From the NCBI RefSeq assembly GCF_000143985.1, contig NC_014364.1, positions 186,001-250,000 on the forward strand: a DNA stretch of 64,000 bases. The letters run 5' to 3'. The position numbers were made by a program, and so were the translations under genes. The notes under the pieces were generated by a model. That model saw only the letters and a program-made list of their open reading frames with translations. It ran no database searches and had not been told where the DNA came from. Positions 1-64,000 of this stretch are shown piece by piece. Numbering within the stretch: the first letter of the stretch is position 1; each line of letters opens with the position of its first letter. The DNA is from Sediminispirochaeta smaragdinae DSM 11293. Its GTDB lineage: Bacteria; Spirochaetota; Spirochaetia; DSM-16054; Sediminispirochaetaceae.

Positions 1-184
1 GGAGGGCCTGGGCTCTGCCGATCTCCAGGCCTTCGCTGGTTACGAAAGAGTTGAGGGCCATGTTCTGGCTTTTAAAGGGAAAGACCCGAAGCCCCTTTCG
101 CGCAAAGATTCGGCAAAAGGCGGCGACAAGGAGGCTTTTACCGACATTCGAGGATGTTCCCTGGATCATTAAGGTTCGTGACAT
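1..184 (-). CDS. cbiP: Cobyric acid synthase CbiP/CobQ (N-terminal fragment)
   Basis: Only the first 61 codons lie in the window; the gene runs off the left edge. Reading leftward from the ATG at 184, the protein opens with [20 protein letters not shown], a P-loop like that of the CobQ/CbiP ATP-dependent glutamine amidotransferases. It continues with [13 protein letters not shown] and a [10 protein letters not shown] stretch typical of this family. The enzyme amidates side chains of adenosyl-cobyrinic acid a,c-diamide to give cobyric acid in the cytoplasm. It is divergent from the riboswitch-led cobalamin operon, which fits the role. No strong ribosome binding site is visible before the ATG. 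The rest of the protein cannot be judged. Confidence 0.88.
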
Positions 185-297
185 AGTGTAGATCTAGTAG
201 AGCCGAAATCTTCTCTTTCCTCAAGGAGTATTGTTTTTATTTTTGCACTATTTTTCGAAAAAGAAGGTCCCGATCCCTTTCCAAAGGGGCATGCCTC

Positions 298-325
298 TTG
301 CAAGGCTTTTTCTTGGAGCTATAAT
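298..325 (+). promoter_or_regulatory. Promoter of the cobalamin operon
   Basis: A perfect TATAAT at 320-325 is preceded at 16 bp by TTGCAA (298-303). The predicted start near 332 falls just before the riboswitch aptamer. The stretch 185-297 has no gene that I can support; it holds only a short CCCTTT/AAAGGG inverted repeat at 275-288. Confidence 0.55.
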
Positions 326-334
326 GAAGCCAAC

Positions 335-515
335 CATTCCAGGTGGCCAGAATCGGCAGAATAGGGAAGCAGGTGTGAGTCCTGCACTCGGCAAGAGAGC
401 TGTAAACGGGGATGAACCTACCATCCGCCACAGGCGGAACGTCACTGCATCTGAAGGTGTGGGAAGGCGGTAGAAGTAAGATGATCCGTGAGTCAGAAGA
501 CCTGCCTGGGAAAAC
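335..515 (+). ncRNA. Cobalamin (B12) riboswitch
   Basis: The region carries the conserved aptamer blocks in order: GGGAAGCAGGTGTGAGTCCTGC (364-385, shown by its parts GGGAA and the paired GCAGG/CCTGC), GCTGTAAACGGGGATGA around 400-416, a B12-box-like GTCACTG at 441-447, GTGGGAAGGCGG near 459-470 and GTGAGTCAGAAGACCTGCC at 488-506. It lies in the 5' leader of the importer and corrin synthesis genes, about 90 nt before the first start codon. By analogy with the family, adenosylcobalamin binding should reduce expression of the operon. The exact ends and the expression platform are inferred. Confidence 0.93.
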
Positions 516-598
516 GGAGAGCATCCATGCTTTTGCACTTTTGCAGCTCTCCGGATCTTCCTGTCTCTGGTCCTCCTGTGTCTATCAGAGGAGGAACA

Positions 599-1630
599 AT
601 GGTTTTCGTTCGAAGGGCTCTCGCCGTTTTTCTTTTGTTTGTGTGCATGACATCTCTGCTTTTTGCCGGAGGGACGCAGGAGCCGGCATCCGACCGAAAG
701 GTGGCCGGTAGTCCGCAGTCGGGGATGTCGATCTTGGGCGAGAGCGATGCGTCGGTACGCTTTCGGGAGGTTTCGGGCCGGATTGTCGAAATTCCCAAAT
801 TCCCCAAACGAACCGTCATCATGCACAATTCGATACTCGACCTCTGGTATATGGCCGGAGGAACAAGCCTTGCCCGCCTGAGGGGAGCAATCAATGTGCC
901 CGCCGAGGCAAAAGATCTTCCCGTGCTTGGTTCCATTGCCAGTATCGATGTCGAAAAAATCATGAAACTGGAACCGGACTTGCTTATCTTTTCGGGAACA
1001 AGTGAATACCAGCGAAAAATCAGTGATTTTTTTGCCTCTGAAGGGGTGGCGAGCCTTGGGATCAATTATGAAAACTATGATGATTTTGGTCTCATCTTCG
1101 ATCTCTTTACCAGGCTCAACGGCCGACGGGATCTCTACGAAGCGTATTTGATTCCGACGCAGGAAAAGGTTCAGTCCATTATCGATCGGGTACCGAAGGG
1201 CGTGCATCCAAAGGTGTGTATCCTCTTTGCTTCCACCAACTACGTGAAGGTGGAAACCGAGGAGACCGTGACCGGAGACTACTGCAAGCGTCTTGGAGCG
1301 GTGAATATCTATCGTGAATCGGCCTTCGAAGGAGCCGGTCGAGTCGACCTCAGTCTTGAATACATCCTCGAACAGGATCCTGATCTCATATTCGTCACCA
1401 CCATGGGTGATGTGGAAAAGTGTACGGCCAGGATAGAAATGGAGGTTTCATCCAATCCTGTATGGGCTTCCCTTTCGGCTGTGAAAAACGGACGGTTTCA
1501 TTATCTGGATAAGTCCTTTTCCATCTACAAGCCGAACCGCGCCTATCCCGAGGCATTTCAGAGGATTGCCGAACTCCTGTATCCTGGAACGGATTTCAGT
1601 CTCGGTTCCGGGGAGGGGAAGGCTGAGTGA
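599..1630 (+). CDS. Periplasmic corrinoid-type ABC substrate-binding protein (BtuF/FepB family)
   Basis: A 343-residue exported binding protein. The start at 599 follows a clear GAGGAGG ribosome binding site; an upstream in-frame ATG at 488 is inside the riboswitch and is rejected. A signal peptide (residues 1-25) ends at LLFAGG. The body has the two-lobed helical-backbone layout of class III binding proteins (RIVEIPKFPKRTVIM early, LVIF/LIFVTTMGDVEK later). As first gene after the B12 riboswitch and before a FecCD-type permease it most likely delivers cobalamin or cobinamide. An iron-siderophore role is the alternative but fits the riboswitch less well. No lipobox cysteine is visible, so it is probably soluble or held in another way. 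Confidence 0.85.
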   Translation: MVFVRRALAVFLLFVCMTSLLFAGGTQEPASDRKVAGSPQSGMSILGESDASVRFREVSGRIVEIPKFPKRTVIMHNSILDLWYMAGGTSLARLRGAINVPAEAKDLPVLGSIASIDVEKIMKLEPDLLIFSGTSEYQRKISDFFASEGVASLGINYENYDDFGLIFDLFTRLNGRRDLYEAYLIPTQEKVQSIIDRVPKGVHPKVCILFASTNYVKVETEETVTGDYCKRLGAVNIYRESAFEGAGRVDLSLEYILEQDPDLIFVTTMGDVEKCTARIEMEVSSNPVWASLSAVKNGRFHYLDKSFSIYKPNRAYPEAFQRIAELLYPGTDFSLGSGEGKAE

Positions 1631-2652
1631 GCCGTTTCGATATCAGGAGCCGTACCGGTTACCGTCTTGCAATCTTAGTACTTCTTCTCTGTCTGCTGTT
1701 TGCCGCCCTCCTTTTGGCGATCCGCTTCGGTTCTTCCGGTTTTACCTTCCGCCAGATCCTTCGGGCGCTTTTTATCGACACTACGTCGGTGGATCATCGC
1801 ATCCTCATGATGGTGCGGATGCCGCGAGCCATTGCCGCCGCCCTGGTCGGTTTTTGTCTTGCCCTTTCCGGTACACTCCTGCAGGGGGTGATGCGCAATC
1901 CCCTTGCCTCACCGAATGTGATCGGGGTTTCCGCCGGGGCCGGGCTTGCGGCGGTCTGCATCTATATCCTTTTTCCCGGCCACTATTTCCTTGTGACGCC
2001 GGTGGCATTCGGCGGGGCCTTCCTGGCTGCTCTTTTGGTCTACCTGCTGGCCTGGAAGGGAGGAGCATCCCCGTTGCGTCTCGTCCTTTCGGGAATCGCC
2101 GTCTCCTCCTTTCTCGGCGCCGGAAGTAACGCCTTGATGATCTTCTTTCCCGATCGGGTTCAGCACGTGATCGGTTTTATGGTGGGAAATCTCTCTGCCG
2201 TCACCTGGCAGCAGGTCCGAATTCTGTGGCCCTACGCCTTCATAGGGTTTCTTTTTTCTATGCTCTTGGCGGATCGACTCAATATTCTGCTTCTCGGCGA
2301 CGAGACGGCCAACAGCTTGGGCCTCAATGTCGAGGCCTCCCGCATGTTTTTCATGCTGATTGCCTCCCTCCTCGCCGCATCTGCGGTCAGTATTGTGGGA
2401 CTCCTGGGCTTTGTGGGGCTGATCGTCCCTCATGTGGCGCGGCTTGTGATCGGGAATAACGCCCGTTACCTCATTCCCGCTTCAGCCCTTCTCGGAGCCG
2501 TTGTTGTTCTTCTCTGCGACACCCTCGGGCGGGTCATCCTTCGGCCTCAGGAGCTGCCGGTGGGTATCATCATGGCGATGTTGGGTGCACCCTTTTTCCT
2601 TTACCTGCTCAGGCAAAAGGGGGAGAAAATGGGAGGCGGCCATGGTCATTGA
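1627..2652 (+). CDS. btuC: FecCD-family ABC permease (BtuC-like)
   Basis: A 341-residue integral membrane protein with about ten hydrophobic segments, starting at GTG 1627 that overlaps the TGA of the binding-protein gene (GTGA). The stretch RMPRAIAAALVGFCLALSG near residues 59-77 and GFVGLIVPHVAR near residue 260 are hallmarks of BtuC/FecCD/FhuB permeases; the second forms the coupling helix that contacts the ATPase. It should form the membrane channel for the corrinoid importer with its neighbours. Translational coupling to both flanking genes is likely from the overlaps. Confidence 0.9.
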   Translation: MSRFDIRSRTGYRLAILVLLLCLLFAALLLAIRFGSSGFTFRQILRALFIDTTSVDHRILMMVRMPRAIAAALVGFCLALSGTLLQGVMRNPLASPNVIGVSAGAGLAAVCIYILFPGHYFLVTPVAFGGAFLAALLVYLLAWKGGASPLRLVLSGIAVSSFLGAGSNALMIFFPDRVQHVIGFMVGNLSAVTWQQVRILWPYAFIGFLFSMLLADRLNILLLGDETANSLGLNVEASRMFFMLIASLLAASAVSIVGLLGFVGLIVPHVARLVIGNNARYLIPASALLGAVVVLLCDTLGRVILRPQELPVGIIMAMLGAPFFLYLLRQKGEKMGGGHGH

Positions 2653-3424
2653 GGCTGATAAGCTTTGTCTTGGGTACGGCGGCAAACCGATTGTTAAAGA
2701 TCTCTCTCTTTCCGTGCCTGCCGGCTCCTGGGCATCAATCATCGGTCCCAACGGCTGCGGGAAATCGACGCTTCTGAAGGCCCTTTCCCGCAACCTGAAG
2801 CCTGTTTCCGGTTCCGTTAGGGTTATGGACCGGCCCTTGGATAGTTACGGAGGACGGGGCCTTGCCCGAACCATGGCTTTTCTCGCCCAAACTCCTCAAA
2901 TCCCCGATTATTTTTCCGTGAAGGAACTGGTGGGCTATGGCAGATATCCCCATACCGGATGGTTCGGCAGCTTTCGTCCCCGGGATCGGGAGGTGGTGGA
3001 ACAGGCTCTGGAGGCAACGGACATGCTTGACTTTAGCGAGCGCGAGGTTGCAAGCCTTTCCGGTGGTGAACGCCAGCGGGCCTGGATTGCCATGGCCCTG
3101 GCTCAGGAGGCGGAACTCCTGCTTTTCGACGAGCCGACGACTCATCTCGATATTGCCTACCAGTTCCAGATCCTCGAGTTGATCGACAGGTTGCGAAGGG
3201 AGATGGGGCGGACGGTGGTGACGGTACTCCATGATCTCAACCAGGCGGCCCGTTACTCCGACCAGCTTTTTGTGATGAAAGACGGTAGGATTTTTGCTAC
3301 CGGGGAACCCTCGGTGGTCCTTACCCCTCCGCTCCTTGGGGATGTCTTTTCCATCGATGTGCGGCTCCTGCAGGACGAGGAACATGATTGTCCCTTTGTC
3401 GTTCCTCTGGGAGGAAAACAGTGA
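2642..3424 (+). CDS. btuD: ABC importer ATP-binding protein (BtuD/FepC-like)
   Basis: A 260-residue ABC ATPase. The chosen ATG at 2642 overlaps the permease by 11 nt; a longer frame from 2501 would lie inside the permease and is rejected. Walker A GPNGCGKST (about residues 37-45), signature LSGGERQRAWIA, Walker B LLLFDEPTTHLD and the switch histidine in VLHDLN are all intact. It energises the BtuC-like permease at the inner face of the membrane. Its stop overlaps the next start as TGATG, so expression continues directly into cbiA. Confidence 0.92.
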   Translation: MVIEADKLCLGYGGKPIVKDLSLSVPAGSWASIIGPNGCGKSTLLKALSRNLKPVSGSVRVMDRPLDSYGGRGLARTMAFLAQTPQIPDYFSVKELVGYGRYPHTGWFGSFRPRDREVVEQALEATDMLDFSEREVASLSGGERQRAWIAMALAQEAELLLFDEPTTHLDIAYQFQILELIDRLRREMGRTVVTVLHDLNQAARYSDQLFVMKDGRIFATGEPSVVLTPPLLGDVFSIDVRLLQDEEHDCPFVVPLGGKQ

Positions 3425-4920
3425 TGGAACACATTTCTTCCCTTGCCCTTCCCCGTTTCGTAATTGCGGGAGCATCTTCCGGCAGCGGAAAGAGTACGCT
3501 GACCCTGGCCCTGATTGAGGCACTTCACCGGCGCGGCTATCGACCTCTTCCCTGGAAAGTCGGGCCCGACTATATCGATCCCGGTCACCTCTCTGCAGCC
3601 GCAGGGCTTGCCTGCAGAAACCTCGATCCGGTGCTGATGGGCGAGGCGGGGATGGTTTCCTCTTTTATTGGACACTGCAATGAGGCCTGCCGAAAAGAGC
3701 CGAAAAGCCTTGCGGTTATAGAGGGGGTCATGGGACTTTTCGACGGCAGGGGCGGGCTTTCTTCCGAAGGCTCCACCGCCTCGGTTGCAAAAAGCCTCTC
3801 GGCTCCCGTGATTGTGGTCATCGATGCGGGAGCCGCCGCCCAGACCGCCGGGGCGGTTGCCCTGGGCATGCAGCAGTTCGATCCCGACTGCCCTGTTGCC
3901 GGTTTTATCGCCAACAGAATCGGATCGGATCGTCACTTTTCCATGGTTCGTCGGGCAGTGGAAGGGGCCACCGGTCTTCCTGTTCTGGGCTGGCTTCCGA
4001 AATCGTCCATGCCGTCCATGCCCGAACGCCACCTCGGTCTAGTCGCTGCCTGGGAGGAGGAGGGTCGGCAACGGCTTTCCTCGCTCCTGCGCATCCTCGG
4101 CGATGCTGCTGCCGAGCATATCGACCTGGATGCTCTGCTTGCCATCGCCGCTTCCGCTTCTTCTCTTACACCGATCCGGGGCGAAAGCGTCGATGGTATC
4201 GATATTTCGGGCAGCTCTGGTGGTAAGGCGGATAGGGCTGTAGCCGGGATCGGGACCGATACTCCTTCTCCTTGCATTGCCGTGGCAATGGACGATGCCT
4301 TTCACTTCTACTACCAGGACAACCTCGATATGCTGGAATCCTTGGGGGCCAGAATCGTCCCTTTTTCGCCTCTTTCGGCAAGCCGGCTTCCCGATGGCTG
4401 TGACGGTGTCTACATCGGCGGCGGTTATCCCGAGCTTCATGCAGAGCGACTTTCGGCAAACCGCACGATGATCGAATCGATTCGGGCCGCTTCTTTTGAC
4501 AATATGCCCATCTACGCCGAATGCGGAGGGCTCATGTACCTTTGTCGGCGGCTGTTTGTCGGGGGAAAAGGGTATCCCATGGTCGGCCTCTTCGATACAG
4601 AGATCGAGATGGGCAACAAGCTGTCGGCCCTGGGCTACCACAAGGCCAGAACACTAAGGCCGAGTGTGATCGGTCCTGCGGGAATGGAGTTGGTGGGACA
4701 CATTTACCGTTGGTCGAACATGGTGAAAGGTCCATCCGAAACCGAATGGCTTTTTCGGCTCGACAAGGAAGGAACGATAGGCTTTGACGGCCTTTCGGTG
4801 CGCAGGAGTACGGCCGCCTATCTCCATCTCCACTTTACCGGCGTTCCCGAACCTGCGCGACACCTTGTGGCGGCTTGCAGGGAATATCGGCAATCAAGGA
4901 GTAAGCACGATGAACAGTAG
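3424..4920 (+). CDS. cbiA: Cobyrinic acid a,c-diamide synthase CbiA
   Basis: A 498-residue ATP-dependent amidotransferase that converts the a and c carboxylates of cobyrinic acid (or cobalt-sirohydrochlorin-derived intermediates) to amides using glutamine. The N-terminal CobBQ ATPase domain begins FVIAGASSGSGKSTLTLAL (about residues 14-32) and carries KVGPDYIDPGHL and EGVMGLFDG, both characteristic. The C-terminal class I glutaminase-like domain has GVYIGGGYPELHAERL and the nucleophile region YAECGGLMYL; the closing histidine lies in YLHLHF. The start at 3424 overlaps the previous stop; the end overlaps cbiC by 11 nt. A short low-complexity linker (around residues 240-275) separates the domains. 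Confidence 0.94.
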   Translation: MEHISSLALPRFVIAGASSGSGKSTLTLALIEALHRRGYRPLPWKVGPDYIDPGHLSAAAGLACRNLDPVLMGEAGMVSSFIGHCNEACRKEPKSLAVIEGVMGLFDGRGGLSSEGSTASVAKSLSAPVIVVIDAGAAAQTAGAVALGMQQFDPDCPVAGFIANRIGSDRHFSMVRRAVEGATGLPVLGWLPKSSMPSMPERHLGLVAAWEEEGRQRLSSLLRILGDAAAEHIDLDALLAIAASASSLTPIRGESVDGIDISGSSGGKADRAVAGIGTDTPSPCIAVAMDDAFHFYYQDNLDMLESLGARIVPFSPLSASRLPDGCDGVYIGGGYPELHAERLSANRTMIESIRAASFDNMPIYAECGGLMYLCRRLFVGGKGYPMVGLFDTEIEMGNKLSALGYHKARTLRPSVIGPAGMELVGHIYRWSNMVKGPSETEWLFRLDKEGTIGFDGLSVRRSTAAYLHLHFTGVPEPARHLVAACREYRQSRSKHDEQ

Positions 4921-5554
4921 CAGAGGAAAGGCGATTACCGAAGAGAGTTTCCGCATCATCAGAAGCAGGCTTGGGGATTTTTCCGCAGGCGATGATGTGA
5001 CGGAAATCGTGATCCGTATTGCCCATACCACCGGCGATGTGGAGTTTGGAAAGAGCTGTCATGTGCCTGAGCTTTCCGTGAAGCGGGGAATAGAAGCGAT
5101 ATCTTCGGGCTGCCCCATTGTCACCGATGTGGAGATGGTGCGGACGGGAATTCGTGCTGCTTTGGCAGAGAAACTGGGATGCCGTGTACACTGTTTTCTT
5201 AACGATACCAAGGTGATTGACGGGACCCGGCAGAGCGGAGAGACCCGATCGGCCCTGGGAATGCGGCAGGCGGCAGAACATTCTCTTTTGAACGGAGCCG
5301 TGGTTGCCATCGGCAATGCTCCAACCGCCCTTTTTGCGCTCCTTTCGATGATAGAATCGGGCCGGGTGAAACCGGCGCTTGTGGTCGGTATTCCGGTGGG
5401 CTTTGTCGGGGCCCTCGAGTCGAAACAGGCCCTTTACGATTCCGGTTATCCATGCATTACCAATCTGAGCGAACGTGGTGGAAGTCCTATTGCCGCGGCC
5501 ATCGTGAACGGATTGCTTTTTCTTGCCGAACAAAGGGCGGAACAGAGGGGCTGA
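4910..5554 (+). CDS. cbiC: Cobalt-precorrin-8 methylmutase CbiC
   Basis: A 214-residue enzyme that moves a methyl group from C-11 to C-12 of the corrin ring to give cobyrinic acid. The segment VIRIAHTTGDVEF near residues 30-42 holds the expected active-site histidine. NDTKVIDGTRQSG and VIGNAPTALF follow as in other CbiC/CobH proteins. Start at ATG 4910 is after GGAGTAAGCACG, overlapping the end of cbiA. Length is normal for the family. The stop at 5554 lies 2 nt before cbiD. Confidence 0.93.
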   Translation: MNSSRGKAITEESFRIIRSRLGDFSAGDDVTEIVIRIAHTTGDVEFGKSCHVPELSVKRGIEAISSGCPIVTDVEMVRTGIRAALAEKLGCRVHCFLNDTKVIDGTRQSGETRSALGMRQAAEHSLLNGAVVAIGNAPTALFALLSMIESGRVKPALVVGIPVGFVGALESKQALYDSGYPCITNLSERGGSPIAAAIVNGLLFLAEQRAEQRG

Positions 5555-5556
5555 GC

Positions 5557-6696
5557 ATGGCACAGTGGTACGATCAGGAGTTGGGGAAGGTCTCGGGCAT
5601 GCGTCTGGGGATCACCACCGGCAGCTGCGCCCAGGCAGCGGCCAGGGCCGCCCTTGAATTCCTTCTCGGTATCTTTGCGGATAAGCGGGTCGAAATCACC
5701 CTTCCGAAAGGCCACAGGCGCTACAGCGGCAGGCAGATTCTTGTTCCCGTAGAGAGCATAGGGGCGACATCCGACGGAACAGGGGCCGAGGCTCTGGTGC
5801 GCAAGGATTCGGGGGATGATCCCGACATCACCGACGGCATACTGATCGGTGCCAGGGTTCGTCTAAAAGAAGGGAACGGGGTCGAAATCGACGGCGCAGA
5901 AGGGGTTGGGCGCATTACCCGACCGGGGCTTGCCGGCAAGGTGGGAGAGGCAGCTATTAATCCGATTCCCCGAAGGATGATACGAGAGGAGCTTTTACCA
6001 TTGCTGCCAGAGGGAAAGGGCTGTCGGGTCGAAATCTTCGTTCCCGAAGGGATTGCCCTGGCCGAGAAGACATGGAACCCCCGGATTGGCATTCTGGGCG
6101 GGATTTCGATCATCGGAACCAAGGGGGTGGTCGAGCCCAAGTCGGAGGAGGCCTACAAGGCCTCCATCAACCGGGTGATCCACAGTTATCTGAAAAGCGG
6201 GATGAGCCGTTTGATTATCACCCCAGGCTATGTGGGGGAGGCCTTTCTCTCTTCCAGGGGCATCGCGTTGGACCGGGTGGTTACCGTGGGGGATCATGTG
6301 GGCCATGCCCTGCTCCGCGGGGCCGACCATGGGGCAAAGGAACTCCTTCTGGTCGGGCACATCGGAAAGCTGACAAAGATCGCTGTTGCCATGTTCAATA
6401 CCCACTGGAGCAGCGGGGATGCCAGGCTCGAGGTGATCGCTGCCTATGCAGGCGCCGCTGGTGCCTCGGCCGAGAAGGTCCGCAGGCTCTTGTCGTTGAG
6501 CCTTGCCGAAGAGGCGGTTGCCTTAATACACGACTGGGGCCTCGATGAAATTTGGAACGCTATTGCCCGCCGGGCTGCCGAGCGGACGGAGAAACTGGTG
6601 GAGGGGCGTTGTACGATCGGCGTCGTGCTTCTCGATTTGAAAGGACATTCCCTGGGCTCCTGGCCAAAAGAGCGGGTGGAAGGATGGCTGAAATGA
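5557..6696 (+). CDS. cbiD: Cobalt-precorrin-5B C1-methyltransferase CbiD
   Basis: A 379-residue member of the CbiD family, which methylates C-1 during the oxygen-independent corrin route. The opening MRLGITTGSCAQAAARAAL and the later GGISIIGTKGVVEPKSEEAYKASI are strongly conserved family signatures; VGDHVGHAL and LVGHIGKLTK follow. CbiD is specific to the anaerobic (early cobalt insertion) pathway, so its presence assigns this operon to that branch. It is read in the same direction with the ATG at 5557 just after the cbiC stop. Confidence 0.94.
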   Translation: MAQWYDQELGKVSGMRLGITTGSCAQAAARAALEFLLGIFADKRVEITLPKGHRRYSGRQILVPVESIGATSDGTGAEALVRKDSGDDPDITDGILIGARVRLKEGNGVEIDGAEGVGRITRPGLAGKVGEAAINPIPRRMIREELLPLLPEGKGCRVEIFVPEGIALAEKTWNPRIGILGGISIIGTKGVVEPKSEEAYKASINRVIHSYLKSGMSRLIITPGYVGEAFLSSRGIALDRVVTVGDHVGHALLRGADHGAKELLLVGHIGKLTKIAVAMFNTHWSSGDARLEVIAAYAGAAGASAEKVRRLLSLSLAEEAVALIHDWGLDEIWNAIARRAAERTEKLVEGRCTIGVVLLDLKGHSLGSWPKERVEGWLK

Positions 6697-7367
6697 TCCA
6701 TATCATCGGAACGGGACCCGGAGATGGGCGTTACACCCTCGACCTGGCCCGTGAAACCATAAAAACGTGCACGGTTTTTGCCGGATTTCGGAGCCACGCC
6801 CTCCGCTTCATCCCCCCCTCAAGCCCTTTTGTCGATCTCTCCTCCGACGGAGGAGTTGGCATCTATTCTGGGCTGGATGAGATAGATCGCCTGCGTCTTG
6901 GGGGGGAAGACGAGATCGGTATCCTGGTATCCGGGGACCCCGGCTTCCATAGCCTGCTTCCCCTGGTCCGCTCCCGTTACCCTCAGTGGGAGCTCCGCAT
7001 CGTTCCCGGCCTAAGCGCCTTTCAGGTTGCCTGTGCAAAGATCGGCATTCCCTGGCAGGAGCTGGAACTGGTATCCCTCCACGGCAGCGGAGGCGAGGAT
7101 ATCGCATCCTTTGTCCGCAGATTTGTTTCCCATCCCCCTTCGGGGATGAGCGGATTTGTCGTCCTCACCGCAGGCCCCCGTGGCGACCGGGATCTTGCCG
7201 AGAGGATTATTGTAGAGGAGCCTCGTTTTCGTGGATTCAAGGCGTGGTTCTGTTGGGACATCGGCGAAGATGGTGAATCGATCGCCTATTGTCGCCTGGA
7301 TGCCGTTCAGGAAGGTGGACGGCTGTGTACGATCATTATGCATAGAATGGAAGAGGAGTCAGTGTGA
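6684..7367 (+). CDS. cbiE: Cobalt-precorrin-7 C5-methyltransferase CbiE
   Basis: A 227-residue SAM-dependent tetrapyrrole methylase with IIGTGPGDGRYTLD at the N-terminus, LVSGDPGFHSLLP in the middle and IVPGLSAFQVACAKIGIPWQ, which match the CbiE/CobL N-terminal domain. The ATG at 6684 overlaps cbiD by 13 nt. In many bacteria CbiE is fused to or next to CbiT, which does the C-15 methylation and decarboxylation. Here the protein ends right after the methylase domain and no CbiT gene is found in the window, so CbiT must be elsewhere or replaced. Confidence 0.9.
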   Translation: MAEMIHIIGTGPGDGRYTLDLARETIKTCTVFAGFRSHALRFIPPSSPFVDLSSDGGVGIYSGLDEIDRLRLGGEDEIGILVSGDPGFHSLLPLVRSRYPQWELRIVPGLSAFQVACAKIGIPWQELELVSLHGSGGEDIASFVRRFVSHPPSGMSGFVVLTAGPRGDRDLAERIIVEEPRFRGFKAWFCWDIGEDGESIAYCRLDAVQEGGRLCTIIMHRMEEESV

Positions 7368-8140
7368 AGGTCTATTTTATCGGTGCGGGACCCGGGGATC
7401 CCGAACTCATCACCCTCCGGGGACGTCGACTCATCGAAGAGGCTGAGATTGTCATGTATGCCGGCTCCCTGGTGAATCCCAAGCTGCTTGACTGGGCGCT
7501 GCCCGAAGCCGAGATATATGACACCAGTTCCATGGACCTCGATGCCATATGTGCCGTTTTCAAGAAGAGAGCCGGCCACACAGGAAGCATCGCCCGGCTC
7601 CATACCGGAGACCCCTCTCTCTACGGTGCCATCGGTGAGCAGATTCGATTCTGCCGGGCCGAACGGATTTCCTGGGAGGTTGTCCCCGGTGTCAGTTCTT
7701 TTTCCGCATCGGCGGCGGCCCTGGGCCGGGAGCTGACCCTTCCCGGGATAAGCCAGACGGTGATTCTTTCCAGACGGCAGGGACGTACCCCTGTGCCCGA
7801 ACCCCAGAGGCTCCGGGCCCTTGCCCAGTCGCAAAGCACCCTGGTGCTTTTTCTCAGTGCCTCCATGGTAAAAGAAGCGATGGAAGAGATTGCTCCCTTC
7901 TACGGTACCGACACCCCCGCTGCAGCGGTTTACCGGGCAAGCTGGCCGGACCAGCGGATCATCGAGGGAACCATTTCCACCCTTGCCGGGCTCATGCAAG
8001 AGGCGGGAATCGACAGGCAGGCCATCATCCTTGTCGGCGATGTGCTGAACCCCGGAAGCTTTGAGGCCTCCAAGCTCTACGATGCGAATTTTTCTCACGG
8101 GTTTCGAAGCGGCCGGGAAACTACAGGAGGTGAAGCGTGA
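7364..8140 (+). CDS. cbiF: Cobalt-precorrin-4 C11-methyltransferase CbiF
   Basis: A 258-residue tetrapyrrole methylase starting at GTG 7364 overlapping the cbiE stop by 4 nt. FIGAGPGDPELITLRGRRLI, MYAGSLVNPKLL, LHTGDPSLYGAIGEQ and VPGVSSFSASAAALGRELT are CbiF/CobM-specific blocks. The enzyme adds the C-11 methyl group to cobalt-precorrin-4 using SAM. It is the fourth gene of the uninterrupted cbi series and ends 4 nt into cbiGH. Confidence 0.93.
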   Translation: MKVYFIGAGPGDPELITLRGRRLIEEAEIVMYAGSLVNPKLLDWALPEAEIYDTSSMDLDAICAVFKKRAGHTGSIARLHTGDPSLYGAIGEQIRFCRAERISWEVVPGVSSFSASAAALGRELTLPGISQTVILSRRQGRTPVPEPQRLRALAQSQSTLVLFLSASMVKEAMEEIAPFYGTDTPAAAVYRASWPDQRIIEGTISTLAGLMQEAGIDRQAIILVGDVLNPGSFEASKLYDANFSHGFRSGRETTGGEA

Positions 8141-9780
8141 AACTGGCTGCCCTCTGTATAAACGAAGCAGGGAAGAACGCTGCAGCCCTCCTTGCCGGGC
8201 AGATGCCCGATCTGTCTGTTGTTGATTGCAGTCGACCAGGCAGTCTCGCAGAAGAGAGTGCACGGCTCTTTCCCCTTTACGAGGGGCTCATTTTTTTCTC
8301 TGCGGTGGGGATCGCCGTCAGGATGATTTCCGGTTTTCTCCGGGATAAATATCACGATCCTGCGGTGGTGGTCGTCGATAACGGTTGCCGTAATGCGGTG
8401 AGCCTCCTTTCCGGACACGAGGGCGGTGCAAACCGACTCTGTTGGGAGGTCTCCCGGATCCTGGGCTGTCGCCCCGTTGTGAGTACCGCTACCGAGGCCC
8501 GGCGCTCGATTGTACTCGGTATTGGAACCCGCAAGGATATCGCTGCATCTACTGTGGCAGAGGCCGTCACCACCGCCCTTATGGAGGCCGGCCTCTCTCT
8601 GTCGGATGTCAGAATTGCAGCCACTATCGGTAAAAAATGTCTGGAACCTGGCCTCCTCGAGGCTCTCGCCGACCTCGACATTCCCCTTAGCCGGGTAAGT
8701 GCCCGGGAGATCAGCCGCTTCTCCGGCGCCTTTCTCCCCAGTGCCGCCGCCCGGCACATCGGCATTCCCGCCGTGGCAGAGCCCTGCGCCTTGCTTGCCG
8801 CCAGGCAAGGTTCCTTAATCGCCCCCCTGTATCGTCGAGACGGGGTGACGGTTGCGATTGCCCGGGAGCGGATAGGCCCCCTTTCCATTTCCGACGAGCT
8901 GTCCGCTTCGGCTGATTTGCCGCAAGTGTCAGAATCGATCAATAGTGTCAATGGAGGGAGCGCCGGGGAGCATGCGGGGGGCGAGGCTGAAGGGCTGCCC
9001 CCACACCGTAAACTGCACACAAAGGGCGTGTTGTACGTGGTCGGGATCGGGCCGGGCTCGCCGGAGCATATGACCCTTGCAGCGGTTCGGGCCATCGAAG
9101 CGTGCGAGGTTGTGGTTGGTTACCATCGCTATCTCGAACTTTTGGGTGAGCTCATTGAGGGAAAGGAGATCTTTGCTTCGGGGATGCGGAAAGAGAAGGA
9201 TAGGGCCGCCGCTGCCATCGATCTTGCCCGAACGGGGAGAATTGTTACCGTTGTCTCCACCGGGGATGCCGGTATCTACGGTATGGCGGGACTGATCCTG
9301 GAGTTGGCCGGGACCGAAGCGGGAGAGCGCTTTGATCTGCGAATCATCCCCGGGGTCACCGCTGCTTCTTCCGCCGCCGCCTTGCTTGGTGCGCCGCTGA
9401 TGCACGACTTTGCGGTCATCTCCCTAAGCGATCTGCTGACCGAGGCTTCCCTGATCGAGAAACGGCTGCGCCTTGCCGCCGAGGGAGATTTCATCACCGT
9501 GCTGTATAATCCGAAAAGCCGAAGCAGAAAGGCCTTACTGGAAAAGGCTTTGGACTCCTTTCGCGCTTGTAGGCCCCTGGATACCCCGGCTGCGGTGGTG
9601 ACAAACGCCCTGCGCGAGGGCCAATCGGTTCGCCTTGAGAGCCTTGGAAGCATCGATGCCGATGACCCTGATATCGGCATGTCCTCGGTTGTGGTAATCG
9701 GCAACAGCAGTTCCTACCGGCAGGGGCGATGGTTTATCACCCCCAGGGGCTACAAAATCGAGGAGCCACATGAAGGATAA
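8137..9780 (+). CDS. cbiGH: Fused cobalt-precorrin-5A hydrolase / cobalt-factor III C17-methyltransferase (CbiG-CbiH)
   Basis: A 547-residue two-domain fusion. Residues 1-265 are CbiG: GLIFFSAVGIAVRMI, VVVVDNGCRNAVSLLSGHEGGAN and the C-terminal SVSAREI-type block that opens the delta-lactone and releases acetaldehyde. A polar Gly/Ser-rich linker (about 265-295) follows. Residues 297-547 are CbiH: YVVGIGPGSPEHMTLAA, SGDAGIYGMAG-like STGDAGIYGMAG and LYNPKSRSRK, typical of precorrin-3B C17-methyltransferases. The two activities act at consecutive steps, so the fusion makes sense for channelling. Start is GTG 8137 behind AGGAGGTGAAGC. Confidence 0.93.
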   Translation: MKLAALCINEAGKNAAALLAGQMPDLSVVDCSRPGSLAEESARLFPLYEGLIFFSAVGIAVRMISGFLRDKYHDPAVVVVDNGCRNAVSLLSGHEGGANRLCWEVSRILGCRPVVSTATEARRSIVLGIGTRKDIAASTVAEAVTTALMEAGLSLSDVRIAATIGKKCLEPGLLEALADLDIPLSRVSAREISRFSGAFLPSAAARHIGIPAVAEPCALLAARQGSLIAPLYRRDGVTVAIARERIGPLSISDELSASADLPQVSESINSVNGGSAGEHAGGEAEGLPPHRKLHTKGVLYVVGIGPGSPEHMTLAAVRAIEACEVVVGYHRYLELLGELIEGKEIFASGMRKEKDRAAAAIDLARTGRIVTVVSTGDAGIYGMAGLILELAGTEAGERFDLRIIPGVTAASSAAALLGAPLMHDFAVISLSDLLTEASLIEKRLRLAAEGDFITVLYNPKSRSRKALLEKALDSFRACRPLDTPAAVVTNALREGQSVRLESLGSIDADDPDIGMSSVVVIGNSSSYRQGRWFITPRGYKIEEPHEG

Positions 9781-10036
9781 ACGACCCTATAGCCACAAAT
9801 TCTTTGAAAACCGCGACTGCCGCTATTATCCCTGCCACCAGGGGATCGAAGAGATGAACTGTCTTTTCTGCTTCTGCCCCCTCTATCAATTTCCCGACTG
9901 CGGAGGAGATTACCGTTTGACCGCCGACGGGGTCAAGGATTGTACCGGCTGCATCAGACCTCACATTCCTGAAAACTACGATCTCATCATTGCCGAACTC
10001 AAACGGCGGAAATCTCCCCCTGGAAAGAAGAAATAA
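9770..10036 (+). CDS. Cysteine-rich small-domain protein (PF04071-like) in the cobalamin operon
   Basis: An 88-residue soluble protein with eight cysteines arranged as CRYYPCHQG, MNCLFCFCPLY, DCGGDY and KDCTGCIRPH, a pattern like the cysteine-rich small domain family often found beside cobalamin genes. Metal binding, probably zinc or an iron-sulfur cluster, is expected from the residues but not known. It overlaps the end of cbiGH by 11 nt and precedes the nitrilase-family gene by 5 nt, so it is part of the same transcript. A function in cobalt handling or corrin synthesis is only inferred from context. Confidence 0.82.
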   Translation: MKDKRPYSHKFFENRDCRYYPCHQGIEEMNCLFCFCPLYQFPDCGGDYRLTADGVKDCTGCIRPHIPENYDLIIAELKRRKSPPGKKK

Positions 10037-10041
10037 GGTTC

Positions 10042-10887
10042 ATGGCTGGGGAGGATAAACTACGCATCGGCCTTGCCGTCATGGAGGCAAGGCCCGGAGA
10101 TGTTCGGCATAACGCCGCAATAGTAGAGCACTTGTGCGATGAGGCTGCCGAGGCGGGGGCCATGCTGATCTGTTTTCCCGAGGCAGCCCTCACTTCCTAT
10201 AGCGGCCCCAAGGCCCGGGAGCTTGCCCTTTATCCGGAGGAGGTCGCAGCCATTCTCCTGCCTCTTGCCGATCGCTACGGGCTAACAATCTTTTGTGGTT
10301 TTATCGAGGCCGGTGAGTCAGGTGGCAAACCCTTTGTTTCCCAGGCTGTGGCGCTGCCCGGGGCTTCTGAAATTGGGTTGTACCGAAAAAGCCATCTGGG
10401 CACTTTGGAGCAGGAATGGTTTGAGGCGGGCAATGAGATCGGCCTTTTCGACATCGGCACAATGATTGGTGTCGGGGGCTCGGCAGGGCCCACGGTCGGC
10501 ATCCAGCTATGCATCGAGACACATCTACCCGAGATTGCCCTGGCCCAAAGCCTTAGAGGAGCGGCGCTGATCTTAGCCCCCTTTGCCTCTCCCCTTTCCG
10601 CCCAAAGGCGACGGGAGCTTTGGCTTCGATATCTCCCGGCCCGGGCCTATGACAATGGCCTTTACGTTGCATCCTGCAACCTTTGCGGAGGACGCTTCGG
10701 CGGCGGTGCGCTCATCATCGATCCAAAAGGACAGGCTGTGGTCGAAGATTTTTCCGGCCGACAAGCCTTGCTCTGTGCAGATATCGACCTTTCCCTTGTA
10801 AAAGATCTTCGGCAGCAGAAAAGCACGAAAGACCCGGCCATGGGGGACCGCTGGTATCCTTCACTTCGCCGGCCGGAACTCTACTAA
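10042..10887 (+). CDS. Nitrilase-superfamily carbon-nitrogen hydrolase
   Basis: A 281-residue enzyme with the nitrilase-fold catalytic triad: Glu47 in CFPEAALTSY, Lys116 in LYRKSHL and Cys157 in GIQLCIETHLPE. Members hydrolyse amide or nitrile C-N bonds. It closes the riboswitch-led operon directly after the Cys-rich protein, which suggests a link to corrinoid amides, aminopropanol linker or salvage chemistry, but the substrate cannot be told from sequence. Its 3' end lies inside the left copy of the repeat that flanks the toxin-antitoxin pair. A general omega-amidase role is the main alternative. Confidence 0.85.
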   Translation: MAGEDKLRIGLAVMEARPGDVRHNAAIVEHLCDEAAEAGAMLICFPEAALTSYSGPKARELALYPEEVAAILLPLADRYGLTIFCGFIEAGESGGKPFVSQAVALPGASEIGLYRKSHLGTLEQEWFEAGNEIGLFDIGTMIGVGGSAGPTVGIQLCIETHLPEIALAQSLRGAALILAPFASPLSAQRRRELWLRYLPARAYDNGLYVASCNLCGGRFGGGALIIDPKGQAVVEDFSGRQALLCADIDLSLVKDLRQQKSTKDPAMGDRWYPSLRRPELY

Positions 10888-10922
10888 TCGCGGCTAATCA
10901 CGCTTTAATCCTGCCTGCCCCG
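10873..10922 (+). repeat. Left copy of imperfect direct repeat flanking the toxin-antitoxin module
   Basis: This copy contains the last codons and stop of the nitrilase gene (CCGGAACTCTACTAA) followed by a stretch resembling the last codons of cbiL on the opposite strand (CTTTAATCCTGCCTGCCCCG). It matches 11691-11730 apart from a few substitutions and an extra 10-nt unit made by local doubling of GCTAATCRCG. Confidence 0.85.
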
Positions 10923-10982
10923 AGGGTCTCTATTGCAATTGAAACTTCTTTGATAATTGTAGATTGCTTTTTGGGGGTATGT

Positions 10983-11004
10983 TTGGTATTATATATAATA
11001 CCAA
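10983..11004 (+). promoter_or_regulatory. 22-bp perfect palindrome at the toxin-antitoxin start (likely operator and -10)
   Basis: Two 11-bp arms, TTGGTATTATA and TATAATACCAA, meet without spacer; the last base is the A of the toxin ATG. The right arm contains TATAAT (10994-10999). RHH antitoxins commonly repress their own operons by binding such palindromes. If TATAAT is the -10 box, the transcript begins at or next to the start codon. Confidence 0.75.
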
Positions 11005-11432
11005 TGAATGCTTTTCCTGTTGTCATTGATACAAATGTCATACTTTCTGGCTTGCGTTTTCGAAATGGGTTTTCATTTACTTTGCTAAAGCAGATACCGG
11101 AAAAGCTATTTACCATGTGCATCTCTGTTCCGCTTATTCTGGAGTATGAGACTGTTTTGACCAAGCACATGAAGCAAACGGGTTTGACTAAAGAGGATAT
11201 TGGAGATTTCATTGATTATACATGTTGTGTCGGGAGACGGACCGAAATATTTTATCTATGGCGACCTGTGCTAAAAGATCCTTTTGATGATCATGTTCTT
11301 GAACTTGCTGTGGCCTCTGGAAGCCGTTATATCATAAGCTTCAACAAAAAGGATTTTTCTCCTGCAAGAAGCTTTGGAATTGGAGTTGTCTCTCCAAAGG
11401 AATTTCTTCAATCAAAGGAGGAAATAGAATGA
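11004..11432 (+). CDS. PIN-domain toxin (putative ribonuclease)
   Basis: A 142-residue PIN-fold protein. Asp9 in VVIDTNVILSGL, Glu47 or Glu49 in LILEYET, and Asp95/Asp96 in KDPFDDHVLELA supply the expected acidic metal site; SRYIISFNKKDF closes the fold. PIN toxins cut RNA in a metal-dependent way. The start at 11004 has no Shine-Dalgarno sequence before it and sits on a palindrome. The gene overlaps the antitoxin by 4 nt, in toxin-first order. Codon use is visibly more AT-rich than in the cbi genes on both sides, which fits acquisition by transfer. The frame open upstream of 11004 lies inside the nitrilase gene and is not coding. Confidence 0.87.
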   Translation: MNAFPVVIDTNVILSGLRFRNGFSFTLLKQIPEKLFTMCISVPLILEYETVLTKHMKQTGLTKEDIGDFIDYTCCVGRRTEIFYLWRPVLKDPFDDHVLELAVASGSRYIISFNKKDFSPARSFGIGVVSPKEFLQSKEEIE

Positions 11433-11662
11433 GTTCACTTAGTATCCGGATACCGGAATCTCTCCATGAAACCCTAAAGAAGATATCAAAAAAGGATCGG
11501 GTATCGATAAATCAGTTTATTGCATCGGCTGTTGCAGAGAAGGTCACGGCACTTGAGACTGAAGAGTATATAAAAGTACGGGGAGAGAAGGGCACTATTG
11601 ACAAGTTCAATAATGTCCTATCAAAGGTGAAAAATATTGAGGCTGAAGAGAATGATACCTAA
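11429..11662 (+). CDS. Ribbon-helix-helix antitoxin
   Basis: A 77-residue protein beginning MSSLSIRIPESLHETLKKIS, a beta strand plus helix typical of Arc/MetJ or HicB-type ribbon-helix-helix DNA-binding domains, followed by RVSINQFIASAVAEKV for the second helix. The acidic tail (KNIEAEENDT) may wrap the toxin. Overlap with the toxin gene as ATGA, shared AT-rich composition and the upstream palindrome support a self-regulating toxin-antitoxin unit. AGGAGG just before the ATG gives it a strong ribosome binding site, unlike the toxin. Confidence 0.85.
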   Translation: MSSLSIRIPESLHETLKKISKKDRVSINQFIASAVAEKVTALETEEYIKVRGEKGTIDKFNNVLSKVKNIEAEENDT

Positions 11663-11690
11663 GATGCCTCTTGTTCAAAATTTCAACGCC

Positions 11691-11730
11691 CCGGAACTCT
11701 GCTAATCGCGCTTTACTCCCGCCTGCCCCG
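11691..11730 (+). repeat. Right copy of imperfect direct repeat flanking the toxin-antitoxin module
   Basis: This copy contains the true 3' end of cbiL (minus strand, stop at 11713-11715) preceded by a second, non-coding copy of the nitrilase 3' end (CCGGAACTCTGCTAATCGCG). Together with 10873-10922 it brackets the toxin-antitoxin genes. Confidence 0.85.
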
Positions 11731-12450
11731 TATGAGGGCCACCGAAAGATAGCCTTGCTCCTTCTCTGCCAGGTCGATAAGGCGTCCTGCTGCTTCCCGA
11801 TCCAGGCCTACACCTACGACAAGATGGGCCTGTTCATCCAAGCCCCTTTCTCTGACCCACAGGGCCAGCTCCTCCAGGCGTGAGCCGATTTTGTATACGA
11901 CGATACGGTCCGCAAGGGGGAGGTAGGCATCGAGTTCACCAACCTTCTCAGGCAGCGGGAGGAGCACAAGCCGCTCTTTGCCTTCGACCAGGGGCAGCCC
12001 CAGGCGGGCTGCTGCAGCATTTGCCGCCATGATGCCGGGGATTACCGCAATGCTGGCGCTCGGTCGTTGTGCCTCGACCTCTCGGCGAAGATAGATCCAG
12101 GTGCTGTAGACCGATGGGTCTCCCAGGGTGAGGAATACCGCCCGAAGCCCGTTGTCGAGGGCCTTGATAACCGGGGCGGCCGCCTGAGTCCAGGCTTTCT
12201 GCAGGGTTTCGGTATCCTTTGCCATGGGAAAGGTGATCTTTTGTATCTTGCTTTCGTCTATTCCCGTACCAGCAGCGATAGAGGCTGCCAGGGATGCTTT
12301 TGAAAACCTTGAAACCGGTGTGAAGACGATGTCCGCTTCCTTGATGGCCTGGGCCGAGGCAAGGGGTAAAAGGCCGGGATCTCCCGGTCCGACACCAATG
12401 CCGATTAATTTCGCTGTTGCTCTTGTATGCGGACTCTTCTTGTCTGCCAT
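11713..12450 (-). CDS. cbiL: Precorrin-2 / cobalt-factor II C20-methyltransferase CbiL
   Basis: A 245-residue tetrapyrrole methylase with LIGIGVGPGDPGLLPLASAQ, a LTLGDPSVYSTWIYLRR block and VIPGIMAANAAAARLGLPLVEG, matching CbiL/CobI. It adds the C-20 methyl group to cobalt-sirohydrochlorin. Unlike the other cbi genes it is on the minus strand, 69 nt downstream of the znu permease gene, so it probably belongs to the znuACB transcript or to a separate one. It converges on the main cobalamin operon across the toxin-antitoxin insertion. This placement would put one corrin step under metal control rather than riboswitch control. Confidence 0.9.
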   Translation of the reverse strand: MADKKSPHTRATAKLIGIGVGPGDPGLLPLASAQAIKEADIVFTPVSRFSKASLAASIAAGTGIDESKIQKITFPMAKDTETLQKAWTQAAAPVIKALDNGLRAVFLTLGDPSVYSTWIYLRREVEAQRPSASIAVIPGIMAANAAAARLGLPLVEGKERLVLLPLPEKVGELDAYLPLADRIVVYKIGSRLEELALWVRERGLDEQAHLVVGVGLDREAAGRLIDLAEKEQGYLSVALIRGRRE

Positions 12451-12519
12451 GGAGCGATACTATGCCTGTCGGCAGGGCCGGGTCAAGATACATTGCGAAA
12501 TCGTCGCCATGGAGAACCG

Positions 12520-13368
12520 TTACCGTGTTCTCCGTTTGACCAGCATTGTCCCCAGATAGACCGCTGCGGCGAAAAGAATGATGGTGGCACCTGCCGGTTT
12601 GTCCGCCGAGTAGCTGATGGCAAGTCCCCCTCCCGTGTAGAGAAAACTCAACAGCGACGCAAAGATCATCATCTTCCAAAGGGTGTGGGAAAAGAGTCCT
12701 GCAGTGGCAGCCGGAAGGGTCAAAAGCGCTATGACCATGACAATACCCACGAGTTGAACGGCCAGCACGATGGTAAGGCTGGTAAGCAGAAGCATCAGAT
12801 AATAGATCCTACGTACCTTTACTCCCCGCAGCGCCGCAAACTCACCGTCGAAGGTAACAGCGAATATCTCCTTATAGCGAAATAGAATCACCAGAATCAG
12901 TACAAGATCCATGACCAGGAGGAGAATGGTGTCGCTTTTTCTGATCATCAGAATATTACCGAAAAGGTAACTCATGAGATCCTGAGAGTAACCAGGGGTT
13001 GCGGCGATGAAAAAGATACCGATTGCCATACCGATGGCCCAGATTGCGGCCAGAACCGTTTCCGTTCGTTCCCTGCCCCGCCCCGTGATGCCTCCTATGA
13101 TCAGAGCGACGATGACTGCCGCCACAGCAGCGCCCTGGAGCGGTGTCGGATAGCTCCATCCGAAGCTCACCTGGAGAAAACGTGCGGCCCCCAGTCCTGC
13201 GAGAACCGAATGGGCTACGGCTCCTGCCATGGAATTGATTCTCTCCACGGTGACGTAGGTACCGATGATCCCTGCAGCCGGTGCAAGAAAGAGGCAGGCA
13301 AGGAGGGCGTTCCTCAAAAAAGGAAAGGTAACAAGGTCGTGAAAAAACTGACCGAAGAAATTCAACAC
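12520..13368 (-). CDS. znuB: Zinc/manganese-type ABC permease (ZnuB/TroC family)
   Basis: A 282-residue ABC-3 family membrane protein with about eight hydrophobic helices. FLAPAAGIIGTYVTVERINSMAGAVAHSVLAGLG near the start and ALLTLPAATAGLF near residue 222 are family signatures. It starts at GTG 13368 with AAGGAGGATTCAAC upstream and overlaps znuC by 7 nt. It should form the channel for a metal importer with ZnuA and ZnuC. Zinc is favoured over manganese because of the His-rich loop in the binding protein, but specificity is not certain. Confidence 0.9.
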   Translation of the reverse strand: MLNFFGQFFHDLVTFPFLRNALLACLFLAPAAGIIGTYVTVERINSMAGAVAHSVLAGLGAARFLQVSFGWSYPTPLQGAAVAAVIVALIIGGITGRGRERTETVLAAIWAIGMAIGIFFIAATPGYSQDLMSYLFGNILMIRKSDTILLLVMDLVLILVILFRYKEIFAVTFDGEFAALRGVKVRRIYYLMLLLTSLTIVLAVQLVGIVMVIALLTLPAATAGLFSHTLWKMMIFASLLSFLYTGGGLAISYSADKPAGATIILFAAAVYLGTMLVKRRTR

Positions 13369-14174
13369 GTTGAATCCTCCTTTGCTGAAGCGGCGGAAGC
13401 TTCATTGTGTATATCATGTAATACCAGTTTCATATCGTCACCGTAGAGTTTTCCAAGATCTTCTCCCGTCAGTTCGCAGCCAGGATGTCTGGCAAGGGTC
13501 CTGTTTATGCAAAGGATAGTATCAGCCAGATTGGAAACGACGGCGGTGTCATGGCTTACCAGGAGTATGGTTTTCTCTCCCTTTAATGAACCAAGAAGGG
13601 TATAAATTTCCTTTTCCGCCGTTCTGTCTACATTGCTGGTTGGCTCGTCGAGGATCAAAAGATCTGCCTCGCTTGCCAGGGCACGGGCAATGAGAACCCG
13701 TTGGCGCTGACCTCCGGAAAGGGCCGGAAAGGGACGTTTTTCGAGTCCTTCAAGCCCAACCGTTTTTAGTGCGGAGGCAGCAATGCGGCGATCTTCCCGG
13801 CGAAAGAAGCCGAGCCTGCTTTTTGCTCCCAGCCGTCCCATCAGAACCACATCCTCCACCGTTGCAGGGAAAAGCGGATCAAAGAGCGTATACTGGGGAA
13901 CATAGCCCACCCGTTTTCGTGCCTCCTCCGAAGGGGAATCGAACAGCCGTATCCGACCTTCATCGGGAATGAGGAGTCCGAGTATAAGTTTGAGAATGGT
14001 GGTTTTTCCGCCGCCGTTCGGCCCGATGATTGCGGCAAAGTCTCCCTGAAGGATTTCAAAGGAGACCGATTCAAGAACACGATCCTCACCGTAGCCAAAA
14101 GAGACATCCTCGAAATTTACCACAGACAGGGGCTCCGTCGACGGAGCCCCTCTTCCTTCATTATCACTCATCAA
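13362..14174 (-). CDS. znuC: Zinc-type ABC ATP-binding protein (ZnuC family)
   Basis: A 270-residue ABC ATPase with GPNGGGKTT (Walker A), LSGGQRQRVLIARAL (signature), DLLILDEPTSNVD (Walker B) and VSHDTAVVS (switch). The annotated start at 14174 overlaps the znuA stop as ATGA, giving an N-terminal extension of about 20 residues before VVNFEDVSFGYG, where homologues usually begin. That extension is encoded over a perfect 22-bp palindrome (14129-14150), so a later GTG start near the VVNF segment is an alternative. The C-terminal tail after about residue 235 is also longer than the core fold needs. Confidence 0.91.
   Translation of the reverse strand: MMSDNEGRGAPSTEPLSVVNFEDVSFGYGEDRVLESVSFEILQGDFAAIIGPNGGGKTTILKLILGLLIPDEGRIRLFDSPSEEARKRVGYVPQYTLFDPLFPATVEDVVLMGRLGAKSRLGFFRREDRRIAASALKTVGLEGLEKRPFPALSGGQRQRVLIARALASEADLLILDEPTSNVDRTAEKEIYTLLGSLKGEKTILLVSHDTAVVSNLADTILCINRTLARHPGCELTGEDLGKLYGDDMKLVLHDIHNEASAASAKEDSTC
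14129..14150 (-). promoter_or_regulatory. 22-bp perfect palindrome at the znuA-znuC junction
   Basis: Arms GGGGCTCCGTC and GACGGAGCCCC abut without spacer. In minus-strand RNA the hairpin lies 21-42 nt after the znuA stop, within the first codons of znuC. It could stabilise the znuA message, hold back znuC translation or act as a protein site. Function is inferred. Confidence 0.5.
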
Positions 14175-15127
14175 CGGAGGCCTTCCTCCAGGGCAGATGC
14201 CACGGTGTCGAGGTTGGCAATATACTCCTTTGCCAGGGCGCTGACCGGCACAACCATTCCTCCGATCTCTTTTGCCACGGTTTGGGCGCTCTGTCGGGGA
14301 AATTCGGGCTGCACAAAGATGATTTCCACATCAAGTTCCTTTGCCTCCTCGATATAAAAGACCAGCTGTTTTGGGGTTGGTTCTTTCCCCTCTATTTCCA
14401 GGGGAATCTGTATCAGGCCGTAGTCGTCGGCAAAATAGCCGAAAGCCGGATGGTAGACGAAAAAACGCTTTCCGCGTAGTGGTTCCAAATCCTGCGCAAG
14501 TCGCTCATCCAGGGTCTTTAAGTCCGATTCAAGGCCCGCAAGGTTATCCTTGTATAGTTCAGCTCCGTCGGGATCCGCTGCAGCAAGGGCGTCGGCCATG
14601 GTCTGTGCCATGATCATCATGTTACGGGGACTCATCCAGATATGAGGGTCGGGAGTTCCTGCCTCATGGTCGTGGCCGTCTTCCCCCTCACCTTCGTGAT
14701 CCCCATCATGTTCTTCATCGTGGGAATGGGCAGCATCCATGGTTCTAAGGGTGAGCCCTTTTCGAAGATCTATAATGGTAAGGTCGGGACTAAGCTCTCT
14801 TACCTTCGGTAAAAAGCCGTTCTCAAAGGGAACCCCGACCCGAAAGAGAAGCGAAGCCTGTGCGAGAGCACTCATCTGCTTTGGTGTGGGTTCGTAGGTA
14901 GCCGGGCTTTCGCCGGGAAGTACCACTACCTCTGATGTAATGCGATCGCCGCCGATTCTATCGGCCAAAAACTGGACCGGCAGAATGGAAGAATAGACGA
15001 TCGGCTTTTCGCTATCCCCGGATGTGGGAGCCGATTCACGATTGCCTCCTGCCATGAGCGGAAGGCTTGCTATAAGCATAAAAAGCAGTGCACTAACAAT
15101 ACTACATCTCTTTTTGTGACGCTTCAT
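14171..15127 (-). CDS. znuA: Zinc-binding ABC substrate-binding protein (ZnuA family)
   Basis: A 318-residue exported protein of the cluster A-I metal-binding family. The chosen ATG at 15127 follows AAGGAGGATCATC; a longer frame to 15286 lies within the upstream regulator gene. The signal peptide ends LPLMAGGNRES. Between residues about 145 and 180 there is a loop rich in His, Asp and Glu (HSHDEEHDGDHEGEGEDGHD and more), then PDPHIWMSPRNM with the metal-ligand histidine; VYHPAFGYFADDYGL and FVQPEFP complete the site. The acidic-His loop is a mark of zinc rather than manganese binding proteins. It is second in the operon behind the RHH regulator, overlapping it by 26 nt. Confidence 0.9.
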   Translation of the reverse strand: MKRHKKRCSIVSALLFMLIASLPLMAGGNRESAPTSGDSEKPIVYSSILPVQFLADRIGGDRITSEVVVLPGESPATYEPTPKQMSALAQASLLFRVGVPFENGFLPKVRELSPDLTIIDLRKGLTLRTMDAAHSHDEEHDGDHEGEGEDGHDHEAGTPDPHIWMSPRNMMIMAQTMADALAAADPDGAELYKDNLAGLESDLKTLDERLAQDLEPLRGKRFFVYHPAFGYFADDYGLIQIPLEIEGKEPTPKQLVFYIEEAKELDVEIIFVQPEFPRQSAQTVAKEIGGMVVPVSALAKEYIANLDTVASALEEGLR

Positions 15128-15392
15128 GATGATCCTCCTTGAGATCGCACGAAAGATAGTATTCGTGGCACGACTCACAACGCACCACATGGTGATGTTT
15201 TGAAAACTTTTCCCAATGATTCTTTTGATCAGGGGTGAGATAACCACTTCCCTGGCAGAGCGGACAGACATTGTCCAACTGGGCAAAGAGCGCCTTTCTT
15301 ATAAACTCGGATCTATTGGGAACCCTCCGGAGTAGTTCCGCCAGAGCCGGGTCAACTTTGAAGGTTATGGTCTCTTCCTTTTGTTGTGCCAT
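15102..15392 (-). CDS. Ribbon-helix-helix regulator with C-terminal Cys/His metal-binding cluster (putative metalloregulator)
   Basis: A 96-residue protein. Residues 1-38 (ITFKVDPALAELLRRVPNRSEFIRKAL) look like a CopG/NikR-type ribbon-helix-helix DNA-binding domain. The rest has CPLC (43-46), HHH (66-68) and CESCHEYYLSC (72-82), a probable zinc-ribbon or metal sensor site. It is the first gene of the znuACB operon and overlaps znuA, so it most likely senses zinc (or a related metal) and represses the operon through the palindrome at 15427-15443. It is not a Fur/Zur protein. The link between domain, metal and operator is inference from sequence and position. Confidence 0.78.
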   Translation of the reverse strand: MAQQKEETITFKVDPALAELLRRVPNRSEFIRKALFAQLDNVCPLCQGSGYLTPDQKNHWEKFSKHHHVVRCESCHEYYLSCDLKEDHHEASQKEM

Positions 15393-15426
15393 CGGTCTTC
15401 TCTCCTCTCAATCTTTTGTGAGTATG

Positions 15427-15443
15427 GTATTACAAAGTAATAC
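15427..15443. promoter_or_regulatory. Candidate operator of the znu operon
   Basis: GTATTAC and GTAATAC form a perfect inverted repeat around AAA. The 17-bp site is itself flanked on both sides by direct copies of TTTTGTGAG (15413-15421 and 15447-15455). It lies 35 bp upstream of the RHH regulator start. Confidence 0.6.
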
Positions 15444-15480
15444 TGGTTTTGTGAGATGTCAACTACCTTCCGGAGATCCT

Positions 15481-16368
15481 TTACGGAGCCAGCCAGTGAA
15501 TGAGTTGCCGACTTGCCGCACTTAGCGGATGGCGTTTGTCTTGTACAATACAGATTTCCCGTTCAGGTATATCGGTTGAAAGGGTAAGCGCGCGAATCTC
15601 ACCTGAGGCAAGTGCGGGAGATGCCATTATGTGGGGTACGAAACCTATCCCCAGATTCTGTTTGATAAAAGGGATCAGCAAGTCCGCTGTTGCAAGTTCA
15701 ATATCGGCCTTCCATGTCATTTCATGCGAGGCATAGAGGGAGGAGTAAAAACGATATGTTGCGGTTTCTTTCGAAAGCGTGATTAATGGGTATGTCGGTA
15801 ATTCCTCAATGGTAAGAACTCGGTCTCCCAAATGGGAAAACGCAGGTCCGGCCACAAGAATATCCCGAAATTTTTTTACCTTGGTAATGGTTAGATTTTT
15901 TTCGCCTTCGATGGGAGTTGTTACCACCGCAATATCGATTGCTCCCGATTTGATTTCATCGATAAGTGCAGGAGCACTGCGGTTGATGATAGTAAGAGTA
16001 ACCTTGGGATGAGCCTTGTGAAAGGATGCCAGTTTTTCCAGTAGATAACAGTGGATAGCGATTTCCGTGGTTCCGATGGCAACTGCGCCGCTTTCCAGAT
16101 GTAAGGCCCTTGACAGAGCTTTTTCTCCTTCAAATATCGATTCACAGGCAGAAGCTATATGGCTGTAGAGTAGTGCCCCCTCCGGAGTAAAGGTAACCCC
16201 TTTTTTCGAACGAACAAAGAGACGGCACGATAGATCGTGTTCCAGATTCTTGATGCTTCGGCTTACGGAAGGTTGACTGGTCAAAAGGAGATGGGCTGCG
16301 GTTGTGAGATTCTGATGTTTACCCACATAATAGAAGATCTTGTAATATTCGAAATTCGGATTGATCAA
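15481..16368 (-). CDS. LysR-family transcriptional regulator
   Basis: A 295-residue LysR-type regulator. The winged-helix domain (residues 1-60) has FYYVGKHQNLTTAAHLLLTSQPSVSRSIKNLE; the remaining residues form a two-lobed co-inducer domain. I chose the TTG at 16368 (AGGA six nt upstream, protein starting with the usual short MINPNFEYYKIF) instead of a GTG at 16440, because the longer form would cover a good promoter for the neighbouring gene at 16434-16461. The gene is divergent from the small membrane protein gene, a common place for a LysR target. Effector unknown. Confidence 0.88.
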   Translation of the reverse strand: MINPNFEYYKIFYYVGKHQNLTTAAHLLLTSQPSVSRSIKNLEHDLSCRLFVRSKKGVTFTPEGALLYSHIASACESIFEGEKALSRALHLESGAVAIGTTEIAIHCYLLEKLASFHKAHPKVTLTIINRSAPALIDEIKSGAIDIAVVTTPIEGEKNLTITKVKKFRDILVAGPAFSHLGDRVLTIEELPTYPLITLSKETATYRFYSSLYASHEMTWKADIELATADLLIPFIKQNLGIGFVPHIMASPALASGEIRALTLSTDIPEREICIVQDKRHPLSAASRQLIHWLAP

Positions 16369-16433
16369 AATTTTTCCTGCTCTCCTTTGCTTGTTATGCG
16401 TTTCTGATATGATAACAGTATCAACTATGTATT

Positions 16434-16461
16434 TTAACACTTCCGTCGTCTTGTATATAAT
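16434..16461 (+). promoter_or_regulatory. Promoter of the small membrane protein gene
   Basis: TTAACA (16434-16439) and a perfect TATAAT (16456-16461) are separated by 16 bp, 30 nt before the ATG at 16492. The site lies in the divergent gap next to the LysR gene. Confidence 0.55.
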
Positions 16462-16491
16462 CAGCTGAAGATAAAGCTGAAAGCTAAAAGG

Positions 16492-16911
16492 ATGAAAAAT
16501 ATGCTTGATTTACTGGAAGCCTTGATGATTTTATGTTTTGGTCTTTCCTGGCCCATTTCGATTTACCGTTCCTATGTTTCCCGGACGGCAAAAGGGAAAA
16601 GTCTCTTTTTCGAAGTATTTTTGTGGATTGGATATGTCTTTGGTATTTCCAGGAAGATTCTCCAATGGTATGGAAGTGATTCCGCATCCCTAAATTTTCT
16701 TTTCTATCTTGGGTGGTTTTTCTACATCCTGAACATTGTGGAGATTACCATAGACATGGGCCTCTATTTTCGCAACGTCAAACTCGATCGTGAACGTGAG
16801 GCTGAGCCTGGGATAGAGAGGGCCGAAGAGGTTATTGAAGAAAGCAACGAAATTATCGAACAGATGAAAGAGCTTGAGAGAGGACTTGATGGGAAGGCGA
16901 AAGGGAAATAG
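16492..16911 (+). CDS. Small multi-spanning membrane protein with charged coiled-coil tail (SemiSWEET/PQ-loop-like)
   Basis: A 139-residue protein. Residues 6-23, 41-56 and 67-90 are hydrophobic; the spacing and GLSWPISIYRSYVSRTAKGKS recall a single PQ-loop (SemiSWEET-type) triple-helix bundle, but the exact proline-glutamine motif is not clear. Residues 95-139 form a strongly charged, probably coiled-coil tail (REREAEPGIERAEEVIEE and onwards). Its function is unknown. Being divergent from a LysR regulator, it may be a regulated small transporter or a dimerising membrane protein. Confidence 0.7.
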   Translation: MKNMLDLLEALMILCFGLSWPISIYRSYVSRTAKGKSLFFEVFLWIGYVFGISRKILQWYGSDSASLNFLFYLGWFFYILNIVEITIDMGLYFRNVKLDREREAEPGIERAEEVIEESNEIIEQMKELERGLDGKAKGK

Positions 16912-16973
16912 GCTATTCATCCGATAAATTTCTGTTAAGGCACATTCTTTTACCCTTTTAAGAATAACAACAG

Positions 16974-17002
16974 TTGACAGAGTCGTAATCTAACCGCATA
17001 AT
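16974..17002 (+). promoter_or_regulatory. Promoter of the SDR-lyase-transporter operon
   Basis: TTGACA (16974-16979) is a perfect -35 box, followed after 17 bp by CATAAT (16997-17002). A 16-bp palindrome starts 2 bp further on, so repression at the start site is likely. Confidence 0.75.
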
Positions 17003-17004
17003 AA

Positions 17005-17020
17005 AACCAACTAGTTGGTT
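17005..17020. promoter_or_regulatory. Perfect 16-bp palindrome, probable TetR-type operator
   Basis: AACCAACTAGTTGGTT is a perfect palindrome overlapping the predicted transcription start. The TetR-family gene at 20475 in the same operon is the natural candidate to bind it. Confidence 0.7.
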
Positions 17021-17034
17021 GGAGAGTAATACTT

Positions 17035-18087
17035 ATGTCGTATCTGAAAAGGGAAAGGCTCCCTGAATACATTGAATCCGAAGAGGAGCTGGATGACCTC
17101 ATGAGTCTGCCGTCGAAGCAGCTTATCGACTTTCAAAAAAATTTGGAGGGCGACCTCATAATTCTGGGGGTCGGGGGCAAGATTGGTGTTCAGTTGGCAC
17201 TGGCTGCAAAAAAGGCATCTATAGCTGCAGCCGTGCCGAGGCGGATCATAGGGGTCTCACGTTTTAGTAATCCGGAGAAAAGGACACAACTTGAAGAAAA
17301 GGGGATAGAGACCATCAGTTGTGATCTTTCCGATCCTGTTGCGGTAAAGCAACTTCCCGACGCAAAAAACGTTGTGTTTATGGTCGGGAGAAAGTTCGGG
17401 ACCTGCGGCTCGGAAGAAGAAACCTGGGCAATGAACACCCTTGTTCCCGATTATGTATCAAGGCGCTATGCCAATAGTGCTATTGTCGTCTACTCAACAG
17501 GAAATGTATACGGCCTGGTTCCCGTCAATTGCGGCGGTTCTATAGAGGCCGATACCCTTCATCCCCAAGGAGAATATGCAATAAGCGCCCTCGGCCGGGA
17601 GCGGATTTTCCAGTATTACAGCAAAAAGAATGAAACACCGATCTCCATTTTGCGCCTCAACTATGCAATTGACCTTCGCTACGGTGTACTGCGGGAGATT
17701 GGAGAAAAGGTGAAAAACCAGGAGGTCATAGACCTTTCCATGGGAAACGTAAACGTAATATGGCAGGGAGACGTCATCAACCAAACCCTGCTTTCCTTTG
17801 CTCACTGCACATCACCAGCGAATATCATCAATATTACCGGGCCTGAAACAGTCTCTATCAGGTATGTTGCAGGACGTTTTAGCCGACTTTTCAATAAACC
17901 ATTAAGGCTTGAGGGGGAGGAGAGCGGCACCGCCTTACTGAACAATGCTTCGTATGCCGCTTCTCTTTTTGGTTACCCTCATGTGAGTCTTCTGACAATG
18001 GTGAAATGGATTGCCCATTGGCTGGAGATCGGGGGGACTTCCCTTGATAAACCGACCCATTTTGCCTCCCGAAACGGGATATTCTAG
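17035..18087 (+). CDS. Extended short-chain dehydrogenase/epimerase-family protein
   Basis: A 350-residue NAD(P)-binding protein. LIILGVGGKIGVQLALAA (about residues 42-59) is the Rossmann glycine motif; VVYSTGNVYGL and GEYAISALGRERI form the active-site region. The usual Tyr-x-x-x-Lys pair reads Tyr-Ala-Ile-Ser-Ala here, so the catalytic lysine is replaced, and the protein may bind nucleotide without normal dehydrogenase chemistry or use another base. It is first gene of a TetR-controlled cassette, 11 nt before a DHDPS-family lyase, suggesting sugar-acid or amino-sugar metabolism. Substrate unknown. Confidence 0.8.
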   Translation: MSYLKRERLPEYIESEEELDDLMSLPSKQLIDFQKNLEGDLIILGVGGKIGVQLALAAKKASIAAAVPRRIIGVSRFSNPEKRTQLEEKGIETISCDLSDPVAVKQLPDAKNVVFMVGRKFGTCGSEEETWAMNTLVPDYVSRRYANSAIVVYSTGNVYGLVPVNCGGSIEADTLHPQGEYAISALGRERIFQYYSKKNETPISILRLNYAIDLRYGVLREIGEKVKNQEVIDLSMGNVNVIWQGDVINQTLLSFAHCTSPANIINITGPETVSIRYVAGRFSRLFNKPLRLEGEESGTALLNNASYAASLFGYPHVSLLTMVKWIAHWLEIGGTSLDKPTHFASRNGIF

Positions 18088-18098
18088 GAGCATACCTT

Positions 18099-19157
18099 AT
18101 GAATATGAAAGAAATTCGTCGTCTGCTCTTCCAGGGAATGGCAATTCCGGCAATTCCCCTTGCCTTGCATGAAGATGGTACATTTGATCCCTTGCATCAA
18201 CGCGCCCTGCTCCGCTACTACATCGATTCCGGGGTAGGAGGAATTGCGGCTGCAGTCCATACCACGCAGTTTGAAATTCGAGAACGGCCTGACTTTTTTA
18301 GGGACTTCCTCACCTTCGTTTCCGGGGAAATCTCTTCTTACGCTGCAAAAAAAGGACGGCAAATACTAAAAATCGGTGGTGTTTGTGGGAATACGAAGGC
18401 TGCTGTTTCGGAGGCCGGACTTCTCAGAGAAAAAGGCTTCGATCTTGGACTTCTTAGTCTTGCGACATTCAAGGGAAAGAGCCCCGACAGCATCCTTGAA
18501 CATTGCAGAAAGGTTGCAAAAGAGATCCCTTTGTTCGGATTTTATCTGCAGCCTGCGGTTGGCGGCATTCCCCTGTCTCGCGATTTCTGGAAAGACTTTG
18601 CGTCGATTCCCAATGTGCTTGGCATTAAGGTGGCGCCCTTCAACCGATATAAAACCCTCGATGTCGTTCAGGGGGTCTCGGAGGCAGGGCGCGGCCATGA
18701 GGTCGCTTTGTACACGGGAAACGATGATAGCATTATTTTCGATCTGCTTTCATCCTACCCGTGTTCAGGGGAAGAGGGGAGAGCGCTACGCTTTTCCGGT
18801 GGTCTGTTGGGACACTGGTGTGTCTGGACCAGCAAGGCGGTGGAACTACTTGAGGAGATCAAGAAGCTTAGGGCAAAAGGATCGGATATCCCTTTTGAGC
18901 TGCTGGAACGGGCTCAAAAGATTACCGATGCAAATGCCGCGATTTTCGATGCACAGAACGATTTCGCCGGGGTAATCCCAGGGGTCCACGAGATCCTTCG
19001 CCGGCAGGGACTTCTTGAATCGAGACGTTGTCTTGATCCTTCTTTGGAACTATCACCATCCCAGATGGGAGAGATCGAAAGGGTGATTGGTGCATATCCT
19101 GAACTTCAGGATGATGCGTTTATATCGTTACATATTGACCAATGGCTAACAAACTAA
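18099..19157 (+). CDS. Dihydrodipicolinate synthase/N-acetylneuraminate lyase family protein
   Basis: A 352-residue class I aldolase-type barrel, somewhat longer than the 290-310 usual for DapA. Lys177 in VLGIKVAPFNRY is the expected Schiff-base lysine and Tyr149 in FGFYLQPAVGG the matching tyrosine. Close relatives act on 2-keto acids derived from sugars, sialic acid or hydroxyproline, and it is not in a lysine operon. Its place between an SDR and an unusual Nramp-like transporter points to catabolism of an imported organic acid or amide, with the ArgE-like enzyme at the end of the cassette. Confidence 0.82.
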   Translation: MNMKEIRRLLFQGMAIPAIPLALHEDGTFDPLHQRALLRYYIDSGVGGIAAAVHTTQFEIRERPDFFRDFLTFVSGEISSYAAKKGRQILKIGGVCGNTKAAVSEAGLLREKGFDLGLLSLATFKGKSPDSILEHCRKVAKEIPLFGFYLQPAVGGIPLSRDFWKDFASIPNVLGIKVAPFNRYKTLDVVQGVSEAGRGHEVALYTGNDDSIIFDLLSSYPCSGEEGRALRFSGGLLGHWCVWTSKAVELLEEIKKLRAKGSDIPFELLERAQKITDANAAIFDAQNDFAGVIPGVHEILRRQGLLESRRCLDPSLELSPSQMGEIERVIGAYPELQDDAFISLHIDQWLTN

Positions 19158-19169
19158 AAGGGGGAATCT

Positions 19170-20381
19170 ATGGATAAAAAGGGAAAAGGGATATCACAAT
19201 TGGCCTTCCTGCTTGGTCCGGGGGTGATAACAGCTGCCACGGTCCTTGGCCCGGGAAGCATCACGGTAAGCAGCAAATCCGGCGCGCTGATGGAATATAG
19301 CGTGCTTTGGGCGGTCGTCATCGCAGGAATTTTCATGGCGACATTTACCAGAATGGCTGCAAGGATCGGTTGTCTGAATGATGATTCACTCTTAAACATC
19401 GTCAGGACAAAACAGCATCCTGTTCTGGCAGTCGTGGTCGGTTTGAGTGTGTTTCTTATTGCGGGGGGCTTCCAGACAGGGAACAATATCGGTGTCGGCC
19501 TTGCAATGGATGCAATGTTCGGTGGTGGTATCATGCTGTGGGCACCGGTTTTTACCATTATTGCTCTTCTCTTTATTTGGATATCGCGGGATTTTTACAA
19601 GCTGCTCGAAAAGGTGATGATGACCTTGGTTGTGATTATGATTGTCGCCTTCATAGCGAACGTCTTTATGGCTGGTCCCAGTGTTGGAAAGATAGCCTTA
19701 GGGCTTGTTCCTTCTCAGCCTAAAATATGGGGCCTCGTCATTGCCATCTCCGCAACAAGTTTTAGCATTGCAGCTGCCGCATATCAGGCCTACCTGGTAC
19801 AGGGAAAGGGATGGAGTGCTGCGTTTCTAAAAAAAGCACAGCGAGATGCGACCATAGGAATCGTCATTTTGTGTGGTCTGGCGGCCCTTATCATGATTAC
19901 ATCGGCGGCGGTTCTTGCACCGCGGGGTATCGGGGTCAAGAGCGCCGTTGACATGGCAATCCAGCTTGAGCCTCTGTTGGGGCCTTTGGCAAAATGGCTT
20001 TTCCTCTTTGGCCTTTTGGCAGCCTCCTTTTCTTCCTTTATCTCGAATGCCGTTCTCGGCGGTATGTTTCTCTCCGACGGCTTCGGCCTTGGTAAAAGCC
20101 TCAACGACATCTCCGTGAAGGTATTTACAACGGTACTTCTGCTTTTCAGCACCACCCTTGCCGTGATACTGAAGACGAACCCCATAGAGGTGCTCGTGGT
20201 TGCCCAGGCCTCGACAATTCTGGGAGGGCCGTTGGTTGCCATCGTGCTCCTGCTTCTTGGAAACAACAAAGATGTGTTGCAGGAGCATACCAACAAGCCT
20301 GTTACCAATGTCATCGCCGTGTTGGCGATCCTCTGGATAAGTTATCTCTCCTATAACCAATTGATGGCCTTCATTGGTTGA
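19170..20381 (+). CDS. Nramp-fold transporter without the metal-binding motif
   Basis: A 403-residue membrane protein of about 11 helices with clear overall similarity to Nramp/MntH (GPGVITAATVLGPGSITVSSKSGA in helix 1). In true metal Nramps helix 1 carries DPGN and helix 6 carries MPH; here the matching positions read GPGS (Gly27, Ser30) and SFSIAAAAY, so the Asp, Asn, Met and His metal ligands are all missing. It is therefore unlikely to carry Mn, Fe or Mg ions by the known route. Linked genes for an SDR, a DHDPS-like lyase and a deacylase suggest an organic solute. Stop at 20381 is followed by a hairpin. Confidence 0.83.
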   Translation: MDKKGKGISQLAFLLGPGVITAATVLGPGSITVSSKSGALMEYSVLWAVVIAGIFMATFTRMAARIGCLNDDSLLNIVRTKQHPVLAVVVGLSVFLIAGGFQTGNNIGVGLAMDAMFGGGIMLWAPVFTIIALLFIWISRDFYKLLEKVMMTLVVIMIVAFIANVFMAGPSVGKIALGLVPSQPKIWGLVIAISATSFSIAAAAYQAYLVQGKGWSAAFLKKAQRDATIGIVILCGLAALIMITSAAVLAPRGIGVKSAVDMAIQLEPLLGPLAKWLFLFGLLAASFSSFISNAVLGGMFLSDGFGLGKSLNDISVKVFTTVLLLFSTTLAVILKTNPIEVLVVAQASTILGGPLVAIVLLLLGNNKDVLQEHTNKPVTNVIAVLAILWISYLSYNQLMAFIG

Positions 20382-20408
20382 GTTAGAATGCTGTCGGGAT
20401 TAGCATCT

Positions 20409-20441
20409 AAAGAGCAATACGTACCGGTATTGCTCTTTCTT
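20409..20441 (+). terminator. Strong hairpin after the transporter gene
   Basis: AAAGAGCAATAC and GTATTGCTCTTT pair perfectly across a 6-nt loop (GTACCG), followed by TTTCTT. Flanking TAGCAT/ATGCTA can extend the stem. It lies between the transporter and the TetR gene and is likely a terminator or attenuator. Confidence 0.75.
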
Positions 20442-20474
20442 CCAATGCTAAAATTTGAATCCGATGGGATTGTC

Positions 20475-21074
20475 ATGCAAAAACGGAGCAGGGACACAAA
20501 GGAACGTATTTTCAAGGCCGCGGTAGAGGAATTTGCCAAGTCGGGGTTTCACGGTGCACGTGTAGATAATATTGCGAAAAAGGCTAAGAGCAATAAGGAA
20601 CGCATCTATGCCTATTTCGGCAGCAAAGAAGACCTTTTCATCGAGGTATGGAAGCGTACCTATATGCTTATTATCGAGGTTGATGAACAGTTTATGGACC
20701 TAACCGATGAGGATATCCCATCCCTCACCGGAATCATATTGAAACGGTATGTGCATTTCCATCAGGAACATTCGGAATTCTGGAAGATCTTCGTGTGGGA
20801 AAATATGCTTGATGGAAAACATACGGAAAAGGTAAAGGGATTCAAAGAAAGGCCTTATAAACATTTGCGTAGACTCTATGCAAGGGGGCAGGAGCTGGGA
20901 TTCTTCTCCCGTGAGGTCTCTTTCGAGACCTATATGTTCGTCATCACTGCCGTTTCGTTTTTCTATGCTTCGAATAGGTGCACCATGAGCCAGTCCCTCT
21001 CGATAAACCTCACCAACAATGATGTTGTTGAGGGGATGATTGAAGAAGCAACAAAGATGCTTAATGGAAAATGA
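20475..21074 (+). CDS. TetR-family transcriptional regulator
   Basis: A 199-residue TetR-type repressor. The ATG at 20475 (MQKRSRDTKERIFKAAVEEFAKSGFHGARV) is chosen because the longer frame from 20388 would span the hairpin. The helix-turn-helix covers residues about 25-50 with IAKKAKSNKERIYAYFGSKEDLF. The C-terminal ligand domain is ordinary in length. It likely controls its own cassette through the palindrome at 17005-17020; the hairpin between it and the transporter should keep its expression lower than the upstream genes. It overlaps nothing and is 3 nt from the ArgE-like gene. Confidence 0.87.
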   Translation: MQKRSRDTKERIFKAAVEEFAKSGFHGARVDNIAKKAKSNKERIYAYFGSKEDLFIEVWKRTYMLIIEVDEQFMDLTDEDIPSLTGIILKRYVHFHQEHSEFWKIFVWENMLDGKHTEKVKGFKERPYKHLRRLYARGQELGFFSREVSFETYMFVITAVSFFYASNRCTMSQSLSINLTNNDVVEGMIEEATKMLNGK

Positions 21075-21077
21075 TAT

Positions 21078-22277
21078 ATGATCATGGAACAACAATTGGA
21101 AAAGATCTCCCAGGAGGCGGTGCGCATTCTGTCGGATCTTGTTTCCTTCAGAAGTGTAAGCGGTTCGGATAATGAGGATATCATCACATACATTGCCGAT
21201 TACCTTATCTCATACGGATTATCCCCCAAGCGGATCTCCGCCGGTCGTTCGCACAGTAATAATCTTTTCGTAACCATAGGGGAAAGCCGGGATGGTGGAG
21301 TGCTGCTTTCCGGGCACACCGATATTGTCCCCGCATCTGGCGCAGGCTGGGATTCGGATCCCTTTGTACTGAGCCCCCGCCAGGTGTGTGGGGAAGAGAT
21401 GCTGTATGGACGGGGTGCCTGCGATATGAAGGGCTTTCTTGCCGCTATTCTCGCGTTGGTTCCACGCTGGATCGAAAAACGATTGGGCTGCAATAAGGAG
21501 CCGATTCATCTTGCCTTTACCTATGATGAGGAGATCGGATGCATTGGCGTCGACGATCTTATCGCCGAATTAGGTTCGTGCCTCCCCCGTCCAGATGCGG
21601 TGCTTGTTGGAGAGCCTACCTTGCTGCGGCCCGCAGACGGACATAAAAGCGCATCACGCTATATCACCACGGTTAAAGGTGTATCCACCCACTCCAGTCG
21701 TCCTGCCTCCGGGGTAAACGCCATCTATGGGGCAAATCATCTTATTGCCGAACTTCAAAGATTCGCCGGGGAGATACAAAGCCGGAGTTCCCGGGATCCG
21801 GAAGCCCGGCGTTTCGATCCCCCCTATTCAACCATTTCCCTTGGGACCATTCATGGGGGAACGGCAATCAACGTCGTGGCAGAGCAGTGTGAATTGGGGT
21901 GGGAGGCACGGGCCCTTCCCTGGGAGGATCCTCAGCAATACCTGCGACACATTGAAGACTTTTCCCGCCACCTGTCAGAGACACTCCCTGACGGAAAGAA
22001 ATTGGTGTTTACCCATCGGCTCGACTCCTTTCTTCCCGGGCTTAGCCCGAAGGCCTCTAAGGCATATGGCTATTATCAAGCCATGATGGTCGCAGGTAAC
22101 AAAATCCCCCAACCTACTACAACCGTCGCGTTTGGTACCGAGGCGGGGAAGTATGACCAGGCCGGGATTCCCGCCTTGATCTGGGGACCGGGGTCGATTG
22201 ACAGGGCCCACGGGAAGAATGAATACATCGAGAAACAACAACTTGTTGACTGCTGTGCTCTGCTGTCGAAGCTCTGA
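21078..22277 (+). CDS. M20-family metallopeptidase, acetylornithine deacetylase-like (ArgE)
   Basis: A 399-residue dinuclear zinc hydrolase of the ArgE/DapE group. Ligand-bearing motifs are LLSGHTDIVPA, YGRGACDMKGF and TYDEEIGC with GEPT following; VKGVSTHSSRPASGVNAI is the dimerisation/substrate region. It removes an acyl group from an N-acyl amino acid. Because it sits in a TetR/Nramp/DHDPS cassette and not among arginine genes, the substrate may be an N-acyl compound brought in by the transporter. ATG 21078 or 21084 may be used. Confidence 0.85.
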   Translation: MIMEQQLEKISQEAVRILSDLVSFRSVSGSDNEDIITYIADYLISYGLSPKRISAGRSHSNNLFVTIGESRDGGVLLSGHTDIVPASGAGWDSDPFVLSPRQVCGEEMLYGRGACDMKGFLAAILALVPRWIEKRLGCNKEPIHLAFTYDEEIGCIGVDDLIAELGSCLPRPDAVLVGEPTLLRPADGHKSASRYITTVKGVSTHSSRPASGVNAIYGANHLIAELQRFAGEIQSRSSRDPEARRFDPPYSTISLGTIHGGTAINVVAEQCELGWEARALPWEDPQQYLRHIEDFSRHLSETLPDGKKLVFTHRLDSFLPGLSPKASKAYGYYQAMMVAGNKIPQPTTTVAFGTEAGKYDQAGIPALIWGPGSIDRAHGKNEYIEKQQLVDCCALLSKL

Positions 22278-22341
22278 TAGAAATAGATAAAATTTGAAAA
22301 AGTCCGTTTGTAAGGGTACCTATACCTGTTACACTTAGCAT

Positions 22342-23445
22342 ATGGAAAAGAAAAGCAGAATCATCTTGTTGATTGGGTTGGGACTTTTTTTGTGTCTTTG
22401 CTCACCTCTTTTTGCCGATCCCGGACTGGAGGCCCTGTACAAGGAACATTTCGATACCCTTGTTACTTCCGTCTACCCTCTTTTTGATGTGAGATTCTTT
22501 CCTTCTGGTGCGTTGGAGGATTCTTTTTCGCCTTTAGAGGAGCAACGGGCTCAAGAACTTTTTTCGGTTCTGGACGACTACCTCGATAAAGACGAGGATC
22601 CCCATCCCTATCTGATAGACGCCCGCGATTACGGTACGAAAGCCTTTGCTGAAGGGGCTTTTTCAATTGGTACCTATGCTGCCGGGGATGATTTCCCATC
22701 GCTTTTTCCCGTCATTGAGCCGAAATTCACCCCTGATGGCAATGATGCCATGATTCGCCTTGCCCTCTCGAAGCGGGCATTCGATGAGGAAGGCGTAGCG
22801 ACCGCTGTTGCCGTCGCACAGTTTGCAAATCTTTTGAAGCAATTCTACGACGCCAACCACAATAGCATCGTCCAGTTTATTAACGGAAGAAACCTTTCCG
22901 AGGAGTTTCTTTACATGCGTGACGCCTTGATGGTGCAGGATTCTGTCATCGAATTTTACCTTGATGCTTCGGATAAAACCCTGGAGGGCGCCGAATTTTT
23001 TCTCGCCGATTCCTTTTTTCGGGATCAGATGGACAGCGTCATGATGCTCGGCTACGGTATTGATCAGCGGATGATGAAATTCCTTGATACCCGTTACCAG
23101 GTCCTGCTTTCCCAACAGGAAAACTTTGAATCGTTTATCGACGGTTTTGACCAGATGATACAGGGGGCCGAGGACAATGCTCCGGACCCCGAACAAGGTA
23201 GTGAGTTTGATCTTTTGATCTACCGAAACAGGGTGGCAACCATGTGGATCTTTCAGGGGTGGTATCTTGCCCTGCTTCCCGGTCGTTTCCCCGTCTATGA
23301 CGCCCCGGAACCAATCAAGATGAAGCTGTCTGCGCTTTTGCGCCGCTGGGAGGGGATGGAGGATGATATCCTTGCTTCCGAAGCGATGTTGACCCAGAAG
23401 CGTACCGAGTTTGTCGCCAGGATCATGGAGCCTGCCGATGGTTGA
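22342..23445 (+). CDS. Exported protein of unknown function
   Basis: A 367-residue protein with an N-terminal signal (MEKKSRIILLIGLGLFLCLCSPLFA, cleaved near residue 25). The mature part is rich in acidic and aromatic residues and mostly alpha-helical in appearance, with no catalytic motif I recognise. A signal-anchored or periplasmic location is expected. It overlaps the ankyrin gene by 8 nt, so the two are probably co-translated and may work together. I cannot assign a role. Confidence 0.72.
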   Translation: MEKKSRIILLIGLGLFLCLCSPLFADPGLEALYKEHFDTLVTSVYPLFDVRFFPSGALEDSFSPLEEQRAQELFSVLDDYLDKDEDPHPYLIDARDYGTKAFAEGAFSIGTYAAGDDFPSLFPVIEPKFTPDGNDAMIRLALSKRAFDEEGVATAVAVAQFANLLKQFYDANHNSIVQFINGRNLSEEFLYMRDALMVQDSVIEFYLDASDKTLEGAEFFLADSFFRDQMDSVMMLGYGIDQRMMKFLDTRYQVLLSQQENFESFIDGFDQMIQGAEDNAPDPEQGSEFDLLIYRNRVATMWIFQGWYLALLPGRFPVYDAPEPIKMKLSALLRRWEGMEDDILASEAMLTQKRTEFVARIMEPADG

Positions 23446-25105
23446 GCTGCAAAGAGGGGCTGCCGTGGCGCTCCTTCTTCTTTGCTTTTCCGGCTGGGGC
23501 TTTTCGCTTCCCGAGGATCATCGTCCCTCTCTCTTGTCGATGGAGGAACTCTCCCAAGCAGCATTACAGGTGCATGATCGCTATGAGATTCCCTACCCTC
23601 CCCTTGCCGACATAACCCTTCTGTACGATGGGGCCCGTGTCCGCGCCTGGATTGAGGCCTGTAATGAAGGAAAGGCCCAGCCCATGCCGCGTCGCTGGTT
23701 TACCGGGACGGGAACCGGATTCTCCTCAATGATCTATATGTCGTGTGTCTCCTTTCTCACTGGGAAGGGGTGGGCACTTGCCGAATCCGCCTTTGAAAAA
23801 AGGTTGGGCAATGATTCTGTTAACGAAAGAAATAGGGCGATCCTAAACGCCTTTCTTGCGATTGACAACCAGGAAGAAATGAAAGAGGCGGCGCCTCGCT
23901 TTTTTCCCTTTTCTATGTTTCTGAAACGCCGTGAATTGGGTGACGGTGTTTCGATTATGCTGCCCGATGTTGCCTGGAAGCTCCTGCCTTCAGGATCGAC
24001 CCCCTTGGCTCGGACCTTGGTATATGGGGATGAGGGATTTCTTCGGGGGCTAGGATATGATCGAAAACGGGTCGGTCCGGGCTATGATATTCGCCGGGAT
24101 CCGATTGCCATGGCAAGCTGTATCAAGGTCCGTATGGAGAAGGCGATCAATGGCAACGGTACCTATCTCCCTCTGCGACCGGGAATGCCGTTTGCCATTG
24201 CAAAAAAGGTCGCCGTGGGAGATTTCTTTGCCGATACCATCTGGTTTCAGCCCTTTATCTCTGCTCCCGATGGTGTAGAGACCGGTGCAGAAGGGCGGCT
24301 TTATTTCAAACAGGGGAATCAGCTCTTCGTTGTATCGCTTTTTTCCATGGTTGATTCCTCTCATCCCGCAGCAGATGGGGACCTCCTGTTGGGCGAAGCG
24401 GCTTCGCTCCTTTCCACGCTACAATTTCCAGCGGAGGATACTCTTTTGGACTCCCATCGTTTGGCAGCTCTTTCTGATTTGCTCCATGCTGGAGATGTAT
24501 CGCTATTACGACCGGAACTTCAAACTATCGTAAGAGAGACCGGTAGCATTCACTTCCCCGACTCCCATGGCGAACCCTTTTGGCATAAGATTTTCCTCGA
24601 TTTCGATCGGGATGATCCGCGGCGGGAAGCGCTATTGAAGCTTTTTATTTCTCTTGGGATAAATCCCGATGCCTCTGGTCCTTCGGGAAAACGGGCTGTC
24701 GACTATGTTGTTGAGCAGGGGGATGCTGGACTGCTGGAGGATGTACTGCTTGCACGGGCTCATGGGGATTACCTGACCAAGGATGGTTCCTCTCCATTAA
24801 TTGAGGCCGCTTCAGGTGGTGATGTTTGGTGTGTTCTTACCCTGCTTCGGGCCGGAGTGAATGTGGATTTGCCGGATATACGGGGAAGGAGTGCCCTTCA
24901 TTGGGCGGCACGGCATGATTACCTTGCTGTTGCGAAATTGCTGTTGGAAAAGGGGGCTTCTCCCGAAAGCCGGGATATTGCAGGCAAGAGTCCTCTCGAC
25001 CTCTCTCCTGCCTTTCAGGATATGAGGCGTTCGCCCTTGTTTGTTATGGTCCAGAAGTTTTGCGGCAGTCCGACATGGGCAAAGGTACAGCCCGAGGAGC
25101 AGTGA
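23438..25105 (+). CDS. Exported ankyrin-repeat protein
   Basis: A 555-residue protein with start ATG 23438 inside the end of the previous gene. A signal peptide covers residues 1-24 (ALLLLCFSGWGF). A long unassigned region follows. From about residue 448, two to three ankyrin repeats appear (DGSSPLIEAASGGDVWCVLTLLR, GRSALHWAARHDYLAVAKLLLEKGA, GKSPLDL), which usually bind proteins. It likely works with its upstream exported neighbour outside the cytoplasm. Its last 91 nt are also covered on the opposite strand by the end of the FeoC-like gene. Confidence 0.78.
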   Translation: MVELQRGAAVALLLLCFSGWGFSLPEDHRPSLLSMEELSQAALQVHDRYEIPYPPLADITLLYDGARVRAWIEACNEGKAQPMPRRWFTGTGTGFSSMIYMSCVSFLTGKGWALAESAFEKRLGNDSVNERNRAILNAFLAIDNQEEMKEAAPRFFPFSMFLKRRELGDGVSIMLPDVAWKLLPSGSTPLARTLVYGDEGFLRGLGYDRKRVGPGYDIRRDPIAMASCIKVRMEKAINGNGTYLPLRPGMPFAIAKKVAVGDFFADTIWFQPFISAPDGVETGAEGRLYFKQGNQLFVVSLFSMVDSSHPAADGDLLLGEAASLLSTLQFPAEDTLLDSHRLAALSDLLHAGDVSLLRPELQTIVRETGSIHFPDSHGEPFWHKIFLDFDRDDPRREALLKLFISLGINPDASGPSGKRAVDYVVEQGDAGLLEDVLLARAHGDYLTKDGSSPLIEAASGGDVWCVLTLLRAGVNVDLPDIRGRSALHWAARHDYLAVAKLLLEKGASPESRDIAGKSPLDLSPAFQDMRRSPLFVMVQKFCGSPTWAKVQPEEQ

Positions 25106-25278
25106 GTACAGGCTCCGCTGCAGCGGGCAAGGGCGTCGCGTTGCAAGTACCCGAGTCGTTCCAATTCAGTGAGGAGCATTTCGATCATTGCCACCGTAGT
25201 TTCTTGCTTTTCGGCGATGGATGCTTTATCAACCCTTCCCTCTTCTTTAATCTGTTGTAATATGGAGCGATATTGCAT
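25015..25278 (-). CDS. FeoC-like winged-helix protein with cysteine cluster
   Basis: An 87-residue protein with a short winged-helix N-terminus (MQYRSILQQIKEEGRVDKASIAEK, a DeoR/FeoC-like pattern) and four cysteines Cys53, 57, 60 and 64 in CSGACTHCSSGC, like the iron-sulfur region of FeoC, a small regulator of the FeoB ferrous iron transporter. No feoA or feoB is in the window, so it may serve elsewhere or be a related iron-sulfur regulator. Its 3' end overlaps the ankyrin gene by 91 nt. It is divergent from the YkgJ-like gene. Confidence 0.72.
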   Translation of the reverse strand: MQYRSILQQIKEEGRVDKASIAEKQETTVAMIEMLLTELERLGYLQRDALARCSGACTHCSSGCTFAHVGLPQNFWTITNKGERLIS

Positions 25279-25334
25279 GACACCTTCCTATTATGATCAA
25301 GATAGTAAAAAAAGCGCCGGAGGAAAAGGGTGTG

Positions 25335-25826
25335 ATGGATCCTGAATACCGTATCTTGATCCAAACGGCGGAAAGTCGTGGTCGTCTTTATCGGGACCTT
25401 GTACGGAAACTGCGGCGCGTGGCACCGAAAGAATTGGCGGCGGTTATGCAGGAACTTCACGATGAAGCTTTCCGGCGCATCGACTGCCTTAAGTGTGCAC
25501 ATTGCTGTGCCGTAGTTGGTCCGCGACTTACTGATACCGATATACAGCGGTTGGGAAAAGCGCTTTCCATGAAGCCTTCGGCATTTGAAGATACATATCT
25601 TATCAGGGACGAGGATGGGGATCTTGTATTTCGTGAACATCCCTGCCCGTTTTTGCTGGCGGATAATCGTTGTCTCCTTTACGATCGGCGGCCAAAGGCG
25701 TGCAGGGAGTATCCGCATACCGACGACAAACACGCCAGGGGTTTACTCAAAATTTCTCTCGTAAACACACGCTTCTGCCCAATTGTTGCATTGGTGTTTC
25801 AGGGACTGGAGGAGCGCTACGGTTAG
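25335..25826 (+). CDS. YkgJ-family cysteine-cluster protein
   Basis: A 163-residue protein in which CLKCAHCC, the HPCPFLLADNRCLLYDRRPKACREYP block and a C-terminal FCP give the cysteine pattern of the YkgJ/UPF0153 family, thought to bind zinc or an iron-sulfur cluster. Some members are linked to flagellin lysine N-methylase (FliB). The ATG at 25335 (MDPEYRILIQ) after GGAGGAAAAGGG is preferred; an earlier ATG at 25293 would leave only 14 nt to the divergent FeoC-like gene. The stop overlaps that of the convergent cyclase gene by 4 nt. Confidence 0.78.
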   Translation: MDPEYRILIQTAESRGRLYRDLVRKLRRVAPKELAAVMQELHDEAFRRIDCLKCAHCCAVVGPRLTDTDIQRLGKALSMKPSAFEDTYLIRDEDGDLVFREHPCPFLLADNRCLLYDRRPKACREYPHTDDKHARGLLKISLVNTRFCPIVALVFQGLEERYG

Positions 25827-26923
25827 GACTTATCCTGAGGCGCCAGGAGCTTCGATCTGAGAAACGAAAATGCATTGTAGACGGTGATCTTCGAATCTCT
25901 GCCGCGCAGTTCGGTTTCACTTTTACAGGACTCAGGTAAGGTGATACCGATGCGTGTTCTGGTCTCCTCACTGATAACGATACCGCCGGCAGGTGCTATA
26001 TGTTCGAGACGGCTTGCGGTATTGACCGTATCGCCGATCAAGGTATTGTCGTAACGATCATGGCCACCTACATTTCCGCGGATGATAGGCCCCGAATGGA
26101 TACCCACACGGAATTCTACAGGGGAATGTTCCTGGTTTTTTCGTTGCAGGTTAATCTGTTCCAGCTCATCCTGCATTGCCGTCATGGCTGTGACGGCCTC
26201 TTTAGCCTTTGTAAAAACGGCGAAAAAAGCATCTCCAATATATTTGTCGATATCACCATGGTTTTGATAGATATGTTTTGCTGCGACTTCAAAGACCGTA
26301 TTCAGGATAGAGACGACCTGCCTCGGTTCCATATGCTGGGTCATAGCCGTGAAGCCCTTGATGTCGGCAAATACGATGGTGAGGTCCAATTCTTCTTCCG
26401 GAATGGATATCTTCTGTTCGTGTGCAAAGGTTTTGGCGATATCCCAGATTGTTTTTGGAATATAGTTCTTGATCAGATCAAGAAGAATAAAATCACTGAT
26501 CGCCTTTTCATGGAGGTCGCCGACCTGTTTCATCATGTTACGGTACATGACATTCATGACAATAAGAGGACGTATCCTCTGCGGAAGACAATGTATATCG
26601 GTGTAGACGATATGTGCATCGAAACCACTGTCGTACACCTCATTGATAAGCTTTGTTTCATTTCCTTTGATGATGAGGAGAATAGGGACATGACGAAACA
26701 TCTCATCCTGCTTCATCTCTTTCAACAGGGCGACGGTTCCTGTCATCTCCGACTGTGCAACGATACAATCGACCCCGCCGCCGCCATAGAATATCTCTTC
26801 TGCGGCGGCTTCTGTTTCTACCTTTACCACATCAAAATCACCAATCTTATGTTCTGCAAGATATCTTCTGATTTTTGTGGTATCAATTGGTAAGTTGGAA
26901 ACAATAAGAATCGTACCTTCCAT
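25823..26923 (-). CDS. Class III adenylate/guanylate cyclase with degenerate receiver domain
   Basis: A 366-residue cytoplasmic signalling protein. Residues 1-120 resemble a response-regulator receiver (start ILIVSN; LLIIKGN holds the conserved lysine) but the phospho-acceptor position in VDCIVAQSEMTG is Gln57 instead of Asp. Residues 175-345 form the cyclase: TIVFADIKGFTAM with Asp187, GDIDKYIGDAFFAVF with Asp231, VGIHSGPIIRGNVG and LIGDTVNTASRLE. It should make cAMP or cGMP; base specificity is uncertain. Phosphorylation as a trigger is unlikely given the missing Asp. It sits alone, convergent to the YkgJ gene. Confidence 0.87.
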   Translation of the reverse strand: MEGTILIVSNLPIDTTKIRRYLAEHKIGDFDVVKVETEAAAEEIFYGGGGVDCIVAQSEMTGTVALLKEMKQDEMFRHVPILLIIKGNETKLINEVYDSGFDAHIVYTDIHCLPQRIRPLIVMNVMYRNMMKQVGDLHEKAISDFILLDLIKNYIPKTIWDIAKTFAHEQKISIPEEELDLTIVFADIKGFTAMTQHMEPRQVVSILNTVFEVAAKHIYQNHGDIDKYIGDAFFAVFTKAKEAVTAMTAMQDELEQINLQRKNQEHSPVEFRVGIHSGPIIRGNVGGHDRYDNTLIGDTVNTASRLEHIAPAGGIVISEETRTRIGITLPESCKSETELRGRDSKITVYNAFSFLRSKLLAPQDKS

Positions 26924-26995
26924 GTCGGAGATGGTATCATACTTCCGGTGGAAAATTCATCTTTTCTCGGATACAATCGAAAAAAAGGAGAGAAC

Positions 26996-27250
26996 ATGAA
27001 ACGTTTTATTCTGTCGCTGCTGATTGGTGCACTGGCTGGCCTTGTCGCAGGTTATTTTGTTTTTGGAAAAAGCGGGGTGACCGGAAGTTATGTGCCGGTG
27101 GATCAACTCTTCGGGGGGGCCAAGAATGCTCTTGTCTCTTTAAGTCGGGCGGTAACCGGGCTTGACCACATTCGAAATGAAATCTTGCTTTCCGGATTGT
27201 TCGGGGCAAGTATGGGTGTACATATCGGTTCCATCGGAAGGAGACGGTAG
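26996..27250 (+). CDS. Small membrane protein of unknown function
   Basis: An 84-residue protein after AAAAGGAGAGAAC, starting at ATG 26996. One N-terminal hydrophobic helix (residues 4-24, LSLLIGALAGLVAGYFVFG) and a second weaker one near the C-terminus suggest two membrane passes. No motif is recognised. It is 2 nt before the Xaa-Pro aminopeptidase gene, so they are co-transcribed. Confidence 0.65.
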   Translation: MKRFILSLLIGALAGLVAGYFVFGKSGVTGSYVPVDQLFGGAKNALVSLSRAVTGLDHIRNEILLSGLFGASMGVHIGSIGRRR

Positions 27251-27252
27251 CC

Positions 27253-29031
27253 ATGAATAATCCTGTTCTCCCGCGGCTTTCCGCTCTGCGAAGGGAGATG
27301 GAGGAGAGGGCATTGCAGGCTGTTGTCTTTTTCGGTACCGACCCTCACCAAAGTGAATACGCCGCGCCCCGTTGGAAAGATCGGCTCTGGATGAGCGGTT
27401 TTAGCGGTTCCGCCGGGACGGTCGTTGTTACCGAAACAGAGGCTGCGCTCTGGACCGACAGTCGCTACTGGCTTCAGGCCACGGACCAACTTGACGGCAG
27501 CGGTATTGTTTTGATGGCCGATGGTGACCCTTCCGTCCCTTCTCTCCCCGACTGGCTGATTTCAAAACTTAGTCCAGGAGCTCGGGTCGGTGTGGATTAT
27601 CAAACCCTTTCCGTTGCCTCTGAGCGCCGGCTTTCCCATATCCTGGGCACCAAGGGAATAGCCCTCGTTTCATTCGAATCTCTCCTTAACGACCTTTGGA
27701 CCGATCGCCCAGCCCGACCCTGTGAGCCCTTGTATGCCATCGACCTCCACTATGTGGGTAAATCGAGGGATCAGAAGATTACACTCTTGCGTGATGCCGC
27801 AAAGAATGTCGGTGCGGATGCCATGTTTCTTTCTGCTCTCGATGAGATTGCCTGGCTTCTCAACCTTCGGGGAAATGATATCGCATACAATCCGTTTTTC
27901 TTTTCCTATTTGCTGATTCGGGAAACGGATACCCTCCTTTTTGCAGATATTCATGCTGTTTCGAAAGAACTGGAAGAGCTGCTTGCAGAGGAGCACATTA
28001 CCTTGAAGGCGTATGAGGCAGTCGGTGAGATGCTTCGGGAGTTCGAGGGCACGCTTTTCGTCGACCCTGCCTCTTTTTCGATGGCCTTGAAGGGTGCGCT
28101 TTCGCCTGGGGTTAGAATTGTAGAGGAACAGAGTCCCGTTGCCGCTTTGAAGGCCAGAAAGGAAGCGGTAGAGGTGGAAGGCTTTCGCCATGCCCTTCGT
28201 AAGGACGGGGTTGCTTTGGTTCGCTTCTGGATGCGACTTGAACGGATGCTCGAACGAGGGGACGGAGACGAAATTTCCGTGGCTTCGCTTTTGTATGAGG
28301 AGCGAAGTCGAATGCCGGGATTTGTGGGAGAAAGCTTTGCCCCGATTGTGGGCTTTGCCGAGCATGGTGCGGTTGTTCATTATAGCGCGACCAAAGAGAG
28401 TGCAATTCCCGTCACGGGAAGGGGGCTGTTGCTCATCGATTCCGGGGGCCAGTATATTGAAGGCACCACCGATATCACCAGGGTCTTTGCCGTCGGAAAG
28501 GCGACAGAGGAAGAGATATTTGATTATACAACGGTCTTAAAAGCCCACATCTCCCTTGCAACCGCGATCTTTCCGATAGGTACCGTCGGCACAAGGCTCG
28601 ATGCCATGGCTCGGCGACCGATGTGGGAAGCCGGTTTGAACTATGGGCATGGAACAGGCCACGGGGTTGGTGCATTCCTTGGGGTGCATGAAGGCCCTCA
28701 ATCGATTTCAACCAAGTTGCTGCCTGTCCCTATAGAGCCGGGCATGGTCTGTTCCAACGAGCCGGGAGTATACCGGGAAGGAAAGCACGGGATTCGGATC
28801 GAAAATCTAATTCTGGCTGTGGAAAAGTTTAACACACCGTTCGGGCGCTTTTTGGGCTTTGAAACCCTGACTCCCTTTCCCTTTGAGTGTAAGCTTATCG
28901 ATGTTTCTCTTCTTACCGAAGGGGAACGGCAATGGGTCGATCGCTATCACGCTTGGGTTTTCGAGCTTCTATCTTCGGAGCTCAATCCGCAGGAGCGATC
29001 GTTTCTTGCCGCTAAGACGGGAGTTGTCTGA
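27253..29031 (+). CDS. pepP: Xaa-Pro aminopeptidase (M24B family)
   Basis: A 592-residue three-domain enzyme like eukaryote-type aminopeptidase P. Two creatinase-type N-terminal domains precede a C-terminal pita-bread domain with all five metal ligands: LLIDSGGQYIEGTTDITR (two Asp), GHGTGHGVGAFLGVHEGP (His), MVCSNEPGVY (Glu) and HGIRIENL (Glu). It removes an N-terminal residue before proline from peptides in the cytoplasm. It is followed after 2 nt by the CDF transporter. Confidence 0.92.
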   Translation: MNNPVLPRLSALRREMEERALQAVVFFGTDPHQSEYAAPRWKDRLWMSGFSGSAGTVVVTETEAALWTDSRYWLQATDQLDGSGIVLMADGDPSVPSLPDWLISKLSPGARVGVDYQTLSVASERRLSHILGTKGIALVSFESLLNDLWTDRPARPCEPLYAIDLHYVGKSRDQKITLLRDAAKNVGADAMFLSALDEIAWLLNLRGNDIAYNPFFFSYLLIRETDTLLFADIHAVSKELEELLAEEHITLKAYEAVGEMLREFEGTLFVDPASFSMALKGALSPGVRIVEEQSPVAALKARKEAVEVEGFRHALRKDGVALVRFWMRLERMLERGDGDEISVASLLYEERSRMPGFVGESFAPIVGFAEHGAVVHYSATKESAIPVTGRGLLLIDSGGQYIEGTTDITRVFAVGKATEEEIFDYTTVLKAHISLATAIFPIGTVGTRLDAMARRPMWEAGLNYGHGTGHGVGAFLGVHEGPQSISTKLLPVPIEPGMVCSNEPGVYREGKHGIRIENLILAVEKFNTPFGRFLGFETLTPFPFECKLIDVSLLTEGERQWVDRYHAWVFELLSSELNPQERSFLAAKTGVV

Positions 29032-29033
29032 CT

Positions 29034-29990
29034 ATGAAAGAGAAGGGGCGAAAACCCAGCGATTTTCGTATCCGCATGATCAGGCGGGCGAGCTGGGTCG
29101 GCATTTTGGGTAACGGTTTGCTTTCCGCCTTGAAAGTAACCGTTGGTTTTTTTTCCGGAAGCCTTGCCCTTGTCGGGGATGGTATCGATTCGGCGACGGA
29201 TGTTGTTACCTCTTTTGTATCGCTCCTCACCGCTGGGATTGTTGAGCGTCCTCCCGACAATGAGCATCCCTACGGCCATGCCAGGGCCGAGACCGTGGCT
29301 ACAAAGATTCTCGGCTTTCTCATTTTCTTTGCCGGAGCCCAGCTTGCTCTTTCGACGCTTCGTTCTCTTTTCTCCGGCGTTTCACGTCCCTTACCTGAAT
29401 TCCCCGCAGCCATGGTTGCTTTGGTCTCGGTTGTGGGAAAATCCCTCCTTGCCTTTTACAAGCTGCGGGTCGGCAGGACCATCGACAGCCCTATGCTTAT
29501 TGCCGATGCCCGTAATATGACCGGAGATGTGGTGATCAGCCTCGGTGTGTTTGCCGGTATCGGAGCGACCTTGCTCTCCGGTATTGCTTTTCTTGATTCG
29601 ATTATCGCCCTTCTTGTGAGCCTTTGGATCATGAAGGTTGCCTTTTCGATCTTCATGGAAGCGGGGGATGAATTGATGGATGGTCTCGATAATCCCGATC
29701 TGTATCGACGTCTCTTTGATGCGGTTGGAACCGTGAAAGGAGCCGGCAACCCTCATAAGGCACGTATCAGAAAGCTTGGGAATGCCTGCATTGTTGATCT
29801 CGATATTGAGGTCGACGGAGCGATTTCCGTTGCCGAGGGGCACGAAATTGCCAGAGAGGTTGAGAGGGCAATACATCTGCAGCTGAAGAATGTCTACGAT
29901 GTGCAGGTTCATGTCGAACCCTTGGGGAATCTGGAAAAGAAAGAACGATTCGGTCTGTCCCGCCAAAGCCTTGAAACCTCTGGAAAATAG
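29034..29990 (+). CDS. Cation diffusion facilitator (CDF) family transporter
   Basis: A 318-residue metal/proton antiporter with six predicted helices. SGSLALVGDGIDSATDVVTSFVSLL gives the helix 2 metal site and NEHPYGHARAETVATKILG is the family signature. In helix 5 the usual HxxxD reads ADARNMTGDV, with Asn where His is normal, which may shift the metal preference away from zinc. A C-terminal cytoplasmic ferredoxin-like domain (VKGAGNPHKARIRKLGNACIVDLDIEVDG) is intact. Direction is likely efflux of a divalent metal. Confidence 0.87.
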   Translation: MKEKGRKPSDFRIRMIRRASWVGILGNGLLSALKVTVGFFSGSLALVGDGIDSATDVVTSFVSLLTAGIVERPPDNEHPYGHARAETVATKILGFLIFFAGAQLALSTLRSLFSGVSRPLPEFPAAMVALVSVVGKSLLAFYKLRVGRTIDSPMLIADARNMTGDVVISLGVFAGIGATLLSGIAFLDSIIALLVSLWIMKVAFSIFMEAGDELMDGLDNPDLYRRLFDAVGTVKGAGNPHKARIRKLGNACIVDLDIEVDGAISVAEGHEIAREVERAIHLQLKNVYDVQVHVEPLGNLEKKERFGLSRQSLETSGK

Positions 29991-30027
29991 TAAGATATTA
30001 CAGGAAACAGAACAAGGAGCAGGATCT

Positions 30028-31680
30028 ATGGTAGAAGCTTTGAAAGCTAATCCGGCCTTTTCGGGGAGAAAGGGTCCGGTTGTTTTGGTAATTATGGACG
30101 GAGTCGGTTTTGGGAAGTATACGGAAGGAGATGCCGTTGCAGCGGCCCATACCGAGGTTTTGGACGAATTGATGGCGTCCTACCCTATGACGAAGTTAAA
30201 GGCCCACGGAATCGCCGTAGGCCTTCCCAGTGATGATGATATGGGAAATAGTGAGGTCGGTCACAATGCCATCGGCGCGGGCCGTGTCTTTGCTCAAGGT
30301 GCAAAACGTGTAAACGGGGCCATTGAATCGGGAGAGATGTTTACCGGTGAGACGTGGAAGAAGTTGACGGAGAATGTCAAAAAGAGCGGAGGAAGTCTTC
30401 ATTTCCTTGGATTGTTGTCCGACGGTAATGTACACAGCCACATCAATCATCTGAAAGCAATGGTTGCCCGGGCAAAAGAGGACGGCGTAAAACGAGTTAG
30501 GGTCCACGCGTTACTTGACGGAAGGGATGTAGGAGAAACCAGCGCGCTGGACTATTTTGATCCCTTTGCCGATTATCTTGCTTCCCTTTCCGACGGTGGC
30601 TTTGACGCAAAGATCGCCTCGGGCGGCGGAAGGATGAAGATCACCATGGATCGCTACAACGCCGACTGGGAGATGGTCCACCGCGGCTGGCAGATCCATG
30701 TTCTGGGAGAAGGGCGACAGTTTGCCAATGCCCATGAAGCCATCGAGACCCTTCGCAAGGAAACCGGTGCTATCGATCAGGACCTTCCTCCCTTTGTGAT
30801 CGCAGAAGGGGGAAAGGCTGTTGGAACCGTTGAAGACGGCGACAGCTTTATCCTTTTCAATTTCAGAGGAGATCGTGCGCTTGAGATCACCAAGGCCTTT
30901 GAAGCCGGCGACGACTTTTCCGAATTCGACCGTGTCAGGGTTCCGAATGTCGAATATGCCGGGATGATGGAGTATGATGGTGATCTTCATGTTCCGAAAC
31001 AGTATCTTGTCTCCCCTCCCTCTATCGATAAAACCATGGCCGAGTATCTCGCAGCTTCGGGAGTGAAGATGTTCTCCATAAGCGAGACCCAGAAGTTCGG
31101 TCACGTCACCTATTTCTTTAACGGAAACAGAAGCGGTAAATTCAGCGAAGAGTTGGAAGAGTATGTGGAAATTCCCTCTGATCGGGTTCCCTTCGAAGAA
31201 CGCCCCTGGATGAAGGCTGCCGAAATCACCGACCGGGTCATTGAAGAGATTGAGAAGGGTAGCTATCGCTTTATCAAATTGAACTATCCGAATGGTGATA
31301 TGGTCGGCCATACCGGCATCTATGAAGCGGTCCTCTGTTCCATGGAAGCCTTGGATCTCTCCCTTGGGCGTTTGAAAAAGGCGGTTGAAAAGGCCGGTGG
31401 GGTGATGGTCATCTCGGCTGATCACGGCAACAGCGACGATATGTTCGAACACGACAAAAAAAGCGGTGCCGTTAAAACGAAAGCGAATGGAAAACCCCAG
31501 GCAAAGACAAGCCACAGTCTCAATCCCGTTCCCTGTATAGTCTACGATCCCGGTTATAAGGGAGAGTATGCAAAGGAACTGCGTTCCGGTCTGGGGATTT
31601 CAAGCCTTGCAGCGACCTGCATCGAACTCCTTGGCTTTCAGGCCCCTGAAGATTACGATACGAGTGTTTTTACCTGGTGA
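30028..31680 (+). CDS. gpmI: 2,3-bisphosphoglycerate-independent phosphoglycerate mutase
   Basis: A 550-residue glycolytic enzyme that interconverts 3- and 2-phosphoglycerate. PVVLVIMDGVGFG gives the first metal-site aspartate and DDDMGNSEVGHNAIGAGRVFAQGAKR holds the phosphoserine nucleophile. LLDGRDVGETSALDYF, FNFRGDRALEI and ISADHGNSDDMFE with HSLNPVPCI complete the alkaline-phosphatase-type site. The ATG at 30028 follows AAGGAGCAGGATCT; a longer frame from 29890 lies in the CDF gene. A strong terminator follows. Confidence 0.95.
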   Translation: MVEALKANPAFSGRKGPVVLVIMDGVGFGKYTEGDAVAAAHTEVLDELMASYPMTKLKAHGIAVGLPSDDDMGNSEVGHNAIGAGRVFAQGAKRVNGAIESGEMFTGETWKKLTENVKKSGGSLHFLGLLSDGNVHSHINHLKAMVARAKEDGVKRVRVHALLDGRDVGETSALDYFDPFADYLASLSDGGFDAKIASGGGRMKITMDRYNADWEMVHRGWQIHVLGEGRQFANAHEAIETLRKETGAIDQDLPPFVIAEGGKAVGTVEDGDSFILFNFRGDRALEITKAFEAGDDFSEFDRVRVPNVEYAGMMEYDGDLHVPKQYLVSPPSIDKTMAEYLAASGVKMFSISETQKFGHVTYFFNGNRSGKFSEELEEYVEIPSDRVPFEERPWMKAAEITDRVIEEIEKGSYRFIKLNYPNGDMVGHTGIYEAVLCSMEALDLSLGRLKKAVEKAGGVMVISADHGNSDDMFEHDKKSGAVKTKANGKPQAKTSHSLNPVPCIVYDPGYKGEYAKELRSGLGISSLAATCIELLGFQAPEDYDTSVFTW

Positions 31681-31705
31681 TATTCACTTTTTACGTAAGC
31701 ATGAT

Positions 31706-31733
31706 ATGGCGGACCGTTGTCCGCCATTTTTTA
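31706..31733 (+). terminator. Rho-independent terminator of gpmI
   Basis: ATGGCGGAC and GTCCGCCAT form a 9-bp perfect stem with a CGTT loop, followed by a run of six T. The following gene converges on it. Confidence 0.93.
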
Positions 31734-32495
31734 TTCGATATAGAGCGTTTTTTCCAATCGTGCAATTTCCTTTCTGAATTCCGGAGGAAGGCCTTCATCG
31801 GTAATAATGATATCAAAATCGGAAAGGTCGGAAAAATAACCATTCTGTATTTCACCAAATTTTGATGAGTCGGCGACTAAGATCGTCGTGAGGGATGATT
31901 TTAGTGCGATCCGTTTCGTTGTGCTTTCGAAAAAATTAGAACAGGTAATCCCCAGCTTTGCACTGATCCCACTGGCGGTAACGAACGCTTTTTTTGCCCG
32001 GTTACGTTTAATCAGACTAAGCCCCTCTTCGCTTTCAAAGACCATAGAACTTCCGTGATAACAGCCGCCGGTAAGGATTAGAGTACAGTTTTCACGCTTG
32101 CTAACCACTGTTGCAATATTAAGCGCATAGCAGATTATCGTAATAGGCCTGTCTTTAGGCAGAAATTCGGCAATGAGCTCACCGGTCGAACCTGCGTCTA
32201 TAATAATGATGTCGTCGGCTTCGACGAGGGATGCTGCCTTTTTTGCGATCTTTTTTTTCGCTTCAAGCATGTGCGTCCTGGCTTTGATAATTGAGTAGTG
32301 ATCTCCCTGCCCAGACTCCTGATAGATGACTCCTCCATGGATGATTTTAATTGGCTGATTCTCGATAAGTTTCTCGAGATCCCTTCTAATGGTCATATGG
32401 GAAACCTCAAAGTGCTCGGCAAGCTCTTGAATCGTCGCCGAACGGCTGTTTTTCAGATAGTCGATGAGATGTCCGCGCCGTAGGCTGCTGTTCAT
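31731..32495 (-). CDS. DeoR-family sugar regulator (DeoR-1)
   Basis: A 254-residue DeoR-type protein. The helix-turn-helix is ATIQELAEHFEVSHMTIRRDLEKL (about residues 20-43), with IIHGGVIY after it. The C-terminal sugar-phosphate isomerase-like domain has IIIDAGSTGELIAEFL and a TGGCYHGSSMVFES loop. Divergence from the SBP/ABC/FGGY-kinase operon strongly suggests it regulates that operon and itself in response to a phosphorylated sugar. Two TGTTA-type palindromes lie in the shared gap (32542-32554 and 32642-32658). Confidence 0.9.
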   Translation of the reverse strand: MNSSLRRGHLIDYLKNSRSATIQELAEHFEVSHMTIRRDLEKLIENQPIKIIHGGVIYQESGQGDHYSIIKARTHMLEAKKKIAKKAASLVEADDIIIIDAGSTGELIAEFLPKDRPITIICYALNIATVVSKRENCTLILTGGCYHGSSMVFESEEGLSLIKRNRAKKAFVTASGISAKLGITCSNFFESTTKRIALKSSLTTILVADSSKFGEIQNGYFSDLSDFDIIITDEGLPPEFRKEIARLEKTLYIE

Positions 32496-32541
32496 GCCAT
32501 ATAGTATACACGAAAAGGGCGACTCGATAAAGGATGTTTGA

Positions 32542-32554
32542 TGTTATTATAACA
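32542..32554. promoter_or_regulatory. TGTTA-type palindrome near deoR-1
   Basis: TGTTA and TAACA surround TTA, 47 bp upstream of the DeoR-1 start codon. The half-sites match those of the palindrome at 32642-32658, supporting a shared operator. Confidence 0.55.
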
Positions 32555-32613
32555 CAATGATGTGAACTATAGATAAAAACTGTCATATACCAAAGCACAT
32601 AATAAAATATTTC

Positions 32614-32642
32614 TTGACCTAAGGAATATAGCGTTCTAAAAT
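32614..32642 (+). promoter_or_regulatory. Promoter of sugar ABC operon 1
   Basis: TTGACC (32614-32619) and TAAAAT (32637-32642) are 17 bp apart. The operator palindrome begins on the last base of the -10 box. Confidence 0.7.
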
Positions 32643-32658
32643 TAACAATCAATGTTAA
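32642..32658. promoter_or_regulatory. Probable DeoR-1 operator
   Basis: TTAACA and TGTTAA form a perfect inverted repeat with a 5-bp spacer (ATCAA), placed across the predicted transcription start of ABC operon 1. A further small hairpin, ACCTGA-TTTT-TCAGGT at 32677-32692, lies directly before the AAGGAGGA ribosome binding site. Confidence 0.62.
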
Positions 32659-32707
32659 AAAAGTAACATAAATATGACCTGATTTTTCAGGTATACAAGG
32701 AGGAGCC

Positions 32708-33700
32708 ATGAAGAAGATCGTTCTTATTATCGTGATCGTTCTTGTACTGTTGCCGTTGCATCTCTTCGCCGGTGGGCAAAAAGATGCCGCAGACGCGAAT
32801 AAGTACGAGATTGTGACAGTCGTAAAGATCACGGGAATTCCTTGGTTCAATCGTCTTGAAGAAGGAGTTGATGCGGCTGCCAAAGATCTTGACGTGAATG
32901 CTTACCAAATTGGACCATCCGATGCAGACCCTGCTCAGCAGGTCAAGATGGTGGAAGACTTGATAAGTAAAGGCGTTGATGCCATCTGCATTACACCAAA
33001 TGATGCTACCGCTCTCGAACCTGTGTTCCAGAAGGCTAAAGAGAAGGGCATATTAATCCTGACCCATGAATCACCGGATCAGGCGGGTAAGGATGTCGAT
33101 ATCGAGCTTATCGATAATGTGGAATTTGGTCGCCATACCTGGGATATGCTTGTTAAATACATGGGTGATAAAGGGCAATACGCCATTTTTGTAGGCGGCC
33201 TTACCGTCCCCCTTCACAACCTTTGGGCAGATGAAGGCCTTAAATATGCAAAGGAGCACTACCCTGGGCTCGAGCTGGTAACCAGCCGGATTCCCTGCGG
33301 TGAGGACCAGGAACTTGCCAAGCAAAAGACGCTTGAGCTGCTGAAAACTTATCCGGATTTGAAGGGTATCATCGGTTTCGGAAGTCTGGGACCTCCGGGA
33401 GCTGCTCAGGCCTTGAAGGAAAAAGGCCTGGCTGGAAAGGTTGCCGTTGTCGGAAACGTCATTCCCGGACATGCTGCGCCCTATTTGAAGGACGGATCCA
33501 TGAGCCATGGTGTTCTCTGGGATCCGAAGGATGCCGGCTACTCTCTGACTTACGTGGCAAAGTATCTTCTTGACGGCGGTAGCCTTGCCGACTTGAAAGA
33601 GATTCCCGGAATCGGTGCCGTTGTAGTGGATGGGGATGTTATCAAGGTTGATGCCATGGCTGATATCACAAAGGAAAATGTTGACAGTTTCGGTTTCTGA
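32708..33700 (+). CDS. Sugar ABC substrate-binding protein (operon 1; RhaS/LsrB-like)
   Basis: A 330-residue periplasmic-binding-protein-type protein. The signal peptide ends LHLFAGGQKD, the same pattern as other exported proteins in the window. GIPWFNRLEEGVDAAAK, GPSDADPAQQVKMVEDLISKGVDAI, PNDATALEPVF and HESPDQAG resemble the pentose/deoxyhexose and autoinducer-2 binding group. With an ATPase, two permeases and a rhamnulokinase-like kinase behind it, a 6-deoxy sugar or similar is the likely ligand. A partial terminator follows, so it can be made in excess over the membrane parts. Confidence 0.87.
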   Translation: MKKIVLIIVIVLVLLPLHLFAGGQKDAADANKYEIVTVVKITGIPWFNRLEEGVDAAAKDLDVNAYQIGPSDADPAQQVKMVEDLISKGVDAICITPNDATALEPVFQKAKEKGILILTHESPDQAGKDVDIELIDNVEFGRHTWDMLVKYMGDKGQYAIFVGGLTVPLHNLWADEGLKYAKEHYPGLELVTSRIPCGEDQELAKQKTLELLKTYPDLKGIIGFGSLGPPGAAQALKEKGLAGKVAVVGNVIPGHAAPYLKDGSMSHGVLWDPKDAGYSLTYVAKYLLDGGSLADLKEIPGIGAVVVDGDVIKVDAMADITKENVDSFGF

Positions 33701-33723
33701 TTTGGTCGGCTGTTTTTCTTATT

Positions 33724-33754
33724 ACCGGCGCCGTATTCTGCGACGCCGGTTTTT
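33724..33754 (+). terminator. Hairpin with T-run after the SBP-1 gene
   Basis: ACCGGCGCCG and CGACGCCGGT pair with one mismatch across TATTCTG, followed by TTTT. It likely lowers read-through from the binding protein into the ATPase gene. Confidence 0.75.
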
Positions 33755-33775
33755 ACAAGCGAAAGTAGAGGAGTT

Positions 33776-35278
33776 ATGGAAACACTTTTTCTTTCAATGA
33801 AGCAGATTACAAAAGTGTATGCTGGGGTTCGTGCTCTGGACGGGGTAGATTTTTCCATCGCTCGCGGGGAAATACATTGTCTGGCTGGTACGAATGGTTC
33901 GGGAAAGTCGACATTAGTTAAGATTATTTCCGGAGTTGTAGCTCCCGAAGCGGGAGCGGAAATCATCATGGATGGAGAACTGCTGGATCAGCATACCTCT
34001 CGGACGGCCATTAGTCATGGTGTAGAGGTAATCTATCAGGACCTTTCGCTTTTTCCGAATTTAACAGTGGCGGAAAATATTGCTGTGAGTAGCAATATTG
34101 CCCAACGGCGATATCTCATGGATTGGAAGCGTGCCGAAACGACGGCCACAAAGGCCATGAACAGGATTGGGATTTCTATTCCTTTGGATGCCAGAGTAGG
34201 TGAACTCTCCATGGCGGACCAGCAGTTGGTGGCTATTTGCAGGGCTCTTACTGGTGATGTTCGGTTGTTGATTATGGATGAACCTACTACAGCCCTGACG
34301 AAGAAGGAGATTGATGCCCTTTTGCGTGTTGTTATTGAGCTAAAAAATAAGGGGATTGCCAGCCTGTTTATTAGTCATAAACTTAACGAAGTAATGCAGA
34401 TTGCCGAACGCGTCACAGTTCTCAGAGACGGAACATTAATCGGTACATACGACGGCAAAACAATTGATGATAAAAAATTAGAATTTCTTATGACAGGAGA
34501 GACCTCTGTGTATGAGCCCTATCATGTATCTCCTGACCGTAATGGGAAACCCATTCTTCGACTGGAAAATTTTTCCAGGAACCATAGTTTTTGTAATGTA
34601 AGTCTGGAAGTCTATTCAGGAGAAATAGTCGGCATAACAGGGCTTTTAGGTTCTGGAAGGAGTGAACTTGCTCTTTCTATTTTCGGCTTTCATCCTGCAG
34701 ACTCGGGACGGATGGAGATGAACGGTGAGGAGGTTTCGATTGATTCGGTTGAAACTGCCAAACACCACGGAATTGCTTATGTGCCGGAAGATCGGATCCA
34801 TCAGGGACTGGTAATGGATCAGTCGGTTTCCAGAAACCTGGTGGCGACCGTTATCGATCGTCTTCAGGGGAAAACTTCACTTATCGATACAAAAAAACTG
34901 CATGAGACCGTTGCCTATTGGGTTGAGACGCTAAAAATCAAAGTGCCTTCCCTGGATGCACCGGTAAAGACCCTATCCGGCGGGAATCAGCAGCGGATTG
35001 TTCTCGGAAAATGGATAGCTACCGAACCCCGACTCTTTATTCTTGATAACCCGACCGTCGGTATAGATGTTTCCGCAAAAAGCAGTATCCATAAGACGAT
35101 AAAAAAACTGGCACGGGAGGGAATGGGTGTCATCATCATTTCAGATGAGATTTCCGAGGTGCTGAACAATTGTTCGAGAATTTTAGTGATGCATAAAGGG
35201 CGTATTATCGGGTCCTTTGATACAACCGAGGCCAGTGAAGAAGAGATTCAGGCCTTCATCGAATCGCAAAGTATATAG
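33776..35278 (+). CDS. Sugar ABC ATP-binding protein with two ATPase domains (operon 1)
   Basis: A 500-residue RbsA/XylG-type ATPase. The first half has GTNGSGKST, the LSMADQQLVAICRAL signature and LLIMDEPTTALT. The second half has the usual altered Walker A (GLLGSGRSE), LSGGNQQRIVLGKWIA and FILDNPTVGIDVSAK, in which the Walker B glutamate is Asn, as expected for a weak or inactive second site. It drives the two permeases that follow. It ends 2 nt before the first permease gene. Confidence 0.93.
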   Translation: METLFLSMKQITKVYAGVRALDGVDFSIARGEIHCLAGTNGSGKSTLVKIISGVVAPEAGAEIIMDGELLDQHTSRTAISHGVEVIYQDLSLFPNLTVAENIAVSSNIAQRRYLMDWKRAETTATKAMNRIGISIPLDARVGELSMADQQLVAICRALTGDVRLLIMDEPTTALTKKEIDALLRVVIELKNKGIASLFISHKLNEVMQIAERVTVLRDGTLIGTYDGKTIDDKKLEFLMTGETSVYEPYHVSPDRNGKPILRLENFSRNHSFCNVSLEVYSGEIVGITGLLGSGRSELALSIFGFHPADSGRMEMNGEEVSIDSVETAKHHGIAYVPEDRIHQGLVMDQSVSRNLVATVIDRLQGKTSLIDTKKLHETVAYWVETLKIKVPSLDAPVKTLSGGNQQRIVLGKWIATEPRLFILDNPTVGIDVSAKSSIHKTIKKLAREGMGVIIISDEISEVLNNCSRILVMHKGRIIGSFDTTEASEEEIQAFIESQSI

Positions 35279-35280
35279 GG

Positions 35281-36297
35281 ATGACGAGTATGAAACGTTT
35301 CATGAAAACCCATGAATTCCATGTATTGGTGGTTGTTCTTATTCTCTCTGCTGCCATCACCGCGGTAAATCCGAATTTTCTTACCTTGGAGAATGGATTT
35401 GATCTTTTGAAAAGCTATTCTTTTATGGGTGTTCTGGCCATCGGGATTCTTTTTGTTCTGATCTCCGGAGGGATCGATATTTCATTTGCTGCCACGGCAA
35501 CCGTTGCTGAGTATGTGATGGCGGTAGTGAGTATCAAGTTGGGCGGAAATATGATTACATCATTGCTCCTTGCCACTCTGGTAGGTCTCCTGCTGGGAGC
35601 CTTTAACGGCTTTCTCATCTCAAAGTTCAAGATTGCCCCTATCATAACGACCATTGCCACCATGAATTTTTACTATGGAATCCTTACGGTGATAACCGGC
35701 GGGAAGTGGATCTATGCCCTTCCCGAATGGTTTCGCGCCTTCGCCGATATTAGGGTTTTTACCCTTGTTTCCAGGGCTGGAACGCCCTATGGGCTTTCCG
35801 TCATTACCCTTTTCTGGGCAGTGATTACCGTTTTGGCTTTTTTTCTCCTCCGTTATACAATGCTTGGTCGGGGTATCTACGCCATTGGCGGGGATATAGG
35901 CTCGGCCGAACGGGTCGGTTTCCCTGTGAGACGGCTTCAGATTTTTGTTTATTCCTTTATGGGCATGATGGCCGGGATTGCCGGTGTAATTCAGGCGTTG
36001 CTTGTACAAACCGTTGCACCGAACTCCATAGTCGGAAAGGAGTTGGATGTTATTGCCGCGGTTGTGCTTGGCGGAGCAAGCCTTTCCGGTGGTTTCGGGA
36101 GTGTCGGTGGAACCCTGTTGGGAGTTTTTCTTATTGCCGTCGTCAAAAACGGAATGACCCTCGTCAAGATCCCGGCCGTTTGGTACGACGTCTTTATCGG
36201 TGCGGTTATTCTCATTAGTGTTGGATTTACCTCTTGGCAAGGGAAAAAAGGATATCACCAGGCCGTTATCGATATCGAAAAAGAGGAGGCCGCATAA
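35281..36297 (+). CDS. Sugar ABC permease 1 (operon 1)
   Basis: A 338-residue branched-chain/sugar-type permease with about eight to ten helices. LFVLISGGIDISFAATA near residue 60 and GGDIGSAERVGFPVRRLQIFVYSFMGMMAG are features of the RbsC/AraH family. Its stop overlaps the next ATG as TAATG, so the two permeases are translationally coupled and likely form a heterodimer, as in LsrC/LsrD and RhaP/RhaQ systems. Confidence 0.9.
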   Translation: MTSMKRFMKTHEFHVLVVVLILSAAITAVNPNFLTLENGFDLLKSYSFMGVLAIGILFVLISGGIDISFAATATVAEYVMAVVSIKLGGNMITSLLLATLVGLLLGAFNGFLISKFKIAPIITTIATMNFYYGILTVITGGKWIYALPEWFRAFADIRVFTLVSRAGTPYGLSVITLFWAVITVLAFFLLRYTMLGRGIYAIGGDIGSAERVGFPVRRLQIFVYSFMGMMAGIAGVIQALLVQTVAPNSIVGKELDVIAAVVLGGASLSGGFGSVGGTLLGVFLIAVVKNGMTLVKIPAVWYDVFIGAVILISVGFTSWQGKKGYHQAVIDIEKEEAA

Positions 36298-37274
36298 TGA
36301 AACGGAAAGAATTGCGGGTTTTGACCATTATCATGGTTCTCTCTTTTGTGTTTATGACGGTGCTCAATCCTCGAGATTTTCTGCGAGCCGGAAACTTCCA
36401 GGGTATGGCTTTTCAGCTTCCTGAGTTGGGGGTTCTGTCGCTTGCCATGATGATCGTTATGCTTACGGGTGGTATAAATCTTTCCATTATCGCTACTGCC
36501 GATCTCGCCGGTATTGTTGCTGCGATGATTCTTACGATTCCGAAGTTTGGCGGAGTTCAAGCTCCCGGATGGCTGGTTATGCTTGCTCTTGTAGGGGCAA
36601 TTGCAGCCGCATTACTCGTTGGGTTGTTAAACGGAGTATTAATTGCTTATATCGGTGTTGCTCCCATTCTTACCACTTTGGGTACAATGACCCTTATAAA
36701 CGGTATAACTATCGTTTTAACAAAGGGGTATGTCATCTCCGGTTTTCCGCCAGCGGTTCGCTTTATCGGAAACGGGATGCTTTTGGGAATCCCGTTTCCA
36801 CTTCTTCTTTTTGGGCTGCTCGCAGTCGTTATGGCCATTTTCTTGAATCGTACACCAACCGGATTTAATATTTACATGTACGGTTCGAATGATGTTGCTA
36901 CTCACTTTTATGGTGGGAACAATGCCGGTATCATCTTGCGGACGTATCTTGTTTCCGGGCTGCTTTCCGGGTTTGCGGCTCTTATCATGATAAGCCGTTT
37001 TAATTCTGCCAAGGCAGGTTACGGTGCTTCTTATTTGCTTGTAACCATTCTTGCCGCTGTCCTTGGCGGGGTTAGTAGCGAGGGAGGTTTTGGACGGGTT
37101 TCCGGGCTTATCCTCTCGCTTGTTACATTACAGATTATATCCAGCGGCCTCAATCTACTAAGGGTAAGCTCGTTTATGACCATTGCAATCTGGGGTTTCG
37201 TAATGATTTTGGTAATGGTCGTAAATTACTACAGTGATAAGCGCAGGGAACGACTGCTGCGGACTCAAGGATGA
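36297..37274 (+). CDS. Sugar ABC permease 2 (operon 1)
   Basis: A 325-residue permease like the previous one. VMLTGGINLSIIATADLAGI and LGGVSSEGGFGRVSGLIL are conserved family blocks. The ATG at 36297 shares one base with the previous stop; the frame from 36234 overlaps the upstream gene and is not used. Having two different permease subunits with one ATPase and one binding protein matches the rhamnose and autoinducer-2 type importers. Confidence 0.9.
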   Translation: MKRKELRVLTIIMVLSFVFMTVLNPRDFLRAGNFQGMAFQLPELGVLSLAMMIVMLTGGINLSIIATADLAGIVAAMILTIPKFGGVQAPGWLVMLALVGAIAAALLVGLLNGVLIAYIGVAPILTTLGTMTLINGITIVLTKGYVISGFPPAVRFIGNGMLLGIPFPLLLFGLLAVVMAIFLNRTPTGFNIYMYGSNDVATHFYGGNNAGIILRTYLVSGLLSGFAALIMISRFNSAKAGYGASYLLVTILAAVLGGVSSEGGFGRVSGLILSLVTLQIISSGLNLLRVSSFMTIAIWGFVMILVMVVNYYSDKRRERLLRTQG

Positions 37275-37287
37275 AAGGAGCCTTTTC

Positions 37288-38763
37288 ATGAGCGGAAAAG
37301 AGATACATTGTGTCGGATTTGATTGCGGAAACTCATCAATCAGAACGGTACTGGGACACTTCGACGGCACGAATATTGAAGTAGAACTTATTCAGCAGGT
37401 TCCCAACGGAACGGTTCGAGTCGAGGGGTACGATTACTGGGATATCCTGCATATTTTTTCTCAAATGCAGCAAGGCCTGAAACAGGCGGTTGCCGCTGCC
37501 GGCGGTACGGTGGCTTCTGCAGGCATTTCAACCTGGGGAATAGATTTCGGGCTTTTCGGCCCTTCCGGCCAGCTTCTTGGTAATCCCCTCTGCTATCGCA
37601 ACGAACTGGGAGGGCTTGGGCTCGGAACCCTCGGCGAAGAGAGCAGAAAAAAGATGTTCGAACAGAGCGGAATTCAAAATCATCCCATGAATTCCGTTTA
37701 TCAGTTTGTGGGGATTCGGGACCATCTTCCCGAATATTACCGCCTTGCAGAAAAAATGATGTTAACCCCCGATCTCCTTAACTTTCTTTTTACAGGGAGC
37801 TTTAATACCGAAACATCCATCGCCTCGACCACTCAATTGATGAATATGCGTTCGGGCAGGTTTGACGACAGCCTGTTCGATATTGCGGGGATCAAAAAGG
37901 GGATCATGCCCCCTGTTGTCGACCATGGTACGGTGCGCGGCATGCTCCGCCAGGACATTGCCGACTATTTGGATATTGCTCCGCTACCCTTTGTTGCTGT
38001 TCCCAGCCATGACACGGCTGCTGCGGTGGTAACGGTGCCCTCTCTTGAAGGGCCCTTTGCCTTTATCAGTTCGGGTACCTGGTCTCTCATCGGTACCGAG
38101 CTTTCTGCACCTTTGATCAACGATGAGGTCTACAACTGCGAATTGGCCAACGAGGGGGGAGCCTGTGGCACGATTACTCTCCTCAAAAATTCCGCAGGAA
38201 TGCACATCCTTCAGAATGTTAAAAACGAGCTTGAGATGAGGGAAAATCGTCGTTTCGCTTGGGATGAGGTTGTGGATCTTTCTCTGAAGGCCGCTGCTTT
38301 TCTCGGAGACGAGAAGATCCCGCTTTTCGATCCCAACCACCCTTCTCTGTATAATCCCGACAGCATGATTCAGGCCCTCCAGCTACTTACCGGGGAAAAG
38401 AAACTCGATAACATTTTGGCTGGAATTTATGCATCCCTTGCCTGTAACTACGGAGCTGCCATTTGCGACATTGAGAAAATAACCGGTACCGAATACCCTG
38501 TTATTCATATTATCGGCGGCGGTTGCAGAAACGATCATCTGAACCAAATGACGGCCGATATTTCCGGTAAACCGGTTGTTGCCGGCCCTGTTGAGGCAAC
38601 TTCTCTCGGGACCATTGCCGTACAGCTCATGCACCACGTTCCGGGACTTGGACTTACGGATATCCGCAAGATCGTTTCCGATTCGGTGCAACCTCTGCGT
38701 TTCGAGCCGAAGGTAGGTAGGGATAGACTCTACCAGCGGTACGAAGAGCTTTTGAAGCCCTGA
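37288..38763 (+). CDS. FGGY-family carbohydrate kinase (rhamnulokinase-like)
   Basis: A 491-residue sugar kinase. GFDCGNSSIRTVLGHFD at the start, GISTWGIDFGLFGPSG (with the probable catalytic Asp), VPSHDTAAAVV, FISSGTWSLIG and IIGGGCRNDHLNQMTADISGKPVVAGPVEATSLG follow the FGGY fold and are closest to L-rhamnulokinase/L-fuculokinase type sequences. It would phosphorylate a ketose to the substrate for the class II aldolase at 43143. No sugar isomerase is found in the window, so the imported sugar may be a ketose already or an isomerase lies elsewhere. GGAGCC before ATG 37288 is the ribosome binding site. Confidence 0.87.
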   Translation: MSGKEIHCVGFDCGNSSIRTVLGHFDGTNIEVELIQQVPNGTVRVEGYDYWDILHIFSQMQQGLKQAVAAAGGTVASAGISTWGIDFGLFGPSGQLLGNPLCYRNELGGLGLGTLGEESRKKMFEQSGIQNHPMNSVYQFVGIRDHLPEYYRLAEKMMLTPDLLNFLFTGSFNTETSIASTTQLMNMRSGRFDDSLFDIAGIKKGIMPPVVDHGTVRGMLRQDIADYLDIAPLPFVAVPSHDTAAAVVTVPSLEGPFAFISSGTWSLIGTELSAPLINDEVYNCELANEGGACGTITLLKNSAGMHILQNVKNELEMRENRRFAWDEVVDLSLKAAAFLGDEKIPLFDPNHPSLYNPDSMIQALQLLTGEKKLDNILAGIYASLACNYGAAICDIEKITGTEYPVIHIIGGGCRNDHLNQMTADISGKPVVAGPVEATSLGTIAVQLMHHVPGLGLTDIRKIVSDSVQPLRFEPKVGRDRLYQRYEELLKP

Positions 38764-38800
38764 ACTCGAGGTCTCTGTACATCCCCAAAATCGCACTTTC

Positions 38801-38830
38801 CCGATAGCTGCCTTGATAGGCAGCTATCGG
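38801..38830. terminator. Bidirectional-type hairpin after the kinase gene
   Basis: CCGATAGCTGCC and GGCAGCTATCGG form a 12-bp perfect stem with a TTGATA loop, between the kinase stop and the convergent DUF4405 stop. A T-rich stretch follows on the plus strand (TGTTTTA). Confidence 0.82.
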
Positions 38831-38838
38831 TGCGTGTT

Positions 38839-39072
38839 TTATGCGTGTTGGTCCGCTCGTTTGGATTTCTTGCGAAGATTGGCTTTTATCCAATTCCAGT
38901 TAAACACGATGTGCAAGGTAACTATGCCAAGAAAAATGAATCCGGTGATGGAGTGGATTCCATACATCAGTGAATAAAACAGCCCGAATTTCATGAAGAT
39001 CCCGGAGATCCCCTGAACGAGCAAAGAAAGGAAAAGGATTGGGTTGATAATAAGAAGCGCTTTTTTATTCAT
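38839..39072 (-). CDS. Small two-helix membrane protein, DUF4405-like (possible heme b partner)
   Basis: A 77-residue protein starting at ATG 39072 and overlapping the DOMON gene by 4 nt. Two or three hydrophobic helices (residues 5-25, 32-58) carry His40 in YGIHSITGF and His54 in VTLHIVFNWNW, resembling the histidine pattern of DUF4405/b-type cytochrome helices. The charged tail is cytoplasmic. With the exported DOMON protein upstream it could form a small membrane redox pair; heme binding is not shown. Confidence 0.68.
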   Translation of the reverse strand: MNKKALLIINPILFLSLLVQGISGIFMKFGLFYSLMYGIHSITGFIFLGIVTLHIVFNWNWIKANLRKKSKRADQHA

Positions 39073-39572
39073 AGCGGTAAGCTCCCCGATCCCCTGCCTT
39101 TGTGACGTGCAGTTAGATTGTCTTTCTCTCCCCATGCCGTAATCACCGTGTATTCTTTTCCCTCTTCGAGGAGTTTATCGTATACATCCCTGCTGTTTTT
39201 TGGAATCCGGAAGGTAATAGAGGTTTCTCCTCCGCTTTCGGTTCCCTGAATAATCTCTACATCGGAGGAACCACCTAGTGCCACATCACTCTTGTGGCTA
39301 AAGGTTCTGTGCCCATAGTGATCCTCCAAAACAACTGCACCCTTGTCATCCACATAGCCAATGTACATATCGGCGCCCTTCATCTTATTCTCCGGTTCTA
39401 TGCCGACGGCTATCCAGCCGGTGGTCTTTGCGGACATGGTTATGAGGACATACTCGCCTTCCGCTTTCCAGGTCACGGTTACTCCGGCGATTTCTCTCGT
39501 GCTTTCGGTTGCTGCAGCTAAGGGGGTAAGTATCAGAAAAGCCAGGAACAAAATAAACAATACTCTTTTCAT
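39069..39572 (-). CDS. Exported DOMON-domain protein
   Basis: A 167-residue secreted protein with signal peptide (residues 1-21, FLILTPLAAA). The mature part is mostly a beta-sandwich: TVTWKAEGEYVLITMSAKTTGWIAVGIEPENKMKGADMYIGYV is a DOMON pattern, a fold that binds heme or sugars and is often tied to cytochrome b561-type membrane proteins. VLEDHYGHRTF has further possible ligands. It is the first gene of a two-gene unit with the DUF4405-like protein. Electron transfer outside the membrane or carbohydrate binding are both possible. Confidence 0.77.
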   Translation of the reverse strand: MKRVLFILFLAFLILTPLAAATESTREIAGVTVTWKAEGEYVLITMSAKTTGWIAVGIEPENKMKGADMYIGYVDDKGAVVLEDHYGHRTFSHKSDVALGGSSDVEIIQGTESGGETSITFRIPKNSRDVYDKLLEEGKEYTVITAWGEKDNLTARHKGRGSGSLPL

Positions 39573-39701
39573 AACAAACTCCTTGCAGCAATCATAGTAA
39601 AACAGTAAACAACCGGCAAATTTTCTTTAATGGGACGGGGTACGAATTTCTGCGGCATGAAAAATGGTTTGGACTTGAAATTTCCAGGGATACTTCAGAA
39701 C

Positions 39702-39733
39702 CTAACGTGCCGCGCTACATCGCGGCACGTTAG
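39702..39733. terminator. Perfect 13-bp hairpin after the glycyl-radical enzyme gene
   Basis: CTAACGTGCCGCG and CGCGGCACGTTAG pair across CTACAT, 9 nt beyond the enzyme's stop (minus strand). There is no long U run, so it may act as a terminator or an mRNA-end stabiliser. Confidence 0.65.
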
Positions 39734-39741
39734 CTATTCAT

Positions 39742-42162
39742 TTATTTGTCGGCCATGTTGAACTTCATTCTGGCAATAACATCGTTCTGGAGCTCTTTAT
39801 TCAAGGGAGTGAAGAAAGCACTATAGCCGGAAATCCTTACCATGAGATCCCGATATTCTTCGGGCTTTTTCTGGGCCTCTTCCAGGGTTGCATCATCGAG
39901 CACGTTGAATTGGATATGGTATTGGTAATTCTTGAAATGGGTTTTTACCAGCGCCAGGGTTCGCTTTCGGCCCTCTGCCGTTGAGAGCGTTTGCGGTGTA
40001 AGTCGCATGTTGAAGATCGATCCCTTCTGAAACCAGATACTCGGAAGTTTTGCCTCGGAGTTGATGACTGCGGTAGGGCCGTTTCGTTCCGATCCGTTTG
40101 CCGGGGATACCCCATTGTTGACCGGTTCTCCCGCTTTTCTTCCGCAGGGAAGGGCGCCCACGGATTTCCCGAAGGCTACGTTACCGGTTACAGAGCTTTG
40201 GCTCAGTGCAAAGGTTGCAGGAATTGGCCCCTTCCCGTATCGGCTGCTTTTGAATGCCTTTTGGTAGGTCGATCCCAGAAACTCGTTGATCTCCACCGTC
40301 CATTTATCCGCCGCATCATCATCGTTACCGAATTTGGGAGCCTTATGTATCATCAACTGCCGAATTTCCTCCCCACTTGGGCTGGTGGTCTGATCTTCAA
40401 AATTGGTTGATAAGGCGTGCTGCAACTGGGACAGAGAGAGGATTCCTTTTTCAAAGACGGCATATTCAATTGCGGCAAGGGAATCTCCGACCGAAATGTG
40501 GCCGGCAGCAGGACCGCCGTCGGCGGTATACACAGCCCCCCCCTCTATGAGCGATTTACCTCGCTCGATGCAGTCGTGTACCAGTGAGGAGCGGAAAGCG
40601 TTCTGGTCGTGTAGGATATGCATTTCATCACTTATATGTTCGACAATGACCTGAAGGCGCATGTAGTAAAAAAGTTGCTTTTTACATGCCTCCATGATGG
40701 CATGGGTGTCGGAAAAAGCGGTAAGATCTCCCTCTCCTTTCATGAGGGTGATGCCCGTTGCAGGATCTTTCCCGTTGTTCAGGGTCATCTCAAAAATTTT
40801 CCCGACGTTCAGCCAGGAGCCCTTTGCAGCAAAATCCCATTTTCCCGGTACGGTTGCCTCAATACACCCTACCGGAGCCCAGCCGTACTGGTCCTCCTTT
40901 TTGACACCCATGTTGTCCAGGATTCTCATGACCGCAAGATCGTTGTAGAGGGCGGGCTGTCCTCCCTTGTGGGCTTCAACGACACTGAGTGCTTTATCCA
41001 TGAATTCGTCGGAAGTCCCTTCGAACCATTTCAGTGAGACCGAAGGCTTCGTAAGTTTCAGATCGGCGGTTGCGTCGAGAATGGTGTAGGTAAGCTCATT
41101 TACTGCATCCCTGCCGTCTGCTGTTTGACCGCCGATAGCAAGATTTTCCGCAAGATGGTAGCCGGGAAAGTATTCACTATCCGCCCACGAGCGCAGCTTG
41201 TTGATTTCGTTTGCCTTGATGAAGAAGGATTCCACCAACTCAAGGGCTTTTTCCCTCGTCAGTACGCCACGTTGGATATCTCGCTGAAAATACGGCCACA
41301 GATATTGATCAAAGCGTCCCAGGGAGATTGCATGGCCGTTGGTTTCAATCTGAAGGATAAGCTGAATGAACCAAACCGCCTGGATTGCTTGCCAAAAGCT
41401 TTGTGCCGGCTTTGCCGGTACCTGCCGACAGTTTTCCGACATGGTGAGTAACTCTTTCTTGCGGACCTGATCGCGCTCTTTTTCCGCAAGATCGAGAAGC
41501 AAATCGGCGAAACGACCGGCAAAATTGATCACTGCCTTATTTGCCGTTACGACGGCCTGAAGGAACCAGTACTGCGAAATGGTTCCCGGTTCGGTGAGAT
41601 CGAGGTCTGCAATCCTTTTCTCTGCCCGCTCGATGATCCGTTCCAATCCTTGTTCCAAGACCATCTGATGATCGGGAAGTACGTTCCCCAAACCCGCTGC
41701 CGCACACCAGGTATCGTCGATGGCGTTGATCTCCCAGGCTACGCGTGCCTCTTCGGGGAGCTGACTCCAGACGTTTTCGAAAAGGGTTTTTCCTTTCCAG
41801 TAATCAATGGTGGCAAGGAGTTGTTCCTTGGTCCTCTCCGAATAGGTAAACCTATCACAGGGGCGTTCGGCAAAATGGTAGGGATCGCCGTTAAACTCCT
41901 TTATGATCCAGTCGACCGAATATTCGGGAAAAGCGGGAGCCCCTCTCGTGGTGCTGGCCTGATTTCCTACAATCAGTTCGCCATCTCTGACAAAGATCGT
42001 CATCTTATCCAGAACCTCATAAAGGGCCTGGGCTCTTCGTTTTGCAATGGGTTGACCTTCCGATTGTTTCATCGATTCGGTAAAGAGAACGGCTCTTTCC
42101 GGACAAATTTCCGGGATCTTCTCGAAAAGCCTTTCCCGTAAAGCTGCTATTCGCTTATTCAA
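39742..42162 (-). CDS. Glycyl-radical enzyme, diol dehydratase-like (substrate unassigned)
   Basis: An 806-residue pyruvate formate-lyase-like enzyme. Cys433 and Glu435 in VGCIEATVPGKW match the thiyl radical cysteine and general base of B12-independent diol dehydratases, and Gly779 in VRISGYSAFF is the radical glycine; His165 and His277 lie where dehydratases place substrate-contacting histidines. The residue after Glu is Ala, not the Pro seen in classic GCVEP dehydratases, so it may use a different polyol, choline-like or hydroxyacid substrate. It is strictly anaerobic and needs the radical-SAM activase at 45015. A LacI-type operator sits 15 nt upstream. Confidence 0.88.
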   Translation of the reverse strand: MNKRIAALRERLFEKIPEICPERAVLFTESMKQSEGQPIAKRRAQALYEVLDKMTIFVRDGELIVGNQASTTRGAPAFPEYSVDWIIKEFNGDPYHFAERPCDRFTYSERTKEQLLATIDYWKGKTLFENVWSQLPEEARVAWEINAIDDTWCAAAGLGNVLPDHQMVLEQGLERIIERAEKRIADLDLTEPGTISQYWFLQAVVTANKAVINFAGRFADLLLDLAEKERDQVRKKELLTMSENCRQVPAKPAQSFWQAIQAVWFIQLILQIETNGHAISLGRFDQYLWPYFQRDIQRGVLTREKALELVESFFIKANEINKLRSWADSEYFPGYHLAENLAIGGQTADGRDAVNELTYTILDATADLKLTKPSVSLKWFEGTSDEFMDKALSVVEAHKGGQPALYNDLAVMRILDNMGVKKEDQYGWAPVGCIEATVPGKWDFAAKGSWLNVGKIFEMTLNNGKDPATGITLMKGEGDLTAFSDTHAIMEACKKQLFYYMRLQVIVEHISDEMHILHDQNAFRSSLVHDCIERGKSLIEGGAVYTADGGPAAGHISVGDSLAAIEYAVFEKGILSLSQLQHALSTNFEDQTTSPSGEEIRQLMIHKAPKFGNDDDAADKWTVEINEFLGSTYQKAFKSSRYGKGPIPATFALSQSSVTGNVAFGKSVGALPCGRKAGEPVNNGVSPANGSERNGPTAVINSEAKLPSIWFQKGSIFNMRLTPQTLSTAEGRKRTLALVKTHFKNYQYHIQFNVLDDATLEEAQKKPEEYRDLMVRISGYSAFFTPLNKELQNDVIARMKFNMADK

Positions 42163-42176
42163 ATGAGTCCTCCTTA

Positions 42177-42207
42177 TGAAAACGATTTCATTCGTTTATG
42201 TAGCATA
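42177..42207 (-). promoter_or_regulatory. Promoter -10 and LacI-type operator of the glycyl-radical enzyme gene
   Basis: On the minus strand TGAAATCGTTTTCA (42190 to 42177) lies directly before the AAGGAGGACT ribosome binding site. Upstream is a TATGCT -10 (42207-42202), with TTGCGG (42230-42225) 17 bp further up. The operator matches those at 43934, 47424 and 47570. Confidence 0.72.
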
Positions 42208-42237
42208 ACACACAAGCGAAGACTCCGCAACGAAAAA

Positions 42238-43017
42238 CTATCTTACGTAGTCTACTGTTATTCCTTTTTCTTTCAGGAGGCGATGATACTCAGTCGGGAT
42301 CGATTCATTGGTAAAGATTCTGGAGAACTGTTCAATATCGGCAAAATGGCAGGAATGCACGACATCGAATTTGGAGGAATCCATAAGGAGAAAGGCTTCG
42401 GCAGTATTGTTCATTGCAGCCTTTTTGGTTATGCACTCGCTTTGGTGGGCACAGGTAACACCCAGTCTCTGGTGATAGCCGCTTGCAGATATGAATGCTT
42501 TTCGGGTTCTGTTGTGTTGCAATACCGGTGAGGTCTGGCTCAGCTCCAGAATAGTGGTTTTTCGGCTATAATGCCCTCCCGTTAGAAGCACCTCGATATT
42601 TTTGTGGCTGGCAACTGCAAGGAAGATATTGATGGAATAACAGACGACGGTTAATCGAATATCAGGCGGCAACATTGAGGCAAATGTCTCGGTAGTAGAG
42701 CCGGCGTCGATGAATATGATATCGTCTTCTTCGACAAAGTTAAGAGCATGGCGTGCAATTGCCTTTTTTTCGTCGATGTTGCGAGTTTCGGCAACGGCAA
42801 GCATATAATCCGACAGTCCTCCCGCCATACCGCCGGAATTGGAAACGACGACGCCGTGAAGTACCTTTACGGTGCCGTCCTGGGCAAGGATTTCGATATC
42901 GCGGCGCGTTGTCATGGGAGAAACATGCAAGCGATCGGAAATTTCCGATATCTTCATGGAACGTTCGAGTTGTATCATCTTTTTTAACGCGTCCAGACGT
43001 TTTTCTTTGTTGCCCAT
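42238..43017 (-). CDS. DeoR-family sugar regulator (DeoR-2)
   Basis: A 259-residue DeoR-type regulator, start ATG 43017 (MGNKEKRLDALKKM); the frame continuing to 43131 crosses the divergent promoter. SMKISEISDRLHVSPMTTRRDIEILA is the helix-turn-helix and IIFIDAGSTTETFASMLPPD the effector domain start. It is divergent from the class II aldolase gene and the palindrome at 43095-43107, and shares its layout and 30-40 percent apparent similarity with DeoR-1. It likely responds to a sugar phosphate from the same pathway. Confidence 0.88.
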   Translation of the reverse strand: MGNKEKRLDALKKMIQLERSMKISEISDRLHVSPMTTRRDIEILAQDGTVKVLHGVVVSNSGGMAGGLSDYMLAVAETRNIDEKKAIARHALNFVEEDDIIFIDAGSTTETFASMLPPDIRLTVVCYSINIFLAVASHKNIEVLLTGGHYSRKTTILELSQTSPVLQHNRTRKAFISASGYHQRLGVTCAHQSECITKKAAMNNTAEAFLLMDSSKFDVVHSCHFADIEQFSRIFTNESIPTEYHRLLKEKGITVDYVR

Positions 43018-43073
43018 TGGCTCATTATATCGATTTATAAATGAAAAGTAAATTATTAGTTTGTGTTTGTTAA

Positions 43074-43107
43074 TTGACATAATTGGTTTTTTGTGTAATA
43101 TTATTAC
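43074..43107 (+). promoter_or_regulatory. Promoter and palindrome of the aldolase gene
   Basis: TTGACA (43074-43079) and TAATAT (43096-43101) are 16 bp apart. GTAAT-ATT-ATTAC (43095-43107) is an inverted repeat over the -10 box and is the likely DeoR-2 site. Confidence 0.68.
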
Positions 43108-43142
43108 CATAAAATGATGCAAACATACCATTTGGAGGCTAT

Positions 43143-43820
43143 ATGATGGGCAGAGTAAAGCAGGAGTTAAAAGAGCTTATTGTTTCAACTGGTGTTGAAA
43201 TGATTAAGACGGGTATTACCGTAGGGACATGGGGGAACATCAGCTATCGAGACCCTGAGACCGATTATATGTACATCAGCCCCAGCGGTATGGATTATAT
43301 GAAGGTAAAAACTGACCATGTCGTTGTCATGGACCTTGATCTGAATATTATTGAGGGTGAGGCAGAGCCTTCCATTGAAAAGCATATGCACGTTGCGGTG
43401 TACAAGGCACGTCCGGATGCCCATGCTGTTATTCATACCCATCCGACGTTTTCCACCGTTTTTGGTGTTGCGGGTTTACCCCTGCCTGCGGTAAGCGAAG
43501 ATTTTGTTCAGATCGTGGGCGAAGAGATTGCTATTGCTTCTCCCTATGCCCTGCCCGGTACTCCCGAGCTGGGAGAGGTTGCCGTGAAGGGTCTCGGAAA
43601 AAATGGTGCCGTTCTGCTTCCCGGTCATGGTGCTCTCATTGCCGCTGCGAACATGCCTATGGCACTTAAGATCAGTACGGTTCTTGAGAAAAATGCACAG
43701 ATATATCTCTATGCGAAGTTGTTGGGTAATGGCATCCGCCTCTTCTCCAGAGAAGAGATCGATGCAATGCAGAATTTTGCAAAAAACCATTACGGCAAAA
43801 AAAATCAAGAACTTGTATAA
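43143..43820 (+). CDS. Class II aldolase, L-fuculose/L-rhamnulose-phosphate aldolase type
   Basis: A 225-residue zinc aldolase. The metal ligands His98 and His100 in VIHTHPTFSTV and His162 in LLPGHGALIAA are intact, with Glu79 in EPSIEKHMH as the catalytic acid. TVGTWGNISYRD and YISPSGMDY are the phosphate-binding loop region of FucA-like enzymes. It splits a ketose 1-phosphate into dihydroxyacetone phosphate and lactaldehyde or glycolaldehyde. The latter after reduction would be substrate for a diol dehydratase. It is alone after DeoR-2, followed by an imperfect inverted repeat at 43845-43898. Confidence 0.9.
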   Translation: MMGRVKQELKELIVSTGVEMIKTGITVGTWGNISYRDPETDYMYISPSGMDYMKVKTDHVVVMDLDLNIIEGEAEPSIEKHMHVAVYKARPDAHAVIHTHPTFSTVFGVAGLPLPAVSEDFVQIVGEEIAIASPYALPGTPELGEVAVKGLGKNGAVLLPGHGALIAAANMPMALKISTVLEKNAQIYLYAKLLGNGIRLFSREEIDAMQNFAKNHYGKKNQELV

Positions 43821-43844
43821 AAAAACCGACTTTGCGTTCAGATA

Positions 43845-43898
43845 ATCAGATCGGAAAGCCTTGGCCACAAAAATAGGACGAAGGCTTCCTGATCTGAT
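43845..43898 (+). repeat. Imperfect inverted repeat between aldolase and lacI genes
   Basis: ATCAGATCGGAAAGCCTT and AAGGCTTCCTGATCTGAT pair with two mismatches around an 18-nt loop. It ends 1 nt before the -35 box of the lacI promoter and may terminate the aldolase transcript. No T run follows. Confidence 0.6.
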
Positions 43899-43899
43899 C

Positions 43900-43947
43900 T
43901 TGACAGAAAAGTAATTCACCCCTTAGAATAAGTTGAAAACGTTTTCA
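43900..43947 (+). promoter_or_regulatory. Promoter and perfect LacI-type operator of the lacI operon
   Basis: TTGACA (43900-43905), 18-bp spacer, TAGAAT (43924-43929). TGAAAACGTTTTCA (43934-43947) is a perfect 14-bp palindrome over the predicted start site, of the type bound by LacI/GalR proteins, so the operon is probably self-repressed. Confidence 0.78.
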
Positions 43948-43960
43948 CTTCTAGAGGGCT

Positions 43961-44998
43961 ATGATGAGCAGGTATACTATTACTGAATTTGCGAAAATCT
44001 GCGGAACCTCGCCGGCAACTGTTTCCCGCGTGTTGAATAACCCTGAATTGGTTGCGGCTCCTTTGCGTAAGCATGTTGAGGAAAAAATGAAGGAATTGGG
44101 CTATAAACCGAATCCTTTTGCCTCAAAGCTTAGTTCCAAATCAAGCTGGGGGCTTGCTCTTTTTGTCTTCGACATTCTAAATCCGTTTTTTGCCTTAATT
44201 GTCAGAAGGATTAGTCATCTTGCCATGGAGCAGGGGATTCCTCTTACGATTTGTGACACCGAGAATAATGCGGACAAGGAACGAATTTATCTTGATTACC
44301 TATTGGATAATAAAATTGCGGGTGTGATTTTTGCCGAAGGTATATCCCTTCCAACCATCGAGCGGGCTCAGCACTATACCGAAACGGTCCTGATTGATCG
44401 TCATTCTCAGGAAGGCTTTGTCTCCGAAGTTAGCAGTGATAACTATACCGGAGGACGACAGGCCACGGAATATCTTTTGCAGTTGAATCATCAACGGATT
44501 GCTTTTATCAGTGGGCCGGAAAACTGGCCTTCGGTAGAAGATCGCTTTCACGGATATCGCGATGCACTCGATGCATATGGAGTTCCCTTTCATCCGGAAT
44601 TGGTCTATCAGGGGGATTTGCGATATGAATCGGGAATTTCCGCTATTGAGTATTTCCTGACGCTGCCCGAATGGCCTACCGCCATTTTCAGTGCGAATGA
44701 TCAAATGGCCTACGGTGCCATGAGCAAGGCTCGCCACTTAAATATTGCCATTCCCGAGGATATTTCTCTTGTCGGCTTTGACGACATTCCGTTTCACAAT
44801 TTTTTTCAGGCCAACTTAACAACGGTGAAACAGGATATTCCCGCATTATGCGAAAATGCTTTCTCTATTCTTATCGGCAAGGTAAATAATGGTTCCCAAG
44901 GCGGGATTGAAAAACGGGTTGTTGTACCAACGACCTTAAAAATAGGCGATACCTGTAGGAAGCTGGTCGGATCCGTCAAAAGGCCGGCAATTCGATAA
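43961..44998 (+). CDS. LacI/GalR-family transcriptional regulator
   Basis: A 345-residue regulator. TITEFAKICGTSPATVSRVLNNPELV (residues 5-30) is the DNA-binding helix-turn-helix with hinge; the rest is a periplasmic-binding-like domain with NPFFALIVRRISHLA, SSDNYTGGRQATEYLL, ISGPENWPSVEDRFHGY and VGFDDIPFHNFFQANLTTV. It heads an operon with the glycyl-radical activase, DUF4037 and DUF4125 genes. Operators of one pattern lie in front of this gene, of the glycyl-radical enzyme and of ABC operon 2, making it the probable regulator of all three. Confidence 0.92.
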   Translation: MMSRYTITEFAKICGTSPATVSRVLNNPELVAAPLRKHVEEKMKELGYKPNPFASKLSSKSSWGLALFVFDILNPFFALIVRRISHLAMEQGIPLTICDTENNADKERIYLDYLLDNKIAGVIFAEGISLPTIERAQHYTETVLIDRHSQEGFVSEVSSDNYTGGRQATEYLLQLNHQRIAFISGPENWPSVEDRFHGYRDALDAYGVPFHPELVYQGDLRYESGISAIEYFLTLPEWPTAIFSANDQMAYGAMSKARHLNIAIPEDISLVGFDDIPFHNFFQANLTTVKQDIPALCENAFSILIGKVNNGSQGGIEKRVVVPTTLKIGDTCRKLVGSVKRPAIR

Positions 44999-45014
44999 GA
45001 GGGAAGGTTGTATC

Positions 45015-45932
45015 GTGGCCGAGAATCTGACGATATTTGAACTTGAGCGTTATGCCCTGGAGGATGGCCCCGGGATCAGGACGGTCGTCTTTTTTAAGGG
45101 ATGTAATCTGCATTGCCTCTGGTGCCAGAACCCTGAGTCTCAGCAACGTCGGCCTCAGGTTCTTTACTATCGAAAACAGTGTGTCGGTTGTGGAAAGTGT
45201 ATTGAGACCTGCCCTGCCGGGGCAATAGATACGGCTTCTGACCTTGGTTTTGTGACGATTCACGACCGCTGCACGCTTTGTGCCAGCTGTGTGGATGCCT
45301 GTTTTTATAATGCAAGGCGAATTGCCGGCGAAGTCCGAAGCTCCGAGGATATTATGCGGGAGATCATGAAAGACCAAAGCTTTTATGAGAATTCCGGCGG
45401 TGGTGTTACCTTTTCCGGCGGAGAGCCCTTACTGCAAATCGAGGGGCTTGTTGATCTTGCCTCCCGTTGTCGCTCCGAGGGAATCCATACGGCGTTGGAA
45501 ACGGCTGGTAGTGTCCCTTGGGATCGCTTCGAGCGTATTTTTCCCTATATGAATCTGATCTATTTTGATGTGAAGCATATCGATCCTCTGGTGCATGAGC
45601 GTGTTGTCGGTGCACCGAACGGTGTCATTCTGAATAATCTGATCAGGCTGAGTCGTGAATTTGAGCCAGTCATTGTCCGAATCCCTGTCATTCCGGGGGT
45701 AAATGATTCGCCTGAGGTAATAGGGGATATCTGCTCCTTTCTTTCCACCCGAACGAGGGTGCGGAAGGTAGAACTTCTGCCTTTTCACCGATTGGGATCG
45801 GGAAAATATGCGGCCCTCGGCCGTGAGGATTCCATGGAGGGCGTTCCGAGTTTGGATAAGGCTGCCTGCCTTCCTCTTGCCGGACTTGGTAAGCGGTTTG
45901 GTCTTGATATCACCGTAGGTGCGGGGCATTGA
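45015..45932 (+). CDS. Glycyl-radical enzyme activating protein (radical SAM)
   Basis: A 305-residue radical SAM enzyme with CNLHCLWC (Cys30, 34, 37) for the SAM-binding 4Fe-4S cluster and two more ferredoxin-type sites, CVGCGKCIETC (Cys56-66) and CTLCASCVDAC (Cys86-96), as in dehydratase-type activases but not in the pyruvate formate-lyase activase. SGGGVTFSGGEPLLQ and YFDVKHIDPLVHERVVG are family motifs. It places the radical on Gly779 of the enzyme at 39742. It starts at GTG 45015, 16 nt after lacI, and overlaps DUF4037 by 4 nt. Confidence 0.93.
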   Translation: MAENLTIFELERYALEDGPGIRTVVFFKGCNLHCLWCQNPESQQRRPQVLYYRKQCVGCGKCIETCPAGAIDTASDLGFVTIHDRCTLCASCVDACFYNARRIAGEVRSSEDIMREIMKDQSFYENSGGGVTFSGGEPLLQIEGLVDLASRCRSEGIHTALETAGSVPWDRFERIFPYMNLIYFDVKHIDPLVHERVVGAPNGVILNNLIRLSREFEPVIVRIPVIPGVNDSPEVIGDICSFLSTRTRVRKVELLPFHRLGSGKYAALGREDSMEGVPSLDKAACLPLAGLGKRFGLDITVGAGH

Positions 45933-46858
45933 TGAAGGGGCTTGCCCTTTCAAAACTTTTTTATCACGATCGGGTTTTGCCCTCATTCCGGGAACATTTC
46001 CCCGATGATATTTCTTCCATGGCCTTTGGATTGGTTGGCCATGGTTCCGAATGTTACGGTTTTGACGACGAGTTCTCCCGCGATCACGATTGGGGTGCTC
46101 GTCTCTGCCTTTGGCTTCCCGCGGGAACGCCGGAGGAGAAAATCCATGCTATGGAAAAGCTCTATCGTAGTCTTGAGGGACCTTTCGGTGGTTTTGGGGC
46201 GGTGCGGCGTTTGGATCCCGCTGTGGGCAGGGATGGTGTCATGACCGTGCCCTTCTTTTTTGAACACCTGATAGGCAGTCCGTCCCCTCCGGAGACGATC
46301 AAGGAGTGGATGGCAATGCGAGAAGAGGGGCTCTCACTTGCCACCAATGGTGATATTTTCTTCGATGGTTCAGGAGAGATAGGTGCTTTTCGGGAGAGTC
46401 TGAACCATTATTTCCCCAGGGATCTGTGGTTGAAAAAGATCGCCTCCCGCTGTTTTGCCTTTAGCCAGTACGGACAATACAATCTGTCAAGAGCACTGCT
46501 TCGGTCCGATATCCCGTTGCTCCAATATACACGGGCCTCTGCGCTTAAGGAGGCCGCCGCCCTCTTTTTTTTACTTCGTCGTCGTTACCGGCCCTACTAT
46601 AAATGGCTCTTCCATGCGCTTTCTCTGGAGGGGCCGGAAGGAGAGCTTCTTGCGCGGTATATCAACATGGCCGCCTCTCTTTCCGATCCGGGAACGCTCA
46701 AGGAGTCTATCGAGGCCATCGCCCGTTTCATGGTTACCCAATTGGAGGAGCGTGGACTTTCTTTTGCCTGCGGAGCCTTTTTACAGGAGTACGGTTTTCA
46801 CATAACCGAAATGATTGAAACCCCTTGGTTACGGAGCGGATCGCAGATTATTGAGTAA
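45929..46858 (+). CDS. DUF4037 protein (nucleotidyltransferase-like)
   Basis: A 309-residue soluble protein. GHGSECYGFDDEFSRDHDWG near residues 37-56 looks like the GS(x)n-DxD active site of a nucleotidyltransferase; Ser40, Asp46, Asp52 and Asp54 could bind a metal-nucleotide. This family commonly sits beside glycyl-radical activases and DUF4125. What it modifies is not known. The start overlaps the activase stop by 4 nt. A role in enzyme assembly or regulation is inference from context. Confidence 0.75.
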   Translation: MMKGLALSKLFYHDRVLPSFREHFPDDISSMAFGLVGHGSECYGFDDEFSRDHDWGARLCLWLPAGTPEEKIHAMEKLYRSLEGPFGGFGAVRRLDPAVGRDGVMTVPFFFEHLIGSPSPPETIKEWMAMREEGLSLATNGDIFFDGSGEIGAFRESLNHYFPRDLWLKKIASRCFAFSQYGQYNLSRALLRSDIPLLQYTRASALKEAAALFFLLRRRYRPYYKWLFHALSLEGPEGELLARYINMAASLSDPGTLKESIEAIARFMVTQLEERGLSFACGAFLQEYGFHITEMIETPWLRSGSQIIE

Positions 46859-46868
46859 GGAGGTACGT

Positions 46869-47420
46869 ATGGATCAAGCCCAAAAACGTATTATTGCAGA
46901 AATTCTTGATAGGGAAGTGGCCATGTTTTTGCGAGTTCCCGCACGGCAAGAGCCTTCTTGCAGGGCTCATCTTGATGACATGCAGTTACATCGGCGGGGG
47001 CAATTCTCTGTCTGGTCGCTTTCCTGTTGTGAGAGCTACCTTCGGGACCTTCGGCGGGCGGAGGAGGAAGGACGAAATCTTATGACGATAAAGTATGCGA
47101 GAATGGAAGACCTCATCCCTCCGGTAAGCCAGAGCAAGCGGATCCCTGAGATTGTTTCCAGATTTGTAGGTTGGCAACGCGAGATGCTCTCCCATTATCC
47201 GAATATCATGCGAGGCGGCCGCGATATCGATGATTTTGCAAATTATCTTAGATGCGAATTGGAAACCTATTCCGATGCCACTCTTGAACTACTTTGGAAG
47301 GATGTCGACGCTTTTTCACGGAAAAAGCAAAATATGTCAAAAGCGATCTATGAATTCCTGGCCCGTCAGTCGGGCTACACGAATATCGACGAGATGGAAA
47401 AACGACTTAAAAAATCGTAA
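46869..47420 (+). CDS. DUF4125 family protein
   Basis: A 183-residue soluble protein with a strong AAGGAGGTACGT ribosome binding site before ATG 46869. The DUF4125 pattern includes LHRRGQFSVWSLSCCESYLRDLRRAEEEGRNLMTIKYARME and REMLSHYPNIMRGGRDI. It contains conserved Cys, His and Asp residues but no motif of known chemistry. The tight pairing with DUF4037 and the activase suggests a common task around the glycyl-radical system. Confidence 0.75.
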   Translation: MDQAQKRIIAEILDREVAMFLRVPARQEPSCRAHLDDMQLHRRGQFSVWSLSCCESYLRDLRRAEEEGRNLMTIKYARMEDLIPPVSQSKRIPEIVSRFVGWQREMLSHYPNIMRGGRDIDDFANYLRCELETYSDATLELLWKDVDAFSRKKQNMSKAIYEFLARQSGYTNIDEMEKRLKKS

Positions 47421-47423
47421 TAC

Positions 47424-47437
47424 TGCAATCGATTTCA
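47424..47437. promoter_or_regulatory. Upstream LacI-type operator of sugar ABC operon 2
   Basis: TGCAATCGATTTCA matches the palindrome consensus at 12 of 14 positions. Its centre is 146 bp from the centre of the operator at 47570-47583, about 13.9 DNA turns. Confidence 0.6.
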
Positions 47438-47523
47438 TATTGTGTTGTTGTTGTCTTGGAAAAAAATGTAAACTTTCTACCATAAAATGATAATAAGTGA
47501 GAATTTCGTCGGTGAAATTGTAG

Positions 47524-48588
<1,065 letters not shown>

Positions 48589-48616
48589 CGAAATCGTCTT
48601 TCCGATCTTGATTTTG

Positions 48617-48644
48617 GGGCCCGGACCTATTCCTTTCCGGGCCC
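48617..48644 (+). terminator. GC-rich hairpin between the SBP-2 and DUF2291 genes
   Basis: GGGCCCGGA and TCCGGGCCC form a 9-bp stem around a 10-nt loop. Without a full T run it probably stabilises the binding-protein message and limits read-through. Confidence 0.65.
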
Positions 48645-48681
48645 TTCCATACACAACTGTTTTTACGAACCTGGAGTGGAC

Positions 48682-49380
48682 ATGATGATGAGAGAAAGGA
48701 CATTGTGCTCTTTCGTAATGCTGCTTATTGGAATAGCCGTTCTGTTGAGTGGATGTACGATAAAAAAGATCAGTGAGCTCGATGAGCAGCAAGGCGATGA
48801 ATACTCGACATGGACGAAAAGTGGAAAAGCCTTTGATCCCGTTGCGTATGTTGATTCAATATGGGATACAAAGTTGATTCCTGCCTTTAAGGAAGAATCT
48901 TGTGATTTTGAAACATTGCTTGCCGCACTCAAGAAGGACCCCGAGACGGCCACCCAAGAATACGGGCTCATGAGCAAGGCCGGCGGCATGGGGGTTACCT
49001 TTAAGATTACGGGCAGTGCCAGGGTTGTTTCCTATGATGATTCGTCCCGGAACGGATTGCTTTTACTTGATACCCCGCCTTACGAGGGAACGGTCGATGC
49101 AAAAATGCAGGTGGGCCCTGTGATTAGAAATACGGCTATTCGTGATTCGGTTTCCTTTATTCGCTTTACCGAGGTGGGGAATCAGCTTCAGTTTGCCAGT
49201 CTGGCCGACGAATTGAATGCACGAATGAAAAAAGAAGCGGTAGAACCGCTTGATCTTTCTTCAATAGCGGGTAAAGAGATCAACTACTATGGCGCCTTCA
49301 AGTTGGAGGATGATGATTCTTTGGATGATGTTGTCATAACACCGGTAATCATCGAGCCGACTATTGCGGGTGGAGCGTAG
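48682..49380 (+). CDS. DUF2291-type lipoprotein of a sugar ABC operon
   Basis: A 232-residue protein with a lipobox LLSGC (Cys about residue 22), so it is membrane-anchored on the outside. The body matches DUF2291, a family typically found between the binding protein and ATPase of ribose-like importers; GMGVTFKITGSARVV and GPVIRNTAIRDSVSFIRFTEVGNQLQFA are its conserved parts. ATG 48682 is chosen for its CTGGAG ribosome binding site; a GTG at 48676 is also in frame. It could help loading or folding of the importer. Confidence 0.83.
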   Translation: MMMRERTLCSFVMLLIGIAVLLSGCTIKKISELDEQQGDEYSTWTKSGKAFDPVAYVDSIWDTKLIPAFKEESCDFETLLAALKKDPETATQEYGLMSKAGGMGVTFKITGSARVVSYDDSSRNGLLLLDTPPYEGTVDAKMQVGPVIRNTAIRDSVSFIRFTEVGNQLQFASLADELNARMKKEAVEPLDLSSIAGKEINYYGAFKLEDDDSLDDVVITPVIIEPTIAGGA

Positions 49381-49381
49381 C

Positions 49382-50935
49382 ATGGCAGAAGAACAAAGCG
49401 AAGTAGTGCTGGAGGCTCGTAACATTACGAAGGTGTTCCCTGGGACCAGAGCCCTGCAAGGCGTCGATTTTAAGGTCTATAAGGGGAAAATCAACGTTCT
49501 TGTCGGAGAAAACGGTGCCGGGAAATCGACACTGATGAAGATTCTTGCGGGAATCGAGGAGGCGACCAGTGGGACGATCTGTCTTTTCGACAACGAGGGA
49601 ACGCCCCATGAGGTGACTCTTTCATCGGCACGGGATGCTGCGGGGAAAGGGATCGGTATTGTTCATCAGGAATTGAATCTCTTTACCAATCTCAACGTTG
49701 CCGAAAACATCTTTATGAACAAGGAACTGAGTAGGCATCACAGCCTATACATCGATCACCAGGAACAGGTCGAACGTTCCAGGACGATTCTCAAACGGCT
49801 CGGGCAGGATATCGATCCTGAAACTTTGGTAAGAGATTTGCGGCTTGGACAGCAGCAGATTGTCGAGATTGCCAAGACCATGATAGATGAGCCCAAGATC
49901 CTGATCATGGACGAACCAACTTCTTCCCTGAGCATCCAGGAGGTCCGGGTTCTTTTTAATGTTATAGCGGACCTGAAGGCTCAGGGAGTAGGTATTATCT
50001 ATATCAGCCATCGATTGGAAGAAATTCGGGAAATTGGCGATTACATCACTATTCTGCGGGATTCCAAACTTGTCGATTGCGGCCTCGTTGCCGAGATGGA
50101 GATGGCCGATATCATTCGGAAGATGGTCGGCCGTGATCCGAAGAAATTTTTCAGCGGACAGGCACACGAAGCCGGGAAAGAGCTTTTGTCGGTGAAGCAT
50201 ATGACCCTTCCCCGTTTCGGGGGAGGCTATACATTTCAAGATGTCTCCCTCTCGGTATGCGAAGGTGAGATCCTCGGCATATACGGTCTCATGGGGGCCG
50301 GGAGAACCGAGCTGCTTGAGACCATGATGGGCCTTTACGATAAGGCCTCCGGTGAAATTACCTTGGAGGGGCAACGGCTCGATACCATGGACACGAAGGA
50401 AAGGATTGAGCACGGGCTTGTCCTGATTCCGGAGGAGCGGCAGAGGGAAGGACTCTTTTTAAATCTTTCGGTGGAGAAAAACCTCACGATGGCAAGTATT
50501 GCCCGGTATCTGAAGCTTTGGCAGATCAATGTGAAGGTGGAAATGAAACGTGTTGCCGAGATGATTAAAGAGATGGTCATCAAGGTTTCCTCTCCGTCGA
50601 TTTCAATAAATGCTCTGAGCGGAGGAAACCAGCAGAAGGTAGTCATCGGAAAGGCTCTTTTGACAAAGCCGAAGGTTCTTCTGATGGACGAACCAACTCG
50701 AGGAATAGATGTCGGCGCAAAGTCCGACGTCTTCGAGATCATGAATAAAATGGCAAAGGGCAAATTCGGTATTGTATTTGTATCATCGGAACTCGAAGAA
50801 ATTTTTTCCATGTCGGATCGCATCATTGTGCTTTCAAAAGGAAAGATAACCGGCGAGTTCGACCGCTCCGAAGCGACGGAAGAAAAGATTAGAAAGGCTT
50901 CGGAGATTGGTCATGGAATCACCGCGTCAGCGTAG
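49382..50935 (+). CDS. Sugar ABC ATP-binding protein with two ATPase domains (operon 2)
   Basis: A 517-residue RbsA/MglA-type ATPase. First half: GENGAGKSTLMKIL, LRLGQQQIVEIAKT, ILIMDEPTSSLS. Second half: GLMGAGRTELLE, LSGGNQQKVVIGKALL, VLLMDEPTRGIDVGAK. The start ATG 49382 is 1 nt after the DUF2291 stop. It overlaps the permease start region by 23 nt. Here the second Walker B glutamate is kept, unlike in operon 1. Confidence 0.93.
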   Translation: MAEEQSEVVLEARNITKVFPGTRALQGVDFKVYKGKINVLVGENGAGKSTLMKILAGIEEATSGTICLFDNEGTPHEVTLSSARDAAGKGIGIVHQELNLFTNLNVAENIFMNKELSRHHSLYIDHQEQVERSRTILKRLGQDIDPETLVRDLRLGQQQIVEIAKTMIDEPKILIMDEPTSSLSIQEVRVLFNVIADLKAQGVGIIYISHRLEEIREIGDYITILRDSKLVDCGLVAEMEMADIIRKMVGRDPKKFFSGQAHEAGKELLSVKHMTLPRFGGGYTFQDVSLSVCEGEILGIYGLMGAGRTELLETMMGLYDKASGEITLEGQRLDTMDTKERIEHGLVLIPEERQREGLFLNLSVEKNLTMASIARYLKLWQINVKVEMKRVAEMIKEMVIKVSSPSISINALSGGNQQKVVIGKALLTKPKVLLMDEPTRGIDVGAKSDVFEIMNKMAKGKFGIVFVSSELEEIFSMSDRIIVLSKGKITGEFDRSEATEEKIRKASEIGHGITASA

Positions 50936-52043
50936 CACAGGGAGGTTGAAAAAGCGTTTTATGACAGCTTTAGCTAATAAAAAACCGGGGACCGGTTTTT
51001 CCATTGGGATGTTGGTATTGAAACTGAGGACTTTAATCGCTTTTCTTGCGGTACTGATAGTCTTCTCTTTTATTGCTCCGAATTTTCTGTCGATTACCAA
51101 TTTGATTGCCATGGCGAAACATTCCGCCATATGGGCGATCCTTGCGGTGGGAATGACCTACGTTATCATTGGCGGGGGAATCGACCTTTCGATAGGCTCC
51201 ATCGTGGGGCTCTGTGGAATGATCGCCGGCGGTTTGATTGCCGAAGGTCTCAGGCTTCCGATATTCGGGATCGTGATCTATTTCAACGTTCCCATGATCA
51301 TCTTGATTGTTCTGCTTATTGGTGTATTGCTTGGTGCTGTCAATGGTTTGATCATCACTAAGCTTGGGGTTGCACCATTTATCGCCACTTTGGGAATGCT
51401 TTACATGGGAAGAGGTTTCGCCATGCTTCGTTCCGGCGGAAAGACCTTTCCCAATCTTATCGGGAATCCCGCTCTCGGTAATACAGGCTTTCCTATTCTT
51501 GGGGCAGGAACCATGTTAGGCATTCCGCTTGTCGTCTGGATCGCCGCCGTCATTGCCATCATCGCCGCTTATGTATCCCAGAAAACCCCATTCGGGCGTC
51601 ATATCTATGCTGTCGGCGGAAATGAAGATGCAGCAGTCCTGTCGGGAATTCGAGTCAATCGGCTGAAAATGGCCATCTTCATGTTTTCCGGTTTTACCGC
51701 GGCCCTTACGGGACTTGTCCTTGCATCTCAGCTTGTGGCCTCCCACCCGGCAACAGGTGAGGCTTACGAGATGACAGCTATAGCGGCAGTTGTCCTGGGT
51801 GGAGCTTCGTTAAATGGCGGCCGAGGATCCATCGGCGGCACCATCATCGGTGCCCTTATCCTCGGAGTATTGAACGACGGCTTGGTCATGATCGGTGTCT
51901 CTTCCTTCTGGCAAACCGCCATCAAGGGAATGGTCTTGGTTCTTGCCGTAGTTATTGATCAGTATCAATTGAGAAAACAGAATGAGGCTGCATTGCACCA
52001 ACAGCAGGCTGATGAAAAGGGTCCTGAGAAAGTAAGTGCTTAG
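50913..52043 (+). CDS. Sugar ABC permease (operon 2)
   Basis: A 376-residue RbsC-like permease with about ten helices. YVIIGGGIDLSIGSIVGLCG, TKLGVAPFIATLGMLYMGRG, YAVGGNEDAAVLSGIRVNRLK and LGGASLNGGRGSIGGTIIGALILG are conserved family blocks. The ATG at 50913 overlaps the ATPase gene; an ATG at 50961 (MTALANKK) is an alternative start. Being the only permease in this operon it probably forms a homodimer. It is the end of the operon; the following aminotransferase gene converges. Confidence 0.9.
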   Translation: MESPRQRSTGRLKKRFMTALANKKPGTGFSIGMLVLKLRTLIAFLAVLIVFSFIAPNFLSITNLIAMAKHSAIWAILAVGMTYVIIGGGIDLSIGSIVGLCGMIAGGLIAEGLRLPIFGIVIYFNVPMIILIVLLIGVLLGAVNGLIITKLGVAPFIATLGMLYMGRGFAMLRSGGKTFPNLIGNPALGNTGFPILGAGTMLGIPLVVWIAAVIAIIAAYVSQKTPFGRHIYAVGGNEDAAVLSGIRVNRLKMAIFMFSGFTAALTGLVLASQLVASHPATGEAYEMTAIAAVVLGGASLNGGRGSIGGTIIGALILGVLNDGLVMIGVSSFWQTAIKGMVLVLAVVIDQYQLRKQNEAALHQQQADEKGPEKVSA

Positions 52044-52087
52044 AACATCTTTCCTGTTCGGTTGATGCTGTTTGACCGAACAGGAAC

Positions 52088-53269
52088 TTACTTGAATTCT
52101 TCTGCCAAGGCTGAAAAGGCCGGAAGTGAGTTTGTTATTGTATCCCTTCCAACGCAGTAGGATATCCTGAAATAGCCAGGGCAACCAAAGCTTCTTCCGG
52201 GTACAACTACCAAATTGTGTTTCAAAGCTCTATTTTTAAACTCAATATCATCGGGAATTAATGTTTTGGGAAAGAGGTAGAAAGCTCCTTGGGGTTTTAC
52301 GCAGGAGAAACCCAAGCTGATAAGATGATTGTAAAGGATGTCTCGTCTTTCTTCATATATCGCTTTATCGACAACTTTTTCCATCGAGTCTGTAATTACC
52401 CGCTGAAAAAGTGCCGGAGCATTTACATAGCCCAGGATGCGATTCGAAAAAGATAAACCGTCAACAAATTCCTTTGGGTTTTCAATCGCATCATTTACCG
52501 CTACGAATCCTATCCTTTCTCCGGGTAGAGAATGAGATTTGCTAAAAGAATTAACAAGGACCGAATGTCTGAAAATATTCAAGATGTACGGAAGTTTGAT
52601 GCCGTCATATACCAATTTACTGTAAGGCTCGTCCGATATTACGTAGATAGTCGTATGGAATTTTTCTTCCTTGCAGTCAACGATTCGGGCCATCTCTTTT
52701 AATAATTGTTCACTATACACAACTCCCGTAGGATTATTTGGTGAATTGATGATGATGGCCTTTGTCAAAGGAGTGATGCTTTTTTCCAGTTGAGCAAGAT
52801 CGGGTTCAAAAGTATCGGGATTACTGGGGAGTTCTACCATCGTCCCGGAATAGTTATCGATGTAGAATGTATATTCACCAAAGTAGGGAGTGAATACAAT
52901 AACCTCCTCACCCGGATTTAAGATGGTCTTTAAGGTGATATTTAGAGCCCCACCTGCACCGCAGGTCATGACGATATGTTGAGCCGATAGCTTTTTGCCC
53001 GTCTCTTTATTGATGGCTTCGGCAATCTTTTCTCGTGTTTCAGGATATCCTGCATTGTTCATGTATCCGTGTAAGCCCGGCCGATCTTCCATTACAAGCT
53101 TTCTAAGGGAATCCTTTACCTCTTTGGGTGGCTCGGGATCGGGATTCCCAAGAGAAAAATCGAAAACCTTATCTGCGCCGTATATGGCACGAAGTTTTTC
53201 CCCTTCCTCAAACATCGCCCTGATTAAAGAAGCCTGTTGTAAATTCCTGTGTATCTTTTCTGCAATCAT
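52088..53269 (-). CDS. PLP-dependent aminotransferase class I/II
   Basis: A 393-residue fold-type I aminotransferase. YGADKVFDFSLGNPDPEPP, TCGAGGALNITLKTIL, INSPNNPTGVVYS, VISDEPYSKLVYDG and VNSFSKSHSLPGERIGF (with the PLP-binding lysine) are aspartate-aminotransferase family blocks; GYFRISYC near the end holds the substrate carboxylate arginine. It differs from housekeeping genes by lying next to two YheO-like regulators, a symporter and a flavin oxidoreductase, which suggests it removes the amino group from an imported amino compound. Confidence 0.88.
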   Translation of the reverse strand: MIAEKIHRNLQQASLIRAMFEEGEKLRAIYGADKVFDFSLGNPDPEPPKEVKDSLRKLVMEDRPGLHGYMNNAGYPETREKIAEAINKETGKKLSAQHIVMTCGAGGALNITLKTILNPGEEVIVFTPYFGEYTFYIDNYSGTMVELPSNPDTFEPDLAQLEKSITPLTKAIIINSPNNPTGVVYSEQLLKEMARIVDCKEEKFHTTIYVISDEPYSKLVYDGIKLPYILNIFRHSVLVNSFSKSHSLPGERIGFVAVNDAIENPKEFVDGLSFSNRILGYVNAPALFQRVITDSMEKVVDKAIYEERRDILYNHLISLGFSCVKPQGAFYLFPKTLIPDDIEFKNRALKHNLVVVPGRSFGCPGYFRISYCVGRDTITNSLPAFSALAEEFK

Positions 53270-53389
53270 ACAAAAAATATTATAAACCCTTACGTGTTAT
53301 ATAATCAACAGAAAGTTGATTATATAAACATATTGTTTATTACTCTTGTCCTTGATTTCCTTTTCCTTGCGTATGATAATGGATTCGTC

Positions 53390-54028
53390 ATGAATAAGAA
53401 TGAAGCCTTTGAATTTTTAAACAGGTTGGCGGCAGGCATAGCAAAGACCTTTGGGAATTCATGTGAAACTGTTGTTCACGATATGAATAATAAAAAACAT
53501 TCCATCCTCGTTATCTATAATGGGCATGTTACCAAAAGGAAGATTGGGGGAGGGCTTGACCTCCTTGGGACCAATAAACAAATCAATGATTTTCTTAGCA
53601 ATGGCAGCGACTTGATAAATTGCGACGGAAGGAGTGCAAACGGGAAACAGATCAAGAGTACAACACTGCACTTGCAGGGTGATAATTATCATTATGCTCT
53701 CGGTATTAATTTTGATTATACGCTGCTTTCAGTTGCAGAAAATGCGATCAAGGAGCTTACCAGGGTGGGAGAGAACCTTGAAGCGGCTGTGAAAGAATCT
53801 GGCGAAAACAGATTGAAAGACATATTTAAAGAGTGTGTTACCATACTTGGCAAGCCTGTCGCTATAATGAATAAGGACGACAGAATGCGAATAGTTGCTC
53901 TTCTTCAGGAGAGAAATGCGTTCTCGTTTCAAAAAAGTATTCCCTGTATTTCCGCATGGCTCCACATATCAAGATATACTATCTATAACTATTTGAAAGA
54001 GATTAACGAAAAACAAAGAACTGGATGA
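53390..54028 (+). CDS. YheO/DauR-like PAS-HTH regulator A
   Basis: A 212-residue regulator. Residues 1-120 form a YheO-type PAS sensor (SCETVVHDMNNKKHSILVIYNGHVTKRKIGGGLDLLG), residues 160-212 a small helix-turn-helix (IVALLQERNAFSFQKSIPCISAWLHISRYTIYNYLKEI). Related DauR proteins control D-amino acid breakdown. Start ATG 53390 is preferred; TATGATAAT 13-18 nt upstream gives a very short leader and there is no clear ribosome binding site. It is divergent from the aminotransferase gene. Confidence 0.8.
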   Translation: MNKNEAFEFLNRLAAGIAKTFGNSCETVVHDMNNKKHSILVIYNGHVTKRKIGGGLDLLGTNKQINDFLSNGSDLINCDGRSANGKQIKSTTLHLQGDNYHYALGINFDYTLLSVAENAIKELTRVGENLEAAVKESGENRLKDIFKECVTILGKPVAIMNKDDRMRIVALLQERNAFSFQKSIPCISAWLHISRYTIYNYLKEINEKQRTG

Positions 54029-54079
54029 TGGTACAAATCTACCGGAAATCGGACGTTGAAGTAAGGATACAGAGAAATA

Positions 54080-54751
54080 CTATTTTTTCTTTCTGTTGAC
54101 AATGCTTAGGTAGCGATAAACGCTTGCCTCCGAAGTTCCAATAAGGTTTGCTACATCGGGTACGATCCCTTTGATGAGGAAAATGCCCAAATTATTGAGG
54201 TGTTCGATTATTTCTATCCTGTTTTCCTGGGTGAATTTTTTTGCATCGAGTTTATTTTTCTCTGCGTATTTTCTGACTTCTTGTTCACATAGCTCTGTTA
54301 CCGAGGAGAGGACTGTTTCCGTGTTGTTATCTGGTACACCTTGAGGGGGGAACAGCGTGTCGATTATTCCCTGTGCCTGTATATTGGCAAATTGTAGTAG
54401 TCGCGTATCGAGTTCAATAAAGGTTTCTGTATCGAAATTAATGCAAAGCATTCCTACCAGCATATCACCTTCTTTTATAAAATACGTAGAACCTCGGAGC
54501 TTTCTTCCATTGGAGATGCACGTGTAATTACTTTTGAAACTGGTATCTTTATAGGTTTCCTCTTTAATGAATCTGAGGCAGAGGTCGGTAAGCCCGTCAC
54601 CAATTTTTCTTCCGCTAATATGTGAATTTTCTATTGCGACGATACCGCTGCCTTCATCTTTTAGTTCGATGAGTATGATTTCATAGTAGCTGCCGAGTAC
54701 CGATCCTAGAAACTGTACAATTGGTAGGTAGTTTCGTATCGTATCACGCAT
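54080..54751 (-). CDS. YheO/DauR-like PAS-HTH regulator B
   Basis: A 223-residue homologue of regulator A. The N-terminal PAS part has GSYYEIILIELKDEGSGIVAIENSHISGRKIGDGLTDL; the C-terminal helix-turn-helix is IVPDVANLIGTSEASVYRYLSIV. It is divergent from the symporter gene, so it most likely controls the symporter/flavoprotein/ferredoxin operon, while regulator A serves the aminotransferase. The two are convergent with each other, 51 nt apart. The sensed small molecule is unknown. Confidence 0.85.
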   Translation of the reverse strand: MRDTIRNYLPIVQFLGSVLGSYYEIILIELKDEGSGIVAIENSHISGRKIGDGLTDLCLRFIKEETYKDTSFKSNYTCISNGRKLRGSTYFIKEGDMLVGMLCINFDTETFIELDTRLLQFANIQAQGIIDTLFPPQGVPDNNTETVLSSVTELCEQEVRKYAEKNKLDAKKFTQENRIEIIEHLNNLGIFLIKGIVPDVANLIGTSEASVYRYLSIVNRKKK

Positions 54752-54919
54752 TCTGTAAATCCTATTATATACTTTTTATTATACGCCTAGATAAGTGTAA
54801 AGGCCATTGGCATCATATAATAATTTTTTCAAAAATATGCACTCGTATTGAGATGTGTATGTATTCAGAAATAATAATAAGGTCAATCATTACTTAGACT
54901 TATATCTCCCGTTCTTTTC

Positions 54920-54965
54920 TTGACCGGCCAAAAAGATGATGATACCATAATAATAAATTATTATT
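54920..54965 (+). promoter_or_regulatory. Promoter and AT-rich palindrome of the symporter operon
   Basis: TTGACC (54920-54925), 17 bp, TACCAT (54943-54948). AATAATA-AAT-TATTATT (54949-54965) follows immediately and overlaps the predicted start. The 282-nt gap from 54752 to 55033 holds no gene I can support. Confidence 0.55.
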
Positions 54966-55033
54966 TATAATTGGAATTCGATGTTATTGTTCATCTTTAT
55001 CTCAATATCATTTCTAATCTGGAGGTTTGCATA

Positions 55034-56455
55034 ATGCAAAAGGATGGAATTGTTCTATTGGTATGTTGTTTATACTTCATATCACTCATCATTGCCGGAA
55101 TCGTTGCGGCAAAGCGGAACAAGAATGTCACAGATTTCCTTGTGGCTGGGAGAAATCTGGGATTGTTCTTGACTACTGCAACCCTTGTTGCCGTGCAGGT
55201 GGGAGCGGGAGTAGTGCTGGGAGGAGCTGGGAACGGCGCTTCTATGGGCGTTTGGCCGGGGATGTATTACGCCTTAGGTTGTGGAGGCGGGTTAATTCTT
55301 GCAGGCATCTTCATGGCTCCCAAATTAAAAACTGCCGACGGGTACGTGCCCATGGACTTCTTTGAAAAGCGTTATGGCGCCAATAAGGCTGTTCGCCTTT
55401 GGGCCTGGATGTCTAATATTCCAAGTATGTTGGGGATATTTGTCGCCCAGATGCTTGCATGCGGAAGCATCCTTGCTGGTTTCGGCCTTCCTTTTGGCTG
55501 GGGCGTAGTTATCTGTGCTGCTGTCATTTTGGTCTACTGTTATATTGGCGGAATGTGGGGCGTTGTACTAACCGACCTCATTCAGACAATAGTTATTCTC
55601 ATTGGCATTCCGATCCTCGCTGTCGCCTCTTTATTGGCTGTGAAACATGCGGGATTTGCCCCTTCTTCAATATTAGCTACCCCTTTTATTCCCAAGGGGC
55701 TATTTTCCAAATTCATCTATCTGGTGCTTCCGTTTCTTCTTTCAATATCTGTCTCGTATGATGCATACATGCGTTATCAGTCGGCAAAGGACGTTAAAAC
55801 CGCGAGATGGGGTTGTATTATTTCAGGGATCATTGTCATTATCATTGGTATTTTTGCTTCAATTGTTGGAGCTGTAAGCGGAAAACTCTATCCCGATATA
55901 CAAGATGGCGTATTTGCTTCGATGGCGATACATACCTTGCATCCTGTCATGGCGGGCATCGTCATCGCCGCTATTCTTGCGGCCGCCATGTCCTCGGCAA
56001 ATTGTCTTCTAATTGCCCTCGGGGCAACCTTTTCCCGTGATTTCTACAATAAATTCCTTCATCCGGAAAAATCTTTAGAGGAACTTCCCTATTCAAAAAG
56101 AATATCAAAGATTACCGTTTTCGTTTCTTGTTTGGTTGGGGTTTTGATCGCCTTTAAACTGACGAATATTCTGGATGCAATTATCATTTTCAATTACCCC
56201 TATATGGGAAGCCTTCTGGTTCCCCTCCTTTTAGGTGTTTTGTGGAAAGGAGCAACAAAGAAAGGAGCTTTTGCTGCCATCTTCGTCGGCGGTGTCATCG
56301 GCGTATTTTGTTTTGTCTTGGGATTAACCGGGCCGATAAGCCCTCTGCTGGATGCAGATTGGGGCCTCCTCTATTCATATGTTGTCTCTGCTATTGTCTT
56401 GGTCGGTGTGAGTTTGACCGACAAAAGTAGGGCCTCTCTCCCCTCTGCACAGTAA
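55034..56455 (+). CDS. Sodium:solute symporter (SSS family)
   Basis: A 473-residue membrane protein with about 13 hydrophobic helices. FLVAGRNLGLFLTTATLVAVQVGAGVVLGGAGNGASMG is the SSS signature region; AAAMSSANCLLIALGATFSRDFY is helix 8, with the serine/alanine stretch of the sodium site. The ATG at 55034 follows CTGGAGGTTTGCATA. Substrates in this family include sugars, amino acids, pantothenate, carboxylates and urea derivatives. The operon continues with a flavoprotein and ferredoxin, so the imported compound may be their substrate. Confidence 0.9.
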   Translation: MQKDGIVLLVCCLYFISLIIAGIVAAKRNKNVTDFLVAGRNLGLFLTTATLVAVQVGAGVVLGGAGNGASMGVWPGMYYALGCGGGLILAGIFMAPKLKTADGYVPMDFFEKRYGANKAVRLWAWMSNIPSMLGIFVAQMLACGSILAGFGLPFGWGVVICAAVILVYCYIGGMWGVVLTDLIQTIVILIGIPILAVASLLAVKHAGFAPSSILATPFIPKGLFSKFIYLVLPFLLSISVSYDAYMRYQSAKDVKTARWGCIISGIIVIIIGIFASIVGAVSGKLYPDIQDGVFASMAIHTLHPVMAGIVIAAILAAAMSSANCLLIALGATFSRDFYNKFLHPEKSLEELPYSKRISKITVFVSCLVGVLIAFKLTNILDAIIIFNYPYMGSLLVPLLLGVLWKGATKKGAFAAIFVGGVIGVFCFVLGLTGPISPLLDADWGLLYSYVVSAIVLVGVSLTDKSRASLPSAQ

Positions 56456-56487
56456 AAACTGTTTGTTCTGTCGATATCTATTGTTGT

Positions 56488-56503
56488 CTCCCGTTATCGG
56501 GAG
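56488..56503 (+). terminator. Small hairpin between symporter and flavoprotein genes
   Basis: CTCCCG and CGGGAG pair around TTAT (outer TTG/CAA can add to the stem). There is no T run; it may process or stabilise the transcript rather than end it. Confidence 0.45.
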
Positions 56504-56545
56504 GCAACCTCATGTAGTGAAAAATACATTGCGAGGAGAAATGCT

Positions 56546-58480
56546 ATGTTTTCTATGAAGTGGCCCTATCCCATAGAATGTAATCAGGAAGAGCGGGTTA
56601 AAACCGATGTACTAGTCATCGGCGGTGGAATATCCGGGTGTATGGCCGCTATCTCTGCAGCAAAACAGGGAGCGAAGGTAGCACTTCTGGAAAAAGGTGC
56701 AACCATAAGAAGCGGCGCCGGTGGATCGGGCTGTGATCACTGGGAATCGGCTACAACGAACCCTTGCAGCACGGTTAGTCCGGAGGAGATCACCCAGGCT
56801 ATGATCGATGATAATGATGGGTATAATAATGGAATTTCTCATTATATCGAATGCCGGGAAGGATGGGATTGTCTCCGGGAGATCGAAAAAATGGGAGGGA
56901 AAATTCGGGATACCGAGGATGAATTTCTCGGGGCGGATTTCCGTGATCCGGAAACCAAATTGATGTTTGCGTATGATCTAAAGAATAAATTTACCATTCG
57001 AATTTGGGGATCTACCTTCAAGCCTGTTTTGTACAAAGAATTAAAGCGTCTTGGTGTAAAAATATACGACCGGATTATGGTTACGTCTCTTCTGACAGAA
57101 GGCGGAGAAATCGGTAAGCGTGTCATAGGCTGTACAGGCTTTCATGTTCGTACCGGAAAGCATCTGGTTGTTTCCTCTAAGGCCACTGTCCTTGCCACCT
57201 CCCGTCCCGCAAGAATTTGGCTGTTTTCCCCTGCATACCCGGGCCTTTGTGAATTCAGACCGACCCAGTGTGTCGGAGATGGACATGCCATGGGATGGCG
57301 AGCCGGTGCGGCGTTTTCGATGATGGAAAAGTCGGTAACCGCAGAGTTCTCTGCAGCGGGGAGGAGTTTCCCCCCCTATGGTACGGGTAATAACCACAAT
57401 ACCTGGTATCCTGCTTCCATGTGTGATGCCAGAGGAAAGCCAATTCCCTATCTCGACAGAGACGGTAAGGAGTTAAAAGAATTCAGCGACCGCTATCGTC
57501 CTGCTGCCGGTCAACAGTACTTTCTCAAAGGTGGATCCATTGATTACCCGAAGTATGAGTACGATGGACCGGAGACCATAGACCAAAAGAAGCTCCTTTC
57601 GATGGGGTATAAGCTCCCATTCTATGCTGACCTCACCACGATGCCCGAACTGGAACGAAAGGCCATCTGGGGCATGATGGTGGGAGAAGAGGGAAAGACA
57701 AAGATCCCCATTTATCAAAACTATACTGAACGTGGGTTTGACCCCACCCGTCATGTTCTGCAGGCGTATGGAGGTGGATGGAAATCTGCATCGTTTCTTC
57801 CCCAGGAACGACAGCTATTCGGATTGCCTGGCGGTTTCCTGAATGACTGGAATTTAGCAACAAATCTTGAGGGCCTTTTTGTAGCTGGCGACGCACTTTT
57901 TGCCTCCAACTGTTTCGGTCATGCTGCGGCCACAGGAAGCTATGCCGGACGCCACGCTTCAGCATATGCAAAGAACGTCCAGCACCTCGTTCCTTGTGAA
58001 AAGCAGATAGCGAAGGAGCGGAGTCGAACATATGCGTCCCTCGGTGCGGAAGGGCAAGAACGGTATTCCTGGAAAGAGCTCAATATGGCTATAGCCAAGA
58101 CGATGCAAAACTATTGTGGTGATCCTAAATGCGACGATCTCTTGGAAACAGGCTTAGATGTCTTTCGGCACTATGAGACCAACATCCTTCCTCATCTCTA
58201 TTCAAGGAATCCTCATGAGCTCATGAGGACCCTCGAGGTCGAAAACATACTTACGAATGCCCAGATCATCCTTAGATCCTGCTTACAACGGAAATCAAGT
58301 TCAAGGGCTCTCTGCTTTAACAGGGCCGATTATCCGGAAATGGACCCGGAACGGGATCGAAGGTTCTTTACCATACGATTGACCAAGTCCGGGGTGGATA
58401 TGGGTTCGGTCCCCCTGAGATATTATGGAGATCTTTCTCGGAACTATGAGAAATACAATGGGAACTATATAGCGGAGTAA
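56546..58480 (+). CDS. AprA-like FAD-dependent oxidoreductase
   Basis: A 644-residue flavoprotein of the fumarate reductase/APS reductase alpha group. VLVIGGGISGCMAAISAAKQGAKVALLEKG (about residues 22-52) binds the FAD adenine; RSGAGGSGCDHWESA and EGLFVAGDALFASNCFGHAAATGSYAGRHAS complete FAD contacts. Overall order resembles adenylylsulfate reductase AprA, but the Gly-Ser-Gly-Cys-Asp-His stretch differs and no sulfate-activation gene (sat, aprB proper) is near. It pairs with the ferredoxin 4 nt downstream. Substrate unknown; it could reduce an unsaturated or sulfur/arsenic compound or oxidise a carboxylate. Confidence 0.82.
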   Translation: MFSMKWPYPIECNQEERVKTDVLVIGGGISGCMAAISAAKQGAKVALLEKGATIRSGAGGSGCDHWESATTNPCSTVSPEEITQAMIDDNDGYNNGISHYIECREGWDCLREIEKMGGKIRDTEDEFLGADFRDPETKLMFAYDLKNKFTIRIWGSTFKPVLYKELKRLGVKIYDRIMVTSLLTEGGEIGKRVIGCTGFHVRTGKHLVVSSKATVLATSRPARIWLFSPAYPGLCEFRPTQCVGDGHAMGWRAGAAFSMMEKSVTAEFSAAGRSFPPYGTGNNHNTWYPASMCDARGKPIPYLDRDGKELKEFSDRYRPAAGQQYFLKGGSIDYPKYEYDGPETIDQKKLLSMGYKLPFYADLTTMPELERKAIWGMMVGEEGKTKIPIYQNYTERGFDPTRHVLQAYGGGWKSASFLPQERQLFGLPGGFLNDWNLATNLEGLFVAGDALFASNCFGHAAATGSYAGRHASAYAKNVQHLVPCEKQIAKERSRTYASLGAEGQERYSWKELNMAIAKTMQNYCGDPKCDDLLETGLDVFRHYETNILPHLYSRNPHELMRTLEVENILTNAQIILRSCLQRKSSSRALCFNRADYPEMDPERDRRFFTIRLTKSGVDMGSVPLRYYGDLSRNYEKYNGNYIAE

Positions 58481-58484
58481 AGGT

Positions 58485-58781
58485 ATGAATATAGAAAATA
58501 TATGTGCAGGCCCGGATATTGCATCAATTGAACCCATCTCCTTTAATACCGAACGATGCATAGCTTGTAACAGATGTGCCGATGTGTGTCAGGTTGATGT
58601 ACTTGTTCCTTCTCTGGAAAAGGGCAAGCCCCCACTTGTCCTCTTCCCGGGTGAATGCTGGTACTGTGGCTGTTGTGTCATGGAGTGTCCCACTCATGCA
58701 ATACAGCTTCGGCATCCTCTGATGAACCAGGCGCATTTTCGGCTGAAAAAGGAATTGGAAGATACCTTGGAAAGCGAATAA
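58485..58781 (+). CDS. AprB-like two-cluster ferredoxin subunit
   Basis: A 98-residue protein with two 4Fe-4S motifs: CIACNRCADVC (Cys25-35) and CWYCGCCVMEC (Cys58-68, one extra cysteine at 63). The arrangement, and the Cys-Trp at the second site, match the beta subunit of APS reductase (AprB). It passes electrons to or from the FAD of the preceding protein. The start is 4 nt after the flavoprotein stop, so the two are expected as a complex. Confidence 0.85.
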   Translation: MNIENICAGPDIASIEPISFNTERCIACNRCADVCQVDVLVPSLEKGKPPLVLFPGECWYCGCCVMECPTHAIQLRHPLMNQAHFRLKKELEDTLESE

Positions 58782-58877
58782 AAAACTCTGAAAAGGGAGC
58801 CTTCGGGTGAGGTGACTTTTCATCGCCTTTCGCGTTATGTTTTGTATACGTCCGACAAGCCGAAGGAGTGCCTTACC

Positions 58878-59948
58878 ATGCAACAGTATCTCTCGCAGCA
58901 GAAACAAAACCTTACCGAAGAGATTCGGCGTGCCTGCCGCCGGGAAGCTGCGGCTATGGAACAGAAAAATCCTCGGGCCTCTGATCTTTTTACCCTACTT
59001 GCCGATTTCTCTACCCGAGGGAAAATGATTCGGGGTTCTCTTGTCTCCTTAGGGGCGGGGCTGGTCGCCGGTGAGGCCCCTCCTGCCGCACTTCCCCTCG
59101 GGGCGGCCATGGAACTTTTTCAGTCGGCGCTCCTTATCCACGACGATATCATGGATAGAGATACAATGAGACGTGGCCAATCAACCGTTCATCATTATTA
59201 TGCCCTTGAGGCTGCAAAGTATGGGACAGATGATGCCGCCCACCTCGGTGAGAGTCTTGGTATCTGTGCCGGAGATGTTGCGATTTTTCTCGCCTTTTCG
59301 CTTGTCAACGAAGCAGGCCTTATTGCCGGCAACCACCATGAGCTTGTAGGACTCTTCAGCCGTGAGATGAGCATCGTGGGGACGGCTCAGATGAGCGACG
59401 TTGCATGGAGCGACGGATGGGGGGATCCGAACCTTGCGGAGGTCATTAGCCTGTATCGCTATAAAACAGGTCGCTATACCTTCTCCCTTCCCCTTTCCGC
59501 AGGGGCCCTTATCGCCGGTGCCGACAGGCGTTTTCGAGATCTATTGGAGGAGTACGGGGAACTTTTGGGAATCTTGTTTCAGATTCGTGATGATGAATTG
59601 GGGCTCTTCGGCGAGAGCGAAGAGGTCGGTAAACCCATCGGTTCGGATATAGCGGAAGGGAAAAAGACGTTATTTTACCTTATGCTAAAAAAGGCGGCTG
59701 AAGGAGAGGCCTTATCGGTGCTGGAACGTATCTACGGCAAGGGGAAGGCCGGTATTGATGAAGTGCGGCAAATTCGAAAGATAGCCGTGAGCACCGGAGT
59801 CCTCTCTTCTGTGGAAACAATGATGGATGATTACAAGCGGAAGGCTGAAGCCGTTCTTGACCAGATACTCTCTTTCGGCATAGGCCGCGAGCCGTGGAGC
59901 GGCTATCTCCGACAGCTCCTCGACTACGTCTGCCGCAGGAATAGCTGA
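58878..59948 (+). CDS. Polyprenyl/trans-isoprenyl diphosphate synthase
   Basis: A 356-residue all-helical isoprenoid synthase. FARM-type LLIHDDIMDRDTMRRG (Asp89, 90, 93) is the first aspartate-rich site; the second reads QIRDDELGLFG instead of DDxxD, with Gly in place of the last Asp, seen in some bacterial farnesyl or longer-chain synthases. GKKTLFYLMLKKA follows as the product-length region. It makes linear prenyl diphosphates for quinones, undecaprenyl or carotenoid use. ATG 58878 fits GAAGGAGTGCCTTACC. Confidence 0.88.
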   Translation: MQQYLSQQKQNLTEEIRRACRREAAAMEQKNPRASDLFTLLADFSTRGKMIRGSLVSLGAGLVAGEAPPAALPLGAAMELFQSALLIHDDIMDRDTMRRGQSTVHHYYALEAAKYGTDDAAHLGESLGICAGDVAIFLAFSLVNEAGLIAGNHHELVGLFSREMSIVGTAQMSDVAWSDGWGDPNLAEVISLYRYKTGRYTFSLPLSAGALIAGADRRFRDLLEEYGELLGILFQIRDDELGLFGESEEVGKPIGSDIAEGKKTLFYLMLKKAAEGEALSVLERIYGKGKAGIDEVRQIRKIAVSTGVLSSVETMMDDYKRKAEAVLDQILSFGIGREPWSGYLRQLLDYVCRRNS

Positions 59949-59962
59949 GAGTTGAGAGAAAT

Positions 59963-61480
59963 CTATTCTTCCTGCCGTTCGGCAGGGTAGGGATTGATCT
60001 TGTCGTACCTTGCATCACCGCTGCGATAGCTTCCGTTTTTGTGATAGATCCGAACCTCGAAGTGAAGATGGGGACCGGTCGATCTCCCCGTATTCCCTAT
60101 ATGACCGATTAATGCATCGGCTTCAACCTTGGTACCGATGGCCTGGGTTGGTTTTTCGTCGAGATGGGCATAGTAGCTGCACCAGCGTTCGGCATCAGGA
60201 TACAGTGCCTTGACTTCATCCGAAATCCCATGATTGATCTCAATGTACCAGCCGTAACCGTCATCCCATCCGGTATCGCATATCGCCCCGGGGGCGACGG
60301 CGACGACGTCACCGGGAGGGTTGCCTTCCCGTATGATCTCTCCTGCATGGCTGACATAGGCAATGTTGCTCACATTTATGATGTCGACGGCAAAATGGGG
60401 ACTCGAACCTCCCGTTCCCAGAGGGTTTTCCCTGCGATCCATGTAGCCGTCGGTTATTCGAAAGCCTCTGCCGTCGTTGTTTTCTCCATCCACACGAACA
60501 GGGTAAAGCATTCCGGGAATTGCCGGGGTAAAAGAGGCCAGGGGGATGACGGATTGCCGGTTTGTGGCAAGGAATATCCGCGCCTGGTACTCTTCGGTCG
60601 GCAGTCTGCTCATTTCGTACATGATTTCGCTGTAGGTAGTGCTCTGAAGAATATTGTCGGCAATGAGTCTATAGGCACGCTTTCTTGCCGGTGTGTAACG
60701 GGTAAGCTCTTCTGCTAATCTTTGAACATTGAGGTAAGCGTTCCGTTTATCGAATTCAAAATTTTTCCGGTTCTTTTCCACATCGTTGATCAAACCGAGG
60801 ATTTCATCTTCGGTATCATCAAGGAAACTCTTTACCTGATCATCGATATTTGCCGTATATGCCTTTACCGATTTGTTCATTTCGCTTTCTATCGAGCCGA
60901 TCTTCAGGGCATAGAGCCCCAATATGGTACCTATACCGACGGCTATTAAAAGCACCGCCACCAGGGCGGAATGCTTTGTGAGAAAGCGGATGGACTTCGG
61001 ATAGAGTCCGTTTCTCTTTAGTTCATAGTCGGAAGGAAGTTCGACTCCGAGGTTTCTGGCGGCCCGTTCGGCGGTTTCGACAAGATACATTCCCTCGCTG
61101 GCTTCCACTGCCGAAACCGTATCGTTTCGTCGTACAAGATCGGCGAGGTCCTGGCCTATGCTTCGATAGAATACCGGTTTCCCGAGTTTTTCCATGCCGG
61201 CGACATACCATTTTTCTTCTTTACGAAAGGTCCATGAGCGGAAAATGACATTTCCTCTGGTTTTTGTGGACACAAGTTCCTGGAGTAAAAGCTCCTTTGG
61301 GTTGATTCTTACCATGCTGAGGGTATAGGTGCCTGGTATAAGGCCATTGACCTGGCATTTGACGGGCTTTGAGGAGGAGGCCCGGCCGGTACCAAGCCGT
61401 GCAAGAAGAGTATGAATGATCTGTTCGGTCAAGAGTTCCAGTCGTTCTTCCATTTGCCGCTTCGAATAACGCCCTTTCAT
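59963..61480 (-). CDS. Membrane-anchored M23 (LytM-type) peptidase with cytoplasmic N-terminal domain
   Basis: A 505-residue protein. Residues 1-168 have no signal peptide and look cytosolic; 171-192 is a single membrane helix (ALVAVLLIAVGIGTILGLYAL). Residues 195-290 form a coiled-coil-like region, and 380-500 is the M23 peptidase: HFAVDI gives the first His and Asp ligands and GPHLHFEVRIY the remaining His. Both Zn sites are complete, so it should cut peptidoglycan cross-links. The cytosolic domain is unusual for M23 proteins and may link cell state with wall turnover. Converges on the prenyl synthase gene. Confidence 0.87.
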   Translation of the reverse strand: MKGRYSKRQMEERLELLTEQIIHTLLARLGTGRASSSKPVKCQVNGLIPGTYTLSMVRINPKELLLQELVSTKTRGNVIFRSWTFRKEEKWYVAGMEKLGKPVFYRSIGQDLADLVRRNDTVSAVEASEGMYLVETAERAARNLGVELPSDYELKRNGLYPKSIRFLTKHSALVAVLLIAVGIGTILGLYALKIGSIESEMNKSVKAYTANIDDQVKSFLDDTEDEILGLINDVEKNRKNFEFDKRNAYLNVQRLAEELTRYTPARKRAYRLIADNILQSTTYSEIMYEMSRLPTEEYQARIFLATNRQSVIPLASFTPAIPGMLYPVRVDGENNDGRGFRITDGYMDRRENPLGTGGSSPHFAVDIINVSNIAYVSHAGEIIREGNPPGDVVAVAPGAICDTGWDDGYGWYIEINHGISDEVKALYPDAERWCSYYAHLDEKPTQAIGTKVEADALIGHIGNTGRSTGPHLHFEVRIYHKNGSYRSGDARYDKINPYPAERQEE

Positions 61481-61586
61481 AGGTTAACAGTAGTCGGATT
61501 AATATAAAGTGGCGGGTGTTTATAATCAAACCATAATACGAAAAAAGGCCTTTCTTCAAGGCGTCGATGGGGCCATACTTAGAATC

Positions 61587-62948
61587 ATGATACAAAATGA
61601 ACGCTTATTTCTTCTAAAGAAGGGTGAATGCAACGAGAAAGGGGCCTATGTCCTCTATTGGATGCAGCAGAGTCAGCGTTCCCGCTATAACCATGCCCTT
61701 GAATATGCCCTCGGTGAGGCAAACAGACGTTCGCTGCCACTTCTTGTGCTTTTTGTCGTGAGCCGGGACTATCTTGGTGCCGGTAGGAGGCATTATCGTT
61801 TTCTCTTGGAGGGAATCGAGCAGCTTGAAGTGGATTTGGCCGATCGGGGAATCGGTTTTCTTCTTAAAATAGGGGATCCGCCGGGAATTGTTGCCGAATT
61901 CGCGGCCGATGCGGCACTCGTTGTCTTCGACACTGGCTATACGCGCCTTCAACGTAGCTGGCGAAAGGCTGCGGCGGCCGGTTCCTTTTGCGCTCCGGTG
62001 ATGGAGGTCGAGAGTGATCTGGTCGTTCCTGTGCGGACTGCAAGTGGCAAAGAGGAGTATTCTGCTGCCACGATACGAAGAAAGATAACCCCTCTCCTTT
62101 TTCGCTTCATGCAGCCCCTTAAACGGCAGTCGGCAAAAATCGATTCGACTGCTCTTGCCGGAAGGGCAGATGGTCTGGATAGTAAGGCGGCCGAGGAACT
62201 CCTCAGGTTTTCCCAACCCGAGGTTGAGCCCGTCTCCTGGATTCACGGCGGCAGCGTTGAGGCGCATCGACGTTTGGACGCGTTTATCACTTCGGGTACG
62301 TTGGAACGCTTTCACGAGGAACGGAACGATCCCTCAAAAGAGGGGCTTTCCTGCATGAGTCCCTATCTTCATTACGGACAGATTTCCGCCCTGGAAATCG
62401 CCCTACGTGCCTCGGAGCATCCGGGGCCGGGATGTGAAGCATTCCTAGAAGAGCTGATTATCCGCCGGGAGCTTGCCTTTAATTTTGTCTTCTACAACCG
62501 ATTCTACGATAGCTTTGAGGCCCTTCCCCGATGGGCGCGGGAGGATCTTGAGGCCCACGAAGGGGACAAGAGGGAAGTTCTCTACGACGACGCCCAGCTT
62601 GAAGAGGCGAAGACGCACGATCCCTATTGGAATGCGGCCCAACGTGAGTTGACGCATAAAGGGAAGATGCACGGCTATATGAGGATGTATTGGGGAAAGA
62701 AGATCCTTGAATGGTCAGCTTCTCCCAGGGAGGCCTTTGAGCGGGCCCTGCGTCTCAACGACCGCTATTCCCTCGATGGCCGTGATCCCAACGGCTACAC
62801 CGGGGTTGCATGGTGCTTCGGAAAGCATGATCGTCCCTGGGCCTCGCGGCCGGTATTCGGAAAGATTCGGTACATGAATGATCGCGGCCTTGAGCGCAAA
62901 TTCGATATTGCTTCCTATGTAAAACAGGTGCAAAAATCGTGTGAGTAG
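61587..62948 (+). CDS. Class II deoxyribodipyrimidine photolyase
   Basis: A 453-residue light-driven DNA repair enzyme. VLYWMQQSQRSRYNHALEYA at residues 24-43 is the class II signature. MSPYLHYGQIS, EELIIRRELAFNFVFYN and the C-terminal YWNAAQRELTHKGKMHGYMRMYWGKKILEW, DPNGYTGVAWCFGKHDRPW bind FAD and the lesion. It splits cyclobutane pyrimidine dimers with blue light. The ATG at 61587 is chosen; an earlier frame from 61509 begins just after the divergent peptidase. Confidence 0.93.
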   Translation: MIQNERLFLLKKGECNEKGAYVLYWMQQSQRSRYNHALEYALGEANRRSLPLLVLFVVSRDYLGAGRRHYRFLLEGIEQLEVDLADRGIGFLLKIGDPPGIVAEFAADAALVVFDTGYTRLQRSWRKAAAAGSFCAPVMEVESDLVVPVRTASGKEEYSAATIRRKITPLLFRFMQPLKRQSAKIDSTALAGRADGLDSKAAEELLRFSQPEVEPVSWIHGGSVEAHRRLDAFITSGTLERFHEERNDPSKEGLSCMSPYLHYGQISALEIALRASEHPGPGCEAFLEELIIRRELAFNFVFYNRFYDSFEALPRWAREDLEAHEGDKREVLYDDAQLEEAKTHDPYWNAAQRELTHKGKMHGYMRMYWGKKILEWSASPREAFERALRLNDRYSLDGRDPNGYTGVAWCFGKHDRPWASRPVFGKIRYMNDRGLERKFDIASYVKQVQKSCE

Positions 62949-63012
62949 TTGTTGTTCACGCTCCAGCCCGGCTATAATCGCATATAGTTTGCATTGAATG
63001 AAGGAGCGCTCT

Positions 63013-63726
63013 ATGGTCGTTTTACCCGTCAAGGGCCGGGATGAATCCTATCAGGTTCGTCCTTCGAAGATTGTAGCCCTTGGTCTCAACTATCACGAAC
63101 ACGTAAAAGAAAGCGTCTTTTTGACGACGAGAAAAATTCCTTTGGACATTCCCTCTGAACCGGTACTTTTCCCAAAGACTCCCAATGTTCTGATTGGTGA
63201 CGGGGAGGCCATCGTCATTCCCGCATATCTTCAGGGGTACGATTTTGAGGAGGTTCGAGTCGATTACGAGGCAGAATTAGGTTTTTTTGTCGGAAAACGA
63301 TGTAAGGATGTTCCCGAAGAGAAGGCAATGGACTACATCCTTGGATATACCTGTTTCAACGATGTAAGTCAGCGTAATTTTCAGACCGAGGATAAATCGG
63401 GATGGTTCCGGGGAAAAAGTTTGGATACCTTCGGTCCTGTTGGCCCCGTAGTGGTACCCGCCTCGGATATTCCTGATCCCCAAAACCTTCATATTGAATG
63501 CAGGCTCAACGGGAAAGTGGTTCAGAGCGGAAACACATCCCAGATGATCTTTCCGATCCCGACCATCGTTGCCTTCATCAGCAGGCACTTTACCCTTGAA
63601 GAAGGGGATTTGATTATAACGGGAACTCCCAAAGGGGTTGGCAGAATCCATCATGGCGATGTGGTCGAGGTTGAAATCGAAGGAATCGGTACCCTTCGAA
63701 ATCCGGTACGTGAAGAGGGACGCTGA
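63013..63726 (+). CDS. Fumarylacetoacetate hydrolase (FAH) family protein
   Basis: A 237-residue FAH-fold enzyme. ALGLNYHEHVKE, EPVLFPKTPNVLIGDGEAIV, VDYEAELGFFVGKR (metal-binding Glu), GYTCFNDVSQRNFQ, RGKSLDTFGPVGP and LITGTPKGVG are the family motifs. Members hydrolyse acylpyruvates, decarboxylate oxaloacetate or isomerise catechol breakdown products. No aromatic-degradation genes are near, so acylpyruvate hydrolase/oxaloacetate tautomerase activity is the safer guess. Start ATG 63013 follows GAAGGAGCGCTCT. Confidence 0.9.
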   Translation: MVVLPVKGRDESYQVRPSKIVALGLNYHEHVKESVFLTTRKIPLDIPSEPVLFPKTPNVLIGDGEAIVIPAYLQGYDFEEVRVDYEAELGFFVGKRCKDVPEEKAMDYILGYTCFNDVSQRNFQTEDKSGWFRGKSLDTFGPVGPVVVPASDIPDPQNLHIECRLNGKVVQSGNTSQMIFPIPTIVAFISRHFTLEEGDLIITGTPKGVGRIHHGDVVEVEIEGIGTLRNPVREEGR

Positions 63727-63847
63727 AAAGGGTTCTCCCCGATCGATACAGCTCTGAGCATACGTTCGAACAGATTTGAAATGAAAATTCCATTGCCTGC
63801 ACAGCAATAATTGGACATTTTCCTTTTTTTCTGTAAAACTGTCGAAT

Positions 63848-64000
63848 ATGGAAAATAGTAAGGATGCTCTGGAGAAACTTGGTTCCGTTGTTTCGGGGAA
63901 AAAAGAGCTTCTTATCCTTACTCATACCCATCCGGATCCCGATGCCATTGCTGCTGCGGTTGCCTTGCGCCTCCTTCTTAAGGAATTATTTCATGTCGGT
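63848..64000 (+). CDS. DHH-family phosphoesterase (N-terminal fragment)
   Basis: Only 51 codons fall in the window. LILTHTHPDPDAIAAAVAL contains the DHH-type metal-site pattern (HTHPDPDAI) of NrnA/RecJ-like phosphoesterases such as nanoRNase or cyclic-dinucleotide hydrolases. The gene continues past the right edge and its substrate group cannot be determined. Confidence 0.78.
   Translation, partial: MENSKDALEKLGSVVSGKKELLILTHTHPDPDAIAAAVALRLLLKELFHVG

Follow-up and report, generated by a model that had tools for sequence, protein, structure and literature searches.

A transporter gene related to the Nramp metal transporters was found within a catabolic gene cassette of Sediminispirochaeta smaragdinae, and its product probably imports an organic, sugar-acid-like carboxylate for breakdown. 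This is the best-supported reading of the results. The window, that is, the whole stretch of DNA that was analysed, is 64 kb long and covers bases 186001-250000 of the single-contig genome of 4,653,970 bp. The cassette comprises five genes on the + strand with intergenic gaps of 3-13 bp. The features of the cassette and of its control region are listed below with their positions in the window.

16974-17002, + strand: sigma-70-like promoter, TTGACA-17-CATAAT, from a consensus scan (11 of 12 positions; a consensus match only)
17005-17020, no strand: perfect 16-bp palindrome AACCAACTAGTTGGTT, candidate operator of the cassette TetR
17035-18087, + strand: atypical extended SDR, epimerase-like, 350 aa (PF01370, 34.7 bits)
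18099-19157, + strand: divergent lyase of the DapA/DHDPS superfamily, 352 aa (PF00701, 29.4 bits; Schiff-base Lys177)
19170-20381, + strand: Nramp-related transporter, 403 aa (PF01566, predicted fold and clade placement)
20388-21074, + strand: TetR-family regulator, 228 aa (PF00440 and PF17938 above cut-off)
21078-22277, + strand: ArgE-like M20 deacylase, 399 aa (PF01546, PF07687; TIGR01892)

All of the five genes are present in the sister species, the second of the genus, and the transporter is 98% identical to its counterpart there. The genes and DNA upstream of the SDR gene diverge between the two species. A hydrophobic 139-aa ORF just upstream of the cassette (16492-16911, + strand) did not match any Pfam or NCBIfam model and is absent from that place in the sister species. 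This ORF and a LysR gene were rejected as parts of the cassette because the genes upstream of the SDR gene differ in the sister species. An apparent metal ABC operon composed of a permease, an ATPase, and a binding protein with a His-rich stretch (12520-15286, - strand) lies on the opposite strand about 2 kb upstream of the cassette and looks unrelated. Downstream of the cassette (22342-25105, + strand), a 367-aa protein of no Pfam family precedes one of 564 aa that has ankyrin-like repeats, and ORFs of matching length also come after the cassette in the sister species. As for the control region, both promoter boxes (TTGACA and CATAAT/TATAAT) are conserved in the sister species. The palindrome is identical there, while the DNA further upstream diverges. 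It is the sole site with one mismatch or fewer in the 4.65-Mb genome and the sole site with three mismatches or fewer in the window. The palindrome, which lies downstream of the -10 box and ahead of the first start codon, is a good candidate for the TetR operator, and TetR may control its own operon through it. The substrate or an intermediate would then relieve the control.

The transporter matched the Pfam Nramp family PF01566 with 203.3 bits against a gathering cut-off of 29.8. Its score against the MntH model was 107, which is far under the cut-off of 430. With 54.8 against a cut-off of 50, it also cleared NF037982, a broad NCBIfam model named "Nramp family divalent metal transporter". This match explains the database label as a metal transporter, since NF037982 tests no ligand. 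The protein has 11 strongly hydrophobic segments, and its AlphaFold2 model (mean pLDDT 91.8, pTM 0.91) has the LeuT-type Nramp fold as a predicted structure. The Foldseek TM-scores of the model were 0.87 for DraNramp (6d91), 0.83 for EleNRMT, and 0.80 for a YcsG model. The match with the APC amino-acid carriers (GkApcT, AdiC, BasC, and LAT1), which share the LeuT fold, was weaker at 0.6-0.7.

The metal site was compared with that of DraNramp, in which the Mn2+ ligands are D56, N59, M230, the backbone carbonyls of A53 and A227, and Q378 via water (PMC10185341). The original prediction had read GPGS in TM1 and SFSIAA in TM6 of the transporter, and the sequence reads exactly so: TM1 is VLGPGSIT (residues 25-32, GPGS codons 19248-19259) and TM6 is ATSFSIAAA (residues 195-203, SFSIAA codons 19758-19775). 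Neither DPGN nor MPH of the canonical Nramps is found. D56 of DraNramp is replaced by G27 and N59 by S30. M230 corresponds to F198 or S199 and H232 to I200 or A201, where the paired options reflect two aligners that disagree by one residue in TM6. In TM3, N105 (codon 19482-19484) stands in place of E134. The TM10 glutamine is retained, with Q346 at the position of Q378. The proton network made by Asp/Glu of TM3 and Arg of TM9 is missing as well; Q102 and N105 are found there, and one basic residue, K317, is left. The alignments indicate that the direct side-chain metal ligands are all absent, and that backbone carbonyls and the water-linked Gln could remain. The claim that all metal ligands had been lost is therefore right for the direct side chains and too broad for Q346 and the backbone carbonyls.

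The residues that stand in these positions are strongly conserved. Among 86 homologues from about 10 phyla, G27, P28, N105, F198, and Q346 were found in 86/86 and S199 in 85/86, and position 30 is Asn in 53 and Ser in 28. Because the substituted residues are near-invariant across these relatives, the site is, as judged from the alignment, specialised and not decayed. The replacement of the direct ligand side chains by conserved residues argues for organic-acid import. The clade signature, GPG[SNA] in TM1, N105, FS[IVL] in TM6, and catabolic neighbours, is carried by the transporter, and the clade is called the FSI clade here.

The phylogeny was determined with IQ-TREE as an unrooted tree of 74 proteins, accompanied by a broader quick tree. 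The FSI clade (38 sequences) was monophyletic with a support of 100/99 and separate from the DPGN Nramps (20 sequences, 100/100). It thus falls outside the canonical metal-transport clade. Two smaller groups were a GPGF group (4 sequences, 100/100) and a GPGT group (3 sequences, 100/98). The sequences linked to PxpA or D-glutamate cyclase formed a group of their own outside the FSI clade. The monophyly of the FSI clade, apart from both the DPGN Nramps and the PxpA/D-glutamate-cyclase-linked group, also favours organic-acid import. In published trees, Nramp-related proteins lacking DPGN/MPH likewise sit outside the canonical clade (PMC9606685); they form a paraphyletic set from which the DPGN/MPH site arose (PMC12873925). 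Because of this placement, the word "lost" in the original prediction probably has the wrong direction, and the metal site may never have been there.

The gene neighbourhoods were compared across relatives. Relatives with 30-53% identity were located at 80 loci in a scan of 84,980 genomes, and five plasmid relatives were added. Of the 86 clade loci, 60 have a DapA-family gene within 4 kb; the corresponding counts are 0/18 for canonical MntH loci and 0/23 for other Nramp-related loci. Any of the listed catabolic families was found within the same distance in 77/86, 0/18, and 2/23 loci, respectively. The Fisher values of 8e-16 and 1e-21 are inflated because the choice of families was based on the neighbours of the clade itself and 48/86 loci belong to Actinomycetota. 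Enzymes of the DapA, SDR, enolase-superfamily, and Gfo/Idh/MocA types recur as partners, and three settings were distinguished. At first, there is the SDR-DapA setting of Spirochaetota, Bacteroidota, Hydrogenedentota, and Ornithinimicrobium. Second, another DapA with a divergent LacI gene is found in Actinomycetota and Pseudomonadota. Third, Gfo/Idh/MocA oxidoreductases with sugar-isomerase-like and FAH-like proteins are found in haloarchaea, Planctomycetota, and Lentisphaerota. Random neighbours were rejected because the catabolic families and the SDR-DapA pair recur near the clade carrier.

In a cleaner comparison, the window-type DapA occurs in 7/20 foreign genomes bearing a clade carrier, as a single copy in each and always with an adjoining SDR gene. 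The pair adjoins the carrier in four of these seven genomes (G061, G064, G065, and G068), and such adjacency in genomes of several Mb is far beyond chance. A fifth lineage (locus L083) has the gene order SDR-DapA-carrier, as in the window. The conserved catabolic neighbours and the adjoining SDR-DapA pair support the import of an organic acid. Together with the clade placement, they bear out the earlier view of a non-canonical Nramp relative in an organic-acid type cassette. Acid-sugar breakdown usually pairs an enolase-superfamily dehydratase with a DapA-type lyase. Enolase-superfamily genes come after the SDR-DapA pair in two Bacteroidota (L035 and L038). They are also found close to the 53%-identical carrier of L034, together with a gene of the DHDPS family and a serine-dehydratase-like enzyme made of two parts. 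These enolase-superfamily genes are another argument for organic-acid import. Literature searches on SDR-DapA-enolase systems and on Nramp proteins associated with sugar acids returned nothing about this clade.

Where the SDR-DapA pair lacks a clade carrier, another carrier of organic solutes is usually close by. A sugar ABC transporter is found near the pair in Paenibacillus, Streptomyces, and Glaciihabitans (L028, L188, and L192), a TctAB tricarboxylate carrier in another spirochaete (L171) and, by annotation, in Nitratireductor (L189), a sugar-type MFS transporter in Rhodococcus and Prescottella (L190 and L191), and an NMT1-type ABC transporter in Tistrella and Sulfitobacter (L029 and L031). 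In operons that contain the clade carrier, no other protein has six or more hydrophobic segments, and in 4/5 comparable foreign loci the carrier is the sole polytopic protein of the examined stretch. That other organic-solute carriers stand in for it points to an organic substrate.

The partner enzymes were analysed individually. The SDR keeps the Rossmann glycines and Tyr181, and the Lys of the YxxxK motif is replaced by Ala185, so that the classical Tyr-x-x-x-Lys of extended SDRs is not present. In an alignment of 12 homologues from bacteria and archaea, the position four residues after the Tyr is Cys in the 11 relatives compared, and R188, E189, and R190 are invariant. The missing catalytic Lys had been noticed correctly, and it is a trait of the family. 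The AlphaFold2 model of the SDR is nearest to TerB and UDP-sugar epimerases. The search against solved-structure sequences gave no match, and the fold search returned only generic epimerases and TerB, which give no hint of the substrate. The DapA-like protein had been described as a DHDPS-like lyase with an intact Lys177, and this was confirmed: among 12 homologues Lys177, the Schiff-base residue of the DHDPS superfamily, is invariant and Tyr149 near-invariant. Its closest solved structures are DHDPS, and it did not match any NCBIfam model, including TIGR00674, the equivalog for DapA proper. The linked TetR and ArgE-like genes were also found as described. The ArgE-like protein passed the acetylornithine deacetylase equivalog TIGR01892 (321.5 against 297.7), an assignment of substrate by score only. 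Up to 18 M20 matches, this one included, were counted in the genome. Among the loci examined, the ArgE and TetR partners are genus-specific.

These results are consistent with the following mechanism. The transporter would act as a secondary carrier with the Nramp/LeuT fold, and its central site, which is not made for a metal ion any more, would bind an organic carboxylate. The substrate would most likely be a sugar acid or a similar hydroxy or keto acid, and the carrier would import it for the co-transcribed enzymes. The SDR may perform an oxidoreduction or an epimerisation, and the DapA-type lyase may perform a Schiff-base cleavage or a dehydration via Lys177. In this genus, the ArgE-like deacylase may additionally remove an acyl group. 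The carboxylate of the substrate may contact the unwound GPG segment of TM1, by analogy with the APC amino-acid carriers. In GkApcT and AdiC, backbone amides of the unwound TM1 at the substrate site bind the carboxylate (PMC5803215), and a GPG segment without the Asp charge could bind an organic acid likewise. The motifs differ from those of the clade, however, and a profile comparison of the clade with the APC amino-acid permeases of the same genome found no detectable similarity (probability 7%, TM1 motifs unaligned). Therefore, the analogy is one of fold. Several points run counter to organic-acid import. The backbone carbonyls and the TM10 Gln are still in place, and Asn30 is retained in most clade members. 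Mn import has been reported for MumT and YcsG/MntG, two ligand-poor Nramp relatives of catabolic operons. In addition, the partner enzymes vary among lineages, and thus no single substrate fits all of them.

In a narrower form of this explanation, the substrate is an N-acyl amino acid or amino-sugar acid, on which ArgE acts first after uptake. In the operon, the ArgE gene starts 3 bp past the TetR gene, and the sister species has it too. Near the SDR-DapA pair, an M20 peptidase is found in Prescottella (L191) and a PIG-L deacetylase in Rhabdobacter (L035). GNAT acetyltransferases lie within the SDR-DapA unit in Tistrella (L029:5020-5844), Sulfitobacter (L031:5103-5963), and Aquisphaera (L032:3819-4646), which hints at an amino-bearing intermediate. 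However, among the loci examined, the ArgE-like gene accompanies the transporter only within the genus; no ArgE relative was detected near the carrier beyond it at the tested cut-off, and ArgE was rejected as a general partner of the carrier. With so many M20 matches in the genome and its score as an acetylornithine deacetylase, the cassette enzyme could be a passenger. The N-acyl version is thus weaker than the organic-acid reading and appears unlikely. Of the predicted uptake and breakdown of an N-acyl or keto compound, the organic-acid-type cassette holds up, while the N-acyl link depends on the genus-limited ArgE.

It is quite improbable that the carrier still imports a divalent metal, Mn2+ or Mg2+, via backbone carbonyls, Q346, and water in order to feed a metalloenzyme of the operon. 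Two ligand-poor Nramp relatives encoded in catabolic operons have Mn phenotypes: Mn import for urea carboxylase was proposed for MumT on physiological evidence (PMC5050338), and YcsG/MntG, the B. subtilis relative of PxpT, was reported as a Mn importer on evidence of the same kind (PMC10448178). Also, a reduced set of ligands is enough for Mg2+ transport by EleNRMT, and metals are required by M20 and enolase-superfamily enzymes. On the other hand, the clade lacks the side-chain carboxylate, Met, His, and TM3 Glu (here the Asn too), and Phe198 in TM6 is invariant. The core enzymes, DapA with its Lys Schiff base and SDR, require no metal, and organic-solute carriers serve the same pair in other genomes. 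A canonical MntH is encoded separately elsewhere in the same genome, which further supports organic-acid import by the clade carrier.

Export of a pathway intermediate or a toxic keto acid, instead of import of the substrate, is a very unlikely role. TetR regulators often control efflux, and the direction of transport is not readable from sequence. However, the carrier is the only polytopic protein of the cassette, as in most comparable foreign loci, it replaces uptake systems with binding proteins (TctAB and sugar ABC), and Nramp-fold carriers known so far mainly import. That the protein is degenerate and has no transport role is hardly credible: the known functional residues are absent, but their substitutes are strongly conserved in the 86 homologues, the near-identity with the sister species and an intact predicted 11-helix fold speak against it, and a pseudogene was rejected for the conservation across the clade.

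The organic-acid reading has a precedent in PxpT, which is required for growth of C. glutamicum on 5-oxoproline, where metal transport is not excluded (PMC13274462). Non-metal Nramp relatives had been called little studied. PxpT is one clear exception, and its relative YcsG is the reported Mn importer mentioned above. Like the clade carrier, the proteins of the PxpT/YcsG (MntG) group belong to PF01566, have Gly for the TM1 Asp and Asn in TM3, and are encoded in catabolic operons, and for PxpT the need for an organic substrate is experimental. The PxpT/YcsG group differs by its own clade (100/100), GPGF in TM1, VGG in TM6, and the linked PxpA or D-glutamate cyclase, whereas the clade carrier has GPGS and FSI with a linked SDR-DapA pair. 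The neighbours in the window are SDR, DapA, TetR, and ArgE and not pxpABC. The canonical Nramp/SLC11/MntH proteins (DraNramp and ScaDMT) share the fold, the GP pair before TM1, and the TM10 Gln with the clade carrier, but the latter has no DPGN, MPH, or TM3 Glu, falls outside their clade, and is operonic. The NRMT Mg2+ transporters share the fold and an altered site. They keep the TM1 Asp (DxxG) and the TM3 Glu, and the clade carrier has neither. Membership of NRMT was rejected because the TM1 Asp of the DxxG - TxxA/T site is Gly and EleNRMT falls outside the FSI clade, albeit on a long branch. Cellier's "orphan outgroup" and the uncharacterised groups of Ray et al. 2026, PF01566 proteins without the metal and proton residues, probably include the FSI clade, and the accessible parts of these two sources assign no substrate or gene context to them.

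The FSI clade adds to an already known kind, the Nramp-related carriers in catabolic operons. As a tentative proposal, the clade as a whole, in bacteria and haloarchaea, might consist of organic-acid importers. Together with the groups linked to 5-oxoproline enzymes or hydantoinase, this might mean that within PF01566 the transport of organic anions came first and the DPGN/MPH branch gained its metal site later. In genome databases, the proteins of the clade are named as divalent metal transporters, and probable metal transport is also what a recent sequence model assumes for every Nramp-related sequence (PMC13060092). If the clade does move organic acids, the present annotation is mistaken for many proteins of about ten phyla, and part of the "Nramp metal transporter" family is something else. 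How metal selectivity arose in a carrier of the LeuT fold is a long-standing question, for which the clade would then be a natural outgroup with a testable substrate, and it would help to settle the conflict over YcsG/PxpT (Mn2+ or 5-oxoproline).

The other Nramp-related groups gave several further observations. The GPGF group was recognised as the YcsG/PxpT kind by its neighbour genes, since one member adjoins PxpA (PF03746) and another adjoins D-glutamate cyclase (PF07286); the sequences of YcsG and PxpT themselves are not in the tree. A search of solved-structure sequences with a PxpA-linked relative as the query, aimed at reaching YcsG, gave no match. The GPGF loci with 5-oxoproline-type neighbours are L162 (3014-3778 and 3905-5146, - strand) and L158 (3080-3886 and 3899-5119, - strand). 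In the GPGT group, genes for hydantoinase/oxoprolinase A and B adjoin two members, at L027:5974-10829 and L143:29-3799, the latter in the quick tree only. The Nramp-related groups next to 5-oxoproline or hydantoin enzymes include haloarchaea. Finally, Nramp-related proteins of Promicromonospora and Arthrobacter (L144 and L145) have DAGD or DIGD in TM1 and MTP in TM6, keep the TM3 Glu, and group near EleNRMT on long branches.
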